A DNA stretch of 64,000 nt from a virus. The position numbers were made by a program, and so were the translations under genes. Of this stretch, positions 1 through 64,000 are shown piece after piece. The DNA is taken from the IMG/VR virus record IMGVR_UViG_3300044846_005433, positions 1 through 64,000 of that record; one strand, 5' to 3'. The notes under the pieces were generated by a model. That model saw only the letters and a list, made by a program, of their open reading frames with translations. It did no database searches and was not told the DNA's origin. Each line of letters opens with the position of its first letter. Position 1 is the stretch's first letter.

Positions 1-2088
1 ATTCCCTGATGTTTTCTTTATCTTTGACCAGCCACCATTTGTTTTAACTAATAAGTTATCAAGTTCCTGATCTATTTTAGCTAGGTGATCCCTATCGATT
101 ACCAGACGATTATTAGTAGCTTTAGATCCGCCCTTAAATTGGAAATATGTTCCAACTAATTGCGTCCCGCCAGTCTCATCTATTTCAACTGAAGAGTATT
201 GAGCAGATGGTGAGGTAAACTTTAATTTATGTAAACTATCAAAGTCACCAGCCGCTGCACATTTAATGAATACGTATTCATCATATGCATAAGCAGTAAC
301 AGTACGATTACGTAGTGAATTAAAGCAACCTGCAATTGCAGTTGCAACCTCATTGGCTAGCCCGACTGGATTAAAATAAAATACGTCATGTCCAACAATA
401 TTCTCATAATCATTATATGCATAATATTCTCCAGGATTAAGAGTTAAGCTATAACCAGTAGCCGCAGTAAAGTAATCATATTTGCCTACAGTATCTACAT
501 TTGTTCCATTTGGATGATAAAATTTAATCTCATCTAAGTTACTTAGATTTGTCTTAACTTTAATAACACCATATGAAAAACCCGCTGAATTACTGCCAAA
601 TCCTTTGTCCTGTAAAAATAAGTTATTCGACGGACCGAAGAAATTAGCAACATCCACATTAGTGTTACTTAAAACCATCTTACCTACTCCTATATCCTTT
701 GCCGCAGAACCAGTAACACTAGCGGTAACTGTAGAGTTTAGGTAAGTAAATTGAGTATCTGAAATCTTTGTAATAAAATAACTTCCAGTTAATCCAGTAA
801 CGCTACTTGTAATAATTATTAAATCATCAGTTGCGTATCCATGTGGAGTAACTGAAGTTACAGTAACGGTTGTACCACCGCCAATTAGGTCTACTGAAAG
901 GTCAGCCGACAAGTCAACCGAATATGGCTGCTCAAGCTTTGGTAGATAAAGACGATTGTCTTTATCAGTAAGGTAGTTAAAATATAGAGTTTCTGAATCT
1001 GAGAAAATATCTTCAAATTCAGTCATGTTAAAATTAAGATTCTTATATGGAACGACTACTCCATCTGTATTAGTTTGAGTTAGTGTCGTTTCTTCTGATT
1101 CAAGATACGGTCTTCTTAAACGAGGTGTATTTAACCAGATTGCACGTTCATTATACATTCTTTCAAGGTCAATATCTAACTCAGAAAGTTCAATTGAATT
1201 AACGTATAATCCTAAGTATCGGTTAAAATCATAATTCTCAGAAGTATCATCATTGAAAATAAATTCTAAGTTTAAGATATTTGGAAAGATAACTCCATTC
1301 CTTTCAAATCCCTTAGTTATGTTTTCTTCAAAAAACTTTAGAGGAGTTGAGCTTTTATATTGAGAATAGAGTAATTCACCGCGATTACCTAAAGTTCCAG
1401 AATTAACAACAATACCATTCCATGTAGTAAATTCATCCTCTTCAAAAGAAACAGTAAGTGGACTAATTGGAAAATTTTTGTTGTTTAAGTAATCACGAAT
1501 AAATTTTCCTGGCTTAGAGTTTTCGCTTAGGTCAAACGTCTTGATAATTGATGCGTCCTTAAATAATCCAATTAAGTAATCTGCTCGGCTTTGACCATTT
1601 TCAAAATTACTTTTAGATATATTGATTGGATCGTTTAATGGATCCTTGATTTTTAGGATAACAAAATACTTAGGAATCTCTTTTTTAAGATATAATGGAG
1701 CAAAATAAGAAAGACGCTCGTCATACTTGTTAGAAGGAAAATATTTGACTCCGCTAAAATAATTAGAAAAATCATATTGATCTTTGTAATCCTTTGAGGT
1801 TTTTGTTGCATCTACACCTTCAGTAAGACCAAATATAATTTCATTTGGAGTTTCGCCGTTCTTAAAAAATTGATATACGTTTGCCGCAAGGGATTGAGTA
1901 ATATCGATTGGAAATCTAGAATAGTCGTCCTTTGCTAATTCTAAATTTGCCTTAATTGAATCTAACCACATGTCGCCAGCTTCATTAAGAGTTAGTTTGA
2001 TATTGCCAGTTAGCTTAGGATTTGTCCTAACTAATTGAAAGCTTGACTCGGGTGATAGAGTTTTAGTGTATTGTAAATCTGTTGCCAT
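1..2088 (-). CDS. Large virion protein, partial (C-terminus beyond the window)
   Basis: The reading frame is open from an ATG at 2088 to the left edge, giving at least 696 residues without a stop. The N-terminus reads MATDLQYTKTLSPESSFQLV. The sequence is rich in Asn, Thr, Ser and Tyr with alternating hydrophobic residues, as in beta-rich tail or baseplate proteins. Near residues 395-450 there is a small beta-sandwich-like segment (VTVTSVTPHGYATDDLI followed by GLTGSYFITKI) of the kind repeated in phage structural proteins. It is the last visible gene of the late minus-strand block, 4 nt after its upstream neighbour, so it is probably co-transcribed with it. The exact role is not recognised. 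A baseplate or fibre component is inferred from size and context only. Confidence 0.6.
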   Translation of the reverse strand, partial: MATDLQYTKTLSPESSFQLVRTNPKLTGNIKLTLNEAGDMWLDSIKANLELAKDDYSRFPIDITQSLAANVYQFFKNGETPNEIIFGLTEGVDATKTSKDYKDQYDFSNYFSGVKYFPSNKYDERLSYFAPLYLKKEIPKYFVILKIKDPLNDPINISKSNFENGQSRADYLIGLFKDASIIKTFDLSENSKPGKFIRDYLNNKNFPISPLTVSFEEDEFTTWNGIVVNSGTLGNRGELLYSQYKSSTPLKFFEENITKGFERNGVIFPNILNLEFIFNDDTSENYDFNRYLGLYVNSIELSELDIDLERMYNERAIWLNTPRLRRPYLESEETTLTQTNTDGVVVPYKNLNFNMTEFEDIFSDSETLYFNYLTDKDNRLYLPKLEQPYSVDLSADLSVDLIGGGTTVTVTSVTPHGYATDDLIIITSSVTGLTGSYFITKISDTQFTYLNSTVTASVTGSAAKDIGVGKMVLSNTNVDVANFFGPSNNLFLQDKGFGSNSAGFSYGVIKVKTNLSNLDEIKFYHPNGTNVDTVGKYDYFTAATGYSLTLNPGEYYAYNDYENIVGHDVFYFNPVGLANEVATAIAGCFNSLRNRTVTAYAYDEYVFIKCAAAGDFDSLHKLKFTSPSAQYSSVEIDETGGTQLVGTYFQFKGGSKATNNRLVIDRDHLAKIDQELDNLLVKTNGGWSKIKKTSGN

Positions 2089-2092
2089 CTAT

Positions 2093-5000
2093 TTAGAATG
2101 TGCTAATTTTTCCTTTTCCTTGAACTAATGGTGCATCTAATGAAGTTTCTTTAGTATACTGAGCGCTTATTTCAAGATCAAAAGAAAAAGGCACATCATT
2201 CTTAACATTGATGTCGATTCCAATTTTTTTCTGATATTTAACATTATTTAGTGCACCAGCTTGTCTAAATCCTCCGACGTATCCTAACTTGTCTGAACAT
2301 CTAAATTGAAATAGTACTGGAATATTATAAGTATTCTCTGTACCATATTTAATTTGCTTAGATGATGTTGCTGGGAAATTTCCTTGAACTGAGATCGTAT
2401 TATATTCTTGTGGAAATAAGTATAAGTATGCACCGCACGTATATTTACCAATTAAATATTCATCGTTTGGCTTGAATCCTAATTTAACAGGATAGTGTGA
2501 TTCATTTCTAGCAGTAGTTGTACTTGGCGTACTCGGTGTAATTCGAGATGCTTGTTTGTAATATTTTACCCCGTATACATTTGTATCCTCCTGCACGGTT
2601 GTTTCAAAGTGTAGTGCATGAGAAAATGGTAAATATTGTTGAGGTGCAGTAGCATCAACGGTAGGTGGAACTGCAGCGGCAAATGTTGGTCTAAATATTG
2701 AACGTATATTCGCAACTGAGTAGGTGTAACTGGCACCACATAGAGTTTTGATACTAGGGTGATCTTTACTAATACAGAATTCTGTTAATTTTCCGCCACC
2801 GACTCCATTTGAGCTAGAATCAGTTGTTCCGTTCCACACTTTAGTATTTGCTGAACCATATGTCGCACCCTGTGGGTCAAATGGTAAATAGTGTGCCCCG
2901 TTTGCTGGCACATTTGCAATAGTATTAATTGTGTTACCTAACCATGTATAACCGCTAGCATAATAACCAGCGGCAATATATCCAGTTGCTGGATAAGATG
3001 GGGTAGTTGAACCATTATTTGTATCAGCATAGAGCTCTTCTGAAAGTCCGTAATTTTTAATACGACTTGTAAGATATTGACTCTTTACTTGTCCAGATTG
3101 TGCGCTTGCAGCTTGTTTAAAATTACCAATAATTGGTGTTGCATTTTTATTTACACCAATTGGTACAATATCGTAACGACGATTTACGTGATAATCTGAA
3201 GTTAAGTATCCATTCGGATCAGTGGCAATCGGATTACCTAGCGAATCTACACCAAGCGAAAGCTCATCAACTCCACCAAATAAGAATGAAATAAGTTCAA
3301 GCGTACTGGCTGATGTATTTTGAATTGAAATTACATATTGTTTTGTAACAATTCTACCTTCGTTATAAACAGTGGTTCCGCCAGTAGTGTCCTTAATTAA
3401 GTCTCTATAATAACCAGCAAATAGGTTAATTGTATCACCATTTGCAACCTCAGTAGTGTTTCCGTCTGGGTCAATGATACTAAGCTTAATAACTCCATTG
3501 TCAGATGCGATTGCTTGTTGTAAACTTTCCACGGTAGATCTTAACGCTTTAATCTGCTCGTACATATTAATTACGTTGCCTTGATCCGTAAAGAATCCAC
3601 TTGAAATATCCTCAGCCGTATGTGCAAAGAACTTTTCACCAGTTGTAAATTGATGTGCTAAGTGAGTATCTAATCCTCTAGCAATTAAACTCCTTTCGAA
3701 ATCGATTTTAGTCTTATCTGCAAATGCTCTTTGTGTAATAACTGTAGATTCTTCCTCAGAAGAAATATTTTCTGGGAAAGGTATTTGCACTGAATTTGAC
3801 CATGCAGATTCAGCAGCATTATCAGGCCATCCAGCTTCAGATAGGGATTTTACTTGTATTTCTACAATTTCACCTTTACGGATTGTAATATCTAATTGAT
3901 TAGAATTTACAACTTCCGAATCAGCAACATTTTCCGTATCCCAAACATATAAACCGGTTGTTGGATCTAATGATTTAGTACGCGGCTTGCCTAATACTTC
4001 TTTCCATGGTGAAAATGAAGCAGATCTCTGTGTTCCATCTTCATCTACAAACGTTTGTTGTTGAGCAGTAGGCTGATTTCCAGATTGACTTAAATATCTG
4101 TAACGATACTTAAATTGAACTATGTTTTGTTCACCATATACTGTTTTAACTGGACTAGGAATTTGCCAAAATCCTCGAACTGCATATTTTTTAGGTACAA
4201 CAAATTGAGGAGTAGTGGAAATCTGTAGAGTAAGGTTAGTAACAACAGTCGATAAGCTAACTGTTTTTTCATCTCTATTTTTTTGAACTTCAGTTAATTG
4301 TTTTTTAAGTCTTTTTACCTCAGGCTCAGACTTAGCAGTAGTAGTAATCGTTGACTTAATGTCATCGATCTTTTTATTCAACTCTTGAATTTCTTTTTCA
4401 GTAGTTGCTTTTTCTTTTATTGTGTTTTGAACTTGGGTGACATTCTTATCGTCCTGTATGTGTTGATCTACTTGAATAACACTAAAGTTTGCAGTAGATA
4501 AGGTAGGAGCAGTAGGCGTACTTGCAACAATCGCAGGTAGTTTACGCTCTTTTGCCATATTTAATAGAATTAAACCAAAATCAGAAACAAAATTTGTATA
4601 ATAATTTTCTAAAGTAGCAGTAGTGTTATCTGGTAATGGAATAGTAAGATCATTTGTATAAACTGCAACTCCAGTTGAATAGTCATCAACTGTTAAGTTT
4701 TTGGCTTTACTAATAGGTTTAATAAAAAGGATTTGACGCTCATTGAAACCTACATTAATTTGTAATTTAGGCTCACGATAAGGAACTGGTTTTATTTTAA
4801 GAATGCTTGCACCAATTGTAATTGGATCAATTCCAAAAATTCTTTCTAATACGACTTCAGTATTTGTTTTGTCAACTGTTGTTACTTTATATTCAGAATC
4901 ATTTGAAGTAATTAAGGTATCTCCCTCAGCTAGGATTCTAGTATTTTTTACACCAGAAAGAACGTCAGTATAGTTTAAGCTGCTTAATTTATAACGACGT

Positions 5001-5725
5001 CTAACTACAGTAACAGTTTGATTTGTTAAAGTTTGAGCTACTTCTTCTTCAAGAATACGCAATACATCGAATGATCCTTTATATCGGTTGATTGCAGTTT
5101 GAACATCGACGATATTATCGTCTTCAAAATAGTCAATTGAATTATCATCAAGGTCAAGTTTTAATGCCTCTAATGAAATATCATTTCTGTTTTTGTAATT
5201 GTTATCAAAGAAGGTAGCAATATCATCGTTATTTACTGAGTTTACAATTAGTCTCTTTACTACGAAACTATCAATATCATCAGTTAAAACTCCTGAAATA
5301 TCTAAGTTTACATAAAGTAATGGGTTTAAAAATGATTCAAAGAACCAGTTGTTCTTAACTCCAAATTCAGTAGGTAAGGTGAACGAAGCAGTTGAAATGC
5401 TCTCTAATTCTTGTAATAATTGTGATGTTTTCTTTAATTCAAATTTACGAACGTCTCCATTCGCAGATTTAATTCCAATAACATCGCTATTTGTTGAAAG
5501 TAAAGTTTCAAATCGAGTATTAATATCTTCGATTTTTCCTTTTAAATATCCAAAAGATGGAACGTTAATGGAATACTTTGAGCCATCACTATTTGTTTGG
5601 CTAACATTTACATTTTCTGACTTTGATTCAAGTACGTTTTCTAAGCTATACAAAAAAGAGTTCATGTTGTCGATATCAACAACAAGTCTTTTTAAAACGT
5701 CTGATAATGTGTGTTTAACTTCCAT
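2093..5725 (-). CDS. Large virion protein with coiled coil and FnIII-like segment
   Basis: This is a 1,210-residue protein from ATG 5725. Residues about 430-490 are a charged heptad-like region (ATTEKEIQELNKKIDDIKST) typical of a trimeric or dimeric coiled coil. The region after it (about 520-660) looks like a fibronectin type III-type domain, with VQFKYRYRYLS and later EIQVKSLSEAGWPD. A second short helix (YEQIKALRSTVESLQQAI) precedes a long Gly/Asn/Tyr-rich C-terminal beta region. The organisation suits a long baseplate-attached fibre or wedge extension. It sits 7 nt from its upstream neighbour with no promoter between them. No family was recognised with confidence. Confidence 0.6.
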   Translation of the reverse strand: MEVKHTLSDVLKRLVVDIDNMNSFLYSLENVLESKSENVNVSQTNSDGSKYSINVPSFGYLKGKIEDINTRFETLLSTNSDVIGIKSANGDVRKFELKKTSQLLQELESISTASFTLPTEFGVKNNWFFESFLNPLLYVNLDISGVLTDDIDSFVVKRLIVNSVNNDDIATFFDNNYKNRNDISLEALKLDLDDNSIDYFEDDNIVDVQTAINRYKGSFDVLRILEEEVAQTLTNQTVTVVRRRYKLSSLNYTDVLSGVKNTRILAEGDTLITSNDSEYKVTTVDKTNTEVVLERIFGIDPITIGASILKIKPVPYREPKLQINVGFNERQILFIKPISKAKNLTVDDYSTGVAVYTNDLTIPLPDNTTATLENYYTNFVSDFGLILLNMAKERKLPAIVASTPTAPTLSTANFSVIQVDQHIQDDKNVTQVQNTIKEKATTEKEIQELNKKIDDIKSTITTTAKSEPEVKRLKKQLTEVQKNRDEKTVSLSTVVTNLTLQISTTPQFVVPKKYAVRGFWQIPSPVKTVYGEQNIVQFKYRYRYLSQSGNQPTAQQQTFVDEDGTQRSASFSPWKEVLGKPRTKSLDPTTGLYVWDTENVADSEVVNSNQLDITIRKGEIVEIQVKSLSEAGWPDNAAESAWSNSVQIPFPENISSEEESTVITQRAFADKTKIDFERSLIARGLDTHLAHQFTTGEKFFAHTAEDISSGFFTDQGNVINMYEQIKALRSTVESLQQAIASDNGVIKLSIIDPDGNTTEVANGDTINLFAGYYRDLIKDTTGGTTVYNEGRIVTKQYVISIQNTSASTLELISFLFGGVDELSLGVDSLGNPIATDPNGYLTSDYHVNRRYDIVPIGVNKNATPIIGNFKQAASAQSGQVKSQYLTSRIKNYGLSEELYADTNNGSTTPSYPATGYIAAGYYASGYTWLGNTINTIANVPANGAHYLPFDPQGATYGSANTKVWNGTTDSSSNGVGGGKLTEFCISKDHPSIKTLCGASYTYSVANIRSIFRPTFAAAVPPTVDATAPQQYLPFSHALHFETTVQEDTNVYGVKYYKQASRITPSTPSTTTARNESHYPVKLGFKPNDEYLIGKYTCGAYLYLFPQEYNTISVQGNFPATSSKQIKYGTENTYNIPVLFQFRCSDKLGYVGGFRQAGALNNVKYQKKIGIDINVKNDVPFSFDLEISAQYTKETSLDAPLVQGKGKISTF

Positions 5726-5732
5726 TTAATTT

Positions 5733-7820
5733 TTATCTTATTTTATCGATTCTAAAAGTAAGTAGAGTTTCATCAATACATACAATATCGAATATTGGTT
5801 TATTTAGTGATGGAAGAAAATCTAAGTCGTTTAGTACGGCAATATTTACTCCATACACTCCAGTATTCTTTTTATTTAAAGCATCAGTATAAATTTTTAC
5901 GTTATATACGTCTGCAACTAGTTCGTCATCAAATACTAATCTTACAACTTGACCTTTTTTCCAAGCAATAGTTGTATCATTTATAAATATCTCCAAGTCT
6001 CTAACTAATACTGTTTGTACTCCACTATTTTGGTGAACAAAGTAGTTAGTGAAATTTGATAATTCCAATACGTTATTTGTAAAGATATTAGTAATAGAAT
6101 TGGGTGCGATGTTGTATTGTTGATTAGTATTTACTACTCTAATACGATTAGGAGTTCTACGATCAATTGAAATACCTTCGCCTGGACGAACCGTATCTAA
6201 GTCATATGACACGGTGATGTTTGAATCACCATTAATAATATCGTCAACTTTTTGGTTTACGTTAGTTATCATCTGCACAACAGCATTTGTGTTATCAAAT
6301 AATGCAGTACTTGCAGCAACCGACGTTTCCAAATTAGTTACTCTAATTTTTAATTCGTTTTGATCTTCAGTATTAATTAATAAGTCCTTTAGACCTTCTA
6401 CGTCTTGGCGAAGCTGTTCAAGATCTAATAACTTATCATTGTATCGTTGTTGTAACTGTTTGAATTGAGTTAAAACATCAGTAAATAATTCTAATGAAAA
6501 AGTAGAGTAGTCATTTATTGATTTTTCAACAATAACATTCTCAATTGACGTATCTAATTTAAGGTTCATCTTAAATGAGAACGCGTTTCCATTGATTTTA
6601 TTTAAAGGATCTGGCTTGAATTTTTGAATTACTGGAATTTGATATTCAAGTCCACTCTGTTGTATTTTATCTAGGAAAAGGACACCATATAGATTTGTTC
6701 TAAAATCGACAGGTAGTCCATTTGTATCTAGGTTATTAGGATCGTATGTATCATAATAAATTAGAACAGCATTAAATTCAAAGTCGCGGTTTGCAACATA
6801 ATCGTTAAACTGTGCAAATACTTTTATTTCTGGATTTTCAGAAGCTAATTTATAATTTGCAAGATCAAAATCTAGAGAGATTCCATCAAGTTTAGATCTT
6901 AAATATTCTACTGTAAATAAACCAGATTGCTTTGAAATTACTTGATCTGCTGCAATATTAAATACACTGTCTGTATAGTATGCATTACGAATAGTTTGGG
7001 TAAACCAGTTTCCTGGAGCATAAGTATCAGGAATAGTATTTTTGATTTGTGCAAAAACAGTAGAGTCATCTAAATCGTAAAATGCTTTCATTGAAAGTCC
7101 AAACGGGTGAGTCTCATTGTATTTTCTTCCAGCTAGATATTCGATATTTAGAGGGTCTGCTGCATTGTTTGCAACTGTCATGTTCTCATAATAGTTATAA
7201 TCGCTAACTGACTTAAATAATACGTGTGGTGTAGTACCAACGTTAGTTGGAACATGGATATAAATTTCAGTGTAAGAATTGTCTTTTGATTTTAAGGAGT
7301 TTACTACATCGATATCACCAATGTATTTTACTACTCGTTTATAAGTAGAACTAGTTTCTGTTTTTTCTACGAATCTAGGAGTGGTTCCTAAAACTGCAGT
7401 ATTTTTCTCTAGGGCATTTGCATCCTGAAATCTGATTGCTCCGAGCTCTTTTACCCACTTCCAAAAAACACGCTCAGATATCGTTAATTTTTCGTCTCTT
7501 TTATATTGTGGACGATTTAAAAGTAACGCTTCAAAGTTTAATGCGTAATTTTGAAAGCTTTGTGCAAGATTTACGTTATTGTCTGGATTTAAACCATCAA
7601 TTAGCGGTGTTTCTCCTTGAGCTAAAAACTGAATTTTATTATCAGTAGCTAATGTGTTTGGAGTACCTATTTCCGGAATACGAAGAAGAGCAAATTTTGA
7701 AAAGCGCACTGCATTCTCACTATTACTTAAAGTAATATTGATGTCTTCTAGCGCACTCTGAAAGTTGTAGAAAATACCCTTTTTGTCTTGTACTGGTTTA
7801 ATTAATGGAGTAACTGCCAT
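5733..7820 (-). CDS. Virion protein with central coiled coil (putative baseplate or fibre)
   Basis: This is a 695-residue protein. The N-terminal two thirds are beta-rich. Residues about 445-545 form a heptad region (FKQLQQRYNDKLLDLEQLRQ, then VTNLETSVAAS and NVNQKVDDIING) that predicts a coiled coil. The last about 140 residues form a compact beta-rich tail that could be a receptor-binding or attachment domain. It lies between two other large structural genes in the late block, and the leader has no clear late-promoter element, so readthrough from upstream is likely. Function is inferred from architecture and position only. Confidence 0.55.
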   Translation of the reverse strand: MAVTPLIKPVQDKKGIFYNFQSALEDINITLSNSENAVRFSKFALLRIPEIGTPNTLATDNKIQFLAQGETPLIDGLNPDNNVNLAQSFQNYALNFEALLLNRPQYKRDEKLTISERVFWKWVKELGAIRFQDANALEKNTAVLGTTPRFVEKTETSSTYKRVVKYIGDIDVVNSLKSKDNSYTEIYIHVPTNVGTTPHVLFKSVSDYNYYENMTVANNAADPLNIEYLAGRKYNETHPFGLSMKAFYDLDDSTVFAQIKNTIPDTYAPGNWFTQTIRNAYYTDSVFNIAADQVISKQSGLFTVEYLRSKLDGISLDFDLANYKLASENPEIKVFAQFNDYVANRDFEFNAVLIYYDTYDPNNLDTNGLPVDFRTNLYGVLFLDKIQQSGLEYQIPVIQKFKPDPLNKINGNAFSFKMNLKLDTSIENVIVEKSINDYSTFSLELFTDVLTQFKQLQQRYNDKLLDLEQLRQDVEGLKDLLINTEDQNELKIRVTNLETSVAASTALFDNTNAVVQMITNVNQKVDDIINGDSNITVSYDLDTVRPGEGISIDRRTPNRIRVVNTNQQYNIAPNSITNIFTNNVLELSNFTNYFVHQNSGVQTVLVRDLEIFINDTTIAWKKGQVVRLVFDDELVADVYNVKIYTDALNKKNTGVYGVNIAVLNDLDFLPSLNKPIFDIVCIDETLLTFRIDKIR

Positions 7821-7843
7821 TTAACTTTTATATTTTTTATAAA

Positions 7844-8821
7844 TTAAAAGAATTCCATTCCAACTGAACTTGTAATAATTAGTCGGTCGTCTGTATTTTC
7901 ATCAAGAATATAGAGAAGAGATAAATTATTGCCATAGTAAGAAACAACGTTGTTACCTACGGTTAAGCTAGCTGGATTGATTCCGATATCGTATGTTGCT
8001 GGACCTAAATTGTTGTGTAAATACACTGGAACAGTGGTAGGTAATGCACTTAAATTGTCTCCTCCTCTAATAATAGTTGGAAGAGCCGCACTTGAAACAA
8101 ATGGTAATATACTTGTTGAAGTAATTTCTTCAATAATATCTACTAAATGGATAGTAAATGCAGTATTTTGAACTGGTGGGTTAATTGCATCGAAATCAAT
8201 ATAAAGCACGAATTGAGTGATTGCTGGATCAAATCCACCAACGCCATCGTACACAAAACTTAAGTTAGGTGCAGTAACTGCTTTTAATTTAACGAAGATA
8301 TTTTTTCTAGAAGAGCTAGTTAAAGTGATTCTAGCCTCAGCTTGAGTTCCGGCATTCGTTAAAGTTGCAGTAACTGTTTCTTTTGATTCGATAATGGATG
8401 CTTTGTATTCAATTGAATTGTTGAATAAGGCAGTTCCATCAACTACTAGAGTATCATTAACTACTGCGGAGTTTACATTAACTTGATCGGTCGTTGTTAA
8501 TACGTTAACATTGATACGATCTACTGTAAATACTGACTCAGTACTTGCATTTTTTTCTAATCGTGCAATAATTTGGGTTGGAGTTCCTGTTTGGAATGTA
8601 ATTCCCGTATCTTGAACGATAAATGACTGTGCTCTTACATAATTGATCGGATTATCTGTTCCAATTGATAGCGCAGTAAGATCAAACTCGAAGTTATTAA
8701 TTAAGTCTTCAAGTTTATCTTTAAGGATTAAATCGTTAGCATTACTAATTGTTGCAATATCAGTAACGAAATTGGTCAACAGGATTTCTTGAATGGGTAA
8801 CGAAACAGGTAAAAATGCCAT
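7844..8821 (-). CDS. Virion protein, beta-rich (putative baseplate or fibre)
   Basis: This is a 325-residue protein. A short helical N-terminus (SLPIQEILLTNFVTDI) is followed by beta-repeat-like sequence (VNVLTTTDQVNVNSAVVNDT), the pattern seen in short fibre shafts and baseplate tips. A putative late promoter element lies about 20 nt upstream of the ATG, so this gene can be transcribed independently of the one before it. The size is close to several T4 baseplate proteins, but I could not match it to any by sequence. Confidence 0.55.
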   Translation of the reverse strand: MAFLPVSLPIQEILLTNFVTDIATISNANDLILKDKLEDLINNFEFDLTALSIGTDNPINYVRAQSFIVQDTGITFQTGTPTQIIARLEKNASTESVFTVDRINVNVLTTTDQVNVNSAVVNDTLVVDGTALFNNSIEYKASIIESKETVTATLTNAGTQAEARITLTSSSRKNIFVKLKAVTAPNLSFVYDGVGGFDPAITQFVLYIDFDAINPPVQNTAFTIHLVDIIEEITSTSILPFVSSAALPTIIRGGDNLSALPTTVPVYLHNNLGPATYDIGINPASLTVGNNVVSYYGNNLSLLYILDENTDDRLIITSSVGMEFF

Positions 8822-8840
8822 GTTCTTTAAATTATTTTAG

Positions 8841-8853
8841 TTTATTTATTATT
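8841..8853 (-). promoter_or_regulatory. Putative late promoter element
   Basis: Read on the minus strand this is AATAATAAATAAA, ending about 20 nt before the ATG at 8821. It matches the recurring [A/G]ATAAATAA element found upstream of other virion genes here and resembles the T4 late promoter TATAAATA, which is recognised by gp55. Confidence 0.5.
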
Positions 8854-8854
8854 T

Positions 8855-11800
8855 TTAAACTCGACTCTTTAATAAACGACGCTTTCTGTCGTTTAACCGA
8901 GTTTCGATTCTTCCAGTATATTGTTTTTTATCAAGAACTTGTATAAAGTTTTGAATCTCTGAAACATATCTTGTGTTTCGGTTATCAAAAACTTCTACGC
9001 TAAGAGTAAAGTTACCGAGATCCTTAAATTTCCATACAAAGAACGGCACGGATTTAGCTTTTACTATCTCTTCTCCAGTCACAACGTTTGTTAATTTCCA
9101 AATAAAGTCACTTTTTCCATCTAAGTTGTTAATTACGAAAAAGATAATACCGTTTTCTGGCACAGTAAAGGTTTCTTCATATAACTTAATATCTGTAATA
9201 TTAAATGCATTTTGGTCAATAGTGGTTGGCAAGTAACCGATCTGCTCGTCATTAACAAATTTCCAGTACCTTTCATCTCTCCAGAATCCTGGATCTTGCA
9301 CCGCACCAGAGAGAACATCACTGGTTTTTGCAAGAAGGAACATGGTCTCGTCGTCAAATACTGGAGATATTGATTTCATGTAATCGATAAGCGACTTTGA
9401 AAATACTTTCTTCGGTAAGAAGAATGTATATTTGTCGCCGCGTAAACCGCTACCTATGCCTGGACTAGTTGGACTCGCTGGACTACCTGCTCCAGAAATA
9501 TTAAGGATGTGATACATTTCCTTACTTAAGTAATTAGCTTGAGCATGGATAATGTATTGGTTATCCGACTGGCGCCCGTTAATTATCTCGTAATTAAACA
9601 ATTTTATTCCAGGATGGTCACTATTATTAAGTATCTGCACTAATTCATCTAGTGTAGAGAAATTAGGTAGGATATAGTCTGAGAAAAGGGAAATTTGAAT
9701 AACGTCACCAGGAGTTGGATTTCTAAGGTAGAACCCTGCTTCAAAATCATCTAAATAGATGAGATCAGTCAATCGCATCCAATATAGCTCACCAAGTTTA
9801 ATACTTCTAAGATCTTTGATCTTGACTGGAGTGTCATCTTCTCCTAATCCCCAATAGAGTTTCTTTGGGTGTTTTTGGAAAGGGCTAGTATATGGAACAT
9901 AAATGTTTAAATCTGTGTCCCAAAGTTCAACATCATAAAGATTTTGTCCCATTCCATATCTAGTTTTATAGAAAGAGATCCACTCGATTAAATTCTTGTA
10001 AATATCAATTTTTACAGCAGAGTCCTCGTTATCCAAAACGTTTACTTTTGGATAATAGATTGGAGATGCACCAAAATCTTGTAACTGAACATTAGCTAAG
10101 TTACCGACTGAATATTCAAACTTGTCTTCAAGTCTAGAATAGGCAATAATCTCAGGTTTCATGTCGTCCTGTACTGTTACAAATCGACTAAATACACTAG
10201 TGTTTCCATAGAAGTCATGTAATTCTACTGTAACTCTATATTTTCCAGCATAGGGTAAGAAGTGCGCAATACGATATAAGTCAACGATTTTGCCTCTGTG
10301 TTCAAAGTTATAGGGATTCGGAGAGTCTTTTGTGATTCTCCAAGTTATTTCATAATAGTTCTTAAAATCAATATTGCCAAGAGTCCAATAAGGAAGTAAA
10401 CTTGGAGCAATTTGATCTAAATCTTCAAGCTTTACGCCTTTTAGGTCAGCAATTGTAAACTTTCCGATATCTACTGTAAAAACAGCTGGTGCTCCAATAA
10501 TTCGTTGAGGATCATCACCAGATTCCCAAGTTAGTTTTTGTCTAAGACTTGGAAATTTTTGATCCTTAATCTCAGAATAGAACGTTTCAATATTGTTAAT
10601 TACTCGCGTATTTTCTTCAGCAGTTAGATATTTTTGACCAAATTCAAATGGATTCTTTGCAATCTCGTTTATTCGAGCAACACCAAAGTCAATTCCATTT
10701 GTGCTAACGCGACGATATAATGGATCAAGAGCACGAAGCGTAAGATTTACATTTAAGTCAGGATAAACGTTAATTGTTGCGTCCTCGTTTAAATCATAGT
10801 CAAAAATATGAGTATCGTCCAGCCAATAACTAATTGTGAGCTTTTGAAAGTAGATAAATTCTCCAATAATGTCCTTTATTTTAACATTTACGGGTAAAAA
10901 CTCATTTTTTAACTTATCATTTAGTAAATTAAGCTTGTAGAAGATCTCATTTACTGTAAATTCAGTAGTTTCCTCAATTAGAGGTACTCCATCGTCATCG
11001 TAATTATCAGTTGCTCGAGTAAATTGATAAACTAGGGCTAAAAATTCTGTTTTGTGAAATTGTCTGCCCTCTTTTATGTTTTTATTGCGATCAGATATGT
11101 CAAAACTGTCAATTTTACCGTCATCTAGGTAATCAGATAAGTCTACCATGAGTAACTTATTGAAATAAGACGATTTTGGATTAACATTTGTCCAATATTC
11201 TTTAATTTGTAACACATCTCGATATCCGAGGATATTGATGAAATTTACAAGACCCTTATAGGTTCCAATATATGGATAAATGTGCTCCTTGCTAACTAAT
11301 AAGTCTTTTCTTGCACGATTGAGGTCCTCAATATTAACGATTGCCTCCTTGATGTCATATTCTTTAAGAATATTTGCGTCTTCCTTTTGAAATCTAATCC
11401 CAAAGTTAGTTGCCCAATCGCGAAAACGCTCTTCTTCTTCAATTCCTTCACCATAAAAGTAGATCTCAGCAATCTTTGTCTTGGTTGAACCTGTTTTTAA
11501 GTAGATTGAAAGGGTTCTTTCAAATATTGCCTCATCCGTTGGGCAAAATGCGATATTTACTTGTAAAGGAATGTTTAAATCAAGTGGAGCAGTTCCACCA
11601 ATATGAATATCTGAGTATGCAATAGTCTTGCTCTCGACTTTAGAGATAAAGTTCTCGTTAAGTTGAAGATCTTTAACTACATCATAGAGAAAAAACTGAT
11701 CGCTATTTTTATTTGATGTCCACTCAAAAATTAAGCTTTGGTTTGGTGATAGGACTGGAAATTTATAGTTGTTTACCACCTTTTCTAACATAAAAAGGTT

Positions 11801-11932
11801 TTCGTTATCAAACAAATAGATTGAGTTTCCTTCGAAAAAGACCTTACCTTCCCAAATATTAGTGTCCTGATTAAGCTGAAGGTTTAAATTTCGCCCAAAT
11901 TTATCAAAAAAGTTAAGATTTTGAAGAAGCAT
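8855..11932 (-). CDS. Large baseplate-like virion protein
   Basis: This 1,025-residue protein is first of the large structural genes after gp55 in the late block. Residues about 195-260 contain a segment (EHIYPYIGTYKGLVNFINIL) that resembles the helical region of P2 gpI/T4 wedge-type baseplate proteins, in which a conserved GT-x-x-[GA]-[LI] helix is followed by LGY. Two PKD/Ig-like beta segments are suggested, at about 500-610 (AGKYRVTVELHDFYG) and about 930-1,010 (LGNFTLSVEVFDNRN), followed by a basic C-terminal tail (NDRKRRLLKSR). The length is similar to T4 gp7 (1,032 residues), but sequence identity was not established. A putative late promoter lies about 21 nt upstream. Confidence 0.55.
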   Translation of the reverse strand: MLLQNLNFFDKFGRNLNLQLNQDTNIWEGKVFFEGNSIYLFDNENLFMLEKVVNNYKFPVLSPNQSLIFEWTSNKNSDQFFLYDVVKDLQLNENFISKVESKTIAYSDIHIGGTAPLDLNIPLQVNIAFCPTDEAIFERTLSIYLKTGSTKTKIAEIYFYGEGIEEEERFRDWATNFGIRFQKEDANILKEYDIKEAIVNIEDLNRARKDLLVSKEHIYPYIGTYKGLVNFINILGYRDVLQIKEYWTNVNPKSSYFNKLLMVDLSDYLDDGKIDSFDISDRNKNIKEGRQFHKTEFLALVYQFTRATDNYDDDGVPLIEETTEFTVNEIFYKLNLLNDKLKNEFLPVNVKIKDIIGEFIYFQKLTISYWLDDTHIFDYDLNEDATINVYPDLNVNLTLRALDPLYRRVSTNGIDFGVARINEIAKNPFEFGQKYLTAEENTRVINNIETFYSEIKDQKFPSLRQKLTWESGDDPQRIIGAPAVFTVDIGKFTIADLKGVKLEDLDQIAPSLLPYWTLGNIDFKNYYEITWRITKDSPNPYNFEHRGKIVDLYRIAHFLPYAGKYRVTVELHDFYGNTSVFSRFVTVQDDMKPEIIAYSRLEDKFEYSVGNLANVQLQDFGASPIYYPKVNVLDNEDSAVKIDIYKNLIEWISFYKTRYGMGQNLYDVELWDTDLNIYVPYTSPFQKHPKKLYWGLGEDDTPVKIKDLRSIKLGELYWMRLTDLIYLDDFEAGFYLRNPTPGDVIQISLFSDYILPNFSTLDELVQILNNSDHPGIKLFNYEIINGRQSDNQYIIHAQANYLSKEMYHILNISGAGSPASPTSPGIGSGLRGDKYTFFLPKKVFSKSLIDYMKSISPVFDDETMFLLAKTSDVLSGAVQDPGFWRDERYWKFVNDEQIGYLPTTIDQNAFNITDIKLYEETFTVPENGIIFFVINNLDGKSDFIWKLTNVVTGEEIVKAKSVPFFVWKFKDLGNFTLSVEVFDNRNTRYVSEIQNFIQVLDKKQYTGRIETRLNDRKRRLLKSRV

Positions 11933-11953
11933 TAAAAAATACGATAGTTTATG

Positions 11954-11965
11954 TTATTTATTAGT
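11954..11965 (-). promoter_or_regulatory. Putative late promoter element
   Basis: The minus-strand sequence CTAATAAATAAC lies about 21 nt before the ATG at 11932. It has the same core and spacing as the elements before the sheath, tube and other late genes. Confidence 0.5.
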
Positions 11966-11973
11966 TTAAGAGA

Positions 11974-12372
11974 TTAAATGCTGTAAATTGAACTTTCTCC
12001 GCTATATCCCAATGAGATAAATTCCAGCGGATCATCTTTGTCTAAGCCAGTCTTTTTATGGATCTTTTTCCATTCCTTAGCGTATCCGTTTTTACACATT
12101 TGAGTAAAGTAAGCGAATGCATTGGGTGTTTCAGATTTAGTCTCATCAAAGCTTCTCCAATACTTTAAGCAATCTAGGATTGCAGATTGAATACAGTCTT
12201 CCCTGTCTCTAGGATCTTTAAAGTAAAGTCGGTCCACTGCACGATTAGCAAGGGCAATAAAGCAGTCAATTGCAAACTTATTTAATTCTCCGTCCACTTT
12301 ACTTGTAATAATTGCATTAGTAAAATCTTTGTTGTTAATGTAGTGTACGTCACCACGTTTTTTTCTAGCCAT
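11974..12372 (-). CDS. 55: Late-transcription sigma factor, T4 gp55-like
   Basis: This 132-residue protein resembles T4 gp55, the small sigma factor that directs host RNA polymerase to late promoters. Matching features are the N-terminal YINNKDFTNAII (gp55 has YVNNKELLQAII) and FDETKSETPNAFAYFTQMC (gp55 has FDETKYKNPHAYITQACF), followed by a basic helix (YAKEWKKIHKKTG). The region DRLYFKDPRDREDCIQSAILDCLKYW corresponds to the sigma region 2 helix that contacts the polymerase clamp. It is shorter than gp55 (185 residues), mainly at the C-terminus, where the T4 protein binds the sliding clamp. It lies directly upstream of the large late genes, and nearby late genes carry TATAAATA-like elements, which supports the role. 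Confidence 0.8.
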   Translation of the reverse strand: MARKKRGDVHYINNKDFTNAIITSKVDGELNKFAIDCFIALANRAVDRLYFKDPRDREDCIQSAILDCLKYWRSFDETKSETPNAFAYFTQMCKNGYAKEWKKIHKKTGLDKDDPLEFISLGYSGESSIYSI

Positions 12373-12381
12373 TGTTTGTGG

Positions 12382-13044
12382 TTATTTTGAGAGGCCATAG
12401 ATTTTTACAACGCCTAAGTAAGCGTCAGTCATGTCTATGATTGGAGATAAAATTTTATCTCCTTCAATTACCCAATCCTCTTTGTGTAAAAGAGTAAAGA
12501 GATCGGATTTTTTTACAGATTCAATAATTGGGTCGCTCTTGAATTTAGCTAGAATGTCTTGTTTGTTTGCATTACCTTTGCAGTTGATCGCATTTTTAAG
12601 TTCGCTGGGGCTAAAGATGAAAAATCTGTCAGTAGAATTATTAAGTATTTGAGTTACAATTTGGTGTTTTAAGACTCCAGTAGATTGGGATATATCAACT
12701 AAAGAGTTACCGCTAGAGCCAAAGGAAATCCCCTCTAGGCACACGATAAGTTCCGGATCGTCCTTAACCTCTTCTTTAATTTCTCCAATAAGTACGTTGA
12801 TGAGTTCTAGATAGTTATCTAGCTTGATTCTTTCAGTAACATGGTACTGTTCGTCCTTCTTTCTTTTTGACTGAGTCTTAAGGATTTTAATATTAGGGTA
12901 ATTAGCATTAATCCAATCAAAGTGGTCCTCATCCTTTTTTCTGACTTTAGTGTTTACTACAGCAATCCATTTAAAGTCTTTAAAGTCTCTACAGATACAA
13001 ACTCCTGGATAAAGTATTGAAAAATCTATGCTAATTATAGTCAC
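12382..13044 (-). CDS. RuvC-like RNase H-fold nuclease (putative Holliday junction resolvase)
   Basis: This 220-residue protein begins IISIDFSILYPGVCI, a beta-hairpin with Asp6 in the position of the first RuvC catalytic Asp. A second acidic strand follows (VCLEGISFGSSGN, Glu near residue 104). The last acidic cluster is MTDAYLGV near the C-terminus, matching the DA-x-x-[LI]-[GA] helix of RuvC-type resolvases. It probably cleaves branched DNA before packaging, a job done in T4 by the unrelated gp49. The frame starts with GTG at 13044. An ATG 4 nt upstream is out of frame and closes after five codons. It lies 9 nt before gp55 and is probably co-transcribed with it. The family is assigned from motifs only. 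Confidence 0.55.
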   Translation of the reverse strand: MTIISIDFSILYPGVCICRDFKDFKWIAVVNTKVRKKDEDHFDWINANYPNIKILKTQSKRKKDEQYHVTERIKLDNYLELINVLIGEIKEEVKDDPELIVCLEGISFGSSGNSLVDISQSTGVLKHQIVTQILNNSTDRFFIFSPSELKNAINCKGNANKQDILAKFKSDPIIESVKKSDLFTLLHKEDWVIEGDKILSPIIDMTDAYLGVVKIYGLSK

Positions 13045-13300
13045 TCATGTTATATTATTTTAGTAGTCCTAATATTGCTTATACTTTGCTTTATCTAAAA
13101 GTTCTCCAGCCTAATACTATTTATTTTTTAAAACTATCCTATTTTTCGTTAGTAGAAGAGGGTTGGTGGGTGGGAGTACTAGCTAGTACTAGATAGTCTA
13201 TATTCTTTCTTTAATAATTACTAGATAGTACCTTAGTACTACCCCCGCCCGCGGAGATGAGAAATTTTAAAATGGACAAGATTTATAGTATAGTAATCCT
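13045..13300. promoter_or_regulatory. Divergent intergenic region with palindromes and G-rich tract
   Basis: This is the longest non-coding gap and separates the late minus-strand block from the plus-strand genes. It holds a G-rich run (about 13160-13174), a perfect 16-bp palindrome AGTACTAGCTAGTACT at 13175-13190, two copies of ACTAGATAGT (from 13188 and 13219), and a C-rich run (13241-13252) that can partly pair with the G-rich one around TAGTACT arms. A minus-strand late-like element (AAATAAATAGTATT, 13113-13126) and a plus-strand TATAGT-type element (13287-13295) flank it. It may be an operator, a replication origin or a structured leader. Nothing in the sequence decides between these. 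Confidence 0.5.
13287..13295 (+). promoter_or_regulatory. Putative early/middle promoter element AGTATAGTA
   Basis: AGTATAGTA ends 5 nt before the uvsE start codon. The same element, AGTATA(A/G)TA, occurs before the genes at 14947, 29252 and 36316. It contains a -10-like TATAGT. No convincing -35 was found. Confidence 0.4.
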
Positions 13301-14245
13301 ATGAGATTAGGATATTGCTGCATAAACCTTAGCCTTCGAGACCAAGGCATCACTATTAACAGAGGAATGGTCAAAAAGACTTGGCTGGCTCAAGGTATCA
13401 AATATGCTGGCGAACTTGCTGAGCTCAATCTTAAAGATCTCCATAAAATACTAGAGTGGAATGTTGCACATGATATCCAAGTATATCGCATGTCCAGTGA
13501 TATTTTTCCATGGATGAGCGAGTATCGTCTTGAAGATCTTCCTAACTATCAACAGATCAGGGATATTGCTGAACAAATTGGCAAATATGTTAATCAACAC
13601 AGCTTACGTCTTTCCTTTCATCCAGGTCAGTTTGACGTACTTGCTTCCCCTAACGAGGAAGTTGTGCGTAAAACCATTTATGATCTCGATCAACACGCTC
13701 GTATTATGGATCTTATACTCCTTCCTCAAAATTACGATGCACCAATCAATATCCATATCGGTGGTTCATATGGAGACAAAGAGTCTGCACTAGCTAGGTT
13801 TTGTGAAAATTTCCAAAAACTCGCCCCGTCTACTCGTGCTCGACTAGTCGTAGAAAATGATGACAAAGCAAGTCAGTTTGGAGTAGCTGATCTCTATTCT
13901 GGTGTCTACATGAAAGTTGGCTGTCCAATTACATTCGATCATTTTCACCATCGATTTTGTACTAATGACCTACCTGCAGAGACTGCTGCGCGTCTTGCCT
14001 CTACTACTTGGCATGGACATCGTCCTCTACAACATTTTTCTAGTTCAAAGGCTCTCCATGAAGACGCTACCGTAATTAATCGTTCGCATGCTGACTACAT
14101 TTATGACTACATTCCAGACTATGGTCAAGATGCAGATGTTGAAGTTGAAGCAAAAGCAAAAGACCTTGCTGTACTAAAGTATCGTGAAGACGCTAAAACC
14201 ATTGCCCCTTTTTCAGTTAAATTATTTGAATTTGAAACTATATAA
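13301..14245 (+). CDS. uvsE: UV damage endonuclease (UvsE/UVDE family)
   Basis: This 314-residue protein is full length for UVDE, a TIM-barrel, metal-dependent endonuclease that nicks DNA 5' to UV photoproducts and starts an excision repair route independent of UvrABC. Diagnostic segments are the N-terminal MRLGYCCINLSL, the barrel motif YRMSSDIFPWMS, the metal site LSFHPGQFDVL, INIHIGGSYGDKE, LVVENDDK and TFDHFHHRF. T4 itself uses the unrelated DenV for this task. It is the first gene of the rightward block, with an AGTATAGTA element just before it and a small membrane protein 4 nt after. It uses more C- and G-ending codons than neighbours, which may reflect acquisition. Confidence 0.92.
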   Translation: MRLGYCCINLSLRDQGITINRGMVKKTWLAQGIKYAGELAELNLKDLHKILEWNVAHDIQVYRMSSDIFPWMSEYRLEDLPNYQQIRDIAEQIGKYVNQHSLRLSFHPGQFDVLASPNEEVVRKTIYDLDQHARIMDLILLPQNYDAPINIHIGGSYGDKESALARFCENFQKLAPSTRARLVVENDDKASQFGVADLYSGVYMKVGCPITFDHFHHRFCTNDLPAETAARLASTTWHGHRPLQHFSSSKALHEDATVINRSHADYIYDYIPDYGQDADVEVEAKAKDLAVLKYREDAKTIAPFSVKLFEFETI

Positions 14246-14249
14246 AATC

Positions 14250-14423
14250 ATGAAATACATACCTTTAATTTTTAGCGGAATAGGCACAATTTGCAGTATT
14301 TTACTTGCGCTCTACTGTTTTTTTAATCATCAGAGCGACGAAGCTACTGCTTGGGGTGTAGGCGCTATTTGGGCTACAAATTGCGTAATCTATGACTTAA
14401 TCAATCTTAAAAATGGGAACTAA
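14250..14423 (+). CDS. Small membrane protein, two predicted TM helices
   Basis: This 57-residue protein starts at ATG 14250, 4 nt after uvsE. A longer in-frame start inside uvsE is less plausible because it would overlap by about 60 nt. Residues 4-26 (IPLIFSGIGTICSILLALYC) and about 33-50 (ATAWGVGAIWATNCVIYDL) are hydrophobic and could form a helical hairpin in the host inner membrane. No function is recognised. It overlaps the next gene by 11 nt. Confidence 0.55.
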   Translation: MKYIPLIFSGIGTICSILLALYCFFNHQSDEATAWGVGAIWATNCVIYDLINLKNGN

Positions 14424-14916
14424 TTACTATCGTATTCCTACTGAAGAAGAAGTAGAAAAGCGTAAAGCTAAGCTTATTAAGCGTATTAAGTCGCTTGAAT
14501 TAACTCCTTCAAATATCGAAAGAAATTTTAGTACTTTACAAGGAGAAAATGAATGGGACACAATCAATCCTTGGGATGAATTTACTTCAGATCTTTCTAT
14601 TCATCTAGGTAAACGTAGCGTAGGTTGGCTTTTTTGCTGGAACTTTCATAAGAACCGGTATTTTAACAATAAAGCCACCCTACTTCAGTTTATTAGAGCC
14701 GGTCGAGTAGTTGACGAATATGGGTGTGAAGAAGACCCTGAAGAATTTATTAAAATGGCCCTTGACTGGGGACAACCTAATGGATGGCGATACGATGCTT
14801 TCTATATAGAACAGGAACGTAAAAACAGTAGAAGACCTACTCATTTTGACAATCCGACATATTATGATAGAAATATCGATGGACTTAGAGTTTCTTCATC
14901 AACCAACTTTAGTTAA
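14413..14916 (+). CDS. Conserved phage protein of the MGTNYY type, unknown function
   Basis: This 167-residue protein starts MGTNYYRIPTEEEVEKRK and has IHLGKRSVGWLFCWNFHKNR in the middle. The pairing of an MGTNYY start with a later [IL]H[IL]GK-x-S-x-GW segment is recurrent in uncharacterised phage proteins. It is rich in aromatic residues with no signal peptide or membrane segment, so it is probably cytoplasmic. The last about 30 residues look disordered. No catalytic motif was seen. Confidence 0.6.
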   Translation: MGTNYYRIPTEEEVEKRKAKLIKRIKSLELTPSNIERNFSTLQGENEWDTINPWDEFTSDLSIHLGKRSVGWLFCWNFHKNRYFNNKATLLQFIRAGRVVDEYGCEEDPEEFIKMALDWGQPNGWRYDAFYIEQERKNSRRPTHFDNPTYYDRNIDGLRVSSSTNFS

Positions 14917-14932
14917 TTATTAAAAATAATAT

Positions 14933-14941
14933 AGTATAGTA
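14933..14941 (+). promoter_or_regulatory. Putative early/middle promoter element AGTATAGTA
   Basis: An exact second copy of the element found before uvsE, ending 5 nt before the next start codon. The identical placement suggests that it sets a short or leaderless transcript start. Confidence 0.4.
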
Positions 14942-14946
14942 ACAAC

Positions 14947-15363
14947 ATGGAAAACAAAAGAATTATCGTAAATCAAATTCGTACCCCAGATGGTACAATT
15001 TTAAAATCAATGCACAGACATGATTATGTTCAATATACCGATAAAAACGGTAAGGACTACATGGTAGATGGTGGAACTGACTACCTACGTAGAATCGTAC
15101 ACGAAGAAGCTCCATATGAAGAACTAACCATTTATGAAGATTCGCCATTTGAAATAATTCGTGAGAATTTATGTCGAGGTGGTCGCGGGAAAGATGGTAC
15201 TCAACCTCTTACTTGGGTACCGATGAATCAGATGAATGATAATTGGCTTGCTGCATGTATTATCTACAATGAAGAACGTGGCATGGGCGACAGTTTTGCA
15301 AATGAAATGTACCGAAAAGAACAAGACTATCGTAAGGAACATAATATTACAATTACTGAGTAA
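14947..15363 (+). CDS. Conserved phage protein, unknown function
   Basis: This 138-residue acidic protein starts IIVNQIRTPDGTILKSMHRH and continues with DYVQYTDKNGKDYMVDGGTDYLRR. It looks like a small globular protein with a beta-hairpin-rich N-terminus and a helical C-terminus (SFANEMYRKEQDYRKEHNI). Proteins of this type recur in large phages without assigned function. It has its own AGTATAGTA element and an A-rich leader without Shine-Dalgarno. Confidence 0.6.
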   Translation: MENKRIIVNQIRTPDGTILKSMHRHDYVQYTDKNGKDYMVDGGTDYLRRIVHEEAPYEELTIYEDSPFEIIRENLCRGGRGKDGTQPLTWVPMNQMNDNWLAACIIYNEERGMGDSFANEMYRKEQDYRKEHNITITE

Positions 15364-15368
15364 ATAAA

Positions 15369-15869
15369 ATGGAACACCAAATTCAAGGATCAATAATGAG
15401 TCCATGCTTTATGACAGAGGCAGATTTCGAAGAAGCTTATCGTAACTCTACTTTTTACGTAGAGTCAAATTATTTAAACGAGTATCGAAAACACCTTGCT
15501 GCATTAGAGCACATTGCAAATATTGCAAAGAGCTATATCTTTAATAACTGGAAACGCGTCAGTGACTGGTCTAGTCTTAATGTCATTATTATACATGGCC
15601 CAAGTGGAGTTGCTACTGAATATTATAATTATGTTCCAACTGATTTCACTAAAATTAATAGTGAGACCTGGCGTAAACTTCGTGAAGAAATGGATCAACG
15701 CGAAAAAGAAAAGCATAATCCTATCCTTGAATTTAATGAGGTAGTTTTAGATCCTACTGATGGAGATTTTTCAATTACTGTAAATGGAGATCAAGCACAC
15801 TGGTGGATTCAAGATGAAGCTGTGATTCTTATTGCGGACTACATAGAAAAACAACTTAACTCTAAATAA
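15369..15869 (+). CDS. Hypothetical protein
   Basis: This 166-residue protein starts at ATG 15369, 5 nt after the previous stop. A second in-frame ATG at 15396 (MSPCFMTEADFEEAYRNS) is also possible. It contains mixed helix and strand with a charged helix around 115-125 (LREEMDQREKEKHNP). No family was recognised. It is followed one base later by the exonuclease gene, so it belongs to the same operon. Confidence 0.5.
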   Translation: MEHQIQGSIMSPCFMTEADFEEAYRNSTFYVESNYLNEYRKHLAALEHIANIAKSYIFNNWKRVSDWSSLNVIIIHGPSGVATEYYNYVPTDFTKINSETWRKLREEMDQREKEKHNPILEFNEVVLDPTDGDFSITVNGDQAHWWIQDEAVILIADYIEKQLNSK

Positions 15870-15870
15870 C

Positions 15871-16623
15871 ATGTATACACAACCTGAAATTCAAAAAATG
15901 GTCTTCTTTGACCTAGAAACTGCATCTACTTATTCTTCATTAAGTGAATTACGTTTAGCTAATTCAAAAATGGCTGAACTTTGGGAGAAACGATGTGACT
16001 ATCTTCGTACTCGCTTTGAAGAAAATAAAGCAATGAGTAATGATGAGCTTTATGTAGCAAAAGCGGGATTAACTCCAGAATTTAGTCGTATTGTATGTGC
16101 TTCCTTTGGAAGAATCTCTTTTCAGGGAGACGATATTACTGGAGTTGAACCAGCTCTCTTAATTAAGAGTTATTCAGCATTAGATGAATCACCCGTTCTT
16201 GCTGGAATTCAAAAAGTTTTTACTTCATTTGCCAGCAATAAATTTGTTGGACATAATATCAAGCGCTTTGATATTCCAATGATGTGCAAGAGAATTATTA
16301 TGTCTGGCTCGCAATTACCGAAAGGTTTACAAATACAAAATTTGAAACCTTGGGAAATGCCTTTTGTTGATACTTCTGAATTGTGGAGCTTTGGTGCATG
16401 GCAAGAAAGTTTTGCTTCACTTGAGTTATTAGCTACTTCTCTTGGCTTAGAGACTCCAAAGGACGATATCCGAGGAGACGAAGTCGGTCAGGTTTTTTGG
16501 CAAGATCGAGATATTGCTCGTATCACCAAATATTGCGAAAAAGACGTAATGGCCACTGCTCAAATAATTTTGAAACTTTCCGGTCTGCCTGTAGTAGAAG
16601 ATTACCAGCTACAAAGCAATTAA
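15871..16623 (+). CDS. DEDDy-type 3'-5' exonuclease
   Basis: This 250-residue protein carries the three exonuclease motifs of the DnaQ-like superfamily: Exo I at Asp14/Glu16 (VFFDLET), Exo II around GHNIKRFDIPMM with Asp134, and Exo III Y-x3-D at Tyr221-Asp225 (YCEKDVMAT). The spacing and the Tyr place it in the DEDDy group, close to exonuclease domains related to PolB proofreading domains. It probably degrades DNA 3'-5' in repair or recombination. It is directly followed by a RecB-like nuclease, a pairing that suggests joint processing of ends. The phage polymerase half in this window has its own exonuclease domain, so this one is additional. Confidence 0.8.
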   Translation: MYTQPEIQKMVFFDLETASTYSSLSELRLANSKMAELWEKRCDYLRTRFEENKAMSNDELYVAKAGLTPEFSRIVCASFGRISFQGDDITGVEPALLIKSYSALDESPVLAGIQKVFTSFASNKFVGHNIKRFDIPMMCKRIIMSGSQLPKGLQIQNLKPWEMPFVDTSELWSFGAWQESFASLELLATSLGLETPKDDIRGDEVGQVFWQDRDIARITKYCEKDVMATAQIILKLSGLPVVEDYQLQSN

Positions 16624-16625
16624 TA

Positions 16626-19027
<2,402 letters not shown>

Positions 19028-19055
19028 TCACGGCCATTTTTATGCAACTTTAATA

Positions 19056-19083
19056 AAAAGAGACAGCCCGCGCTGTCTCTTTT
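19056..19083 (+). terminator. Intrinsic terminator after groEL
   Basis: A 12-bp perfect stem (AAAAGAGACAGC / GCTGTCTCTTTT) with loop CCGC, ending in T residues. It closes the operon that begins at uvsE, just before a late promoter-like element. Confidence 0.85.
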
Positions 19084-19088
19084 GCATT

Positions 19089-19100
19089 TAATAAATAATC
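19089..19100 (+). promoter_or_regulatory. Putative late promoter element
   Basis: TAATAAATAATC lies 22 nt before the TTG start of the 1,503-residue protein and directly after the groEL terminator. Core and spacing match the elements upstream of minus-strand virion genes. Confidence 0.5.
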
Positions 19101-19121
19101 CTATACAAATAATCCTTTTTC

Positions 19122-22100
19122 TTGTCTTATTCAATACTAGACATTCTAATAAATGAAGTAGCAAATGCCCTTGGAATAACTCCAGACGAGGTAAAGAACC
19201 GATTTACCCAAGAACAGCTTAATGATTTACTAAATAATTCATTGTGCACTCCGCTTGGAGATACTGGAGTACCTTTTGCCTCTACTGAAATTCCATGTGA
19301 TGATCTTGCGGTGCCAGATTTATTACCTCCAATTGATGTAAATGTTGAAGTTCCAAAATCTGATCCAACCAAGGTACAAAAGTGTATTGATAACCTTGAG
19401 GAGACTAATAAAATAATTGAAGCTCAAATTGAGCTTTATAATCAACATCGAATCCTATTAGATAAGTTAGTCGAATATCGAGACAACTATGCAATAATCG
19501 CAATCTACTATCAAGAACGAGCAAATGAAGCTGCTCGAATACTTGGCGAATTTGGTCCTCTTATTACTGAACTTCGTCGACTTGAAACTCTCAAAGCATC
19601 TCTCGCTACTGAACTTTCAACTCGACAAACTGCATTGACTGCTGCTCAAAATGCATATAGTCAATTTTCAAGCACTGCAAATCAAACCGCTGTTCTTGCC
19701 GCTTATAATTTAGTCAACGATACTAAAGCTGCAATCGACCAGAATGCTAAAAATATTGATACACAAAATGCAAAGCTAACAACTGAGGAACAAAAATTTC
19801 CAATTTTTAGCAATCAACTATATCGAGACGTTTTAAATAACCTAAATAATTCAGAATATATTGCAGGTTATCTTAAAACTCTATATGATGATATTTTTAC
19901 TACCTCTGAAATTAATAGCATTAGCCAACAAGTTGAAGCCTATTCAGAAGGCGTCATTTTAAGAGGATTTGGAGATGCCCCAAACAATCTTACCGAAGTA
20001 TTTCAAAATAGATATGTTAAGCTTGATTTACAGATTCCAACAATTGATTATATTCGTACTACCAAGGAGAAATTTAATAAAGAAAACGGCGAGTCATACC
20101 AAGAAACTTTAGACTATCTTATTCGAAAGAGTCCATTACTTGAAAAGACTTCTTTCTTTGAAAACACTAACAATTTTATTCTTACTAATTTTCCATTAGA
20201 GAATAGAGGATTGCCCACTGGGACAATATATCAAAACTATTATAATTGGTTCGAGGACCCAGTAAATAGATTCTTTTCATTAGAAGAAAGAGGGCTTACT
20301 ACTAATATTGCGCTAGTTGATCCTAATCTAAAGGGTACTGGTTCTGAAACAAAGAAAGAAAATAATGCTGACTATTATATTCAAAATATTAATACTCTAC
20401 AGAATTTTTATAATGAGTTTGATAGCCGATTTGAAATCAGAAAAGCTGAACAACGTGCAAAGATAATTGACACTGCACAAAATGCAATTCGTACAACTAT
20501 GAAGTTGATTGCAAAAAGAGAAATTACAGTAATACTTGCTCTTTCAAACGTAAATAAATTTCTTCCTGCTGAGAGCGCGACTTTAGAAACTGCCATTCAA
20601 AAATTAAATCGAGAAAACGGAGAAGCCATTCAAAAGTTAGCTGATCTTGATAGTGAAATCTCTAGAATAAAACAGCGTGTATCTGAACTTAAACCCGATC
20701 CAGCAAAGATAAAAACTCTCTTAAAAACTAAGAGTCCAGAGTGTTTTGACAATATTGATAAAGAGGTTAGTGACTGTAGCGAAACAAAAGGTCTATTAGG
20801 GTCTGACCCATTTTTTACAAAAACTATTGGGGGAGTAGATCCTACTCTACCTAATATGAATCAAATGTGTTATTGGATTGAGTTTGCAAAAATTGCAACC
20901 CTGGTTGGATTATTACCAATTCCAAATGCAACTGCTCCACCACAATTACGATATTGGCCAGTTGGCCTAACGATCCCTTATCCAGGCGGATTAATTAAAA
21001 TCCCTTTACCGATTATATGGATACCGCTTGTTGCAATTTCAACACCACTAGGTAGTGTCGTTCTATTTTTAACAATTAATGGAATCTTTATTTCACCAGT
21101 TGTATTTTTTGTTTCAAGCACAGGATTTAAACAACATATTCTTACAGTAAAAGGTCCATCTAAACAATTTGGTTATACTGCAGAGGATGCGTCAATTAAA
21201 CCTGGAATTCAAGTACCAGCCTCTTTGCTTGCTGCTAAAGCAAAAGCCAATCGATTATTAAATGCACCAAATTTTGGTCTCTCGCCAGAAGAATTAATTC
21301 AACAGCAGAGACAACAAAATATTCTTAGCGCAAAAGAGGCATCTGCCAATAGAACAGGTAACGAAAATCAGCAAGCTAAAGTAAAAAGAGAAAAGGCTAA
21401 TTTTGAAAAAGCAAAAGATGATCGACTTAAATCTGGAGAAGAAAAACTTGCAGAGCTTCTTGATAAGGGTGAATCTGTAAAAGATATAATTGATGATACT
21501 AAAAAGAGTCTCCTAAATCGGATTGATGAATTAGGAAAACCTGCACTCTCCGCCTCAAACAAACTTAAAGATAAAATCGCAGCACGTCGTGCACAATTAT
21601 TGGAAGAGTTGAAGGGTGCACTAGTTGAGGGTGACGATGCTAAGATCGATGGGATACGTGCAAAGTTAGGCGAAGAGGGAGTAGACATGTCTGCTAAAAT
21701 TCAAGCAGTAAAAGACGATGCGATGGCATATTTCAATAAACTGAAATTTCCAAAAATCACAATTCCAAAAGATACTTCAACAATTGACCCTAAGCTTAAT
21801 GCAATACAAGAATTAGTACTTAAGGTTGCAGATTTTTCAAGCATTTCAGGCACGCAATTCTTTTCAAAAGACGACTCTAAAGTTCAAAAGTTAATTACTC
21901 GACAAATTGCAAAAAGCAAAGATAAAGTAAAATCTGCTATCTCTTCAGTTGCAGCAATCGATGGAACAATAGATCTTGAAAAGGAACCTGAAAAAATAAA
22001 AGCAGCACTAAAGAAAATTAATAAGACTCTTATTGATGATCTTACTGGAGCTGGCGAAGTTCCTAGTATTTCTGGAATCCAAAAGGAAATTAAAGAGGTT

Positions 22101-23633
22101 CAGACTCAACTTGAAAAAGAAACAGATACTGTTAAGAAAACTAATCTTAGAAAAAAATTACAAGAAAAACAAGTTTCTCTTTCAGCTGCTCTTGAAAAGG
22201 ATAAGATAAAAAAGGCATTTGCATTAACTCCAGCAGCGTTGACTGCTTTATCTCAAGTCTCAGTTGATTTTAATCCATTTGCTTCTTGCTGTAAAAAGAA
22301 ACCATTTGAATTACCGACAGACTTAAGTCCAGCCCTTGCAATATTTTCAACTACACTAGGTTTACTTAATTCGTATGTTGACACAATGTCAGTTGCTGAC
22401 CTTAAAGCGATGTTTGGCGGAAAGACAAAAATATCAGCAAATGATATTACTGGTGCAATGCTAGGAATGGTCAAGAAAATTATTCCAATAAGCCTAGAGA
22501 TACCCCTGCCGGCACTAAACTTATTAACCTTTGCTACTTCTTTTGCTGCAGTTTTGGGAGGCCTGTTTGAACCCAAAGCACCTAATTTGGGCGCACAGCC
22601 TGCTCTTCCAACTAGTGTTACAATAGATTTAAACCTATTGAAAAAACCAATGATTGACTTGCTCATTAAGTTTCTAGCAAACTGTTTACCTGATGGTGCG
22701 CCTTCTCCAGCTGAACCTAAAGCAAGTTCTCCTGCAACTCTTGCTGGAAAAAATAATTTATTAGCTGCTGGTAAACAATCAGTAATTAGTAACTCAGTAA
22801 AAGCAGCAAAACTCGATCCTAATATTAAACTTGTAAATTGTGAGCCAGATACTTCGACCAAATCTGCAATATCTAGCGGACAGTATGATCCTGCAACAAA
22901 TTCTGGTCCGGCAACATCGAGTGGACTTTTAAATCCATATCAAAAACCAACGTCTTCACAGTTTAGTTCAAGCAATGTAGTAGTAGATTCACGCAAAGAT
23001 ATATTGCCTAATTTTCAGACCTTAGATATTGACTTTTTAAATATTAATCCTGGAGATATTCTTGTAATTATCAAAAACTTTATCGATCTTATTTTTGATA
23101 AGATTGAACGCCTACTTGAACCATTTTATACACTATTAAAAGTTGTAAAAGGACTAAAGGGGGTTAACTTAAACGTACTAGAAGCAGTTCAACATAAAGC
23201 TCCACCATATGGCCCAGCATCGGAAGCCATTCACCTAGCCATCACTAATCTTAAAAAACAGATCCCAAAATCGGCAACTGTAAAAATGATTAATACTAGT
23301 GCAGTTGAAGCGGCAGCTAAACAGTTAGAGACAATACTTTCTCCAGTTATGAGTACGCCATTGCCAGGGTTAATCGTTGCCGGCGCTGGTGCAGTAGATG
23401 TTATTTTACCAGCATTAAAAGTTCCTAGCATAGATGCTGCAACTGGTGCAATTGCGACAAAGGACGTTAAGGCCACTTCTCTTGCACTAAGATCGATACA
23501 CCCTCTTCTTGCACAAGACGATCTTCCTCCTTGGGAGAGGCTTACGGCTAAAAATCTACTGTTTCTCTTATTCGTAGACGAATTTGTTGCAAATGCTGCA
23601 GATAAAGTTGGATTTTTTAGATCATTTGTCTAA
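19122..23633 (+). CDS. Very large putative virion protein (tape-measure-like)
   Basis: This is a 1,503-residue protein. The start is a TTG at 19122, supported by the late-type element 22 nt upstream and the lack of an ATG at the N-terminus. Residues about 90-250 and about 460-530 and 730-1,060 are Ala/Lys/Glu-rich and helical, probably coiled coil (EEKLAELLDKGESVKDIID). Between them (about 610-670) lies a hydrophobic stretch with two membrane-like segments (PYPGGLIKIPLPIIWIPLVA; GSVVLFLTINGIFISPVVFF). Large size, long helices and buried hydrophobic helices are features of tape-measure or ejected proteins, but no family was recognised. It is the only large structural-type gene on the plus strand and stands apart from the late blocks. 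Confidence 0.5.
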   Translation: MSYSILDILINEVANALGITPDEVKNRFTQEQLNDLLNNSLCTPLGDTGVPFASTEIPCDDLAVPDLLPPIDVNVEVPKSDPTKVQKCIDNLEETNKIIEAQIELYNQHRILLDKLVEYRDNYAIIAIYYQERANEAARILGEFGPLITELRRLETLKASLATELSTRQTALTAAQNAYSQFSSTANQTAVLAAYNLVNDTKAAIDQNAKNIDTQNAKLTTEEQKFPIFSNQLYRDVLNNLNNSEYIAGYLKTLYDDIFTTSEINSISQQVEAYSEGVILRGFGDAPNNLTEVFQNRYVKLDLQIPTIDYIRTTKEKFNKENGESYQETLDYLIRKSPLLEKTSFFENTNNFILTNFPLENRGLPTGTIYQNYYNWFEDPVNRFFSLEERGLTTNIALVDPNLKGTGSETKKENNADYYIQNINTLQNFYNEFDSRFEIRKAEQRAKIIDTAQNAIRTTMKLIAKREITVILALSNVNKFLPAESATLETAIQKLNRENGEAIQKLADLDSEISRIKQRVSELKPDPAKIKTLLKTKSPECFDNIDKEVSDCSETKGLLGSDPFFTKTIGGVDPTLPNMNQMCYWIEFAKIATLVGLLPIPNATAPPQLRYWPVGLTIPYPGGLIKIPLPIIWIPLVAISTPLGSVVLFLTINGIFISPVVFFVSSTGFKQHILTVKGPSKQFGYTAEDASIKPGIQVPASLLAAKAKANRLLNAPNFGLSPEELIQQQRQQNILSAKEASANRTGNENQQAKVKREKANFEKAKDDRLKSGEEKLAELLDKGESVKDIIDDTKKSLLNRIDELGKPALSASNKLKDKIAARRAQLLEELKGALVEGDDAKIDGIRAKLGEEGVDMSAKIQAVKDDAMAYFNKLKFPKITIPKDTSTIDPKLNAIQELVLKVADFSSISGTQFFSKDDSKVQKLITRQIAKSKDKVKSAISSVAAIDGTIDLEKEPEKIKAALKKINKTLIDDLTGAGEVPSISGIQKEIKEVQTQLEKETDTVKKTNLRKKLQEKQVSLSAALEKDKIKKAFALTPAALTALSQVSVDFNPFASCCKKKPFELPTDLSPALAIFSTTLGLLNSYVDTMSVADLKAMFGGKTKISANDITGAMLGMVKKIIPISLEIPLPALNLLTFATSFAAVLGGLFEPKAPNLGAQPALPTSVTIDLNLLKKPMIDLLIKFLANCLPDGAPSPAEPKASSPATLAGKNNLLAAGKQSVISNSVKAAKLDPNIKLVNCEPDTSTKSAISSGQYDPATNSGPATSSGLLNPYQKPTSSQFSSSNVVVDSRKDILPNFQTLDIDFLNINPGDILVIIKNFIDLIFDKIERLLEPFYTLLKVVKGLKGVNLNVLEAVQHKAPPYGPASEAIHLAITNLKKQIPKSATVKMINTSAVEAAAKQLETILSPVMSTPLPGLIVAGAGAVDVILPALKVPSIDAATGAIATKDVKATSLALRSIHPLLAQDDLPPWERLTAKNLLFLLFVDEFVANAADKVGFFRSFV

Positions 23634-23680
23634 ACCATAATACTAAATAGTTGTATAATTTAATACTAAACGTACCTTAT

Positions 23681-24859
23681 ATGATTTCACCAAATTTCGA
23701 CGATTCAATTTTTCAGAACACTGGAAAGTACAACACATTAATTAAATTAACCGAGGAAGACAAAAAAAACAAAGTTAAAGTTTTTTGTAAAGAACCCTAT
23801 GCTCAAGCGTTATATGACGCAATGGTTGCATATGACAAGTCTTCAGGCATTACTAAATTTAGTAAAGACCTAACTGAAGGCCAAGTTTACAAAGTAAAAG
23901 CCAAAACGATCTCTGCGCAAGATCGCATGATCTATGCAGAAGAATCAAATTCAAAATGCATGGTCTCAATTCCATTTAGAGAATATTCTAAATCATTAGA
24001 AGATTTAGCAAAAGGACACGAAAAACTCGAGTTCCTTGTTACTCTATATAAAGTGACTCAACATGGAGAATTCTTAGCGTCTGAGAAGAAAGCCCTTTCT
24101 ATTTCATACAAACAGGAACTTTTCGATCACTTAAAAAACAATACATGGTTTGATGTAAAAATCACCAAATTAATTAAAGGTGGGTATCTTGCAATCTACA
24201 ATAAAGAAATTGAATGCTTTATTCCTGGGTCACATGCGGCAGCCAACGTAGTTCATAACTTTAGCGATCTTCTAGGAAAGACCCTTACTGTTATGGTAGA
24301 CAATTATGATGCAGCAAACAATCTTTTCATCTTATCATATAAGAAATACGTTACTGCATCTATGCCAATAATGATAAGTGAACTTCAATTTGACAAAGAG
24401 TATGTCGGCACATTAACTAACAGACCTTATGACTTTGGAGTATTTATTGAATTTGAAAACTATTACACTGGACTAGTACACAAGTCTGAATTTGAGAACT
24501 ATGACGAGGTTTGTAAGAAAATGAAGTCTGGAGATAAGCTTAATGTTTATGTTAAGGATGTTACCTCTAAAAACGGACAATACCGTATCGTGCTTACCCT
24601 AAATCCTGAACAAGTAAACAATGAGAAATTGCAATGGCAGACTCTTAGAAACAGAACCGAAAATCAAAGTTTTAGATACAGTATCAGTGAGGCCAATAAT
24701 TCAATCTCTATTGATATAGACGGAGAGAATTTTGAAGTTGCCTTAAAACGTAAGGATCTTGAAAGAAACCTTAATAAGTATCCACTTGTTAAAGTATTTA
24801 AAGTTGATCCAATTAACAAACGTCTTAAGTTTGAATTCGTTGAGGAAAATATTAATTAA
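23681..24859 (+). CDS. S1-domain RNA-binding protein (ribosomal protein S1-like)
   Basis: I choose ATG 23681 (392 residues). An in-frame TTG at 23651 would add ten residues. Two S1 (OB-fold) domains are clear: residues about 153-225 (WFDVKITKLIKGGYLAIYN...IPGSHA) and about 240-310 (YVGTLTNRPYDFGVFIEFEN...GLVHKSEF). An N-terminal segment (about 60-135, LTEGQVYKVKAKTI) looks like a third, degenerate one. The rest is a novel C-terminal extension. In bacteria S1 delivers mRNA to the 30S subunit, so this protein may favour phage mRNAs or act in RNA decay. It stands alone between the giant virion gene and nrdB. Confidence 0.75.
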   Translation: MISPNFDDSIFQNTGKYNTLIKLTEEDKKNKVKVFCKEPYAQALYDAMVAYDKSSGITKFSKDLTEGQVYKVKAKTISAQDRMIYAEESNSKCMVSIPFREYSKSLEDLAKGHEKLEFLVTLYKVTQHGEFLASEKKALSISYKQELFDHLKNNTWFDVKITKLIKGGYLAIYNKEIECFIPGSHAAANVVHNFSDLLGKTLTVMVDNYDAANNLFILSYKKYVTASMPIMISELQFDKEYVGTLTNRPYDFGVFIEFENYYTGLVHKSEFENYDEVCKKMKSGDKLNVYVKDVTSKNGQYRIVLTLNPEQVNNEKLQWQTLRNRTENQSFRYSISEANNSISIDIDGENFEVALKRKDLERNLNKYPLVKVFKVDPINKRLKFEFVEENIN

Positions 24860-24893
24860 TTTTTTCCAAATCAACTCATCAAAAGTCGGTTCA

Positions 24894-24905
24894 GAATAAA
24901 TAATA
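24894..24905 (+). promoter_or_regulatory. Late-type element upstream of nrdB
   Basis: GAATAAATAATA matches the late element core, but the nearest plausible start codon (nrdB, 25007) is about 100 nt away. It may drive a leader transcript or be fortuitous. Confidence 0.3.
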
Positions 24906-25006
24906 CTGAATGGTCTTTCAAAACTCCTAAATACGCTTTAATAATAAAAAGTTAGTTATTAGTGATGCTAATGATAGGCTCAGTTTGTCTAAAATAAGTA
25001 GAAATA

Positions 25007-26017
25007 ATGGTAAATAGCACACTTTTTAAAGAAAGAATAGAATATAAGCCCTTTGAGTATCCAGTTTACTACAATGAGGGCTGGTTAAAACAAGCACAAG
25101 CATTTTGGTTACACACCGAGATTTCAATGCAAGGCGACGTAAAGGACTGGAATGAAAATTTAACAAATTCTGAAAAAAACCTAGTTGGAAATATTTTGCT
25201 AGGTTTTGCACAAACTGAATGCGCGGTCTCAGACTACTGGACTGGAATGGTAACTAAATGGTTCCCAAAACACGAAATCAAGCAAATGGCTATAATGTTT
25301 GGCTCTCAGGAAACAATTCATGCCACTGCCTACTCTTATTTGAATGAAACACTAGGCCTTGAAGATTTTAAGGCCTTTTTACATGAACCGGCAACTGCAG
25401 CTAAATTTGAATTTTTAGTAGAAACCAAAGCTGAATATACTCATGAAGACTTATTAAATTCTGCAGATGTTCGTAAGGACGTTGCTCGTTCGCTTGCAAT
25501 CTTTTCGGCTTTTGCAGAAGGAGTTTCTCTCTATTCTTCATTTGCTGTGCTGTATTCATTCCAGATGCGCAATTTTCTTAAAGGAATTGGTCAACAGATG
25601 AAATGGTCAGTGCGTGATGAATCTTTACATTCTAAAATGGGATGCCAATTATTTAGACACATGTGCGAAGAATATCCTGAATTAAAGGATGCAGTTCAGG
25701 TGATGGTAGAAGAAGCAGCAAATCTTATGGTTGAGATGGAGCTTAAATTTATTGATAAAATGTTTGAAATGGGAGACCTTGAAAACTTAAAGGCAGTCGA
25801 TTTGAAAGAGTTTATCAAAAAAAGAGCAAACGAAAAACTTAACGAATTAGGATATGAATCTATTTTTCACTATGACGACGAAAAAGCATCAAATTTAGAT
25901 TGGTTCTATCATCTAACTGGTGGAACTACTTGGACCGACTTTTTTGCAATTAGATCTACTGATTATTCTAAATCTGGAGAGTCAGAAAATTGGGATGAAG
26001 ACCATTTATTTTCATAG
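25007..26017 (+). CDS. nrdB: Class I ribonucleotide reductase, beta subunit
   Basis: This 336-residue protein is the radical-generating subunit that works with NrdA to make dNDPs. The dimetal ligands fit the E. coli pattern in spacing: Glu71 (position of D84), Glu102 and His105 (E115/H118), Glu171 (E204), Glu205 and His208 (E238/H241). The radical tyrosine is Tyr109 (Y122) in ETIHATAY. Glu replaces the usual Asp in the first ligand, a change also known in some NrdB subclasses. There is no N-terminal ATP cone. It lies 42 nt before nrdA and the two are presumably co-transcribed, in the order B then A. Confidence 0.93.
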   Translation: MVNSTLFKERIEYKPFEYPVYYNEGWLKQAQAFWLHTEISMQGDVKDWNENLTNSEKNLVGNILLGFAQTECAVSDYWTGMVTKWFPKHEIKQMAIMFGSQETIHATAYSYLNETLGLEDFKAFLHEPATAAKFEFLVETKAEYTHEDLLNSADVRKDVARSLAIFSAFAEGVSLYSSFAVLYSFQMRNFLKGIGQQMKWSVRDESLHSKMGCQLFRHMCEEYPELKDAVQVMVEEAANLMVEMELKFIDKMFEMGDLENLKAVDLKEFIKKRANEKLNELGYESIFHYDDEKASNLDWFYHLTGGTTWTDFFAIRSTDYSKSGESENWDEDHLFS

Positions 26018-26059
26018 TAAATTGTTTTATCACTTAACTATAGATAAAAAAATAATATA

Positions 26060-27865
26060 ATGGAAGAAACTGAAATAAATCATGGAGCAGAATTTGGTTG
26101 GGAAATAGGTGTACACTTTCCGATTTGGGCAAATACTGAAGTGTACGTAAAAACTGTATCAAAAGGATATCTCTTAAAGGGAGAAACTCCAAAGGACGCC
26201 TATTGGCGAGTATCAACAACTGTTGCTAAGAGATTAGGCAAACCAGAAATGGCTAGTAAATTTTTTGATTATATTTTTAGAGGGTGGTTAAATTTAGCTA
26301 CTCCAGTATTTTCAAACACTGGAACTGAGAGAGGTCTTCCTATTTCTTGTTTTGGAATCGATGTTGCAGATTCAATTGCAGATATTGGCGGTAAAAACTT
26401 AGAGATGATGCTTCTTGCTAAACATGGAGGTGGCGTAGGAATCGGAGTAAATCAAATTCGACCTGCTGGATCAAAAATATCACAAAATGGTACGTCAGAT
26501 GGAGTAGTTCCTTTCTGTAAAATCTACGATTCCGCCGTCCTGGCTACTAACCAAGGCAGCGTTCGTCGCGGTGCAGCTTCAGTAAATATTGATATTGAAC
26601 ATGGAGATTTTTGGGATTGGATAGAGATCAGAGAGCCGAAAGGTGATGTAAATCGTCAATGTTTAAATGTTCATCAATGTGTTGTCGTATCAGATACTTT
26701 CATGGATAAACTTGAACAAGGAGATAAAGATGCACGTAAACGTTGGACCGCTGTCCTGAGAAAACGTAAGTCCACTGGCGAGCCTTATATCATGTATAAA
26801 GGAAATATTAATCGTCAAAATCCAGAGGCCTACAAGAAAAATGGGTTAAAGGTGTACATGACAAATATCTGTTCTGAAATAACTCTTCATACTGATGAAA
26901 ACCACTCATTTGTATGTTGTCTCTCTTCCCTAAATCTTGCAAAATACGATGAATGGAAAGATACTGACTTGATCTATACTGCAACGTGGTTCTTAGATGG
27001 AGTTCTTGAAGAGTTTATCCAACGTGCTAAATATATGAGAGGTTTTGAAAACTCTATTCGTTCTGCTGAAAAAGGTAGAGCTTTAGGTTTAGGCGTTTTA
27101 GGATGGCATACTTATTTACAAGACAAGAATATTCCATTTGATTCGATGCCAGCTCAATTTGAGACCAGAAAAATATTTTCGCAATTAAAAATTGAAAGCG
27201 AGCGTGCTAGCCGCGATATGGCTAGAGAATATGGAGAGCCGCTATGGTGTTCTGGTACAGGTATGAGAAATACTCACCTTCGTGCAATAGCGCCAACTGT
27301 TTCTAATTCAAAACTTTCAGGTAATGTATCTGCTGGTATTGAACCTTGGGCAGCTAATGTATTTACTGAACAGACAGCCAAGGGTACATTTATTCGTAAG
27401 AATCCTACTTTAGAAAAGGCTCTTGAAAAAATAGGGCATAATACTAAAGAAGCTTGGGACCAAATCTTAGCAGACGGAGGATCTGTGCAGGGTCTTGCTG
27501 TTATGGATAACTATCGAGTAAAATTAGGAGAAGCGACTAACCCAATTACTTTAAACAAATTTTCAAAGCTTCCTGAACACGAACAAACCTTGTATATTCC
27601 TCTAAAGGACGTATATTTAACATTTAAGGAAATTAATCAACTTGAACTGGTTCGTCAAGCCGGAATCAGACAACAATATATTGACCAAGCAGTATCACTT
27701 AATCTTGCTTTCCCTACTGAAGCTGAACCTAAATTTATCAATCAGGTTCATCTAGAAGCATATCAAGCCGGAGTTAAAACTCTCTATTATATGAGAACAG
27801 AATCTGTGCTTCGTGGAGATATTGCAGCTAGAGCAACCCAAGATTGCCTTGCATGTGACGGATAA
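26060..27865 (+). CDS. nrdA: Class I ribonucleotide reductase, alpha subunit
   Basis: This 601-residue catalytic subunit contains the thiyl-radical site NICSEI (Cys271), the redox pair Cys97 (ISCFG) and Cys286/287 region (CCLSSLNL), the radical-transfer Tyr pair in LYYMRTES, and the C-terminal shuttle cysteines Cys596/Cys599 in CLACDG. It is much shorter than E. coli NrdA (761 residues) and lacks the N-terminal ATP-cone, so dATP overall-activity inhibition is probably absent while substrate-specificity control is retained. This suits high dNTP demand during phage replication. A strong terminator follows. Confidence 0.94.
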   Translation: MEETEINHGAEFGWEIGVHFPIWANTEVYVKTVSKGYLLKGETPKDAYWRVSTTVAKRLGKPEMASKFFDYIFRGWLNLATPVFSNTGTERGLPISCFGIDVADSIADIGGKNLEMMLLAKHGGGVGIGVNQIRPAGSKISQNGTSDGVVPFCKIYDSAVLATNQGSVRRGAASVNIDIEHGDFWDWIEIREPKGDVNRQCLNVHQCVVVSDTFMDKLEQGDKDARKRWTAVLRKRKSTGEPYIMYKGNINRQNPEAYKKNGLKVYMTNICSEITLHTDENHSFVCCLSSLNLAKYDEWKDTDLIYTATWFLDGVLEEFIQRAKYMRGFENSIRSAEKGRALGLGVLGWHTYLQDKNIPFDSMPAQFETRKIFSQLKIESERASRDMAREYGEPLWCSGTGMRNTHLRAIAPTVSNSKLSGNVSAGIEPWAANVFTEQTAKGTFIRKNPTLEKALEKIGHNTKEAWDQILADGGSVQGLAVMDNYRVKLGEATNPITLNKFSKLPEHEQTLYIPLKDVYLTFKEINQLELVRQAGIRQQYIDQAVSLNLAFPTEAEPKFINQVHLEAYQAGVKTLYYMRTESVLRGDIAARATQDCLACDG

Positions 27866-27890
27866 CCTTTACCTAAACTACTACTTAGAT

Positions 27891-27920
27891 AAGCAGCAAT
27901 ATTCGTATTGCTGCTTTTTT
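27891..27920 (+). terminator. Intrinsic terminator after nrdA with TTCG tetraloop
   Basis: An 11-bp perfect stem AAGCAGCAATA / TATTGCTGCTT closed by a TTCG loop and followed by T residues. It ends the nrdB-nrdA unit. Confidence 0.88.
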
Positions 27921-27925
27921 GTTTA

Positions 27926-27937
27926 GATAAATAATAC
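27926..27937 (+). promoter_or_regulatory. Putative late promoter element
   Basis: GATAAATAATAC lies right after the nrdA terminator and ends 23 nt before the ATG at 27961. It matches the minus-strand virion gene elements and suggests that the next two genes are expressed late. Confidence 0.5.
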
Positions 27938-27960
27938 AGACTAAATAGTAATCATCTAAT

Positions 27961-28458
27961 ATGAAAAAACACATAAAACCATACTCAGCATTTGTTCTTG
28001 AACAAGACATGGGCCTAGGCGTGCCTGCTCCAGGCATGCCAGCCGCAGGTGCAGTAAAAAAGGAAAAACCTTTACTTTTCATCTTTATTGATGATTTAGA
28101 AACAGACGGTACCCATATGCGTCGTTATCCAGATGGAAGCAAATCAATTGATTTTCCTTCATATTCAGTTACCCCTACTGAGATCACCGATTGGGCAAAG
28201 AAAAATATCCTAGTCAACGATAACAATAAACTAACTGATACCGTCTTAGATCTTCGCAGAAAGAATTTAGTTAATATTGTCAAAGGTGATAAAGTAAATA
28301 TCTCAGACGAAGATATTCCATTTATTGAAAAACTAAGACAAGCATTATCTACTGATATTTTCGGTAAAAGAGAGCCAGACGTAAATGTAATTTTCACAAA
28401 AGGCGGACTTCCGACAACTGAAGAAATAAGTGTTACTTTCATAAAATATAAAAAGTAA
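27961..28458 (+). CDS. Putative capsid-targeted protein, unknown function
   Basis: This 165-residue protein starts MKKHIKPYSAFVLEQDMG. The segment KPYSAFVLEQ resembles the T4 capsid-targeting sequence of internal proteins (MKTYQEFIAE) and ends in V-L-E, a plausible prohead-protease site. A Pro/Gly/Ala-rich linker follows (GVPAPGMPAAGAV), then a compact domain with KPLLFIFIDDLETDG and a mixed alpha/beta C-terminus. It is preceded by a late promoter-like element and overlaps the next tagged gene by one base. The enzymatic role of the main domain is not recognised. Confidence 0.5.
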   Translation: MKKHIKPYSAFVLEQDMGLGVPAPGMPAAGAVKKEKPLLFIFIDDLETDGTHMRRYPDGSKSIDFPSYSVTPTEITDWAKKNILVNDNNKLTDTVLDLRRKNLVNIVKGDKVNISDEDIPFIEKLRQALSTDIFGKREPDVNVIFTKGGLPTTEEISVTFIKYKK

Positions 28459-29207
28459 TGTTAAAGTCATTTTCCCAATTTATTAACGAATCCGAAAATA
28501 CTCGAGAAGATTTTATTAAGGACCTTGCTCTAAAACTTTCACAAAAGATTCGTGCAACTAGATCTGCTGAATCTGAAGACTATGAAACAGCTAGCGGAAT
28601 GGAGTTTAAAGAACCATTTGAATTTGATTTAACACTTGAATTTAGAAGAGATTCTAGATTTGAACCTAAGGTAGATTCTCATTTTCATGGATTACCATGG
28701 GAAAATATTAATTACGGAAAGGACGGTTATGCAATTGATGCAAATACCATAGTAAATAATAGAGGACTATCGATTCCTAAGATTATAATTACAGTAGTCC
28801 TTAATCCAAATGAAGAACCTCATCTATATAGTAAATTATATGCACGAATCGTTGACATTTTAACACACGAATTAAACCACGTAGAACAAATAGGTTTAGA
28901 AACGGACCCATTTACTGAAAATCCATCGTCTAAAGAAGAACGTGAAGCGGCAAAGAGAAACTTTAAGTACTTTTTAATGAAAGACGAAATGGAATCGATG
29001 ATCGAGGGTATGGAAGCTAGATCCAAGGTGCTAGATATTCCACTAGACTATGTTTTTACTGATTACTTAAGTACATTTGTTCAATCTAAGTACATTACAC
29101 CAGAAGAATACTCTCAAGTTATGCAGCAATGGGTAAAATATGCGCTGGAGAGATACCCAGATACCTCTTTTTCTAAAAATGTTGATAAAATAGTGAATTC
29201 GATATAA
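28458..29207 (+). CDS. HExxH zinc metallopeptidase with capsid-targeting-like N-terminus
   Basis: This 249-residue protein has the zincin motif HELNHVEQ (His137, Glu138, His141) in a helix after a beta strand (IIITVVLNPNE). The further-downstream Glu residues in KDEMESMIEGMEARS could supply the third ligand. The N-terminus MLKSFSQFINESENT closely parallels the T4 internal-protein tag MKTYQEFIAEA, including a possible cleavage after I-N-E. Together these suggest a peptidase packaged in the head and delivered with the DNA, or one acting in head maturation. The fold family is not identified. It is coupled to the upstream tagged gene. Confidence 0.6.
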   Translation: MLKSFSQFINESENTREDFIKDLALKLSQKIRATRSAESEDYETASGMEFKEPFEFDLTLEFRRDSRFEPKVDSHFHGLPWENINYGKDGYAIDANTIVNNRGLSIPKIIITVVLNPNEEPHLYSKLYARIVDILTHELNHVEQIGLETDPFTENPSSKEEREAAKRNFKYFLMKDEMESMIEGMEARSKVLDIPLDYVFTDYLSTFVQSKYITPEEYSQVMQQWVKYALERYPDTSFSKNVDKIVNSI

Positions 29208-29225
29208 AACTTACCAATTTTTGCA

Positions 29226-29234
29226 AGTATAATA
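29226..29234 (+). promoter_or_regulatory. Putative early/middle promoter element AGTATAATA
   Basis: AGTATAATA, containing a perfect TATAAT, ends 17 nt before the H1-like gene start. Same class as the elements before uvsE and the dUTPase gene. Confidence 0.45.
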
Positions 29235-29251
29235 TATCAAAAATTATCAAC

Positions 29252-29524
29252 ATGAATCAATTTGAAAAACTTAAGGAAGAAGTAGCAGCAACACAAGCAG
29301 CGATCTTTGATCCAATTAATGCACTTCTTGCTTCAGCGGAAGAAGATGCTCAAAAGTACTATGGCAAAGGCGTTCGTAGCGCTGGAAATCGTCTTAAGAA
29401 GAAAATGCAAGAGATCAGAAAAACAATTAAACATCCTGCAGTTAAGACTCAGATGACTGGAATCCAAAATTCTGCAAAAGACTTACGCCAAACTTTAGTT
29501 GAAGAAAGTAAAGTTAAAGCATAA
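29252..29524 (+). CDS. Histone H1/Hc1-like DNA-binding protein
   Basis: This 90-residue basic protein has the core LLASAEEDAQKYYGKGVRSAGNR followed by LKKKMQEIRKTIK. Short Hc1-type H1-like proteins of Bacteroidota share the pattern D-A-x-K-[FY]-Y-x-K-G-x-x-[SA]-A-G-x-R and then a Lys/Arg helix. It is somewhat longer than those (about 60 residues), with an extra C-terminal helix. It could condense or coat phage or host DNA. It has its own promoter element and terminator, which implies separate and possibly strong expression. This gene is the best single clue to the host phylum. Confidence 0.72.
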   Translation: MNQFEKLKEEVAATQAAIFDPINALLASAEEDAQKYYGKGVRSAGNRLKKKMQEIRKTIKHPAVKTQMTGIQNSAKDLRQTLVEESKVKA

Positions 29525-29548
29525 TCTTCATCTTATACAAAATTCTTA

Positions 29549-29575
29549 AAATGCCTCTTTTTGAGGCATTTTTTG
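29549..29575 (+). terminator. Intrinsic terminator after the H1-like gene
   Basis: A 9-10-bp stem AAATGCCTC / GAGGCATTT with a T-rich loop and a long T run. Confidence 0.85.
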
Positions 29576-29636
29576 TTTTTTCTTAAAACTTTATTAAAAC
29601 CGCTAGTAAAAGAACTTACAAATAATAACTTACATT

Positions 29637-30650
29637 ATGACAGATTTTTTTGATCTACCAGATGACGCGATCTCAAAAGGGAAGAACGCGCAAAAAACAA
29701 AGAAAAGCGATCCGCACGTTTACGATCCGGATCCTAATGCACACAACGGTTCCTATAAGTCAGTCTTTAGGTTCTTGCCGTATGTTTTCGATAAGAAAAA
29801 GAGCAAGTACACTAAATATTCGGCTAAATTCTGGAACCCATTAACTAAGGAGGCATTGATTATCGACTGTCCATCTAATGTGGAACAGCCATCAATCCTT
29901 TGGACAATTGAATCAACTTTACGTGGTCTTAAAAAAGAAGAGCCTGAGTTAGTTGAAGAAATCGGAAAAAATTTCTCAAGATGGTATACGCATCATTCAG
30001 CAGTATACATCAAGAAAGATCCACAACGCTCTGATCTTGAAGGATCAATCAAAATCTTCAAATTCAGAAATCAAATTGATCAAGTTATCGATCAGCAGAT
30101 GAATCCTGAGGAACTTGATGGATTAGATGGCGTTAAGAAAATCAATCCATACCATTTATTAGAAGGAAAAGATTTCCTTTGCGTAGTTGGTAAGAAAACA
30201 AAAGACTTTAGAGATTGGTCTAAGTGTAAATTCATGGATGAAGTAACTCCATTTGTTTTCAAAATCGGAGATACCTCAGTTCAAGTTAAGAACGATGAAA
30301 AAGCAATAAAGCTTGTAAACGAATTCTTAACTAAGAATACTCCAAAAATGGACGAGTACTTCCACCAAGAATGGACTGAGGAAACTTACGAAAAAGTTGC
30401 AGAAGCAGTACTTGCGGCAATTCCTCAAAGACAAATTTTGGAGATGATCCTCGGAAAGAGTAAAGATCAAAAGATGAACGATCTTATTCGTGGAAAAATG
30501 AAGCCTGGAAAAACAAACAATCCAATTAAACAAAATGATGATTTAGAATTTGGATTAGACGCTCCAGCTGCTCCAGCAAAAACTAAAGACGCTGCTCCAT
30601 TAGCTACTGAACCTGCTGATGAGTACGATGATTTATTCAAAGATCTATAA
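29637..30650 (+). CDS. 32: Single-stranded DNA-binding protein, T4 gp32-like
   Basis: This 337-residue protein shows the gp32 layout. There is a short N-terminal arm (DLPDDAISKGK), then a core starting with GSYKSVFRFLPYVFD, the SSB-type counterpart of the conserved gp32 FLP motif, followed by KYSAKFWNP. The C-terminus is a flexible Ala/Pro/Asp-rich tail with an acidic tip, DEYDDLFKDL. It binds ssDNA cooperatively and organises the replication and recombination proteins through the tail. A zinc-binding Cys/His cluster like that of T4 gp32 is not evident. The same acidic tip motif ends the gp41-like helicase. Confidence 0.8.
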   Translation: MTDFFDLPDDAISKGKNAQKTKKSDPHVYDPDPNAHNGSYKSVFRFLPYVFDKKKSKYTKYSAKFWNPLTKEALIIDCPSNVEQPSILWTIESTLRGLKKEEPELVEEIGKNFSRWYTHHSAVYIKKDPQRSDLEGSIKIFKFRNQIDQVIDQQMNPEELDGLDGVKKINPYHLLEGKDFLCVVGKKTKDFRDWSKCKFMDEVTPFVFKIGDTSVQVKNDEKAIKLVNEFLTKNTPKMDEYFHQEWTEETYEKVAEAVLAAIPQRQILEMILGKSKDQKMNDLIRGKMKPGKTNNPIKQNDDLEFGLDAPAAPAKTKDAAPLATEPADEYDDLFKDL

Positions 30651-30665
30651 AAAAATAATATTATT

Positions 30666-30998
30666 ATGTTAGATGAAACATTAGAACAGACAGAAGCACA
30701 AACTGAAGTTGGCAAAACTGGAGAAACTATTTCTCCAGAGCAAGCTGAACAGTTAAAAAAGAACGTACTATTTGGTACTATTGCTTATAAGGACGACGAG
30801 TCTTACGAATCTTTCTTACAAAAGATGAATCTTGGTCAAGCGCTATTTGTATTGGTTGCATCCGCAAACCTTGCACAAGCGAAAGGCTCATTTAACATCT
30901 TAGAATCAGAAGTTCTTTCAACTGCAATTCGTATAATTCGTAAAAACTCTACTCCAGCACAGGAGAATAGTGAAAATGGTGAACCCGTAAAAGACTAA
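30666..30998 (+). CDS. Hypothetical protein in the replication operon
   Basis: This 110-residue acidic protein starts at ATG 30666 with an A/T-rich leader, 15 nt after gp32. A disordered N-terminus (about 1-30) is followed by a predicted helical core (YESFLQKMNLGQALFVLVAS; SFNILESEVLSTAIRIIRKN). No known domain was recognised. Its position between gp32 and the 5' nuclease suggests a replication accessory role. Confidence 0.5.
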   Translation: MLDETLEQTEAQTEVGKTGETISPEQAEQLKKNVLFGTIAYKDDESYESFLQKMNLGQALFVLVASANLAQAKGSFNILESEVLSTAIRIIRKNSTPAQENSENGEPVKD

Positions 30999-31005
30999 AA
31001 TATAA

Positions 31006-32145
31006 ATGGACTTAATTGTTGATGGAAATGCCTTTATAAATGTTGCAATCAGTGTGGCTAAGTCACAAGCAGCAAAGGACAAGAGGACTGACGAAGCGTA
31101 TTATGTCAACGATCTATTTAATGACGGTGGGTTTATTCTTAAAGAACACATTAGAACTTCTTTTAGAAATTTCTGCTTTACTTATTTTAATTCACTAATT
31201 GCACCTATCGGGTCTTCACTCGATAACGTGCATTTTGTGTTTGACTCAAAGAGTTGGAGAAAAGAATACATTTCTTCTTTCTTTGAAAGATCAGATTTTA
31301 AAACTACTTCTGCCCCAACCGAGTTTAAATACAAAGGAACTCGAAAATACGACGACCGTCACTATCTCTTCTTTGATTACTTTCAACAGGTAATTATTCC
31401 TGCGCTAAACGAAAAGTGTGGAGTAAACCATTACCGTTTTAAAGGAACTGAAGGCGACGATATTATTGCATACTTATGCGAAAAGTTATCGACCGATATC
31501 CTAATTTATTCTGTCGATCAAGACTTAAAACAGTTAGTCGGGACTCCAAATAAAAACGTAATGCTAATCGTTCCAAAGCAGATGAGTAAAACAAAGAAAA
31601 TCTTTGTTCCTCCTACTTTGATTCCCGAAATGGCAGAGGAAGAAGAAGAGGACTTCTTTTCCCTAAACGAATCACACATTACTGGTTCAAGTGTTGATAA
31701 GATCATCAAGGCTTTTAAAAATAAAGACTATGCTGAACTTCCTGTGGATCTTACTGATGATGTACTTAGTAAAATTCTATTGGGTGATAAATCTGATAAC
31801 ATTCCAAAACTAGTAAATATTACTCCATCTAAAGCTAAAAAGATTATTTCAAATCTTCAGCAAAAGTATGGAGACTCATTAATTTCTCTATTAGATGAAT
31901 TAAATGATGACTTTATTTTAAATTTCATTGAAGAAATTAGTATAGTAAATAAACTAAAGGATACGAATAAAATAGAGGAACTTAGAGAACACCTAATTTT
32001 CAATATTAAGATTATACGTCTATCGACTCAAGTTTTCCCTGATGAAATCAGAGACGCTCTAGTACAATTCTTTGGTGAATATCAAGTACTTAAATTTAAT
32101 TCAAAAGAATTTTCAACATTAAAAAATAATCAATCAACGTTATGA
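31006..32145 (+). CDS. rnh: 5'-3' exonuclease / flap endonuclease, T4 RNase H-like
   Basis: This 379-residue protein of the FEN-1/PIN-like family removes RNA primers and flaps during lagging-strand synthesis. Acidic motifs are IVDGNAFI near the N-terminus, HFVFDSKSWRKE, the central KGTEGDDIIAYL, and YSVDQDLKQL. The helix-3-turn-helix DNA-binding region is LLGDKSDNIPKL...TPSKAKKII. It is longer than T4 RNase H (305 residues) mainly through an acidic insertion near 205-230 (MAEEEEEDFFSL). It follows gp32 and overlaps the groES-like start by 4 nt. Confidence 0.85.
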   Translation: MDLIVDGNAFINVAISVAKSQAAKDKRTDEAYYVNDLFNDGGFILKEHIRTSFRNFCFTYFNSLIAPIGSSLDNVHFVFDSKSWRKEYISSFFERSDFKTTSAPTEFKYKGTRKYDDRHYLFFDYFQQVIIPALNEKCGVNHYRFKGTEGDDIIAYLCEKLSTDILIYSVDQDLKQLVGTPNKNVMLIVPKQMSKTKKIFVPPTLIPEMAEEEEEDFFSLNESHITGSSVDKIIKAFKNKDYAELPVDLTDDVLSKILLGDKSDNIPKLVNITPSKAKKIISNLQQKYGDSLISLLDELNDDFILNFIEEISIVNKLKDTNKIEELREHLIFNIKIIRLSTQVFPDEIRDALVQFFGEYQVLKFNSKEFSTLKNNQSTL

Positions 32146-32441
32146 AGCCGTTATACGAAAGAATCCTAGTAAAACCAAGAAAAAAAGAGACCCAAACCAA
32201 ACAGGGTATCTTGATTCCTGAAAAAGCCGTTAAGAAACCAAATATTGGAATCGTTGTTGCCTGTGGCGACGGAAGTACAAATAACCCAATGCTAGTAAAA
32301 CCTGGAGACATTATTCTCCACAATCGTTTTGCTGGATCTGATATCTTCTACCAAGGAGAAAAACACCATGTTATCCTAGCAAATGAGGTAATTGCTATTT
32401 TGGACAATGAAGATGAAGTTAGTTTAGACGAATTCGAATAA
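32142..32441 (+). CDS. groES: GroES-like co-chaperonin (gp31 functional counterpart)
   Basis: This 99-residue protein has the GroES fold signature: KPLYERILVKP at the N-terminus, a mobile loop with the hydrophobic tripeptide in KQGILIPEKA, NIGIVVACGDG, VKPGDIILHNRFAG and a C-terminal strand HHVILANEVIAIL. It caps the chaperonin ring and enables folding. Unlike T4 gp31 it is recognisably GroES-like. It is 13 kb from the phage groEL, in the replication operon, so the two are probably not transcribed together. Confidence 0.88.
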   Translation: MKPLYERILVKPRKKETQTKQGILIPEKAVKKPNIGIVVACGDGSTNNPMLVKPGDIILHNRFAGSDIFYQGEKHHVILANEVIAILDNEDEVSLDEFE

Positions 32442-32451
32442 ACAAAAAATA

Positions 32452-32871
32452 ATGAAACATAAAGCTAGGCGACTATTACAATTTATAGCTATTAAATGGC
32501 TTCGACTTTTTGAAACTAAAAAAACTCGAGAGCCTAGTGACTATGAAAAGGAATGTTTTTATGTATGTAAAGCTCTTATTAATCAAGAAGACAGTGTTCT
32601 CCTAATGTCACCGATTTCCGGTAAGAGATACATTAAGAGCGAAGACGACCAAATCTTCATTATTATTGAAGAAAATCAAATAACTATCGTTAATCATAAC
32701 TACAGTTACAACATAGACCTTTGGGGCACAGTATTAACTCGAATCTCAAACGTGTTCGATATTGAAGTCGAAAAGAGAAGAGCCTCAATGGAAACTGAAA
32801 TTCGCTCTAATGTTAAACATTCATTAAGTAACATCTATAAAAACTTAACTCATGCAAAATCAACCCAATAA
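32452..32871 (+). CDS. Hypothetical protein
   Basis: This 139-residue basic protein starts MKHKARRLLQFIAIKWLRLF, an amphipathic, positively charged N-terminal helix that could bind membrane or nucleic acid. A beta-rich middle follows (SVLLMSPISGKRYIKSEDDQ; FIIIEENQITIVNHNYSY) and a C-terminal helix. No family recognised. It is 10 nt downstream of groES. Confidence 0.5.
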   Translation: MKHKARRLLQFIAIKWLRLFETKKTREPSDYEKECFYVCKALINQEDSVLLMSPISGKRYIKSEDDQIFIIIEENQITIVNHNYSYNIDLWGTVLTRISNVFDIEVEKRRASMETEIRSNVKHSLSNIYKNLTHAKSTQ

Positions 32872-32872
32872 A

Positions 32873-33139
32873 ATGACTTCTTTATTTTATACTGGCTTTG
32901 TAATAGTTAGTATACCGATATCGATGATTGGATTTTTATTATTTTTTGGGACACAATTTCACTCAAGCAAACCTACTGAATCTATTCCTCCTAAAAAAGA
33001 AGAACCAATAATTGAGAGAAAAATAGTATATGATACAATTAGAGTTGAAGTACCTGAAGTTCGACCTAAGCAAAAAAAAATAATTGATGATAATATCAAT
33101 AATATAAAAAAGGATTCTTTAACAGTATCTATTGAATAA
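32873..33139 (+). CDS. Single-pass membrane protein
   Basis: I choose ATG 32873 (88 residues), directly after the upstream stop. An in-frame ATG at 32852 would overlap the previous gene by 20 nt. Residues about 3-24 form a hydrophobic helix (TGFVIVSIPISMIGFLLFFG). The remainder is hydrophilic (KIVYDTIRVEVPEVRPKQKK). With a positive C-terminal region and one N-terminal anchor it could be an inner-membrane spanin-like or anchoring protein, but no lysis role can be shown. A terminator follows. Confidence 0.5.
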   Translation: MTSLFYTGFVIVSIPISMIGFLLFFGTQFHSSKPTESIPPKKEEPIIERKIVYDTIRVEVPEVRPKQKKIIDDNINNIKKDSLTVSIE

Positions 33140-33170
33140 AAAAGGAGAAGTTTTAAACTTCTCCTTTTCT
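33140..33170. terminator. Bidirectional terminator between convergent genes
   Basis: An 11-bp stem AAAAGGAGAAG / CTTCTCCTTTT with A and T runs on both sides. It can end the rightward replication operon and the leftward tail sheath transcript. Confidence 0.85.
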
Positions 33171-33188
33171 TTTTTAGGTATCTTCAGA

Positions 33189-36100
33189 TTAGAAGCTTGG
33201 AATAAATCCTGTAGATTCAGAACTTAATTGTCCTCCTACTCTAGTGATTGTGATACGGTTGATAAATTTGTGAATTCCTCTTGGGAAATCTACTCTAATA
33301 TCAATGATCGCAGTATTTGCAGAGATTACTTCAGTTGTATTATTTGAAGAATCGAAGATGATTTCGTAAGAACTTAATCCTCTTGCAGCTACTACTGCAT
33401 CTAAGTAGTTTTGAACAATTGTTTTAACTCTCATTCTTGTAATCTCATCGTTAAAATCAAATAAGAAGTTGAAAAGGATTTTCTCAATATCTTTCTCAAT
33501 TGTAGATAAGTTATCACGAATATGAGCATTGTTTAGAGCTGAATTAATTCTTTGGTATGCAGTATTGTTAGAAAACAAGATAATACCAAATCCTCTACGT
33601 TTAACGATCAAGTTATGTCCTACTGGCTCTAAGAAATCTCTGTCCTCATCAGTTAAGTCGTACTCAATTCCAACTACATCTGCATCATTGATTGCTCCGC
33701 GTTTTCCACCGGCTACAATCAAGAATGGTGTTCCATTTTTGAATTTTCTAACATATAAGTTAGAAATGTATCCTGCTGGAGGAACTGAGATGTTTTTGCT
33801 TCCGCTTCTTACAATTAAGTTAGGGAAATAGTAAGTTGCATAAGACGATAATGGAACTCCATTTACATCCTCTTCAGCAAATTTAAACAAGTAGCTTGGA
33901 TTCAATGCTAAATCTCCACCTTGCGAAATAAGCTCTGCAGAAACCAATTTGTTTGCAGTGTTAATAAAGCTAGGGTCAACTGATTCTTCGAATTGTTTGA
34001 TTGATGGAGTATTTAAGATCGCCATAGCTTGACCATTCATTGCTGCAATCTTAGCTAAATAATATTTAGAGTTTGCAGAAATTTCTCCTTCGTAAGTATC
34101 AACAACATATCTAAAGTCTACTAATTCTCCATTTGCAAGAGCTTGTGGAATAGAAGTATCTGTAAATAAGTAAGAAAGAATTGAGCTTTGTCTGTCCGCT
34201 GTTGAGTTTGGAAGACTTTCTTGTCTAATCTTAAATCCTTTAAGGTATTGGCCTTTCAAGTTAGTTACGAAATTATAAATTCCTTTGTAAACTTGAAGAG
34301 TGTTTCCAGTCACATCTAATCCTACTACTTCTTCAGTAGATGGAGACATAGTAGTGATTGTGTATTCTAAACGATATGGACTTAATTCAGTCTTAGAAGT
34401 AATAGAGATAATTTTAACTAATCTTGTTCTTCCGCTAGTTGTTTGTGCCTTAATGTATTGATTTACTTTAAGGAATTCATCAACTAATGCTTTGTTTGCA
34501 AGATTAATTCCTAATACTAATTTGTTAGGTTGTAACACTGAATAGTCTAAGAAATCAGTTGTTAAATCAAACGTATGTTTAAATTCTGCACCAGATTCAA
34601 GAGTTACTTTAATATAATCTTTAGTGTCGGTTGCAGTATAGAAACCATTACCTGGTAAATAACTGTCTTGGTTCAATAAGCTAATATCATTGAAAATTAA
34701 CAATTTAATGTATGGAATGTTTACTACGATTGGACCAGCACTGTTAACTGATATATTATCAATAACTTTTACATAGAAAGTATTTGAACCGTCTGTGAGT
34801 TGGTCACCAGCTTTTAAGAAGCCTTTAACGTATGCTTTATATAAAGTACTTCCATACATTGCAGCAATATAATTATCACCAAGTGCAGGGTTTACAACAT
34901 AAGTTTCTCCTTCAGCAATTGACGTTGCACCTGGAGTATCGCTATATCCCGCTAAGAAATCAGCTTCAACTAGAGTATTAATTGATGGATTGTTTGTAAT
35001 ATTAAACACTAATTCCGCATCAGCAGGTCTTGCATAACTTAAAGTATCAATTAATGGAGTATAGTCAACTGGAGTGGTTCCATCAGTATCATAACCTCCG
35101 TCATCTGCTGCATATACGTCATCTAAATTTAAGTCATCGTATCCATGTCCTACGATATCTACACGGTGAGTGTAAACGTCTTGGTCAACAAATGTACCAT
35201 TTGTTAAATCAATTAAGTCTAATTTTTTAACATCAAGAGCACATAGAATTCCAGTGGTTGGGTATGATCTGTTTACTAAACGATCAATTGATACAGTAAG
35301 ACCTCTTTGGTCTTTGAAATCAGGAATTAAACATCCGATTGTTCTATTAATTACTTTAATCTCACGAAGAGCAAAGAAATCAGCAGATTTAGAAGATTTT
35401 AATCCAGCTTCATCAAAGAACTGTTTGTAGATTGGGTCTTTTGCAAGTTTTAAGTAGTTTGACCAGTCACCATTTACCACGATAACTTCAACGAAGTAAT
35501 CAGAGATAAAATCATCAGGGTGAAGGAATGTTGGAAATTCAACATCAGTTCCACCGATTGTGCTATACCATTCTTTTGCAGTTACATCATAACCAGCAAC
35601 AGATGCTTTTCTAACCCAGATTGTTGCATTGCTATTTGCTAAATTAACAAATGATAAAATCTTGTTAGAAGTTGTCGATACTTGACCTAGAGTACTAGGA
35701 CTAGCTACGAAATCATCTTGTAAAGCTAAGTTTTTTGATCTATTTAATTGCTCTGCTTCTGCAACCCATAGTCTTCTTCTGTTGAAGAATTCTACAATTG
35801 GATAAGTGCTTAACACTTCGGTTTGATCGTTATTGTTTGATGCAGCTTCAGTATTAAATGTAGTAAATGCAGCTTGGTCCAAGTTTAATGTTGGGTCAGT
35901 TTCAGAATCCAATGGAACTACGTTCATTGCAAATACTGGCCCTTCTCTAAGAGCTACCTCAATAGTTCTATGGAAATAACTTCCTGCTTTTTCTAATTTT
36001 GGGTCTATTTCGCCATACACTGCTTTAAGAGTTCTAATATCGTTGATTAAAACTACAGTGTTGAATGGACCCACTCGGCTAGATCCGACAACAAGTCTAC

Positions 36101-36200
36101 CTGTGGTAAGAGGAAGTACAACGTTTTCACTTTGATCTATCTCAACAGTGTAGACGCCACTTGACTTATAATTATTCAAATTGATCCTTTGTTCGGCCAT
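33189..36200 (-). CDS. 18: Tail sheath protein, T4 gp18-like
   Basis: This 1,003-residue protein is the contractile sheath subunit. Diagnostic parts are the N-terminal strand exchange region (YKSSGVYTVEIDQSENVV), the early domain TTGRLVVGSSRVGPFNTVV, and the conserved C-terminal core (VKRRGFGIILFSNNTAYQRI; then KTIVQNYLDAVVAARGLSSY and IDIRVDFPRGIHKFINRITI), which interlocks neighbouring subunits. It is about 340 residues longer than T4 gp18 (659), so extra surface domains lie in the middle (about 300-650). A late promoter-like element lies 19 nt upstream. Expression is monocistronic, with a terminator directly downstream. Confidence 0.9.
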   Translation of the reverse strand: MAEQRINLNNYKSSGVYTVEIDQSENVVLPLTTGRLVVGSSRVGPFNTVVLINDIRTLKAVYGEIDPKLEKAGSYFHRTIEVALREGPVFAMNVVPLDSETDPTLNLDQAAFTTFNTEAASNNNDQTEVLSTYPIVEFFNRRRLWVAEAEQLNRSKNLALQDDFVASPSTLGQVSTTSNKILSFVNLANSNATIWVRKASVAGYDVTAKEWYSTIGGTDVEFPTFLHPDDFISDYFVEVIVVNGDWSNYLKLAKDPIYKQFFDEAGLKSSKSADFFALREIKVINRTIGCLIPDFKDQRGLTVSIDRLVNRSYPTTGILCALDVKKLDLIDLTNGTFVDQDVYTHRVDIVGHGYDDLNLDDVYAADDGGYDTDGTTPVDYTPLIDTLSYARPADAELVFNITNNPSINTLVEADFLAGYSDTPGATSIAEGETYVVNPALGDNYIAAMYGSTLYKAYVKGFLKAGDQLTDGSNTFYVKVIDNISVNSAGPIVVNIPYIKLLIFNDISLLNQDSYLPGNGFYTATDTKDYIKVTLESGAEFKHTFDLTTDFLDYSVLQPNKLVLGINLANKALVDEFLKVNQYIKAQTTSGRTRLVKIISITSKTELSPYRLEYTITTMSPSTEEVVGLDVTGNTLQVYKGIYNFVTNLKGQYLKGFKIRQESLPNSTADRQSSILSYLFTDTSIPQALANGELVDFRYVVDTYEGEISANSKYYLAKIAAMNGQAMAILNTPSIKQFEESVDPSFINTANKLVSAELISQGGDLALNPSYLFKFAEEDVNGVPLSSYATYYFPNLIVRSGSKNISVPPAGYISNLYVRKFKNGTPFLIVAGGKRGAINDADVVGIEYDLTDEDRDFLEPVGHNLIVKRRGFGIILFSNNTAYQRINSALNNAHIRDNLSTIEKDIEKILFNFLFDFNDEITRMRVKTIVQNYLDAVVAARGLSSYEIIFDSSNNTTEVISANTAIIDIRVDFPRGIHKFINRITITRVGGQLSSESTGFIPSF

Positions 36201-36219
36201 TTCTATACGGATATTTTTA

Positions 36220-36230
36220 ATTATTTATCC
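36220..36230 (-). promoter_or_regulatory. Putative late promoter element of the sheath gene
   Basis: The minus-strand sequence GGATAAATAAT ends 19 nt before the ATG at 36200. This is one of the closest matches to the late consensus. Confidence 0.55.
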
Positions 36231-36290
36231 ACTGAGATCCAAATAAATCCAAAAAAATACTAAAAATAAAGATCCTTTGGCTATACATTA

Positions 36291-36299
36291 AGTATAATA
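36291..36299 (+). promoter_or_regulatory. Putative early/middle promoter element AGTATAATA
   Basis: AGTATAATA, containing TATAAT, ends 16 nt before the dUTPase start codon. A TTTGG lies about 14 nt upstream of the TATAAT. Confidence 0.45.
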
Positions 36300-36315
36300 A
36301 ATCAAATAAGACAAA

Positions 36316-36783
36316 ATGGCCAATACTGACAACCAATGTTCAGATCTTAAGATAGAAGATCTTTATTCCCAAAGCAAAGACACACTAGGAGACATTCTTG
36401 CTCTCCAAAAGGACACCCAAAAGAACGTTTACGGCTGGAATTTCGAAAATATGACTCTTCGAGAAGTAATGAATTTCTGGCACGCTAATACCCATGCCAT
36501 GATTGATGAGATCCATGAAGCAACTGATGCTCTAGGCGGAATCAAAGATGGCAGCGGAAATGCTGTTTGGAAGTACTGGAAGAAAGATTTTGCAAAATAC
36601 AGCTTTACTAAGTTCTCAGATCTTTCTGAAGCAGATCAACTCGAATGCAAATTTGAAATTATTGATATGCTCCATTTCTTTATGAATTATGCGATTTCAG
36701 TCGGCATGACTCCTCAGGAGATGTATAATATGTACATGAGTAAAAACCAAGAAAATCGTGATCGTCAAGCTCGCGGTTATTAA
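36316..36783 (+). CDS. 56: All-alpha NTP pyrophosphatase, dUTPase/dCTPase (gp56-like)
   Basis: This 155-residue helical protein belongs to the dimeric dUTPase/MazG-like superfamily. Metal-binding acidic motifs are EIHEATDALGG and FEIIDMLHFFMN. The C-terminal KNQENRDRQARGY is the typical dimeric dUTPase signature that contacts phosphate and base. It hydrolyses dUTP, and in T4 gp56 also dCTP, to the monophosphate, keeping uracil out of DNA and feeding dCMP/dUMP to the TS-family enzyme. Substrate range cannot be read from sequence. It heads the polymerase operon. Confidence 0.82.
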   Translation: MANTDNQCSDLKIEDLYSQSKDTLGDILALQKDTQKNVYGWNFENMTLREVMNFWHANTHAMIDEIHEATDALGGIKDGSGNAVWKYWKKDFAKYSFTKFSDLSEADQLECKFEIIDMLHFFMNYAISVGMTPQEMYNMYMSKNQENRDRQARGY

Positions 36784-36798
36784 AATAACAAAAATAGC

Positions 36799-37050
36799 AT
36801 GGAATCAATCATCGGTGGCGGTGACGCCCCTAATCCGCAAGGAGGCCAACAAAAATTAAACATCAACTTAGCAGATGCTCCATATATTGAATGCGAGAGC
36901 TGTAACGGGACTATTTTCGAAGAGAAAATGATGATTAAAAAAGTATCCAAATTTATGACAGGTGGTGCGCAAGATTCAATTGTGCCTATCCCAGTAGTAA
37001 TTTGTGCAAAATGCGGACATATTAACGAACTATTTAAACCAAAAGTATGA
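36799..37050 (+). CDS. Small zinc-ribbon protein
   Basis: This 83-residue protein has two CxxC knuckles, CESC (near residue 33) and CAKC (near 73), about 40 residues apart, which form a zinc ribbon. Between them is a basic loop (KMMIKKVSKFMTGG). The N-terminus is Gly-rich and probably disordered. It may bind DNA or a replication protein. It overlaps the polymerase start by 4 nt (ATGA), so the two are translationally coupled. Confidence 0.6.
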   Translation: MESIIGGGDAPNPQGGQQKLNINLADAPYIECESCNGTIFEEKMMIKKVSKFMTGGAQDSIVPIPVVICAKCGHINELFKPKV

Positions 37051-38471
37051 TAATTGGAGCTGAAGTATTAAACGATAACACATTAACTATTTCTTATTAT
37101 AATGCAGCTGGCAGAATAGCTTTTATTAAAAAGCGACTTGTTGACCATGAACTTTATAATTGGGTAGAATCTTCTACTCCAACTGCAACCAAGAACTGGG
37201 ATGGCAAATACATCAAGAAGAGTAAAACTGAAGGTCGATATATTAATCAGTTTAGAATCCAAGAGTTAATTCAAGAAAAGCTTACCAGAGAAGAACTTGA
37301 AGCAATTTACAGTTTCGATAATCTTCCAAAGAAAACTTATCTCGATATTGAGATCAAGTTGATTGATGACTCATTTCCAGATCCAGAACGAGCCAGAATG
37401 CCAGTTGGCCTAATTTCTTTTTGTAACGAAGACAATGTAACCTACATTCTCTCTATTTTACACGATGACGGCAAGCCAGAAGGACTTTCTCCAGAAGATA
37501 TTGTTCGCATGGAAAAAGAAGTTAATGAATACTTCAGAAAGACAGTTCCCTTAAATCCAAAAGATGCGTGGTTATTTGAACAAGAGTTTAAAATACGATA
37601 TAAGTTTTTTGCGACAGAAACTGAATTGCTAGATTTCTATTTTCAAAATCTAGTTCCAAAGTTTTCATTTGTTACTGGATGGAACGTAACCGACTTTGAC
37701 TGGAAGTATTTAATGAATCGTGCTAAAAACATGAAAGTCGATTCTACTGTAAATCTTCCGTCTCGTACTCTAATTTCTAAAAATAGAATCCCAGCTCACC
37801 TTGGAGTTCTTGATTATATGCAGGTTTTTGAAAAGCTTAAACCATTTAAAGTTGTAGAAAACTACAAATTAGATTATATTGCAGGTCTTGTGCTAGGTGT
37901 AGCTAAATTAAAACACGATTATCCATCTTTTCTTGCGTTTCAAAAAGATACTTATCTCTTTACCTTATATAACGTAATTGACGTTATTCTTGTTAAATTG
38001 ATTGAAGATAAGCTTTCTTTACTCGATGTTGCCTATTCAATTGCAAATGTGGCTCAAGTAGACGTAAACAAAGTATTTAGTCCAGTGTATATTGCTGAGA
38101 TCCTAATGTGCCGTGAGTTCTTAAACAAGAACTTAAAAATGATGAAACTTCCTTGGGGAGAGTCAAAAGATAACGATGGCACATACGAAGGAGCATACGT
38201 TAAGAAACCAAATCCTGGTCACTATAACTATATTGCATGTTATGACTTTTCATCCATGTATCCAAATATTCAAATCCAATTTAACATTTCACCAGATACT
38301 TATTTAGGTAAGAAAGGTAGTGTAAAAACCAGAGGTACTGAAATCCATACGAAAAACGATACTCTTTTTTCAAGTGAAAACGATTCAGTTGCCCGTACAA
38401 TTTTAACTCGTCTTTATGATGAACGTATTAAAACTCAAGGCGAGATTAAACAATTAAAAAATTCAAAATAA
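37047..38471 (+). CDS. 43A: B-family DNA polymerase, N-terminal part only (gp43A-type)
   Basis: This 474-residue product has the N-terminal and 3'-5' exonuclease domains of a T4-like polymerase: Exo I Asp100/Glu102 (YLDIEIKL), Exo II Asn213-Asp218 (GWNVTDFDW), Exo III Tyr308-Asp312. It also has polymerase motif A at Asp400 (CYDFSSMYPNIQ). It then stops after a helix (ARTILTRLYDERIKTQGEIK), before the fingers and motifs B (K-x3-NSxYG) and C (DTDS). T4 gp43 is 898 residues with motif A at Asp408, so about 420 residues are missing, and no matching C-terminal half occurs in this window. Two small genes follow immediately. The activity must depend on a second polypeptide encoded elsewhere. Confidence 0.88.
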   Translation: MIIGAEVLNDNTLTISYYNAAGRIAFIKKRLVDHELYNWVESSTPTATKNWDGKYIKKSKTEGRYINQFRIQELIQEKLTREELEAIYSFDNLPKKTYLDIEIKLIDDSFPDPERARMPVGLISFCNEDNVTYILSILHDDGKPEGLSPEDIVRMEKEVNEYFRKTVPLNPKDAWLFEQEFKIRYKFFATETELLDFYFQNLVPKFSFVTGWNVTDFDWKYLMNRAKNMKVDSTVNLPSRTLISKNRIPAHLGVLDYMQVFEKLKPFKVVENYKLDYIAGLVLGVAKLKHDYPSFLAFQKDTYLFTLYNVIDVILVKLIEDKLSLLDVAYSIANVAQVDVNKVFSPVYIAEILMCREFLNKNLKMMKLPWGESKDNDGTYEGAYVKKPNPGHYNYIACYDFSSMYPNIQIQFNISPDTYLGKKGSVKTRGTEIHTKNDTLFSSENDSVARTILTRLYDERIKTQGEIKQLKNSK

Positions 38472-38472
38472 G

Positions 38473-38778
38473 ATGGCAAAACCAATATTTATTGTAGGAT
38501 TTCCAGCAGCAGCAGATGCTCAGGCAATTCATCAAGTATATTCTGGCTTGGATGCAAAGCTCGGAGATGAATATCATGTTCTTACTTATCGTGCACAAAA
38601 TATTAATAACGTTAAATTTGAAGTATTAAATGCAATCAATGCAACTGATATTGAGATATCTGAACTTATTGCTAAGACTAGAGAAGATATTGATATTATC
38701 TTAAAAGAAAAAATGCTTAGCGAGCTCACCGATCTTGCTAACGACCTAAATAAAAATAATCCAGAAGAAAATGTCTAG
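38473..38778 (+). CDS. Hypothetical protein
   Basis: This 101-residue protein starts one base after the polymerase stop. Its first half is alpha/beta (KPIFIVGFPAAADAQAIHQV) and resembles a small Rossmann-like unit without a P-loop. The second half is helical. It does not resemble the missing fingers, palm or thumb of the polymerase. It overlaps the next gene by 8 nt. Confidence 0.5.
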   Translation: MAKPIFIVGFPAAADAQAIHQVYSGLDAKLGDEYHVLTYRAQNINNVKFEVLNAINATDIEISELIAKTREDIDIILKEKMLSELTDLANDLNKNNPEENV

Positions 38779-39052
38779 TAAATTCATCAGTTGGCTCGAA
38801 GGTTACCTCGATGCCAGTAAAAACAAAGTGACTCCAAATCAAGTAAAGGAGATTCGTAAAAAAATTGCTGAATATAGAGTCCAACGAGAAAGAGAACTTA
38901 TTCCGCTTTGGGATGATTCCTATAGTGAAATTCCTCTAAATTCATTTAACTCGTTAAATAAATCCGCTGCACATGAAGAATTTCTTAACGAGATTAGCAA
39001 AAACAAAAATGCTTCCACAATGGAAGAATTGGTTCTCGAAGACAAAAAATAA
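38771..39052 (+). CDS. Hypothetical protein
   Basis: This 93-residue charged helical protein starts KFISWLEGYLDASKNKVTPN, which resembles a small helix-turn-helix or loader-like domain, with KEIRKKIAEYRVQRERELIP following. No function is recognised. It lies within the tightly packed polymerase-to-UvsX operon. Confidence 0.5.
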   Translation: MSSKFISWLEGYLDASKNKVTPNQVKEIRKKIAEYRVQRERELIPLWDDSYSEIPLNSFNSLNKSAAHEEFLNEISKNKNASTMEELVLEDKK

Positions 39053-39059
39053 AGAAAAA

Positions 39060-39716
39060 ATGGATACTGATAAACTAATTTCTCTAAAGGAGAATTTTAC
39101 TGGCCAACGATTTCAGTGGGTAAAAACGGACCAGTCCGCATTACTTGGAAAAGTAGTAAAATGCAGAGACGTTGAGCCTTTAAGTAATGGCCGATTTTTA
39201 ATCGTGTTCGATGATGGCTCAAAAATCGACAGTAGCAAATTAAATTCAAACTTAATGATGTTACACGGAGATGATAAGCCATTAAGCCGTGAGGAAGCAA
39301 TGGCAATCAATGGACCAATTCGTCCACTTGCTGATGTTAAACGGACTCCTCCAGTAGTGCCTCCTCAAGTCAATGTTCCAGCCAATCCTGCAAATCCGAT
39401 GCAGCCTGTTCAGACTGGTGCACAAGTTCCTCCGCCTATACCGAAACCGAACATGTTTGCAATGTTTAACTCAGAAGAGTCTCAAATTTCAATTAACTTG
39501 ACGGTTAAATTACCAGATCGTAAGCTTCTTAAAATGATGTACAATGGGGCTGAAAACAAGGACAAGTTTTTATCTGAACTTGCAGAATACTTGCATGGAA
39601 TGATAAATAAACAAGTAGTACAGGACTCTATGAAATCAATTTTGGCACCAGTTGTGCCAGCAAAGAAAGAGGCTAAACCTACTGTAAATTTAACTGAGGT
39701 AAATGAATCCCGATAA
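39060..39716 (+). CDS. Hypothetical protein with proline-rich linker
   Basis: I choose ATG 39060 (218 residues), which follows the previous stop by 7 nt. A longer frame from 38973 lies inside the upstream gene. An N-terminal small beta domain (QFWV-like ALLGKVVKCRDVEPLSNGRF) resembles an SH3-like barrel. A Pro/Val/Asn-rich linker (about 100-150) leads to a C-terminal helical domain (LPDRKLLKMMYNGAENKDKF). The function is unknown. It overlaps the next gene by 14 nt. Confidence 0.5.
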   Translation: MDTDKLISLKENFTGQRFQWVKTDQSALLGKVVKCRDVEPLSNGRFLIVFDDGSKIDSSKLNSNLMMLHGDDKPLSREEAMAINGPIRPLADVKRTPPVVPPQVNVPANPANPMQPVQTGAQVPPPIPKPNMFAMFNSEESQISINLTVKLPDRKLLKMMYNGAENKDKFLSELAEYLHGMINKQVVQDSMKSILAPVVPAKKEAKPTVNLTEVNESR

Positions 39717-40266
39717 CAAACATTTCGACAAAAAGGAAGAATACAATGATGGTAAATACTCAATGTATTCTTTTTCTGGAAATAATGGAAAATTTAGAAG
39801 ACTTGCTTGCTCTGAAGAGTCTATTTGCATTTTGCCGTTTGATTTAAACGAACGCGGCCAAATCAAAAATATTTACTTAGCAAAATACATGGATCATTTA
39901 CTCGGAGGAGTTGGATTTACCTGTATTACTGATACTTTTAATAAAGATCAATTCGACTCATATTATAATGCAGTTGAATCGTGTCTTGCAGATGAAATGG
40001 GACTAAACGATATACATGTAAACGATACTTACTTATTAGGTACTGTAAGACATGGTGTACCGTTTAGCAAAGAATATAAGTGTTATGGTGTTAATTTGAC
40101 TAATCACATGGAAGATCCTTCTGGATATACTCCAATTGGCCTTAACCCAAACCAAAATATTCAATCCATCGAAAAGGTCAGATTTACTAGACTTTTAAAT
40201 GGGGATATCCAAGATTCTCTTGCGTTATCTTGTTCCCTTCTTCTCATTTCTTATTTTTCAGATTAA
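39703..40266 (+). CDS. Possible Nudix-fold protein with degenerate box
   Basis: This 187-residue protein has a beta-rich N-terminal half (ICILPFDLNERGQIKNIYLA) and a helix AVESCLADEMGLNDI, which lines up with the end of the Nudix box (RExxEExG) but lacks the Arg-Glu and the upstream Gly. If it has the fold, it may be inactive or a binding protein. The motif is weak and the assignment is tentative. It is the last gene before UvsX. Confidence 0.4.
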   Translation: MNPDNKHFDKKEEYNDGKYSMYSFSGNNGKFRRLACSEESICILPFDLNERGQIKNIYLAKYMDHLLGGVGFTCITDTFNKDQFDSYYNAVESCLADEMGLNDIHVNDTYLLGTVRHGVPFSKEYKCYGVNLTNHMEDPSGYTPIGLNPNQNIQSIEKVRFTRLLNGDIQDSLALSCSLLLISYFSD

Positions 40267-40313
40267 GAACTTTTTGTCGGCATTAAGTAAAAGATTATTA
40301 AAATAATTACGAT

Positions 40314-41510
40314 ATGTCACATACAAAAGACGTACTTAACGCATTCAACAAATTTAACGATTTGCTTGAGAAAAAAGTTAAGTCTAAAATTACCCTAATG
40401 GGATTCTCAGATATTGATGAATACATTCCAACTGGTAATTATCTCCTAAATGCACAAATGTCCGGCTCAGTATTCGGCGGCTATCCAAATACACGAAGTA
40501 TTGGGATTGCTGGTGATTCTGGTGCAGGTAAAACCTTCTTATGTTTAAACGCAGTTCGCGAATTACAAAAGAAAGGTTATTTAGTTTTTTATATTGATAC
40601 TGAAGGTGCAATCGACCGCTCAGATTATGTAAAATTCGGAGTCGATCTAGATGGATTAAAGTATTTGCGTATGGGCTTAATCAGCGACGTTAAATTCTTT
40701 ATTAACGACTTTATTGAAACAATGAGAGAAAATCCAGGATTGAAGCCAGCAATCTTCGTCGACTCAGTAGGTATGTTAGATACTGATAAGAGTAAACGAG
40801 ATATGGATGCTGGTAAAAATGCTTCAGATATGGGTCTTCGTTCGAAAGAAATGAGATCACTTTTCAAATCATTTACTCTTGAACTTTCAAATCTTAAAGT
40901 TCCTTTTATCTTTACTAACCATACGTATGCTTCAATGGATCAATACACTCCAAAGGGTATGTCGGGCGGAGGAGGTCCGGAATTCTCTGCATCAATTATC
41001 TTGATGTTGAGTAAAGGAACTCTTCGTGATGAAGCAAAAACCACAACAGGAATTATCGTTCGCTCTAAAACTAAGAAAAATCGTTTAGCTAAACCGATCG
41101 ATATTGAATTCCATATCTCTTTCCATAAGGGTATGAATCCATTTGTAGGACTAGAGCAATTTGTTAGTTGGGAAAATTGTGGAGTCGGTCGTGGTAAAAA
41201 ATTAACTGAAAAGGAATTTTCTAAACTTAAACCTGCAGAGCAAGAAGATTGCTCTAAATTTGAAGTATCTGGAGAAACTTTCTATTTTATGCCAGGTAAA
41301 CTTGCAAAAAATTATATTAGTCGTCACAATGGAGATGAAATTCCAGTAAAAGAATTTTTCTCAGCTAGATTATTCACAGAAGATGTTCTAAAAGAATTGG
41401 ACGAGAAAATCATTAAACCAACATTCAAGTTTCCAGAAACACAAGACGGAATTGATATCCTTGAAAACGATGAACTTGAAAACCTAAATAATGATGAAGA
41501 TTCGCTCTGA
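40314..41510 (+). CDS. uvsX: UvsX/RecA-like recombinase
   Basis: This 398-residue protein is the strand-exchange recombinase of T4-like phages. The Walker A motif is GDSGAGKT (about 67-74). The Walker B strand is KPAIFVDSVGML. Downstream are the conserved FIFTNHTYASMDQYTPK and the Gly-rich loop MSGGGGPEFSASIILML, equivalent to L2. The acidic C-terminus (ENLNNDEDSL) is the usual regulatory tail. It forms filaments on ssDNA and drives recombination-dependent replication with gp32 and the gp46/47 nuclease. The next gene overlaps its end by 20 nt. Confidence 0.93.
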   Translation: MSHTKDVLNAFNKFNDLLEKKVKSKITLMGFSDIDEYIPTGNYLLNAQMSGSVFGGYPNTRSIGIAGDSGAGKTFLCLNAVRELQKKGYLVFYIDTEGAIDRSDYVKFGVDLDGLKYLRMGLISDVKFFINDFIETMRENPGLKPAIFVDSVGMLDTDKSKRDMDAGKNASDMGLRSKEMRSLFKSFTLELSNLKVPFIFTNHTYASMDQYTPKGMSGGGGPEFSASIILMLSKGTLRDEAKTTTGIIVRSKTKKNRLAKPIDIEFHISFHKGMNPFVGLEQFVSWENCGVGRGKKLTEKEFSKLKPAEQEDCSKFEVSGETFYFMPGKLAKNYISRHNGDEIPVKEFFSARLFTEDVLKELDEKIIKPTFKFPETQDGIDILENDELENLNNDEDSL

Positions 41511-41820
41511 TTTACCAATTAAATATTACTTAAATGTTTATAACGAAGAGAATTTGCAAGATGAATTGACAATTCTTTTTGACATAATACAGTACTTAAC
41601 TAAAGTTATTCAAGCGAAGGACAAGGATCTTTCGCTTGAGAACTTTAAGTTCACATCCAAATCTATGAAATATATTTTCGGAGATAAGTTAAAAGATGAA
41701 ACTTTTAAGCAAAATCTAGTTAAAAGATTAAAGAATCTGATTGCTACCGAAAATGTTTCAGTTACTGGAGAGACCATGAAGATTACAGAAAAAGGATTAA
41801 CGAACTTTTATAAAATATAG
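41491..41820 (+). CDS. Hypothetical protein between UvsX and gp41
   Basis: This 109-residue basic helical protein starts at ATG 41491 (or the next codon, also ATG) and overlaps uvsX. It includes LQDELTILFDIIQYLTKVIQ and KFTSKSMKYIFGDKLKDE, then a winged-helix-like C-terminus (VSVTGETMKITEKGLTNF). The position suggests a recombination mediator or helicase-loader partner, but no similarity to UvsY or gp59 could be shown. It ends directly at the helicase start. Confidence 0.5.
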   Translation: MMKIRSDLPIKYYLNVYNEENLQDELTILFDIIQYLTKVIQAKDKDLSLENFKFTSKSMKYIFGDKLKDETFKQNLVKRLKNLIATENVSVTGETMKITEKGLTNFYKI

Positions 41821-43299
41821 ATGATAGACTTTACCGAAAATATAGACTCGCTTGAAAAGATGGTGTGGAACTTTATTTTACATACCGATAATGATAATAA
41901 TGAGCTTAAACCGAAAAGCCATGATTCATTAAGACGAGAAGAGTTGATAACTATGGTAAAGCCTTCATATTTCAATGAAGAAAATAGACAAGAATCCTTT
42001 AAGATCGCGTTAAAATTTTTTAGAGAATACGAAAAAATACCAAATCACAAGGAACTAAGAAGTTACTTGGAATTAACAAATGCAACAATAGATGATGAAG
42101 AATTTGATGACTTATATGCGTTCAATTTACGAGAGTATAATTATGACTATCTATACAAATACGTACGTTCTTTTATTTTGCTTAGAAATCTTAACCTTAC
42201 TGTTTTTGATCTACTCACATATCTAAAAACTACTTCGATCGATCCTGAAAATATCGATAAGATCTCAGAAAAAGTAAGAAATGATATTAGCAGTAAACTC
42301 TCAGTTAATTTCTCTAGCGGAGACACTGGACTAAACTTCTTTAATCCAGAAGCACATATACAATTAGCTAAAAACGGAAGCCCTACCGGTTTTCCATTTT
42401 TAGATAAGTGTTTAGGCGGAGGATGGAACCCAAAATCTCTTGTAGTTTTTCAAGGTCGACCTAAGGTTGGTAAATCTATGGTTCTTGGAAATATTGCTGC
42501 TCGTTCGTTCCTAATCGGAAACGTAACTGGATTAGTAACGGTTGAATTACCAGAACGTCAATACATGAAACGTATTGGTTCAAATATTTTAAGTATTCCA
42601 TCTGATGTATACTCTGGAATTACCGATGCAAAACACAGCCAATTAATTGGTGATAAAATTGCCGAATTAAAATCTTCTGGTAAATCTTGTGGAGAGTTAA
42701 TAATTAAAGACTTTCCAACAGGTAGTGCAACTGCAATCGATATTGAAAATTACTTTTTACGTCTTGAAAGCAAGATGAACAAGCGATTTAAAGTTATTGT
42801 TGTCGATTACTTAAATCTATTACGCCCAATTAAAGATCAAAACGGTCTTTATGAAAAAATCAAGTGTATTTCTGAGGAATTACGTGGTGTTGCAATGAGA
42901 AATGAATGGTGTATTATTAGCGCTACTCAAATCAAACGAGAAGACATTGATAATTTTGACCTAGGTATGGATTCGGTTGCTGAATCCTTTGGTCTAATTC
43001 ACACAGTTGATTCATTATTTGGATTGATGCGCAGTCCACTTGAAAGTAGAATGAAAATAAAAGCGATTGCAAATCGCGACAATGGATATGAAGAAAGTTA
43101 TAAGTTCTACACAATGCATAAAGAATACTTTAGGCTAAGCGAAGAAGTAGGAACAAATAGCGAGTTTTATAGTGATGATGAAGAAGCTAGTAAATTAGCT
43201 GATTCTCTTCGTGATGAATATTCAAACTTAGAAGATTCAACCACTCCTTCTTCTCCAAAAACTGATGAAGATTATGATGACCTCTTCAATCAGATATAA
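41821..43299 (+). CDS. 41: DnaB-like replicative helicase, T4 gp41-like
   Basis: This 492-residue helicase has an N-terminal helical domain (about 1-175) and a RecA-like motor: FLDKCLGGGWNPKSLVVFQG, Walker A GRPKVGKS (212-219), the strand VIVVDYLNLLRP (Walker B, motif H2), SATQIKRED (H3) and a C-terminal arginine-finger region (KAIANRDNGYEE). It forms a ring on the lagging strand and moves 5'-3'. The acidic C-terminus ends DEDYDDLFNQI, closely matching the tip of the gp32-like protein. No primase gene (gp61) was recognised nearby. Confidence 0.9.
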   Translation: MIDFTENIDSLEKMVWNFILHTDNDNNELKPKSHDSLRREELITMVKPSYFNEENRQESFKIALKFFREYEKIPNHKELRSYLELTNATIDDEEFDDLYAFNLREYNYDYLYKYVRSFILLRNLNLTVFDLLTYLKTTSIDPENIDKISEKVRNDISSKLSVNFSSGDTGLNFFNPEAHIQLAKNGSPTGFPFLDKCLGGGWNPKSLVVFQGRPKVGKSMVLGNIAARSFLIGNVTGLVTVELPERQYMKRIGSNILSIPSDVYSGITDAKHSQLIGDKIAELKSSGKSCGELIIKDFPTGSATAIDIENYFLRLESKMNKRFKVIVVDYLNLLRPIKDQNGLYEKIKCISEELRGVAMRNEWCIISATQIKREDIDNFDLGMDSVAESFGLIHTVDSLFGLMRSPLESRMKIKAIANRDNGYEESYKFYTMHKEYFRLSEEVGTNSEFYSDDEEASKLADSLRDEYSNLEDSTTPSSPKTDEDYDDLFNQI

Positions 43300-43314
43300 A
43301 ATAATTAATATCTA

Positions 43315-43890
43315 ATGAGACCAAATGATGACGAACTTGAAAACATAAACGAGATTGAAGAAGAGGATGATGAAAACGTTCCCGCGATAGTCAGGGAAGA
43401 CAAAATTTTTAATAATCGTTATAATACTGGCGATGGTCTGCCAGATTCAGACGAATATTCTTTATCGAGAGGAATCTCGGTTTCACGAGACTACTCAGAT
43501 TCCTACTTACGAGATTTATACGAATATGAAAGTGAACTTGAGACTAAATTTATTTTAGACGCAATCTTTTCTTTCTTACAAAACGATCCTGAAATTTCAG
43601 AAATAATAACCCGATCCTCAACTGATCCGTTTGTGACTAAATCTAAATTTTCAAAGGAAGACGTTAATTTCATATTTAACAAGATTAACACAACGCTTGA
43701 GTTAAAATCTAATGTAATCATGTTTTATAGCCCAATTTATATTTTAGAAGTAATATCTTCTATTTCATCAATTGAGTACAAGAAGTTATTTGATATGTTA
43801 GAAACAGAGATTCAAGAACTCTTATTAACCGAATTAAATAAAAAGTATCAATTCCTTGATGGAAAGATGCACAAAAAAAAGATACACTAA
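43315..43890 (+). CDS. Hypothetical acidic protein
   Basis: This 191-residue protein begins with a strongly acidic disordered region (ELENINEIEEEDDENVPAIV) and then becomes helical (YEYESELETKFILDAIFSFL; ILEVISSISSIEYKKLFDML). It ends with Lys-rich KMHKKKIH. No family recognised. It lies between gp41 and the gp47/46 pair, and its stop overlaps the next start by one base. Confidence 0.5.
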   Translation: MRPNDDELENINEIEEEDDENVPAIVREDKIFNNRYNTGDGLPDSDEYSLSRGISVSRDYSDSYLRDLYEYESELETKFILDAIFSFLQNDPEISEIITRSSTDPFVTKSKFSKEDVNFIFNKINTTLELKSNVIMFYSPIYILEVISSISSIEYKKLFDMLETEIQELLLTELNKKYQFLDGKMHKKKIH

Positions 43891-44117
43891 TGGCTTGGAT
43901 TAAACTTACACACTCAACTGGAGTCGATTATCTAAATATCGATCAGGTTTACAAAATAGTGCAGACTGCAGCGACTGATCTTACTTTTTATGATGCAAAT
44001 TCTATTTTGCCGACAACTTACGTATTTTCATCAGCTGCTGATCTTGCTGAAAATCTTGCAAAATTTGAGAGTATAACAAAAATTATTGACATCGATAAGC
44101 TAGCTCCACAAGGATGA
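43890..44117 (+). CDS. Small hypothetical protein
   Basis: This 75-residue protein reads MAWIKLTHSTGVDYLNIDQV and continues with a short alpha/beta pattern (TFYDANSILPTTYVFSSAAD). It resembles the small one-domain proteins frequently found in phage operons, with no recognised function. It overlaps gp47 by 4 nt (ATGA). Confidence 0.5.
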   Translation: MAWIKLTHSTGVDYLNIDQVYKIVQTAATDLTFYDANSILPTTYVFSSAADLAENLAKFESITKIIDIDKLAPQG

Positions 44118-45226
44118 AATTAAAAGATATTAGAAAAGTATTTGTACTTGGCGACCTTCACCTTGGTGTAAGAAATAACTCAATGGAATGGTCAGACATA
44201 CAATCTGATTTTCTTCTTAATTTTTTCTTACAAAAGGTAGACGAAGAAGGATTTGATCCAGAAAGAGATATTCTTGTTCAAGTTGGTGATTGGAACCATA
44301 TTCGAGAATCAACAAATGTTCGTATTCAAAATATTTCTTTACAGATAGCTAAGGTCTTGTCTGAAAAATTTAAACGCGGCATCTATCTTATTCTTGGAAA
44401 CCATGACGTTTATTATAAAGATCGAACTGATACTCATTCTCTAAAAGGATATGATCTTATGTTCAAGAATTTCAATATCTTTGAAAAGCCAGAGATCTTG
44501 GAACTAAACTCACATAAGTTTTTAATGTTACCTTGGATAGAATCTGTACCTGAATTAAAAGAAACTGTAAAGTTATATGATTCCGCAAAATATATCTTTT
44601 GTCATGCTGATTTCAAAGGATTTAGTCTAACTAAAGCAACTAAACTTGAGCATGGACTAGAATATGATGATGTAAAGTCATTTAAACGAGTTTATTCAGG
44701 TCATATTCATATTCGTCAAGACAAAAACAATGTCCTATATGTTGGAACTCCATACGAAATGGACAGGGGAGATCGCGGAAACGCAAAAGGTTTTTATGTG
44801 CTTGATGTAAGTGGAGCGGATATAACTGAGAAATTTGTAGAAAATACCATTTCTCCAAAGCATATTAAACATGACATAATTGAGCTTCTTAACCTTAATA
44901 CTGATGAGTTAAAAAAACTATTCTTCAATAATTTTGTGGATGTTACGATTGAATCTACGCTATCCGCTCGATTTCCAATAACCAAGTTTACTGAATTAGT
45001 TAAAGACTTTGGATATCGTCGACTTGAATTCTTTTCATATTCAGTCGAGCAGCTTAAAACAAAAAGTGAAGTTGAAATTGATTCAAACTATGAGTATAAT
45101 ATTTTTAGTATTCTTGAAGAAAAAATTAAAGAGTCGACCCATACTCCAGATCTTTCTAAACAAGTGATTGATCGATTTAAAGAGATATACGACGCATTAC
45201 GAAATAATAAAAGTTACGAGCAGTGA
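44114..45226 (+). CDS. 47: Recombination nuclease subunit, T4 gp47 / SbcD-Mre11-like
   Basis: This 370-residue calcineurin-type phosphoesterase has the motif series GDLHLG (Asp14, His16), QVGDWNH, LGNHDVYY, FCHADFKG and SGHIHIRQ. They build the two-metal site of Mre11/SbcD nucleases. With gp46 it resects DNA ends for UvsX-mediated recombination and degrades host DNA. Its stop overlaps the gp46 GTG start (GTGA), which couples translation of the two subunits. Confidence 0.92.
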   Translation: MKLKDIRKVFVLGDLHLGVRNNSMEWSDIQSDFLLNFFLQKVDEEGFDPERDILVQVGDWNHIRESTNVRIQNISLQIAKVLSEKFKRGIYLILGNHDVYYKDRTDTHSLKGYDLMFKNFNIFEKPEILELNSHKFLMLPWIESVPELKETVKLYDSAKYIFCHADFKGFSLTKATKLEHGLEYDDVKSFKRVYSGHIHIRQDKNNVLYVGTPYEMDRGDRGNAKGFYVLDVSGADITEKFVENTISPKHIKHDIIELLNLNTDELKKLFFNNFVDVTIESTLSARFPITKFTELVKDFGYRRLEFFSYSVEQLKTKSEVEIDSNYEYNIFSILEEKIKESTHTPDLSKQVIDRFKEIYDALRNNKSYEQ

Positions 45227-46896
45227 GATTACTAGAATTTTCATATAAGAACATACTTTCGTATGGCAACTTATTACAGACTTTTAAATTTAAAGATGAA
45301 GCACAGCTTATCCTAGTCGAAGGCGAAAACGGCGCAGGAAAATCTTCAATAAAAGAAGCATTAACTGTTTCAATATATGGAAGATCTGCAATTCGTAAGA
45401 TGAAAGATATTCCAAACTGGATTAATAAGAATGCATACACAAATGTCAAGTTTGTTACCAATTCTGGAGAATTTATTGAAATTGATCGAGGCATTGAACC
45501 TAATTTTAGCGATATTAAAATAAACAATGCCCAATTCAATCTTCCTGACAAGAGAAAAGTAGACGAGTTTATTGAGGAAGAACTTTCAAAAATTCCATTT
45601 TCAGTTTTTTGTAATACTATTAGTCTTTCGTTTGATGATTTTAAGTCCTTTGTTAATTTAACTCAATCTGATAAAAGAAAAATAGTCGACCGTATTTTTG
45701 GAATCGATATTTTAACTGATATGCGAGCAGTTGTTAAAGAAGATCTTAAACAAAACAAAAAAGATCTTGATATACTTGATTCTCAAATTGAAAGAAATAC
45801 TACAACTCTTAATACTTCACTCGAACAACTTGCTAGTCTTCGAGAAAAACTAAGTAAAAAGAAAGAAACCCAATCTGAAGATATTTCAAGTAAGATTGAG
45901 ACCAAGAAGAAAACAGTAGAGGAAGTCAAACAGCAGTACGCTGATTTAAAAAAAGATATTGAGTCTTTCCAAGCCACTCTTAATACTATTCGCGATGAAA
46001 TGAGTACTTCTCGAGCGACTATTCAAGATTTAGCAAATAAACTTGCTCTATATCAAAAGAATAGGTGTCCGCACTGCTTAAACGATCTTACTTCAGAATC
46101 TTCTGTAAAAACAAAAGATGCAATTGAAGCTAAGAAAAAAGTAGTTGAAGACAAATTGCCTGCACTTAAAACATCTTTTACTGAAATTACTAATAAAATC
46201 ACGGCATTAACTGAGGATCAAAATACTTCTAAATCTGAGTATTACGAATTGACTGCCGAGATTAAATTGCTTGAAGCTGAACTGCAAAAAACAGTAGAGG
46301 AACTTGGAGTGGATGAAACTGAATCTATCCAAACAATTATTGACTCGATCCAAACTGAATTACAAACAGATGGTGATTCTGCGCTTGAGAAAAGGGACCA
46401 AGCAAATTTATTTAATATTTTAGATGATTTGCTTTCTGATTCTGGAATCAAGAAAACTTTAATCGATAAAATAATTCCAACCCTAAATAATAGGATCAAA
46501 ATTATTTCAGAGAGACTTGAATTTAAGTTTCAATTTGAGTTTGATAGTGATTTTAATCCAGTTATTTCTTACTTAGGGATGGATATCTCACCAGAGAGTC
46601 TATCTAGCGGTCAACGTAAGAAGATGAATATTATTGTGCTCCTAGCATTTATCGAAATTATTAAGATGAAGCATAGCCAACTGAACGTGCTTTTCCTAGA
46701 TGAAATATTTAGTTCTCTCGATAAGAATAACGTTTATCGTGCGATCGAAATTCTTAAGGAGTACGCTGAAAAATATAAAATGACAATCTTTGTTGTGTCT
46801 CACGAATCCTTACCTGAAGAATTCTTTAATTCTAAGATTTTTGTAACTACACAAGACCACTTCTCAGAAATGAAAATAACCCAAATTGGAGCATAA
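45223..46896 (+). CDS. 46: Recombination ATPase subunit, T4 gp46 / SbcC-Rad50-like
   Basis: This 557-residue protein starts with GTG at 45223 and has the Rad50 layout: Walker A GENGAGKS (34-41), a long coiled coil, the zinc-hook CPHC at Cys282/Cys285, the returning coiled coil, the ABC signature LSSGQRKKMNI and Walker B LFLDEIFSSLD. It opens DNA ends for gp47 and bridges ends through the hook. The gp47-gp46 order and overlap are as in T4 itself, apart from small genes that lie between them there. Confidence 0.92.
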   Translation: MRLLEFSYKNILSYGNLLQTFKFKDEAQLILVEGENGAGKSSIKEALTVSIYGRSAIRKMKDIPNWINKNAYTNVKFVTNSGEFIEIDRGIEPNFSDIKINNAQFNLPDKRKVDEFIEEELSKIPFSVFCNTISLSFDDFKSFVNLTQSDKRKIVDRIFGIDILTDMRAVVKEDLKQNKKDLDILDSQIERNTTTLNTSLEQLASLREKLSKKKETQSEDISSKIETKKKTVEEVKQQYADLKKDIESFQATLNTIRDEMSTSRATIQDLANKLALYQKNRCPHCLNDLTSESSVKTKDAIEAKKKVVEDKLPALKTSFTEITNKITALTEDQNTSKSEYYELTAEIKLLEAELQKTVEELGVDETESIQTIIDSIQTELQTDGDSALEKRDQANLFNILDDLLSDSGIKKTLIDKIIPTLNNRIKIISERLEFKFQFEFDSDFNPVISYLGMDISPESLSSGQRKKMNIIVLLAFIEIIKMKHSQLNVLFLDEIFSSLDKNNVYRAIEILKEYAEKYKMTIFVVSHESLPEEFFNSKIFVTTQDHFSEMKITQIGA

Positions 46897-47993
46897 TGTA
46901 CTCACTATTAATTTACGATCCAACTGATCAAATAAAAACCAAACCTGCACTTACAATCAAGATTGAGATTGCAAAAGATCGTCGCGATCTACTTAATCTT
47001 CTTTGTAAAAAAGAATGGGATACCATTATTACTTTTGGAGAAAAGGAATGGTCTCTACTTGAAAAACAACCCTATCATATTCGACATAAGTGGATACACT
47101 TAGATACCTTTCCAGGTGATCAGGATCTACTTGCTCAGGTACAACAAGTATATTATAATTACACTAAACTTGGTAGCTCAGATGTTCCCCTAGTTTCGAT
47201 TTATACTCCTACCTATAATTCTAGAGAATTTATTCTGCAGACTGCCTCTTCTGTACAGATGCAAATTTGGCAAAACTGGGAATGGATTATTGTTGACGAT
47301 GGTTCTACTGATGATACTGTTGCTCTACTTGAAATGTTACAGGATCCTCGTATAAAAATATTTAAGTTTCCAAATAGCGGTCGTATTGGATTTAATAAGG
47401 GTGCTGCTACTAGTTTAGCCAAAGGCGACTATCTAGTTGAGTTAGACCACGATGATTTTCTTACAGTCAATGCACTAGATAAAGTAGTTAAGACTTTTAC
47501 TGAAAATCCAGATGCAGGAATGGTCTATTCAAACTGTGCAGAGTGGTGGCAAGGCACAGATCAGAGTAATACTTATAATGCCACTTATTGGCGATATCGC
47601 GATGTTGAATGGAACGGAATCACCCTAAAGGAGGGTTTATGTCATGATGTAATGGGCAAGTGTGAACTTGAAAATGGATCAGACTGGGTAATCAATAATA
47701 TGCCAATTTGTCCAAACCACTTGCGTGCATTTAGAGCAAGTACTCTTCGTGAAATCGGAGGCTACCGTAACCTAGTATGGGCAGATGATTATGACGTAAT
47801 GCTACGTATGTTTATCCACAGTAGAATACATCATATTGATGAGATGTTATATGTACAAAGATTTGGTACAAATACTTGGACAAAAAATGCCAGTCTCTTG
47901 TGGCCATGTTTTGCTAAAATTAAAGAAAATTATCGGGATCAACTTACAGCGCGCTTTGCTGAACTTGAAAATATTATCCAATTACCACTCTAG
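46896..47993 (+). CDS. Family 2 glycosyltransferase (GT-A fold)
   Basis: This 365-residue protein has an N-terminal about 100-residue domain of unknown type, then a GT2 catalytic domain: VSIYTPTYNSREFI, IIVDDGSTDDTVALL, the metal/nucleotide-sugar motif VELDHDDFL (DxD type) and the acceptor-side GGYRNLVWADDYDVMLRM. Transfer of a sugar from a nucleotide donor is secure; the acceptor is not. Candidates are modified bases in phage DNA, virion proteins such as the neighbouring collagen-like fibre, or host surface sugars. It is translationally linked to gp46 by a one-base overlap, which favours early or middle expression. Confidence 0.85.
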   Translation: MYSLLIYDPTDQIKTKPALTIKIEIAKDRRDLLNLLCKKEWDTIITFGEKEWSLLEKQPYHIRHKWIHLDTFPGDQDLLAQVQQVYYNYTKLGSSDVPLVSIYTPTYNSREFILQTASSVQMQIWQNWEWIIVDDGSTDDTVALLEMLQDPRIKIFKFPNSGRIGFNKGAATSLAKGDYLVELDHDDFLTVNALDKVVKTFTENPDAGMVYSNCAEWWQGTDQSNTYNATYWRYRDVEWNGITLKEGLCHDVMGKCELENGSDWVINNMPICPNHLRAFRASTLREIGGYRNLVWADDYDVMLRMFIHSRIHHIDEMLYVQRFGTNTWTKNASLLWPCFAKIKENYRDQLTARFAELENIIQLPL

Positions 47994-48025
47994 TTTGTAT
48001 TTGATAATATTTATTTTTTAGGTAA

Positions 48026-48043
48026 GCCTAAAAAAAGTTTAGG
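48026..48043. terminator. Weak hairpin between convergent genes
   Basis: CCTAAA / TTTAGG six-base stem in the gap between the glycosyltransferase and the collagen-like fibre. There is no clear T run, so terminator function is uncertain. Confidence 0.25.
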
Positions 48044-48053
48044 TGTGTCTAAA

Positions 48054-49883
48054 TTATGGTTTTAATTTTAAGAAAACACCCCATGCACTATCACCACTAT
48101 TTGCTAGTGTTATTGAAACTACCAAATATTTATTTGTTGTAAAATCTGGTGTTATTGTAGATGGTGCTGTAGTAGATGAAACCCCAACATCTATCAATGA
48201 GGTTGAACTTGTTGGCAGTATTCTAGTTCCCGCACCTGTACCATCTTTCTTTTTAATATTGATGTATCTTTGGACTGTTGCATTTCTTGTAGTAGCACCT
48301 AATGCAGTACTTTGAAAAACTAATATAGGACTGCCAGATAAATTAGGAGTAGAATTTATATACATTTTTAATGTTATAGCTCCACCACTTCCTGTTTTTT
48401 CTATTTTAAAAGATGAATCTAATGAAAGATTATCCGTGATAAGCGAACTATTTATTAGTTCAGCATAAGTAACCGATTCAGCTGTAGTTCCTGTTATTAC
48501 CGTTCCATCTGCCCCTTGATTTATTATAGGTAATAAAAAAGTTAAACCTAAATTTGCTCTAGCAACTGAAACACTTGTTAAATCACTTAGATTATTAGTA
48601 GGGTTTAGAGGGATATATCCTAATGCATTTTGTTTTCCATTAAATGTACTCCAATCTGTAGAACTTAATACACCTCTATTAGTAGCAGATGCAGTAGGTA
48701 AATTTAATGTATGAGTAGTTCCAACAGAACTAACTGCAAAGTCAGTTCCACTTGTACCTGTAACTATTGTTTGTGATGCACCCGTAAGAGAATTAATAGC
48801 AGTTATACCTGTTCCTGCCATAATTCCTGACTGTTGGGTAACTGTCATAATAACTGATGCAGCAGAAGGTGGAGGAGAACCTGCTGCATAGAACTGCATA
48901 GTTACATTAGTGTGGTTGTTTGTACTCCAAACTAATTCATAATATTGTCCTGCTACAACACTTAGTACATAATTCCAACTTGTTATTACATGTCCTTCAT
49001 TTCCTACACCTGCTGCTCTTCTTTTTGGAATTTGAACAAATCCTGATGACCCTGTTACATCTGTTCCATTTAGCCTCAACCAAATAGTTACGTTATGTTC
49101 TGCATTATCAATATTTTGAAACTGAGAACTAAACTGTATGTTATATATACCTGTATTTGCAAATGTTATTCTTGTAGGATCACCACTTCCATTATTAACA
49201 ATTGATATACCATTTGGAGTAATATCAGCTATTTCAAATCTCATAGGGTATCCCACATTACTAGCAGCAGCAGTTTGTGTTGTATCTGTCTGCCAAGCTC
49301 CATAATATCCTAATGGTGTAGGAGTACTCTGTGGACCTTGTGGACCTTGGTCTCCCTGTGGACCTTGAGTACCCTGGTCTCCTTGTGGACCTTGAGTACC
49401 TTGGTCTCCCTGTGGACCTTGTGCTCCTTGGTCTCCTTGTGGACCTTGAGTACCCTGGTCTCCTTGTGGACCTTGAGTACCTTGGTCTCCCTGTGGACCT
49501 TGAGTACCTTGGTCTCCCTGTGGACCTTGCGGGCCTTGATTACCAGCTGGTCCTTGTGGACCTTGAGTACCTTGGTCTCCCTGTGGACCTTGAGTACCTT
49601 GGTCTCCCTGTGGACCTTGAGTACCCTGTGGACCTTGCGGGCCCTGGTTACCAGCTGGTCCTTGCGGACCTTGATTACCCTGAGTTCCCTGTGGACCCTG
49701 CGGTCCTTGTGGCCCTCCTCCACCTCCTCCACCTTCAAGAACAATAATGTTTCCAAAATGATCCATTTTAGACAAATAACCTAAATTATTCGAATCGAAC
49801 CCAATTAGGAATGTCCCAACTGGTATTTTATCGTAGTCGATGGTAGAAAAATCAATTAAAGGGTATATTGAGGTAGTTGCCAC
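48054..49883 (-). CDS. Collagen-like fibre protein with C1q-like domain
   Basis: I choose a GTG at 49883 (609 residues; [12 protein letters not shown]), because a late promoter-like element covers the region of an alternative in-frame TTG at 49916. After a short N-terminal domain come about 130 residues of Gly-x-y triplets (GPQGDQGTQ type, residues about 56-185) predicted to form a triple helix. A C1q/TNF-like jelly roll follows (about 195-355, [19 protein letters not shown]), then a linker common in phage fibres ([20 protein letters not shown]) and a C-terminal beta domain. This is probably a trimeric fibre or head decoration involved in host adhesion. Confidence 0.8.
49327..49716 (-). repeat. 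Collagen-coding tandem repeat (9-nt units)
   Basis: Tandem Gly-Pro-Gln / Gly-Asp-Gln / Gly-Thr-Gln codon triplets, grouped in 18- and 27-nt higher repeats with few synonymous differences. Such tracts change length by slippage or recombination. The opposite strand is also open in other frames, but those frames are by-products of the repeat. Confidence 0.9.
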
Positions 49884-49900
49884 TAAAGTCAGTAAGTGTT

Positions 49901-49914
49901 TATTATATTTATTC
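49901..49914 (-). promoter_or_regulatory. Putative late promoter element of the fibre gene
   Basis: The minus-strand sequence GAATAAATATAATA ends about 17 nt before the GTG at 49883. Its position argues for the GTG start over the upstream TTG. Confidence 0.45.
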
Positions 49915-49965
49915 AAAAATAAAAACTTTCGACACAGTCTTGTGTATAAAAATAGAAAGCAAAAT

Positions 49966-50829
49966 ATGAAAGTATACCAAGCTGAAGATTTTTCAACTCT
50001 ATATCAGTCAAGTTTAGCTGACTTGATGCGAAATCCTGAATATGAAACTAAGCCTAGGGATTTAAAGATCAGAGAAAACACGAATGTTGCTCTAGTTTTA
50101 GAAAATCCTCTTTCTTGTCTCTATTCTAATGATTCTAGATCGTCTCAGCGAAAATACATTGCCGCAGAATTGATATGGTATTTTATGGGAAGAAATGATG
50201 TTGAATATATTAAAAAATACGCAAAGTTTTGGGAATCAATCCAAAACGAGGACGGTACTGTTAATTCGTCATATGGCAATTTGCTTTTTACCAATAAAAA
50301 CCGATTTGGTCATACTCAATATGAATGGGCATATAATTCCCTAGTTAAAGATAAAGATTCTCGTCAAGCGATTCTTCATTTTAATTTACCAGAGCATCAG
50401 TATACTACAAATAAAGATTTTGTATGCACGATGTATGGAATCTTCCAAATCCGAGATAATAAACTTAACTTCACAGTTTCAATGCGAAGCAACGATGTTA
50501 TTTGGGGTCTGCCTACTGATATCGCATTTTTTGCAATCTTACAGAGTCAATTGCATACTCACTTAAAATCTACATATCCTGCTCTTGAACTTGGTTCATA
50601 TACGCATATCGCAAATTCATTCCATATCTACGAACATCATTTTGATGCAGTAGAAAAAATGTTAGCTTGTGATTTTACAAGAGAAGAAATTCCAAGCATA
50701 GGCAATAATTTAATTACTACAAGCGGCACACCAACTTCAGAACTTAATGTGTTATTCCATAACACTCAAGACGATCATGAATTATTCGCAGATCCTTTAT
50801 TTAAGTGGATTTGTTCAAATATAAAATAA
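49966..50829 (+). CDS. Thymidylate synthase family enzyme, possibly dCMP hydroxymethylase
   Basis: This 287-residue protein starts at ATG 49966. The longer frame from 49840 crosses the divergent promoter region. The catalytic Cys154 ([13 protein letters not shown]) and [14 protein letters not shown] line up without gaps with thymidylate synthase. The position 31 residues after the Cys, Asn177 in E. coli TS, is Asp185 here. In T4 dCMP hydroxymethylase the same position (Cys148 to Asp179) is Asp and selects dCMP. So this enzyme may make hydroxymethyl-dCMP or methyl-dCMP instead of dTMP. The FHIYEHHFD motif replaces the usual DxHxYxNH. A dTMP-forming role cannot be excluded. Confidence 0.8.
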
Positions 50830-50830
50830 G

Positions 50831-51025
50831 ATGATAAAATACATTAAACCTTTCACCACTAGATTAATCACAGTTTTATTAACGGCATTAATCTGTTTTT
50901 TAGCATTTAAGATTTGTACTCTTGAAGAAGTATTCGATGTGCAGATTACTTATGTGCAATGGCTAGGAATTTCTACAATTTCTGTGCTCCTATTTACTCA
51001 ACCAGTTAGCGATAAAAAAGAATGA
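50831..51025 (+). CDS. Small membrane protein, two TM helices
   Basis: This 64-residue protein has hydrophobic helices at about 9-29 (TRLITVLLTALICFLAFKIC) and about 40-57 (YVQWLGISTISVLLFTQP), and a charged C-terminus. No function is recognised. It lies one base after the TS-family gene and overlaps the deaminase gene by 4 nt. Confidence 0.55.
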   Translation: MIKYIKPFTTRLITVLLTALICFLAFKICTLEEVFDVQITYVQWLGISTISVLLFTQPVSDKKE

Positions 51026-51441
51026 CTCAAAAAGATTTAAAATATCACAAGACTTATTTAAAGATGGCAATGGAGTGGTCAACACTCTCTTGTTGTAGTC
51101 GCAAAAAAGTTGGTGCAATTATCGTAAAAGACGGAATGATTATCTCAGACGGATTTAACGGTACACCAAAAGGTTTTCCAAACGACTGTGAAGACGCAAA
51201 TGGCAATACGTATTGGTATGTTTTACATGCTGAAGCTAATGCTATCTTAAAGGTTGCAAAATCTTCTCAAAGTACAGACGGAGCAACCTTGTACGTAACT
51301 TACTCTCCATGTAAAGACTGTTCTAAACTTATAGTTCAGTCTGGAATCAAGAGAGTCATTTACGGCGAAGAATATCGAGATGTTGCCGGACTAGTTATCT
51401 TACGAGAAGCTGGAGTCGATATTTTAAAATTAGACATATAA
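51022..51441 (+). CDS. cd: dCMP deaminase
   Basis: This 139-residue zinc enzyme has the catalytic HAE motif (His69, Glu71 in YVLHAEANAI) and the zinc ligands PCKDC (Cys97, Cys100). The N-terminal SCCSRKKVGAIIVKDG and GFNGTPKGFPNDCED are typical of dCMP deaminases. It converts dCMP to dUMP and balances pyrimidine pools. Next to a TS-family enzyme that may use dCMP, it would set the split between dTMP and modified dCMP. Most of this family is regulated by dCTP and dTTP. Confidence 0.93.
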   Translation: MTQKDLKYHKTYLKMAMEWSTLSCCSRKKVGAIIVKDGMIISDGFNGTPKGFPNDCEDANGNTYWYVLHAEANAILKVAKSSQSTDGATLYVTYSPCKDCSKLIVQSGIKRVIYGEEYRDVAGLVILREAGVDILKLDI

Positions 51442-51442
51442 T

Positions 51443-51841
51443 ATGGAAGACCGCCAAGTTTCAATAGTTTTCGTTAAAGAATACAAGAATTTTATTAGTG
51501 CTTTTGAAAAAAAGAACAAGGAAGATTATGTATTGAACGTTAGTAAAATTATCAAAGACAAATTCAATACTAAGTTTATTGTGCCTAATAAAGTACAGTC
51601 TTTTCTTCTCAATTATGAGATTAAGAAATTATTAGATAAGGCAATCAATATTAAAAACAAAAAGTATCGTCGAGTAGTTTATCTAAATTCTAACTTGTCT
51701 GCGTCAATTATCCTAAATACAATTGATTTTGTAGAAGAAGAATATTCAGAACTTGCCTTTTCTTACTTTTTAATTGAGTCTAAATCTCTAGACGAACCTC
51801 AAATTAATATAATTGACAAATTAACTAAAATAAAAATATAA
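51443..51841 (+). CDS. Hypothetical protein
   Basis: This 132-residue basic, Lys/Ile-rich protein has no recognised motif. Segments are SIVFVKEYKNFISAFEKKNK and YRRVVYLNSNLSASIILNTI. It starts one base after the deaminase stop and is followed by the degenerate remnant at 51844. Confidence 0.5.
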   Translation: MEDRQVSIVFVKEYKNFISAFEKKNKEDYVLNVSKIIKDKFNTKFIVPNKVQSFLLNYEIKKLLDKAINIKNKKYRRVVYLNSNLSASIILNTIDFVEEEYSELAFSYFLIESKSLDEPQINIIDKLTKIKI

Positions 51842-51843
51842 GC

Positions 51844-51957
51844 ATAATTAAAATCTTTTCTGCTTGGGTAAAATCCCTAAATGAGTCTTCAAAAAGCACC
51901 TACGATTACGGATGTGCAATGGTGCATTACAATATGCCTCAAAATCAACTAAATTAA
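51844..51957 (+). pseudogene. 5' remnant of a 2H-phosphoesterase-like gene
   Basis: In the frame from 51844 the sequence reads IIKIFSAWVKSLNESSKSTY followed by DYGCAMVHYNMPQNQLN and a stop. It has no ATG, GTG or TTG at its beginning (ATA-ATT occupy the expected position), yet it reads as protein throughout. The DYGCAM-x-Y-x-x-[PF] start with an N-terminal FS-x-[FW]-x-x-x-x-ES tag is like phage 2'-5' RNA ligase/2H-phosphoesterase proteins as I remember them. The gene appears to be cut off by the following open frame. The family assignment is tentative. Confidence 0.4.
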
Positions 51958-51964
51958 AAAGTTT

Positions 51965-52366
51965 ATGAAAAAATTAATATTTTTAATAGTAATACAAGCA
52001 AATATATATAGCCAACCTAAACTTAAAGAAATATATGATTATATGGTTGAAAAAGAATGTATTTATCCAGAAATACATTTAAAAGTAATTGTCCTTGAAA
52101 CAGGATGGTTAAAATATGGAGGTAATAACCTGTGTGGTTGGAATCCTAATCCTGGATTTAAACATTGGAAAGAATGTATTGACTATTTAAAAAATTGGCA
52201 AGATACACATTTTACCAACCATGTTAAAGAAGAGCATAATAATAATACAGAATGTGATTATTATCATTTTTTAAGATGGAGAGGTTATAAAACAGGAAAA
52301 AAGCATCATCCAAAAGAAACAGGTTATACCGACTATTTAAAGAGAATTAAAATTAATTTAGAATGA
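51965..52366 (+). CDS. Secreted glucosaminidase-like cell-wall hydrolase
   Basis: This 133-residue protein begins with a signal-type sequence (MKKLIFLIVIQANIYSQ) suited to Sec export. The core includes HLKVIVLETGWLK with the Glu in the position of the catalytic acid of lysozyme/FlgJ-type glucosaminidases, then NLCGWNPNPGFKHWKECIDY and FLRWRGYKTGKKH, matching the conserved N-[LN]-x-G and [FY]-K-x-[FW] segments of that family. It probably cleaves peptidoglycan glycan strands in lysis or entry. It is even more A/T-rich than its neighbours and lies between two broken genes, which suggests recent insertion. Confidence 0.6.
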   Translation: MKKLIFLIVIQANIYSQPKLKEIYDYMVEKECIYPEIHLKVIVLETGWLKYGGNNLCGWNPNPGFKHWKECIDYLKNWQDTHFTNHVKEEHNNNTECDYYHFLRWRGYKTGKKHHPKETGYTDYLKRIKINLE

Positions 52367-52580
52367 AAATAGGATCTATAGTAGAATCGGTAGATGATTC
52401 TAATTGGAAAATAGCGCATGATGATAATATCAATCCTGCAAAAGGTGTAAATTCGGATATATCAAAAAAGGAAAAGGTCAACGTTATGCTGACCTTTTTA
52501 AAAATGAGTCTTATTTAGTGACTCCTAAGAAATTAGTTTATTCAATGCCTAGTGGAGATAAGCGTGAAGTTGAACTTTAG
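52363..52580 (+). pseudogene. Frameshifted small gene
   Basis: From ATG 52363 (overlapping the upstream stop as ATGA) the frame reads MKIGSIVESVDDSNWKIAHD and continues to about residue 30, then closes at 52518. The adjacent frame (-1 relative to the start frame) gives GYIKKGKGQRYADLFKNES and YLVTPKKLVYSMPSGDKREV to a stop at 52580, which abuts the convergent gene exactly. Both parts look like one small beta-rich protein split by an indel near 52440-52455. A real mutation, a sequencing error or programmed frameshifting are all possible. Confidence 0.45.
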
Positions 52581-53449
52581 TATTCGTCTTCTTCCTCTTC
52601 GTCTTCTTCAGTCTCAAAAGATTTTAACAATCTTTCAGCCGCTTTTACACTAGTCGTATCTGTTGGAGCTTCTTCTTCCTCTTCTTCAAATTCGTCTTCT
52701 TCTTTTTCACGAGGTTCGTTAAATCTATAGAAGTCATCTTCTCCACCGTCAGTATCTTCTTCCCAATCTTCCATGTCCTCAGTTGGTTCGCTTGAGTTTG
52801 GTTCAAAGATCTTTTTGTATTTCGTGTCATCCATTACTGGAGCATCTGGCATAATGTACAACTTTCTTGCTTTAACATCAACAAAAGCAACCAAATCACC
52901 ATCTGCATCTAGATAATCTACTCGAGATCCGTCTTTGCTTCTATAAAAGCTATCAAAATCAATTCGTGCTTGCATTAACTTATCTTCAGCATCGCCGATT
53001 GCATCACCATCGCTTTTTCCACGTAATCCCATTTTAGTCGCATCATCTGGATTTACTCCCATTGACTCTGCTTGGTCATAATATTCATTAACGAATTGTT
53101 TAAATGAAGTATGCGACAGTCCTTCGTTTGCAGCCTTTCCAACCATTACTACTGGAATACCCATGTGATCGTAAGAATCAGGATAGTTCATTGGTTTCTT
53201 CTTTTCTTGCTTATATACAAGATCATTGCTCATGGCTTTGTAGGTAGGGTTATACACCTCATGCTTAAACGCTGGGTGGCGATCTACCACTCTTTGAAAT
53301 CCATCTAATTTTGGATTATCATTTACCTTTTTACCGCTTTTATCACGGTACATTTTTGCAGAGCTAGGTCCACCGAATCCCGGTTTTTTAAGATCCATGT
53401 AGTTATCAAAACTCATAATATCTCGACGATGTACATTAAACATTTCCAT
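52577..53449 (-). CDS. Acidic late protein, putative prohead core/scaffold
   Basis: I choose ATG 53449 (290 residues), 19 nt after the tail tube stop. A longer frame from 53545 would overlap the tube gene by 77 nt. The N-terminal half is basic to neutral (MDLKKPGFGGPSSAKMYRDK). The middle has SFKQFVNEYYDQAES, which resembles the tags on other late proteins here. The C-terminal about 75 residues are extremely acidic (EKEEDEFEEEEEEAP; ending EEEEDEY). Acidity and location after the tail tube gene suit a prohead core or scaffold component. No family match is claimed. Confidence 0.5.
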   Translation of the reverse strand: MEMFNVHRRDIMSFDNYMDLKKPGFGGPSSAKMYRDKSGKKVNDNPKLDGFQRVVDRHPAFKHEVYNPTYKAMSNDLVYKQEKKKPMNYPDSYDHMGIPVVMVGKAANEGLSHTSFKQFVNEYYDQAESMGVNPDDATKMGLRGKSDGDAIGDAEDKLMQARIDFDSFYRSKDGSRVDYLDADGDLVAFVDVKARKLYIMPDAPVMDDTKYKKIFEPNSSEPTEDMEDWEEDTDGGEDDFYRFNEPREKEEDEFEEEEEEAPTDTTSVKAAERLLKSFETEEDEEEEDEY

Positions 53450-53468
53450 TTCTATAATAGTATTTTTA

Positions 53469-54038
53469 TTAAACGCGGATTTCTCCAATACGAGTTTCTT
53501 TCCAAGCATCTGCTCTAAATGTAGCAGTAACTTCATATAGACCATTTGCAGTATAGTTTAAGTCCATTGGAGTTAACCCGCCGTTTGGAATACATGGAGT
53601 AAATCTAAACTCTCTGAAAATATCACCAGCTTTATTGAATACTGCTACGTAAATTTGACCATAGTAGTCTTTCTTTAACCCTTGTCTGCCAGTCAATGGA
53701 TCGTATGCAAGATCAAACCATCCTCTTAAGATGTTATAGATATACATATTATTTTCTTCATTTAAGTTGACAGAAAACTTAATACCTAAATCTGCAATTG
53801 TCTCTTTTGGAATTGCTCCAGAGTAAGAACGTTTTGCAAACTTATAAGTTTGAGTAACAGTCTCAGGTGCAGTTAACTCTGGCAAACCTTTGATCTCCAT
53901 AACGTGCTCAACTAGTAAGTCAACATTATCTGTAATGCTTGCAGGAGGTGTAATAACTACTTCGAACTGGTTTAAGAAAACAGGTTCGTAATAATTTGTT
54001 GCTGCTCTTGAATTATCCCAATGTGGTAAACCGGCCAT
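53469..54038 (-). CDS. 19: Tail tube protein, T4 gp19-like
   Basis: This 189-residue protein forms the inner tube of the contractile tail. Typical features are FLNQFEVVITPPASI, the helix-strand segment LLVEHVMEIKGLPEL, SVNLNEENNMYIYNILRGWF-type beta-hairpin and helix, and a C-terminal GLYEVTATFRADAWKE strand that closes the beta-barrel ring. The length fits gp19 (163) with small insertions. A late promoter-like element lies about 20 nt upstream. The sheath gene is separate, 17 kb to the left, unlike T4 where 18 and 19 are adjacent. Confidence 0.88.
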   Translation of the reverse strand: MAGLPHWDNSRAATNYYEPVFLNQFEVVITPPASITDNVDLLVEHVMEIKGLPELTAPETVTQTYKFAKRSYSGAIPKETIADLGIKFSVNLNEENNMYIYNILRGWFDLAYDPLTGRQGLKKDYYGQIYVAVFNKAGDIFREFRFTPCIPNGGLTPMDLNYTANGLYEVTATFRADAWKETRIGEIRV

Positions 54039-54056
54039 TTTATTGTGATTATTTTA

Positions 54057-54070
54057 TTTTATTTATTTGA
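54057..54070 (-). promoter_or_regulatory. Putative late promoter element of the tail tube gene
   Basis: The minus-strand sequence TCAAATAAATAAAA ends about 19 nt before the ATG at 54038, with the same ATAAATAA core. Confidence 0.5.
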
Positions 54071-54883
54071 TTAAGCAGTAGGTTTGACCTCTGCATCTTT
54101 TGTTGTATCTTCAATTGTAAAAAGATTATCATAATCTACTGCTGCTCCTGCTGAAACCATGGTAGATCTATGAGAATACGTATCGATTGCAACCGATTCT
54201 CCAGTGAATTCCAAAATCAGAGACGGCACAATTGTTCTAAAAACGATATCTTCAATATTTTCAACATCGTCTCTTTCCTTTATACGAGAAATCGGCTCGT
54301 CTCCAGAATTGTCTAAACTAATTGAAGTAGTTCCGTCTACTGTCACTTTAAATTTATCCCATGTTCCAGTAGGTTGACCGTCTAAGGTATCGACCATTCC
54401 AGTAGAAAGTTTTAAGGTGATTTGAGGACGACCTGAATTTAAACCACTAGTTGAAACTTCTCTTAGCACAATATGGTCAGTCGTTAGGGAAGCTTCGAAA
54501 TAAGTATTTTTAAAATGCTTTTCGTTTAATTCCTTTATTTTAACTGCTGATATTCCAGTTCCAGAGCTAACAAGATTTAAGAGCTCAACTCCATATTCTG
54601 GTTTAAGTCTTTTCTTAAGTGCTTCACTGGCCAATTCGAATTTTCTCTTTAAGATATTAACTTCACTTAAGATAACATACGAAGAGGTAGCATAACCTTC
54701 CTTAAACTTCATGTCTGGGAAAACATCGACTTGGTGAAGAACACAATTAATTTTTTTAGGATCAATCTTAGTTTCACCATTATCAATTTCCCATTTTACA
54801 TCGTGACTAACAATAGCTTGAAAGACGAAACCTCCGTCCTTTGCACTAGCTTCGTCACCATATTTTTCAAAAAGTTTAGTCAT
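54071..54883 (-). CDS. Late protein of unknown function (probable virion protein)
   Basis: This 270-residue protein has alternating strands and helices (VFQAIVSHDVKWEIDNGETK; FKVTVDGTTSISLDNSGDE) and an acidic Thr-rich C-terminus. No motif was recognised. The operon position, between two small late genes and the tail tube, suggests a head or tail assembly part. Its start overlaps the upstream gene stop by one base. Confidence 0.5.
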   Translation of the reverse strand: MTKLFEKYGDEASAKDGGFVFQAIVSHDVKWEIDNGETKIDPKKINCVLHQVDVFPDMKFKEGYATSSYVILSEVNILKRKFELASEALKKRLKPEYGVELLNLVSSGTGISAVKIKELNEKHFKNTYFEASLTTDHIVLREVSTSGLNSGRPQITLKLSTGMVDTLDGQPTGTWDKFKVTVDGTTSISLDNSGDEPISRIKERDDVENIEDIVFRTIVPSLILEFTGESVAIDTYSHRSTMVSAGAAVDYDNLFTIEDTTKDAEVKPTA

Positions 54884-55140
54884 TACGCTTGTTTACGGTC
54901 TCTTGTTCTTTTGTAATTCTTCCAAATCTCGTTGTAGATATTACATGAAGCCCCTAAAAAGTTAATAATTCCGACATACTTTTTCTTGTCCTCACCGTCC
55001 ATGTTTGCAATTTTAACTCCAAGTTTCTTTGCATCATTTACAGTAAGTTCTTCGTCGTCTTCTTTACCGACTAATTTTTTAAGGTCTCCCTTCTTTTCGT
55101 ACAGAGCGAACTTATTAAAGCTCTCAATTGCTTTATTCAT
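54883..55140 (-). CDS. Small late protein with tag-like N-terminus
   Basis: This 85-residue charged helical protein starts MNKAIESFNKFALYEKKGDL. The ESFNKFALYE segment resembles the K-[SP]-[FY]-[SN]-x-F-[VI]-x-E tags of the proteins at 27961 and 28458, although here it ends YE. Size and charge recall T4 prohead core protein gp67 (80 residues), without sequence evidence. It is in a late operon of four genes ending with the acidic protein at 52577. Confidence 0.5.
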   Translation of the reverse strand: MNKAIESFNKFALYEKKGDLKKLVGKEDDEELTVNDAKKLGVKIANMDGEDKKKYVGIINFLGASCNIYNEIWKNYKRTRDRKQA

Positions 55141-55151
55141 GTATAAGTGAA

Positions 55152-55382
55152 TTATTTAGAGCTAACTACGTTCTTCTTCTTCACAGTGCTTAAATACTCT
55201 TTAGTGTATTTGTCAATGTGAGGAGTGCCTTTACCTTTAACAGGTCCTTCTGCCAATTCTTGTTTAACTTTTGCAGTACCAGTAGCGCTTTTGTCTGCTA
55301 CATTAGCTTTTCCACTGTATCCAGCAGCTGCTTTTTTGAAAGCTGACATGAATTGATTGTAGTTCATTACAGGATTACTCAT
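55152..55382 (-). CDS. Small basic late protein, first gene of tail tube operon
   Basis: This 76-residue Lys/Ala/Gly-rich, probably disordered protein starts MSNPVMNYNQFMSAFKKAAA. The MNYNQFMSAF segment again recalls the tag pattern. It has the best late-promoter match of the window 18 nt upstream. Function unknown. A head core or DNA-associated internal protein is possible. Confidence 0.5.
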   Translation of the reverse strand: MSNPVMNYNQFMSAFKKAAAGYSGKANVADKSATGTAKVKQELAEGPVKGKGTPHIDKYTKEYLSTVKKKNVVSSK

Positions 55383-55400
55383 TTTGTCCTAGATTTTTTT

Positions 55401-55410
55401 ATTATTTATC
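55401..55410 (-). promoter_or_regulatory. Putative late promoter element of the tail tube operon
   Basis: The minus-strand sequence GATAAATAAT ends 18 nt before the ATG at 55382, identical in core to the elements at 36220 and 27926. Confidence 0.55.
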
Positions 55411-55467
55411 TTTATGTTGTAGGATTTTTTTAGTATTGTTTATTAGAGATAGATCAATTTTAACAAT

Positions 55468-56250
55468 ATGCCAGAATTAGCAGAGATAAAAATAATGTCA
55501 GAATACATCAACAATGTATGTCACGGTGAAGACTTTACAAGCATCGGTGTTTCACCGGAGGTTGCAAAAAGACTTTCTTTGGTCCAGCCGACTGAACTAC
55601 AGATATTTGATATTTCGGCTGAGTCTAGAGGTAAAGAACTACTCTTAACTCTAACTTCAGGCATTGACAAATATCAACTATCTGTCTCAATGGGCATGTC
55701 TGGTCACTGGGTTCTATATAAAGGCTGGACTGCTCCAAAGCACACTCACCTTAAATTTAGAACGGTTTCGGGTAATTCACTATGTCTGGTAGATGCTCGT
55801 CGTTTTGCCAAATGGAAATGGAGCACAGGCTGGTCGCCAAATCGAGGACCCTGCCCAGTTACCCAATTTGACCAATTTAAGGAAAATATCTGCCAATCCT
55901 TTAGTAAAAAAGCATTTAGCAAGCCAATTCATCTTGTGCTCATGGATCAACGCTATTTCAATGGTATAGGAAATTATTTACGTGCTGAAATATTATACAG
56001 GGCAAATCAGGATCCCTTCGAGGAGGCTCGTACCGCTCTTACTAATAATCCAGAAATCCTAAGATTATGTAGTACTATTCCATTTGAAGCCTATCTTATT
56101 GGAGGAGGTCAGCTTAAAGACTGGTCCAATCCATTCGATGTTCCACCAGATGGATTTAATTCTTGGATTAAGTGTTATGGCAGATCTGACCGATCTATTG
56201 TTGATAAAAACGGTCGAACTTTTTGGTATTATCAATCCCAGTGTAAATAA
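55468..56250 (+). CDS. Formamidopyrimidine-DNA glycosylase (Fpg/Nei family)
   Basis: This 260-residue protein starts MPELAEIKIM, supplying the catalytic N-terminal Pro and Glu of Fpg/Nei enzymes. It retains the Lys loop SRGKELLLTL, the MGMSGHWVLY strand, and the helix-two-turn-helix MDQRYFNGIGNYLRAEILYR. The C-terminal zinc finger is degenerate: the segment CYGRSDRSIVDKNGRTFWYY retains the GRT hairpin but only two cysteines are near. It probably excises oxidised or modified bases and nicks the backbone. Such an enzyme is rare in T4-like phages. It heads a rightward operon divergent from the late tail tube operon. Confidence 0.88.
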   Translation: MPELAEIKIMSEYINNVCHGEDFTSIGVSPEVAKRLSLVQPTELQIFDISAESRGKELLLTLTSGIDKYQLSVSMGMSGHWVLYKGWTAPKHTHLKFRTVSGNSLCLVDARRFAKWKWSTGWSPNRGPCPVTQFDQFKENICQSFSKKAFSKPIHLVLMDQRYFNGIGNYLRAEILYRANQDPFEEARTALTNNPEILRLCSTIPFEAYLIGGGQLKDWSNPFDVPPDGFNSWIKCYGRSDRSIVDKNGRTFWYYQSQCK

Positions 56251-56252
56251 TT

Positions 56253-56483
56253 ATGCATACAGTAATTGTAAAAATAAAAGTTAAAGCAAAAGACGAGTCA
56301 AAACTTCCAGACTGGGGGTTAGGCAAGGGTATCCTGGCCGAGCAAGAGGTTGAGTTATTGGAAAAGGTAACCGAAAGTAATAAACTCAGACTTGCTTACA
56401 AACTTGAGGAAGTCTATTCCGAACTATTAGCATCTACATTAGAAACAATAATCGAAATAAAAGATGAAGGGAAAACTACATAA
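56253..56483 (+). CDS. Small hypothetical protein
   Basis: This 76-residue protein has a beta strand start (HTVIVKIKVKAKDESKLPDW) and a helical end (YSELLASTLETIIEIKDEGK). No function recognised. It lies 2 nt after the glycosylase and overlaps the next gene by 20 nt. Confidence 0.45.
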   Translation: MHTVIVKIKVKAKDESKLPDWGLGKGILAEQEVELLEKVTESNKLRLAYKLEEVYSELLASTLETIIEIKDEGKTT

Positions 56484-56721
56484 AACAATAGATGGTTGGG
56501 TGGTAAAGTATCACAAATATGATATGACTAACCCATCTGTACCGGGTACCAAATTTGCTGAAGATTGCTTTGGACAATATCCTCTAATCGACAATGGTCA
56601 TATAGATGGACTAAAGTTGTATGCCTCTAATGAAGGACTAGAAGTAGAGTTTGAGATTATTGATCATTTTGATAATAATGGACCTGAACATTTCAAAAAA
56701 TTTGCTAAAATTATAATATGA
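56464..56721 (+). CDS. Small hypothetical protein
   Basis: This 85-residue acidic protein starts MKGKLHKTIDGWVVKYHKYD, a beta-hairpin start found in small phage proteins of unknown role. It overlaps the next gene by 4 nt (ATGA). Confidence 0.5.
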   Translation: MKGKLHKTIDGWVVKYHKYDMTNPSVPGTKFAEDCFGQYPLIDNGHIDGLKLYASNEGLEVEFEIIDHFDNNGPEHFKKFAKIII

Positions 56722-57143
56722 AACGATTACTATGGTTAGACGATATTCGAGATCCTTTTACTCCCATTGAAAATGACGGTGGGTCATGGCTAATATTTAG
56801 CCCAATTGAACAGCCTTATACTGCATATTGGGTAAAATCCTATCGAGAATTTGTGGATTGGATTAAATTCAATGGATTGCCAGATGCAATCTGTTTTGAC
56901 CACGACTTAGGAATGGAGGTTGCGCTTAAAGCTAGGGAAAAGGGCATGTCTAAACGTGAATCTAGGAAACTAAAGCAGAAAGAGATGACTGGAATGGATT
57001 GCGCAAAATGGTTAGTTGATTACTGCATTGCTAACCAATTGACTTTACCGTTGTATAATATACAGTCAGCCAATCCAGTCGGTAAAGAAAATATCGATGG
57101 ATTACTTAAAAATTTTATAAAACATCAAGATGGCAACATATAA
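56718..57143 (+). CDS. Cyclic-phosphate-processing receiver-like domain protein
   Basis: This 141-residue protein has the receiver-like signature RLLWLDDIRDP at the N-terminus, AICFDHDLGMEVAL in the middle (Asp at the phosphoacceptor-like site), GMDCAKWLVDYC and NIQSANPVGKENI near the end. This pattern matches the domain described as a cyclic-phosphate processing receiver (cREC), proposed to act in nucleotide or RNA-phosphate metabolism and found in phages. It has no output domain. It may cut a cyclic phosphate linked to defence signalling or RNA repair; this is inference only. Confidence 0.65.
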   Translation: MKRLLWLDDIRDPFTPIENDGGSWLIFSPIEQPYTAYWVKSYREFVDWIKFNGLPDAICFDHDLGMEVALKAREKGMSKRESRKLKQKEMTGMDCAKWLVDYCIANQLTLPLYNIQSANPVGKENIDGLLKNFIKHQDGNI

Positions 57144-57450
57144 GGAACCGAAATGGACATTTTACTTGTATAAAAATTATGCATTCACATGGAAACCGCA
57201 TTACAGTCACCTAAGAGAACTATTATGGAAAGATAAATATGACTCTCCGCGTTGTGAACTAGAACCATATTATAGATTTGAATGGTTATGGTGGGGATTC
57301 AGAGCACAGCAAGGAACTGATGATGAATGGGAACAGTGGTTATGGGTACACAAATATCACGATGGTGATGTAGAGAAAGCGAAACAAACTTGGGGTTGGA
57401 TAGATTATAATACAAAAAAAAATACTTGGAACGATGAATATGGCAACTAG
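57130..57450 (+). CDS. Tryptophan-rich hypothetical protein
   Basis: This 106-residue protein has 13-14 Trp residues (YRFEWLWWGFRAQQGTDDEW and EQWLWVHKYHDGD). Small Trp-rich proteins of this style occur in large phage genomes without known role. It overlaps both neighbours, by 14 nt upstream and 17 nt downstream. Confidence 0.5.
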   Translation: MATYKEPKWTFYLYKNYAFTWKPHYSHLRELLWKDKYDSPRCELEPYYRFEWLWWGFRAQQGTDDEWEQWLWVHKYHDGDVEKAKQTWGWIDYNTKKNTWNDEYGN

Positions 57451-57706
57451 AACACAAAGAGAAGAATTTACAATGGTCGCAATCCTCAAGCAGCTTGAGA
57501 TTGCAGGTGTTGACCCTACTGTGTTGTCCCAAGACAAAGAGTGGTTTAGTAACAATACTATCACAAAAGAACAGCACGATGAATGGAAAAAGTGGTTTAT
57601 TGCCGAGGCCAGAAAGACATTTAAGATGAACAAGAAACTAGTAGAACGTGAGTTTCAGTGGTTTAACTTGTCATATGGTTTACGTGACGCCGATCCTATA
57701 AAATAA
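57434..57706 (+). CDS. Hypothetical protein
   Basis: This 90-residue helical protein includes ILKQLEIAGVDPTVLSQDKE and ITKEQHDEWKKWFIAEARKT. A second ATG two codons in (57440) is equally plausible as the start. It is the last gene before a 42-nt gap with a short hairpin (CTGCGAG / CTCGTAG), after which the helicase operon starts. Confidence 0.5.
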   Translation: MNMATRTQREEFTMVAILKQLEIAGVDPTVLSQDKEWFSNNTITKEQHDEWKKWFIAEARKTFKMNKKLVEREFQWFNLSYGLRDADPIK

Positions 57707-57748
57707 TTAATTTTTAAAACTGCTGCGAGTTCTCGTAGTAAATATTAC

Positions 57749-59341
57749 ATGGCAGAAATAAAATTGGAGTTCACTCCTAGAAAACAGCAGGAAGAAATAC
57801 TTCAGTTTACCAAAGATTCCATTGCAGATGGCAAAAAATTCGTAATGATTGATGCCCCAACTGGAGTAGGAAAATCTTATGCGGCCATCATGATCGCAGA
57901 TTGGTATCGACGTGAAATTAATAAGAGAGCAAGAGTTGATATTATTACAAACACCAAACTCTTACAGGATCAATACGTTAGAGACTTTAGTTTTGCAGCA
58001 AATCTAAAGGGTAAAAACAACTATTGGTGTCGCCGTCAAAACATGGGTTGCGGCGATGCACAAATTCTAAATAAATCTACTGAAAAGAAATGTGAAGCAT
58101 GTCCGCATAAAATTGCACAGGGTTACTTTCTTAAAAATCCACTTAGTTTAACTAACTTCCATCTCATCACTTCATATGCAATGTATTCTCCAGATATGAT
58201 GGCAGAACGCAATTCAAAGCTGCTAATTATTGATGAAGCTCATTCTTTTGAAGAGGCATTTTGTGATTTTATCGCATCCTCTTTTTCTGAAAGAAGCTTA
58301 AAGGCTCTCGATATTTGGCAAAACTGGATGGAACGCGATCTCGATAGTATTACTTCAATTCGAGAACTTTCCGAATATGTTGCTAGAGTAATTGTGCCAC
58401 TATTAGATTCGAAGGCTGCAACTCTTTTAGAAGATGCAAAGGAAACCAGAAGTCGAGCCAAAAAACTTGACTTAATTAAAAAAGCAGATCATGCAGATAA
58501 ATCAATGTGTAAATACAATCGATTTATCAAAGACCATAAAAACTATGCAACCAACTGGACTTTTGAAAAAGATCTAGATCAATATGGAAAAACCCGAATC
58601 TTAGTTGAACCTATTTGGGGAAATCTCTATCTTAAGGAAATGTTTTGGGATACTTATGACCATGTAATCCTAATGTCGGGTACTCTCCTAAATCGCGAAC
58701 TTATTTCCTTTATGATGGGAATCGAAGACGAAGAGTCCGCATATATTGCTCTTCCTTGCCCTTTTGAAGCTGAGAAGCGACCTGTGATTTATCTAAAATT
58801 CGGCAAAATGTCCTATTACAACAAGAAGGAAAGTTTTGCACGAGCAGTTCCAATTATTTCTAAAATTCTAGAAAAAAACGGTGAACATAAAGGAATTATC
58901 CATACTGCAAATTATGAGTTCAGCAATTGGATTAAGAGTTCAATAAAAGATAAGCGACTTATTTTTCATGATTCACAAACTAGAGAAAAAAGTTTAACTG
59001 AACATTTAACTTCTAAGCTAGAAACTGTATTAGTATCTCCATCGATGATTAATGGAGTTGACTTAAAAGATGATTATTCTCGTTTTCAAGTAATTTTAAA
59101 AGTACCTTTTCCGAATTTGGTGAGTACAAAAATAAAAAAGAGACTTGAAACCAGACCAGATTGGTATAATTGGAAAACGCTAATCGATCTCTTGCAATCA
59201 TATGGTAGATCTATTAGAAATGACGAGGACTGGGCAGAGACTTATATTTTGGACGAGTGCTTCGACCAAATATTAAATAATAAGACAGTGCCTCAATATT
59301 TTTTAGATGCGCTTAAAGTAAAAAAATTACCTAAAAAGTAA
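57749..59341 (+). CDS. DinG/XPD-like superfamily 2 helicase with Fe-S cysteines
   Basis: This 530-residue helicase has Walker A DAPTGVGKS, a DEAH box (IIDEAHSFEE), the motif SGTLLNREL and the C-terminal motif VI LLQSYGRSIRN. Between motifs I and II are four cysteines, Cys94, Cys101, Cys115 and Cys118, with the spacing expected of the XPD/DinG 4Fe-4S domain. It probably unwinds DNA 5'-3' in repair, or clears R-loops or G-quadruplexes. It is shorter than host DinG (about 700 residues). It is directly coupled to topoisomerase II, one base apart. Confidence 0.85.
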   Translation: MAEIKLEFTPRKQQEEILQFTKDSIADGKKFVMIDAPTGVGKSYAAIMIADWYRREINKRARVDIITNTKLLQDQYVRDFSFAANLKGKNNYWCRRQNMGCGDAQILNKSTEKKCEACPHKIAQGYFLKNPLSLTNFHLITSYAMYSPDMMAERNSKLLIIDEAHSFEEAFCDFIASSFSERSLKALDIWQNWMERDLDSITSIRELSEYVARVIVPLLDSKAATLLEDAKETRSRAKKLDLIKKADHADKSMCKYNRFIKDHKNYATNWTFEKDLDQYGKTRILVEPIWGNLYLKEMFWDTYDHVILMSGTLLNRELISFMMGIEDEESAYIALPCPFEAEKRPVIYLKFGKMSYYNKKESFARAVPIISKILEKNGEHKGIIHTANYEFSNWIKSSIKDKRLIFHDSQTREKSLTEHLTSKLETVLVSPSMINGVDLKDDYSRFQVILKVPFPNLVSTKIKKRLETRPDWYNWKTLIDLLQSYGRSIRNDEDWAETYILDECFDQILNNKTVPQYFLDALKVKKLPKK

Positions 59342-59342
59342 T

Positions 59343-61211
59343 ATGGCAAAAACAAAAGGAATAGAAGACAAGTACCAAAAACTAACGGACGTCGAGCACG
59401 TATTGCTCCGTCCATTTATGTATATTGGTTCAATCTCACCCCATACTGGAGATCAATACTTGTTTGACGGTGAAAAAGTTTGGAACGAAGAGATTACTTA
59501 TAACCCCGGTTTTATTAAATTATTTGATGAAATTATTTCAAACTCAGTCGACGAACATCGTCGTAACTCAAAATTAAATGAGATCAAAGTAACGCTTAAC
59601 CTAGACACTAGTGAAATTTCAATTTGGGATAATGGTGGAATTCCAGTAGAAAAACACCCAGTCCACAAAGAGTGGATTCCCGAAATGATCTTTTCAAATC
59701 TTAAGGCAGGTTCAAATTTTGATGATACTGAACAGCGTACTGTTGCTGGAACAAATGGCGTAGGTTCTACCCTAACTAATATTTTCAGTAAAAAGTTTGT
59801 AGTTTCAACTTGCGATGGAAAAAATAGATTCGATCAAGAGTTTACTAACAACATGCACAAACGCAGTAAGGCAAGCGTTTCTCCAGCAAAACGCGGATTT
59901 ACTGAAATTACGTATATTCCAGATTTAGAAAGATTTAAGATGCGTGGAATCGATGAAAAGTCGTTTCAGATCATCTTTAAACGCTGCTTAGATGTTGCTG
60001 CCTGTAATAATAAGCTTACTGTTAAGTTTACTAAAATAAAAGATGGTGCTTCCACTAATTCGACCTTAAAATTTAAGACATTCGAAGAATATATCAAGCT
60101 TTATACTCAAGAATTCTTTTATGAAGAGTCAAAAGATTGGAAAATTGGCTTTGCAAAATCAGAAAACGGCTTTGCAAACGTAAGTTTTGTCAATTCAGTA
60201 CATACTAAAGACGGTGGAACCCACGTTGAATATATTGTCAATCAATTGATCGCTCAATTGCGTGAAATGATTAAGAAAAAGCACAAAGTTGAGGTAAAAC
60301 CAAGTGATATTCGTAATTATATGTCAATTTTTATTGATTGTACAGTAATTAATTCATCATTTAGTTCTCAAACAAAAGAAAAGCTTATTACTGAACCTAA
60401 AGATTTTGCAACTCGACATGAAGTAAGCGATAAAATCGCAAAACTTGTCTTTAAATCAGAAATAGTTGCTTCAGTTTTAGATTGGGTAGAGAAAAAAGCG
60501 CTTGCTCAAGAGAGGGCCGAACTTCGAAAACTAAATAGTACTCTAGACAAGACGAAAATTCCAAAATTGATTGATGCACAACGCAAAGGCGATCGTGGTC
60601 CTTGTATTTTAGGAATTTATGAAGGATTATCTGCACTTTCTGCAGTTCGAAAGTTTAGAGATACTCAAACACAAGGAGCCTTTCCACTAAAAGGAAAATT
60701 CCTCAATGTTAGTGAGATGAAGAGCGCTGAAATTATTAAAAACGATGAAGCTGTGCAGTTAATGGCTTCTTTAGGTTTAAAATTAGGTGAAGAACCAAAG
60801 GGATTACGTTATGGTAGAATTTATATTTACACAGATGCTGATCCTGATGGAAATTCTATCGCTGCACTACTAATAAATTTCTTTAATCGCTTTTGGCCTG
60901 AGCTTTTTGATCAGGGAAGAATCTATAAAGTAATGACTCCATTGGTTGTTGCAAAAAAAGGAAAAGAATCACTAAATTTTTATACGAATGACGAGTTTGA
61001 AAAGTGGTCCGCTAAAAATAAAGCTAACGCTTGGAATATTGAATATAAAAAGGGATTAGCGGCGTTAGAGGATTTAGAATATGAAGAAATTATCCGAAAT
61101 CCCAAAACCGTTCAGATTAAAAATGATAAAGAATACAAAGATTCGTTAAATGCATGGTTTGGAGCTGACTCTGCACCTAGAAAAGAGCGAATCTTAAATA
61201 AACCAGAATAG
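59343..61211 (+). CDS. 39: DNA topoisomerase II large subunit (gp39/gp60 fused)
   Basis: This 622-residue protein combines a GHKL ATPase domain (LFDEIISNSVDEH; ISIWDNGGIPV; NGVGSTLTNIFS) and a TOPRIM domain (YIYTDADPDGNS, Asp498, Asp500, Asp502, plus the acidic EGLSALSAVR start). In T4 these are split between gp39 and gp60; here they are in one polypeptide. It hydrolyses ATP and supplies the metal site for strand cleavage, relaxing supercoils at replication forks. The breakage subunit lies two genes downstream. Confidence 0.92.
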   Translation: MAKTKGIEDKYQKLTDVEHVLLRPFMYIGSISPHTGDQYLFDGEKVWNEEITYNPGFIKLFDEIISNSVDEHRRNSKLNEIKVTLNLDTSEISIWDNGGIPVEKHPVHKEWIPEMIFSNLKAGSNFDDTEQRTVAGTNGVGSTLTNIFSKKFVVSTCDGKNRFDQEFTNNMHKRSKASVSPAKRGFTEITYIPDLERFKMRGIDEKSFQIIFKRCLDVAACNNKLTVKFTKIKDGASTNSTLKFKTFEEYIKLYTQEFFYEESKDWKIGFAKSENGFANVSFVNSVHTKDGGTHVEYIVNQLIAQLREMIKKKHKVEVKPSDIRNYMSIFIDCTVINSSFSSQTKEKLITEPKDFATRHEVSDKIAKLVFKSEIVASVLDWVEKKALAQERAELRKLNSTLDKTKIPKLIDAQRKGDRGPCILGIYEGLSALSAVRKFRDTQTQGAFPLKGKFLNVSEMKSAEIIKNDEAVQLMASLGLKLGEEPKGLRYGRIYIYTDADPDGNSIAALLINFFNRFWPELFDQGRIYKVMTPLVVAKKGKESLNFYTNDEFEKWSAKNKANAWNIEYKKGLAALEDLEYEEIIRNPKTVQIKNDKEYKDSLNAWFGADSAPRKERILNKPE

Positions 61212-61212
61212 C

Positions 61213-61551
61213 ATGACGTTTAACAAATTTAAAACACTAGCTGACCTCATGGTTGCTCAAAATCAAAAGGTTTCAGCAGCATATAAATTAAATATCGATC
61301 TTTTGGATTTTAATAATTCACAAGATGTACTTATCTCAAATTTATGGTCTTATATACTCACAGATCATGGAAAAGATTGGTTTGACTGGTTCATGTATGA
61401 GAAAAATTATATTCACGATGGCATAGGTAATTCATTAACTGCTACCGATGATGGAAAGCCAATTTGTGAAGATCTACAAGGACTTTATGATTACCTAGTA
61501 GAAAACAATTATTTTAAAATACCAGTAGAAGATGCAAAAACAAGAAATTAA
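61213..61551 (+). CDS. Conserved hypothetical protein between topoisomerase genes
   Basis: This 112-residue helical protein reads FKTLADLMVAQNQKVSAAYK, then LWSYILTDHGKDWFDWFMYE and DDGKPICEDLQGLYDYLVEN. It starts one base after the large subunit stop and overlaps the medium subunit by 20 nt. It resembles small proteins carried by several T4-like phages, role unknown. The position suggests a topoisomerase accessory function. Confidence 0.55.
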   Translation: MTFNKFKTLADLMVAQNQKVSAAYKLNIDLLDFNNSQDVLISNLWSYILTDHGKDWFDWFMYEKNYIHDGIGNSLTATDDGKPICEDLQGLYDYLVENNYFKIPVEDAKTRN

Positions 61552-62890
61552 ATCAGTCACACAGTATCTTGATCAAGATTATAGAGAATATGCAGTATAC
61601 GTTGTTGAAGAGCGTGCAATTCCATCAGTAATTGATGGATTTAAACCAACTCAGCGCAAAGTAATTTTCGTTGCTGATAAAGTTTGGAGAAACGGCGGAG
61701 AAAAACCGCTTAAGATATTTCAATTAGCCGGTAAGGTTGCATCTGATGCGCATTACCACCATGGAGACGGCAGTTTAAATGGTGCAATCGTAGGTATGGC
61801 TCAAAAATTCAAGAACTCAATGCCAGTACTTGAAGAAATAGGACAATTCGGTTCCCTACGTTCTCCTGAAGCGGGTGCGCCGCGTTATATTTCAACTAAA
61901 TTACATAAGAACTTTAGATTGCTCTATATGGATTTTGAACTGCTTACTTCTCGTTATGAAGAGGGTAATGAAATTGAACCTAGTTATTTTTTACCAATTA
62001 TTCCAACTGTTCTCTTAAATGGAGGTAGTGGAATTGCTGTAGGTTTCGCAACAAATATCCTAAATCGAAATCCTCTTGATCTAATCGATGCCTGTATTAA
62101 AGAATTAGATGGAAAAAAATACAAGGAACCTACTCCATGGTATAATGGATTTTCTGGCGAATGTATTAAGGATCCAAATAGTAATGCATGGCTGTTTAGA
62201 GGAAAATATGAAGTTAAGAATACAACTACATTGGATGTTACTGAATTACCGCCATCTATGACTTATGAAAAGTTTGACTCTCACCTAATTTCTTTAGAAG
62301 AGACCAGACGACTTACTGGTTATGACAACAACTGTAAAGCTAATGTAAATTATGTGCTTAAATTTAGAAGAGAAGATCTTAAGTCTCTTCAGGATAGTGA
62401 TAGACTTGATCGCTTCCTAAAAATGGAAGAAAAACAGAGCGAAAACTTTACAGTGTTGGACGAAAACGGTAACCTTAAGATCTTTGAAAGTGCAACCCAA
62501 ATTATCCAGTATTTCGTAAAATTCCGTCTAACTTACTATATTAAACGCAAGGAATACTTAATCAATAAACTTAATCAGGAGCTCTTATTACTTTCAAACA
62601 AGGCCCAATTCATTAAGATGATTATTGACGGTAAATTAAAAATCAATAATGTTCCGCGTAAGCAAATTATCCTAGCTTTAGAAACTGCCGATTTTGATGA
62701 AATCAATGGTTCCTATAACTATTTGCTTTCCCTGCCGATTCATACCTTAACTAAGGAAACATATGAAGATCTCTTAGGTGATACCCATGCAAAAGAGAAT
62801 GAATTAGAATCTACTAAAGCAAAGGATACGACCCAGATGTACAGAGATGACCTTCAGGAACTTCGCAAAGCTTTAATTAAATCATATTAA
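61532..62890 (+). CDS. 52: DNA topoisomerase II medium subunit, T4 gp52-like
   Basis: This 452-residue DNA breakage subunit shows the GyrA/ParC-type core: RAIPSVIDGFKPTQRKVIFV, YHHGDGSLNGAIVGMAQ, GQFGSLRSPEAGAPRYIST with active Tyr119, and GSGIAVGFATNILNRNP. Length and Tyr position fit T4 gp52 (442 residues, Tyr116). The C-terminal half contains a coiled-coil arm (KRKEYLINKLNQELLLLSNK). It lacks the GyrA beta-pinwheel, so relaxation without supercoiling is expected. Confidence 0.93.
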   Translation: MQKQEIKSVTQYLDQDYREYAVYVVEERAIPSVIDGFKPTQRKVIFVADKVWRNGGEKPLKIFQLAGKVASDAHYHHGDGSLNGAIVGMAQKFKNSMPVLEEIGQFGSLRSPEAGAPRYISTKLHKNFRLLYMDFELLTSRYEEGNEIEPSYFLPIIPTVLLNGGSGIAVGFATNILNRNPLDLIDACIKELDGKKYKEPTPWYNGFSGECIKDPNSNAWLFRGKYEVKNTTTLDVTELPPSMTYEKFDSHLISLEETRRLTGYDNNCKANVNYVLKFRREDLKSLQDSDRLDRFLKMEEKQSENFTVLDENGNLKIFESATQIIQYFVKFRLTYYIKRKEYLINKLNQELLLLSNKAQFIKMIIDGKLKINNVPRKQIILALETADFDEINGSYNYLLSLPIHTLTKETYEDLLGDTHAKENELESTKAKDTTQMYRDDLQELRKALIKSY

Positions 62891-62903
62891 CTCTAATAAC
62901 TGA

Positions 62904-63269
62904 ATGAACCAGGGAAAATTCAGGATATACCGAAACCTACATAAGAAGTGTTTCAGTATACTAAAGTACGATAAATCTAAAGGAGGATATAGACTCTATG
63001 CACACGAAGAAGAACTCTTTTTGCCATGGGCAGATTTTAAAGTCTATGAAACTGGTAGAAAAAGGGTGCTTGCCGAGGGTCGAAAAAACGTGCATGCATT
63101 TATCCTTTGCGATCGCTATACAACTCAACTTCCAAAACGCAAATCAATAGCCGATGTATATTATAATCCATATTCGTGTGATTCTTTTATTCGAACTGAT
63201 CACCGCACTCCAATCTTTGACTCACCAAATGTTATCTTAAAAAACTCAAAATGCAGCATACTATCATGA
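62904..63269 (+). CDS. Conserved phage protein, unknown function
   Basis: This 121-residue basic protein reads FRIYRNLHKKCFSILKYDKS, then FKVYETGRKRVLAEGRKNVH and AFILCDR. The combination of a [FW]-x-x-YRNLHK start and a GR-x-RVL-x-x-x-RKNVHAF segment recurs in large phage genomes. No catalytic role is known to me. It overlaps the next gene by 4 nt (ATGA). Confidence 0.6.
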   Translation: MNQGKFRIYRNLHKKCFSILKYDKSKGGYRLYAHEEELFLPWADFKVYETGRKRVLAEGRKNVHAFILCDRYTTQLPKRKSIADVYYNPYSCDSFIRTDHRTPIFDSPNVILKNSKCSILS

Positions 63270-64000
63270 AACACGCACTCACTTACGACGATATCCAACT
63301 CGTTCCTAATTTTTCAAAAATTAATTCACGAACTGAAATTTCTCTTAGAACCCCACTTACTACTAACTATTCAATGTTGATGCCGTTAATTGCATCCCCA
63401 ATGGACACTGTATGTGAATTTGAAATGGCATATAAAATGTTTATCTTAGGTGGAGCCGGCTGTATTCATCGCTTTATGAGTGCAGAGAACCAGTCAAAAT
63501 TAATAGAGAAACTATCCGCCGCTGTATATGGTGGATATGGACATAATTATATTGATTTCGGTTGGGACGGCACTGTGCCTATTGTTGCTGCTATTGGGGT
63601 GAATGGTGCAGAGGATCGAGATCGTGCAGAAAAATTAGTTGCAGCTGGTGCAAATGTCCTAGTGATTGACGTTGCACACGGACACCATCAAAAGGTTATT
63701 GATATGCTTAAATGGTGTAAAGATAAATTTAATAGTGGCGCAGATATTATTGCTGGTAATATTGCAACTGCGCAAGCTGCAATTGATTTACAGGAAGCTG
63801 GTGCAGATGGTTTACGTGTTGGAATCGGTGGAGGATCACTGTGTACTACTCGAATCAAAACTGGATTCGGCGTGCCAAATGTTTCCTGTATTGAAGAGAT
63901 TTCAAATGTAGCACTCGTGCCCGTAATGGCAGATGGAGGAGTCAGAACGAGTGGTGATATTGCAAAAGCCCTAGCAGTCGGCGCAAATTGTGTAATGTTA
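63266..64000 (+). CDS. guaB/guaC-like: IMP dehydrogenase/GMP reductase-like protein, partial (3' end beyond window)
   Basis: The frame is open from ATG 63266 (an in-frame ATG at 63251 is also possible) to the right edge, 245 residues. It is a TIM-barrel protein starting KHALTYDDIQLVPNFSKINS, with PLIASPMDTVCE, GGAGCIHRF, LVIDVAHGH and the catalytic loop VGIGGGSLCTTR, containing the Cys that forms the covalent intermediate, then MADGGVRTSGDIAKAL. The CBS domains of typical IMPDH are absent from the region after about residue 95, where the sequence runs on as barrel. This favours a CBS-less IMPDH or GMP reductase. The substrate cannot be decided without the flap and C-terminus. Confidence 0.85.
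   Translation, partial: MKHALTYDDIQLVPNFSKINSRTEISLRTPLTTNYSMLMPLIASPMDTVCEFEMAYKMFILGGAGCIHRFMSAENQSKLIEKLSAAVYGGYGHNYIDFGWDGTVPIVAAIGVNGAEDRDRAEKLVAAGANVLVIDVAHGHHQKVIDMLKWCKDKFNSGADIIAGNIATAQAAIDLQEAGADGLRVGIGGGSLCTTRIKTGFGVPNVSCIEEISNVALVPVMADGGVRTSGDIAKALAVGANCVML

Follow-up and report, generated by a model that had tools for sequence, protein, structure and literature searches.

Two adjacent genes in a virus genome fragment encode proteins whose first residues resemble the capsid-targeting sequences (CTSs) of phage T4, which raises the question of whether these proteins are loaded into the head and what they would do there. The CTSs of T4 have been known for decades; to our knowledge, their binding partner within the core is not settled. 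The window analyzed here comprises 64,000 nucleotides of a 67,142-bp virus record, itself a fragment, that holds replication genes, GroEL/GroES, and tail genes; across the 67,142 bp, genes for a portal, an S77 protease, and a major capsid protein were looked for and not found. As judged by NrdA, the nearest named phages were flavobacterial, with immuto at 59%. In addition, a baseplate-region protein was common to the record, pT24, PAU, MaF61, Lak phages, and uncultured phages of 460-735 kb.

Gene layout and N-terminal tags

ORF1 (27961..28458, plus strand; 165 aa) and ORF2 (28458..29207, plus strand; 249 aa) share one base within TAATG, and both lie downstream of nrdB/nrdA on the plus strand. 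The ORF1 protein was found to consist of an N-terminal tag, a disordered linker, and an alpha/beta domain, which its AlphaFold model placed at residues 8-17 (tag helix), 17-33 (low confidence or disordered), and 38-162, respectively; a PDB fold search with this model returned nothing significant. ORF2 encodes a tagged protein predicted to be a zincin metallopeptidase (model pLDDT 86.4, pTM 0.86). Directly after ORF2, a small protein encoded at 29252-29524 of the window matched the Hc1 histone-like family PF07432 (7e-11).

The ORF1 protein begins MKKHIKPYSAFVLE/Q, with the core KPYSAFVLE/Q (the slash marks the cut site, here a predicted one), and its tag YSAFVLE (27982..28002, plus strand) is predicted to be cut after Glu14, before Gln15. 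The ORF2 protein begins MLKSFSQFINE/S, and its tag FSQFINE (28470..28490, plus strand) is predicted to be cut after Glu11, before Ser12. Both tags fit [FY]xx[FY][IV]xE and, at all four mapped positions, share residue classes and spacing with T4 IPIII, namely an aromatic residue at 4, Phe at 7, a hydrophobic residue at 8, and Glu at 10 in IPIII numbering. In genetic studies of IPIII (MKTYQEFIAE/A), residues 4 and 7 were assigned to targeting, and residues 8 and 10 to processing; with Asp at position 10, targeting still took place whereas processing was blocked (PMC9026906). A record-wide scan for [FY]xx[FYWH][ILV]xE at N-terminal positions 4-12 of 69 ORFs, whose starts came from a simple longest-ORF caller so that some tags may be missed, returned exactly ORF1 and ORF2; in the same scan, NrdA, NrdB, GroEL, the helicases, and the SSB-like protein of the window were all without the tag. 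The original prediction thus proved correct as to the position and sequence of both N-termini, and the whole-proteome search found no match beyond these two. The count of two against 0.22 expected (p = 0.02) is weak taken alone, and the evidence for the tag is strong because it is conserved across relatives.

As a positive control, the stricter pattern [FY]xx[FYW][ILV]xE at N-terminal positions of T4 picked IPII, IPIII, 61.1, and 61.4, and inside gp23 it landed on FGSFLTE/A, which is the gp23 maturation site. The CTS-like N-termini of T4 61.1 (MKTFKEFIKED, 18966-19130) and 61.4 (MTRKYVKWIAED, 20112-20411) may mark unrecognized internal head proteins.

A third copy of the motif, SFKQFVNE (53084..53107, minus strand), was located internally, at residue 147 of an ORF with an acidic C-terminus (52577-53545, minus strand), and is kept in the relative G012 as CTSFRKFVNEQ. 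It is possibly an internal processing site, and the ORF may encode a head protein that the prohead protease cuts internally.

Late promoter element

A T4-type late promoter element, GATAAATA (27926..27933, plus strand), was identified with a distance of 35 nt to ORF1. Both strands of the 64 kb together contain only seven [TG]ATAAATA sites; three of these precede, by 28-35 nt, ORF1, the gene for the tail sheath, and a cluster at 55.4 kb that looks structural (simulated P = 5e-5). The T4-like elements at 27926 and upstream of 36200 and 55382 (the latter two on the minus strand) thus keep a consistent spacing, although this phage is far removed from T4. Of the 41 distinct ORF1 relatives described below, 27 have NATAAATA upstream of the gene, at a distance of 16-56 nt. 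Across genomes, the association of the late element with tagged genes (19/63 versus 158/1127, p = 0.001) was real but modest, and was absent in G020. The element at -35, together with its few and well-placed copies, supports the predicted late expression of ORF1 and ORF2.

Conservation of the tag among relatives

Relatives were gathered via the tail sheath gene of the window, which gave 78 viral loci, and 40 records were searched; a locus search with ORF2 had yielded near-identical copies only, to which a profile search added only the immuto copy. ORF1 and ORF2 were each found in 34 of the 40 records and were adjacent in nearly all; in G034 they are about 1.9 kb apart. The ORF1 tag was present in all 41 distinct relatives, at identities down to 22%, and an alignment of 35 sequences showed Glu14 to be invariant, as one of five invariant columns, and Gln15 to be nearly so. 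The ORF2 tag was present in 32 of 39 distinct relatives; six of the seven untagged proteins belong to the most distant lineage, and the ORF2 start in a further record, G017, is also without a tag, so untagged versions of ORF2 do occur. Across the tagged relatives, motif positions 1, 4, 5, and 7 are held and the x positions drift. G027 has one more tagged gene, its third at this locus (MLNFNQFINES), which is immediately upstream of ORF1 and is itself preceded by a GATAAATA element.

Tag use across phage proteomes

The expected number of N-terminal tags was taken from the rate of the motif in the remainder of the same proteomes. By this measure, the large relatives were enriched, with 11 tags against 0.31 expected in G029, 8 against 0.48 in G027, 8 against 0.55 in G012, 14 against 0.70 in G033, 22 against 0.99 in G020, and 20 against 1.59 in a 636-kb phage with the scaffold repeats described below (400 kb scanned); p values reached 3e-22. 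No enrichment was observed in three phages without the repeats, namely Lak-A1 (400 kb, code 15; 1 against 0.91), pT24 (0 against 0.91), and immuto (1 against 0.43). The original prediction had named a tag common in unrelated cytoplasmic proteins as grounds for abandoning it; the tag was indeed frequent in the relatives' proteomes, and was concentrated at extreme N-termini. In pT24, whose protease-scaffold is without 14-residue repeats, a variant [VI]xxY[ILV]xE occurred at 13 N-termini against 2.6 expected (L172-L176), a lead only, as the pattern was picked post hoc.

The tagged proteins of the large relatives include a Nudix hydrolase (PF00293, 2e-12), the only family with a clear enzyme annotation in the set of tagged proteins that was scanned, one protein with HEIGH and a weak resemblance to M48/M78, and another with HELTH. 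G020 carries about 13 tagged paralogues scattered in the genome (L216-L228), starting MKHIKLFEQFISE or MKHIKLFEQFISEE... Two of these gave weak LRR-like hits, and the set has the look of an expanded internal-protein family.

Scaffold repeats fused to the prohead protease

In G012 (L152:12877-14856) and G033 (156284-158314), a gene encoding an S77 prohead protease-scaffold fusion was found to precede the major capsid gene. Its protease domain matched PF03420 (E 1.2e-10) and S80 (E 7.9e-7), and its scaffold part is a tandem array of 9-10 units of 14 residues, YSEYIKENLNNSI being one example. The fusion was present in 19 of the 40 related records, two of them incomplete, and a regular-expression search counted chains of 8-11 units in 16 complete fusions and 6 units in G020. 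Furthermore, three uncultured phages (636, 642, and 735 kb) possess it, with about 12 repeats that are close to perfect; among the annotated isolates covered, no phage with a repeat scaffold was identified. What repeats is the tag motif itself, [YF][ST]x[YFH][ILV][AS]E, with Glu at position 7 in 162 of 180 units, and the S77-type protease of the relatives would accordingly be specific for phi-x-Glu.

A position-specific scoring matrix (PSSM) trained on the scaffold repeats alone was then ranked against N-termini. It placed ORF2 first and ORF1 second of 69 ORFs in the window, and IPIII first and IPII second of 267 ORFs in T4; column-permuted matrices equaled these rankings in 3 of 400 and 16 of 400 trials, respectively. 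The scores of the two window tags were themselves modest, at 5.0 and 3.2 of a maximum of 22. Counts above a threshold were dropped, since N-termini scoring >6.5 numbered 7 in G012, 6 in G033, 4 in T4, and 5 in pT24; such poor discrimination arises because Tyr is favored in scaffolds and Phe in cargo, and the rank test is the fair use of the matrix.

The capsid-targeting role first proposed for the two N-termini is backed by conservation, by the excess of the tag at N-termini in the proteomes of relatives, by the T4 control, and by the identity of the tag with the protease-scaffold repeat, and the assignment of the tag as a capsid-targeting signal is strongly supported at the sequence level.

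ORF2 as a predicted metallopeptidase

The ORF2 protein contains HELNHVEQ at residues 137-144 (28866..28889, plus strand), in which His137 and His141 are predicted zinc ligands and Glu138 the predicted catalytic residue; Glu177 (28986..28988, plus strand), in helix 175-192 of the model, is the predicted third ligand. An HExxH helix with a downstream Glu ligand is the gluzincin motif, and D133, H137, E138, H141, and E177 were invariant in 35 ORF2 sequences, the immuto copy included, to about 22% identity. In the structural model, whose tag residues are of low confidence, an N-terminal helix is followed by strands, helix 123-145 with HELNH, and helix 175-192 with E177, and the zincins of phage polyvalent proteins show the same order of elements (PMC5512222).

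Searches of Pfam zincin families with the 35 ORF2 members gave no match, which leaves ORF2 outside the curated peptidase families covered, and PDB sequence and fold searches returned nothing significant. Sub-threshold Pfam/PHROGs hits of ORF1 and ORF2 (Tcp10_C, 0.0008; DUF2025; Phage_XkdX, 0.006) were judged to be chance. A full-length structural match to ORF2 was found in A0A6J5SV68 from an uncultured Caudovirales phage (E 1.8e-21, TM 0.88, 33% identity); this protein is unannotated, so it adds no function to ORF2. The original prediction of a zinc metallopeptidase was therefore sustained by the invariant motif residues and the zincin-like order of elements, and found no backing in the profile and fold comparisons. 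We predict from sequence and model that ORF2 is a divergent gluzincin, and consider a zincin fold highly probable.

ORF2 is a single domain, short of the two or more effector domains per chain that characterize a polyvalent protein, and its homologue in immuto is multidomain. This homologue, the nearest named one, forms the C-terminus of gp088 (L008:7131-9854), a 907-aa protein annotated as NadR that appears, from motifs, the record annotation, and weak Pfam hits, to have nucleotidyltransferase-like and NadR-like regions and two HExxH segments. Judging by its start, MKTTSFSDFIES, the ORF2-like segment seems to be what is left of a once separate, tagged protein that was joined in frame, and gp088 is likely to be a packaged polyvalent protein.

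Proposed mechanism and alternatives

We propose that ORF1 and ORF2 would be late-expressed internal head proteins, in which the first 11-14 residues would form a helix that targets the capsid by imitating a single 14-residue unit of the scaffold. Tag and scaffold repeats would assemble together within the growing prohead, and the scaffold-linked protease would cut after Glu in scaffold and cargo alike. Early in infection, ORF2 would most likely act as a zinc protease on a host protein of defense or regulation; ORF1, whose gene overlaps, would be co-delivered with it or serve as its partner, a role suggested because the two genes are near-invariantly adjacent. Tag conservation, N-terminal enrichment, repeat-tag identity, joint presence, the late element, and the zincin residues are the sequence-based part of this scheme, to which binding, packaging, cleavage, ejection, proteolysis, and the host target are added as what we infer.

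That the tag directs packaging is very probable. Mimicry of the scaffold by the tag is likely. The precedents of T4 internal proteins and of packaged polyvalent proteins make injection with the genome plausible, and on balance we lean toward ORF2 being an injected effector. The explanation as a whole, which joins tagged late cargo, scaffold mimicry, and an injected protease, appears quite likely; it counts against it that the virus's own scaffold and protease would lie, unseen, outside the 67-kb fragment.

The near-invariant adjacency of the genes would also suit a toxin-like peptidase with its partner or inhibitor, in which the ORF1 tag packages the complex and the ORF2 tag is dispensable, as would the fact that ORF1 is always tagged and ORF2 untagged in one lineage and G017; most ORF2 proteins, however, retain a well-conserved tag of their own, and we hold this possibility to be unlikely. 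The tag might instead target the prohead as proposed, with ORF2 processing core or cargo proteins during head assembly rather than acting after injection. A packaged peptidase would be active amid the other internal proteins, and the processing of polyvalent proteins in the head has been suggested as a task of phage zincins (PMC5512222). Against such a role, relatives conserve a dedicated fusion of S77 protease and scaffold whose repeats provide Glu-containing sites of their own, and ORF2 was not found in the distant G020, LR756504, and LR756500, all of which keep the protease-scaffold, so that it seems decidedly unlikely. Head maturation by ORF2, offered in the original prediction beside injection, is disfavored because relatives carry this separate S77 prohead protease.

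It is very improbable that the N-terminal helix guides nascent proteins elsewhere, for instance to the GroEL/GroES of the phage, or is a membrane or degradation signal, rather than serving packaging. The T4 gp23 N-terminus has been reported to direct proteins to GroEL (in a reference cited in PMC10052503), and GroEL and GroES genes lie in the window; however, the Glu at the cleavage position is invariant, the tag matches scaffold repeats and T4 CTSs, and immuto has an annotated GroEL with neither repeats nor tag enrichment. Chance or a generic resemblance, in which short amphipathic helices at the N-terminus happen to end in Glu and have no common function, could be entertained for so short a motif and the modest count in the window, but is scarcely credible given the family-wide conservation and the N-terminal enrichment counts.

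For a large group of giant phages, up to 735 kb, our preferred reading of the tag as a scaffold unit leads to a picture that we regard as reasonably likely: the scaffold, joined to the maturation protease, would consist of capsid-targeting units in tandem, and one copy of the unit would address to the head each of many cargo proteins of unrelated kinds, a modular label that is both assembly contact and release site. The equality of tag and scaffold unit offers, from sequence, a candidate answer to the question of the CTS partner, the fusion being a candidate in this group. Injected-protein candidates of giant phages could be listed from genome sequence alone, and hypothetical proteins, including a Nudix enzyme, several putative metallopeptidases, and paralogue arrays, become candidates for head cargo. 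The tag may also serve as a compact label for loading foreign proteins into phage heads. In the open-access literature, we found no account of a protease-scaffold of CTS-like repeats or of a tag equal to a scaffold unit, and both are provisionally considered new.

Comparison with known systems

The zincin-like domain is described as the commonest in phage polyvalent proteins, some of which are probably carried inside heads (PMC5512222). As modeled, ORF2 resembles these zincins in its N-terminal helix, beta sheet, HExxH helix, and following helix with a Glu ligand (PMC5512222), and differs from them in being a single domain with its own tag and without a Pfam family match.

The tags resemble the CTSs of T4 IPI-IPIII (MKTYQEFIAE/A, cut by gp21) in their N-terminal place, length of about 10-14 residues, aromatic-x-x-Phe-Ile/Val-x-Glu pattern, and late signal, whereas the cargo domains of the T4 internal proteins are unrelated to ORF1 and ORF2. 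In contrast to the scaffold of the relatives, with its tandem tag-like units fused to the protease, T4 gp22 showed no tag-like repeats, though T4 has tags; such repeats are thus not needed for CTS function, and the fused repeat scaffold is a variant. The protease domain of the relatives matches both S77 (PF03420; T4 gp21) and S80 of giant phages, and the major capsid gene follows directly; unlike in those families, it is fused C-terminally to tandem 14-residue repeats with a phi-x-Glu site.
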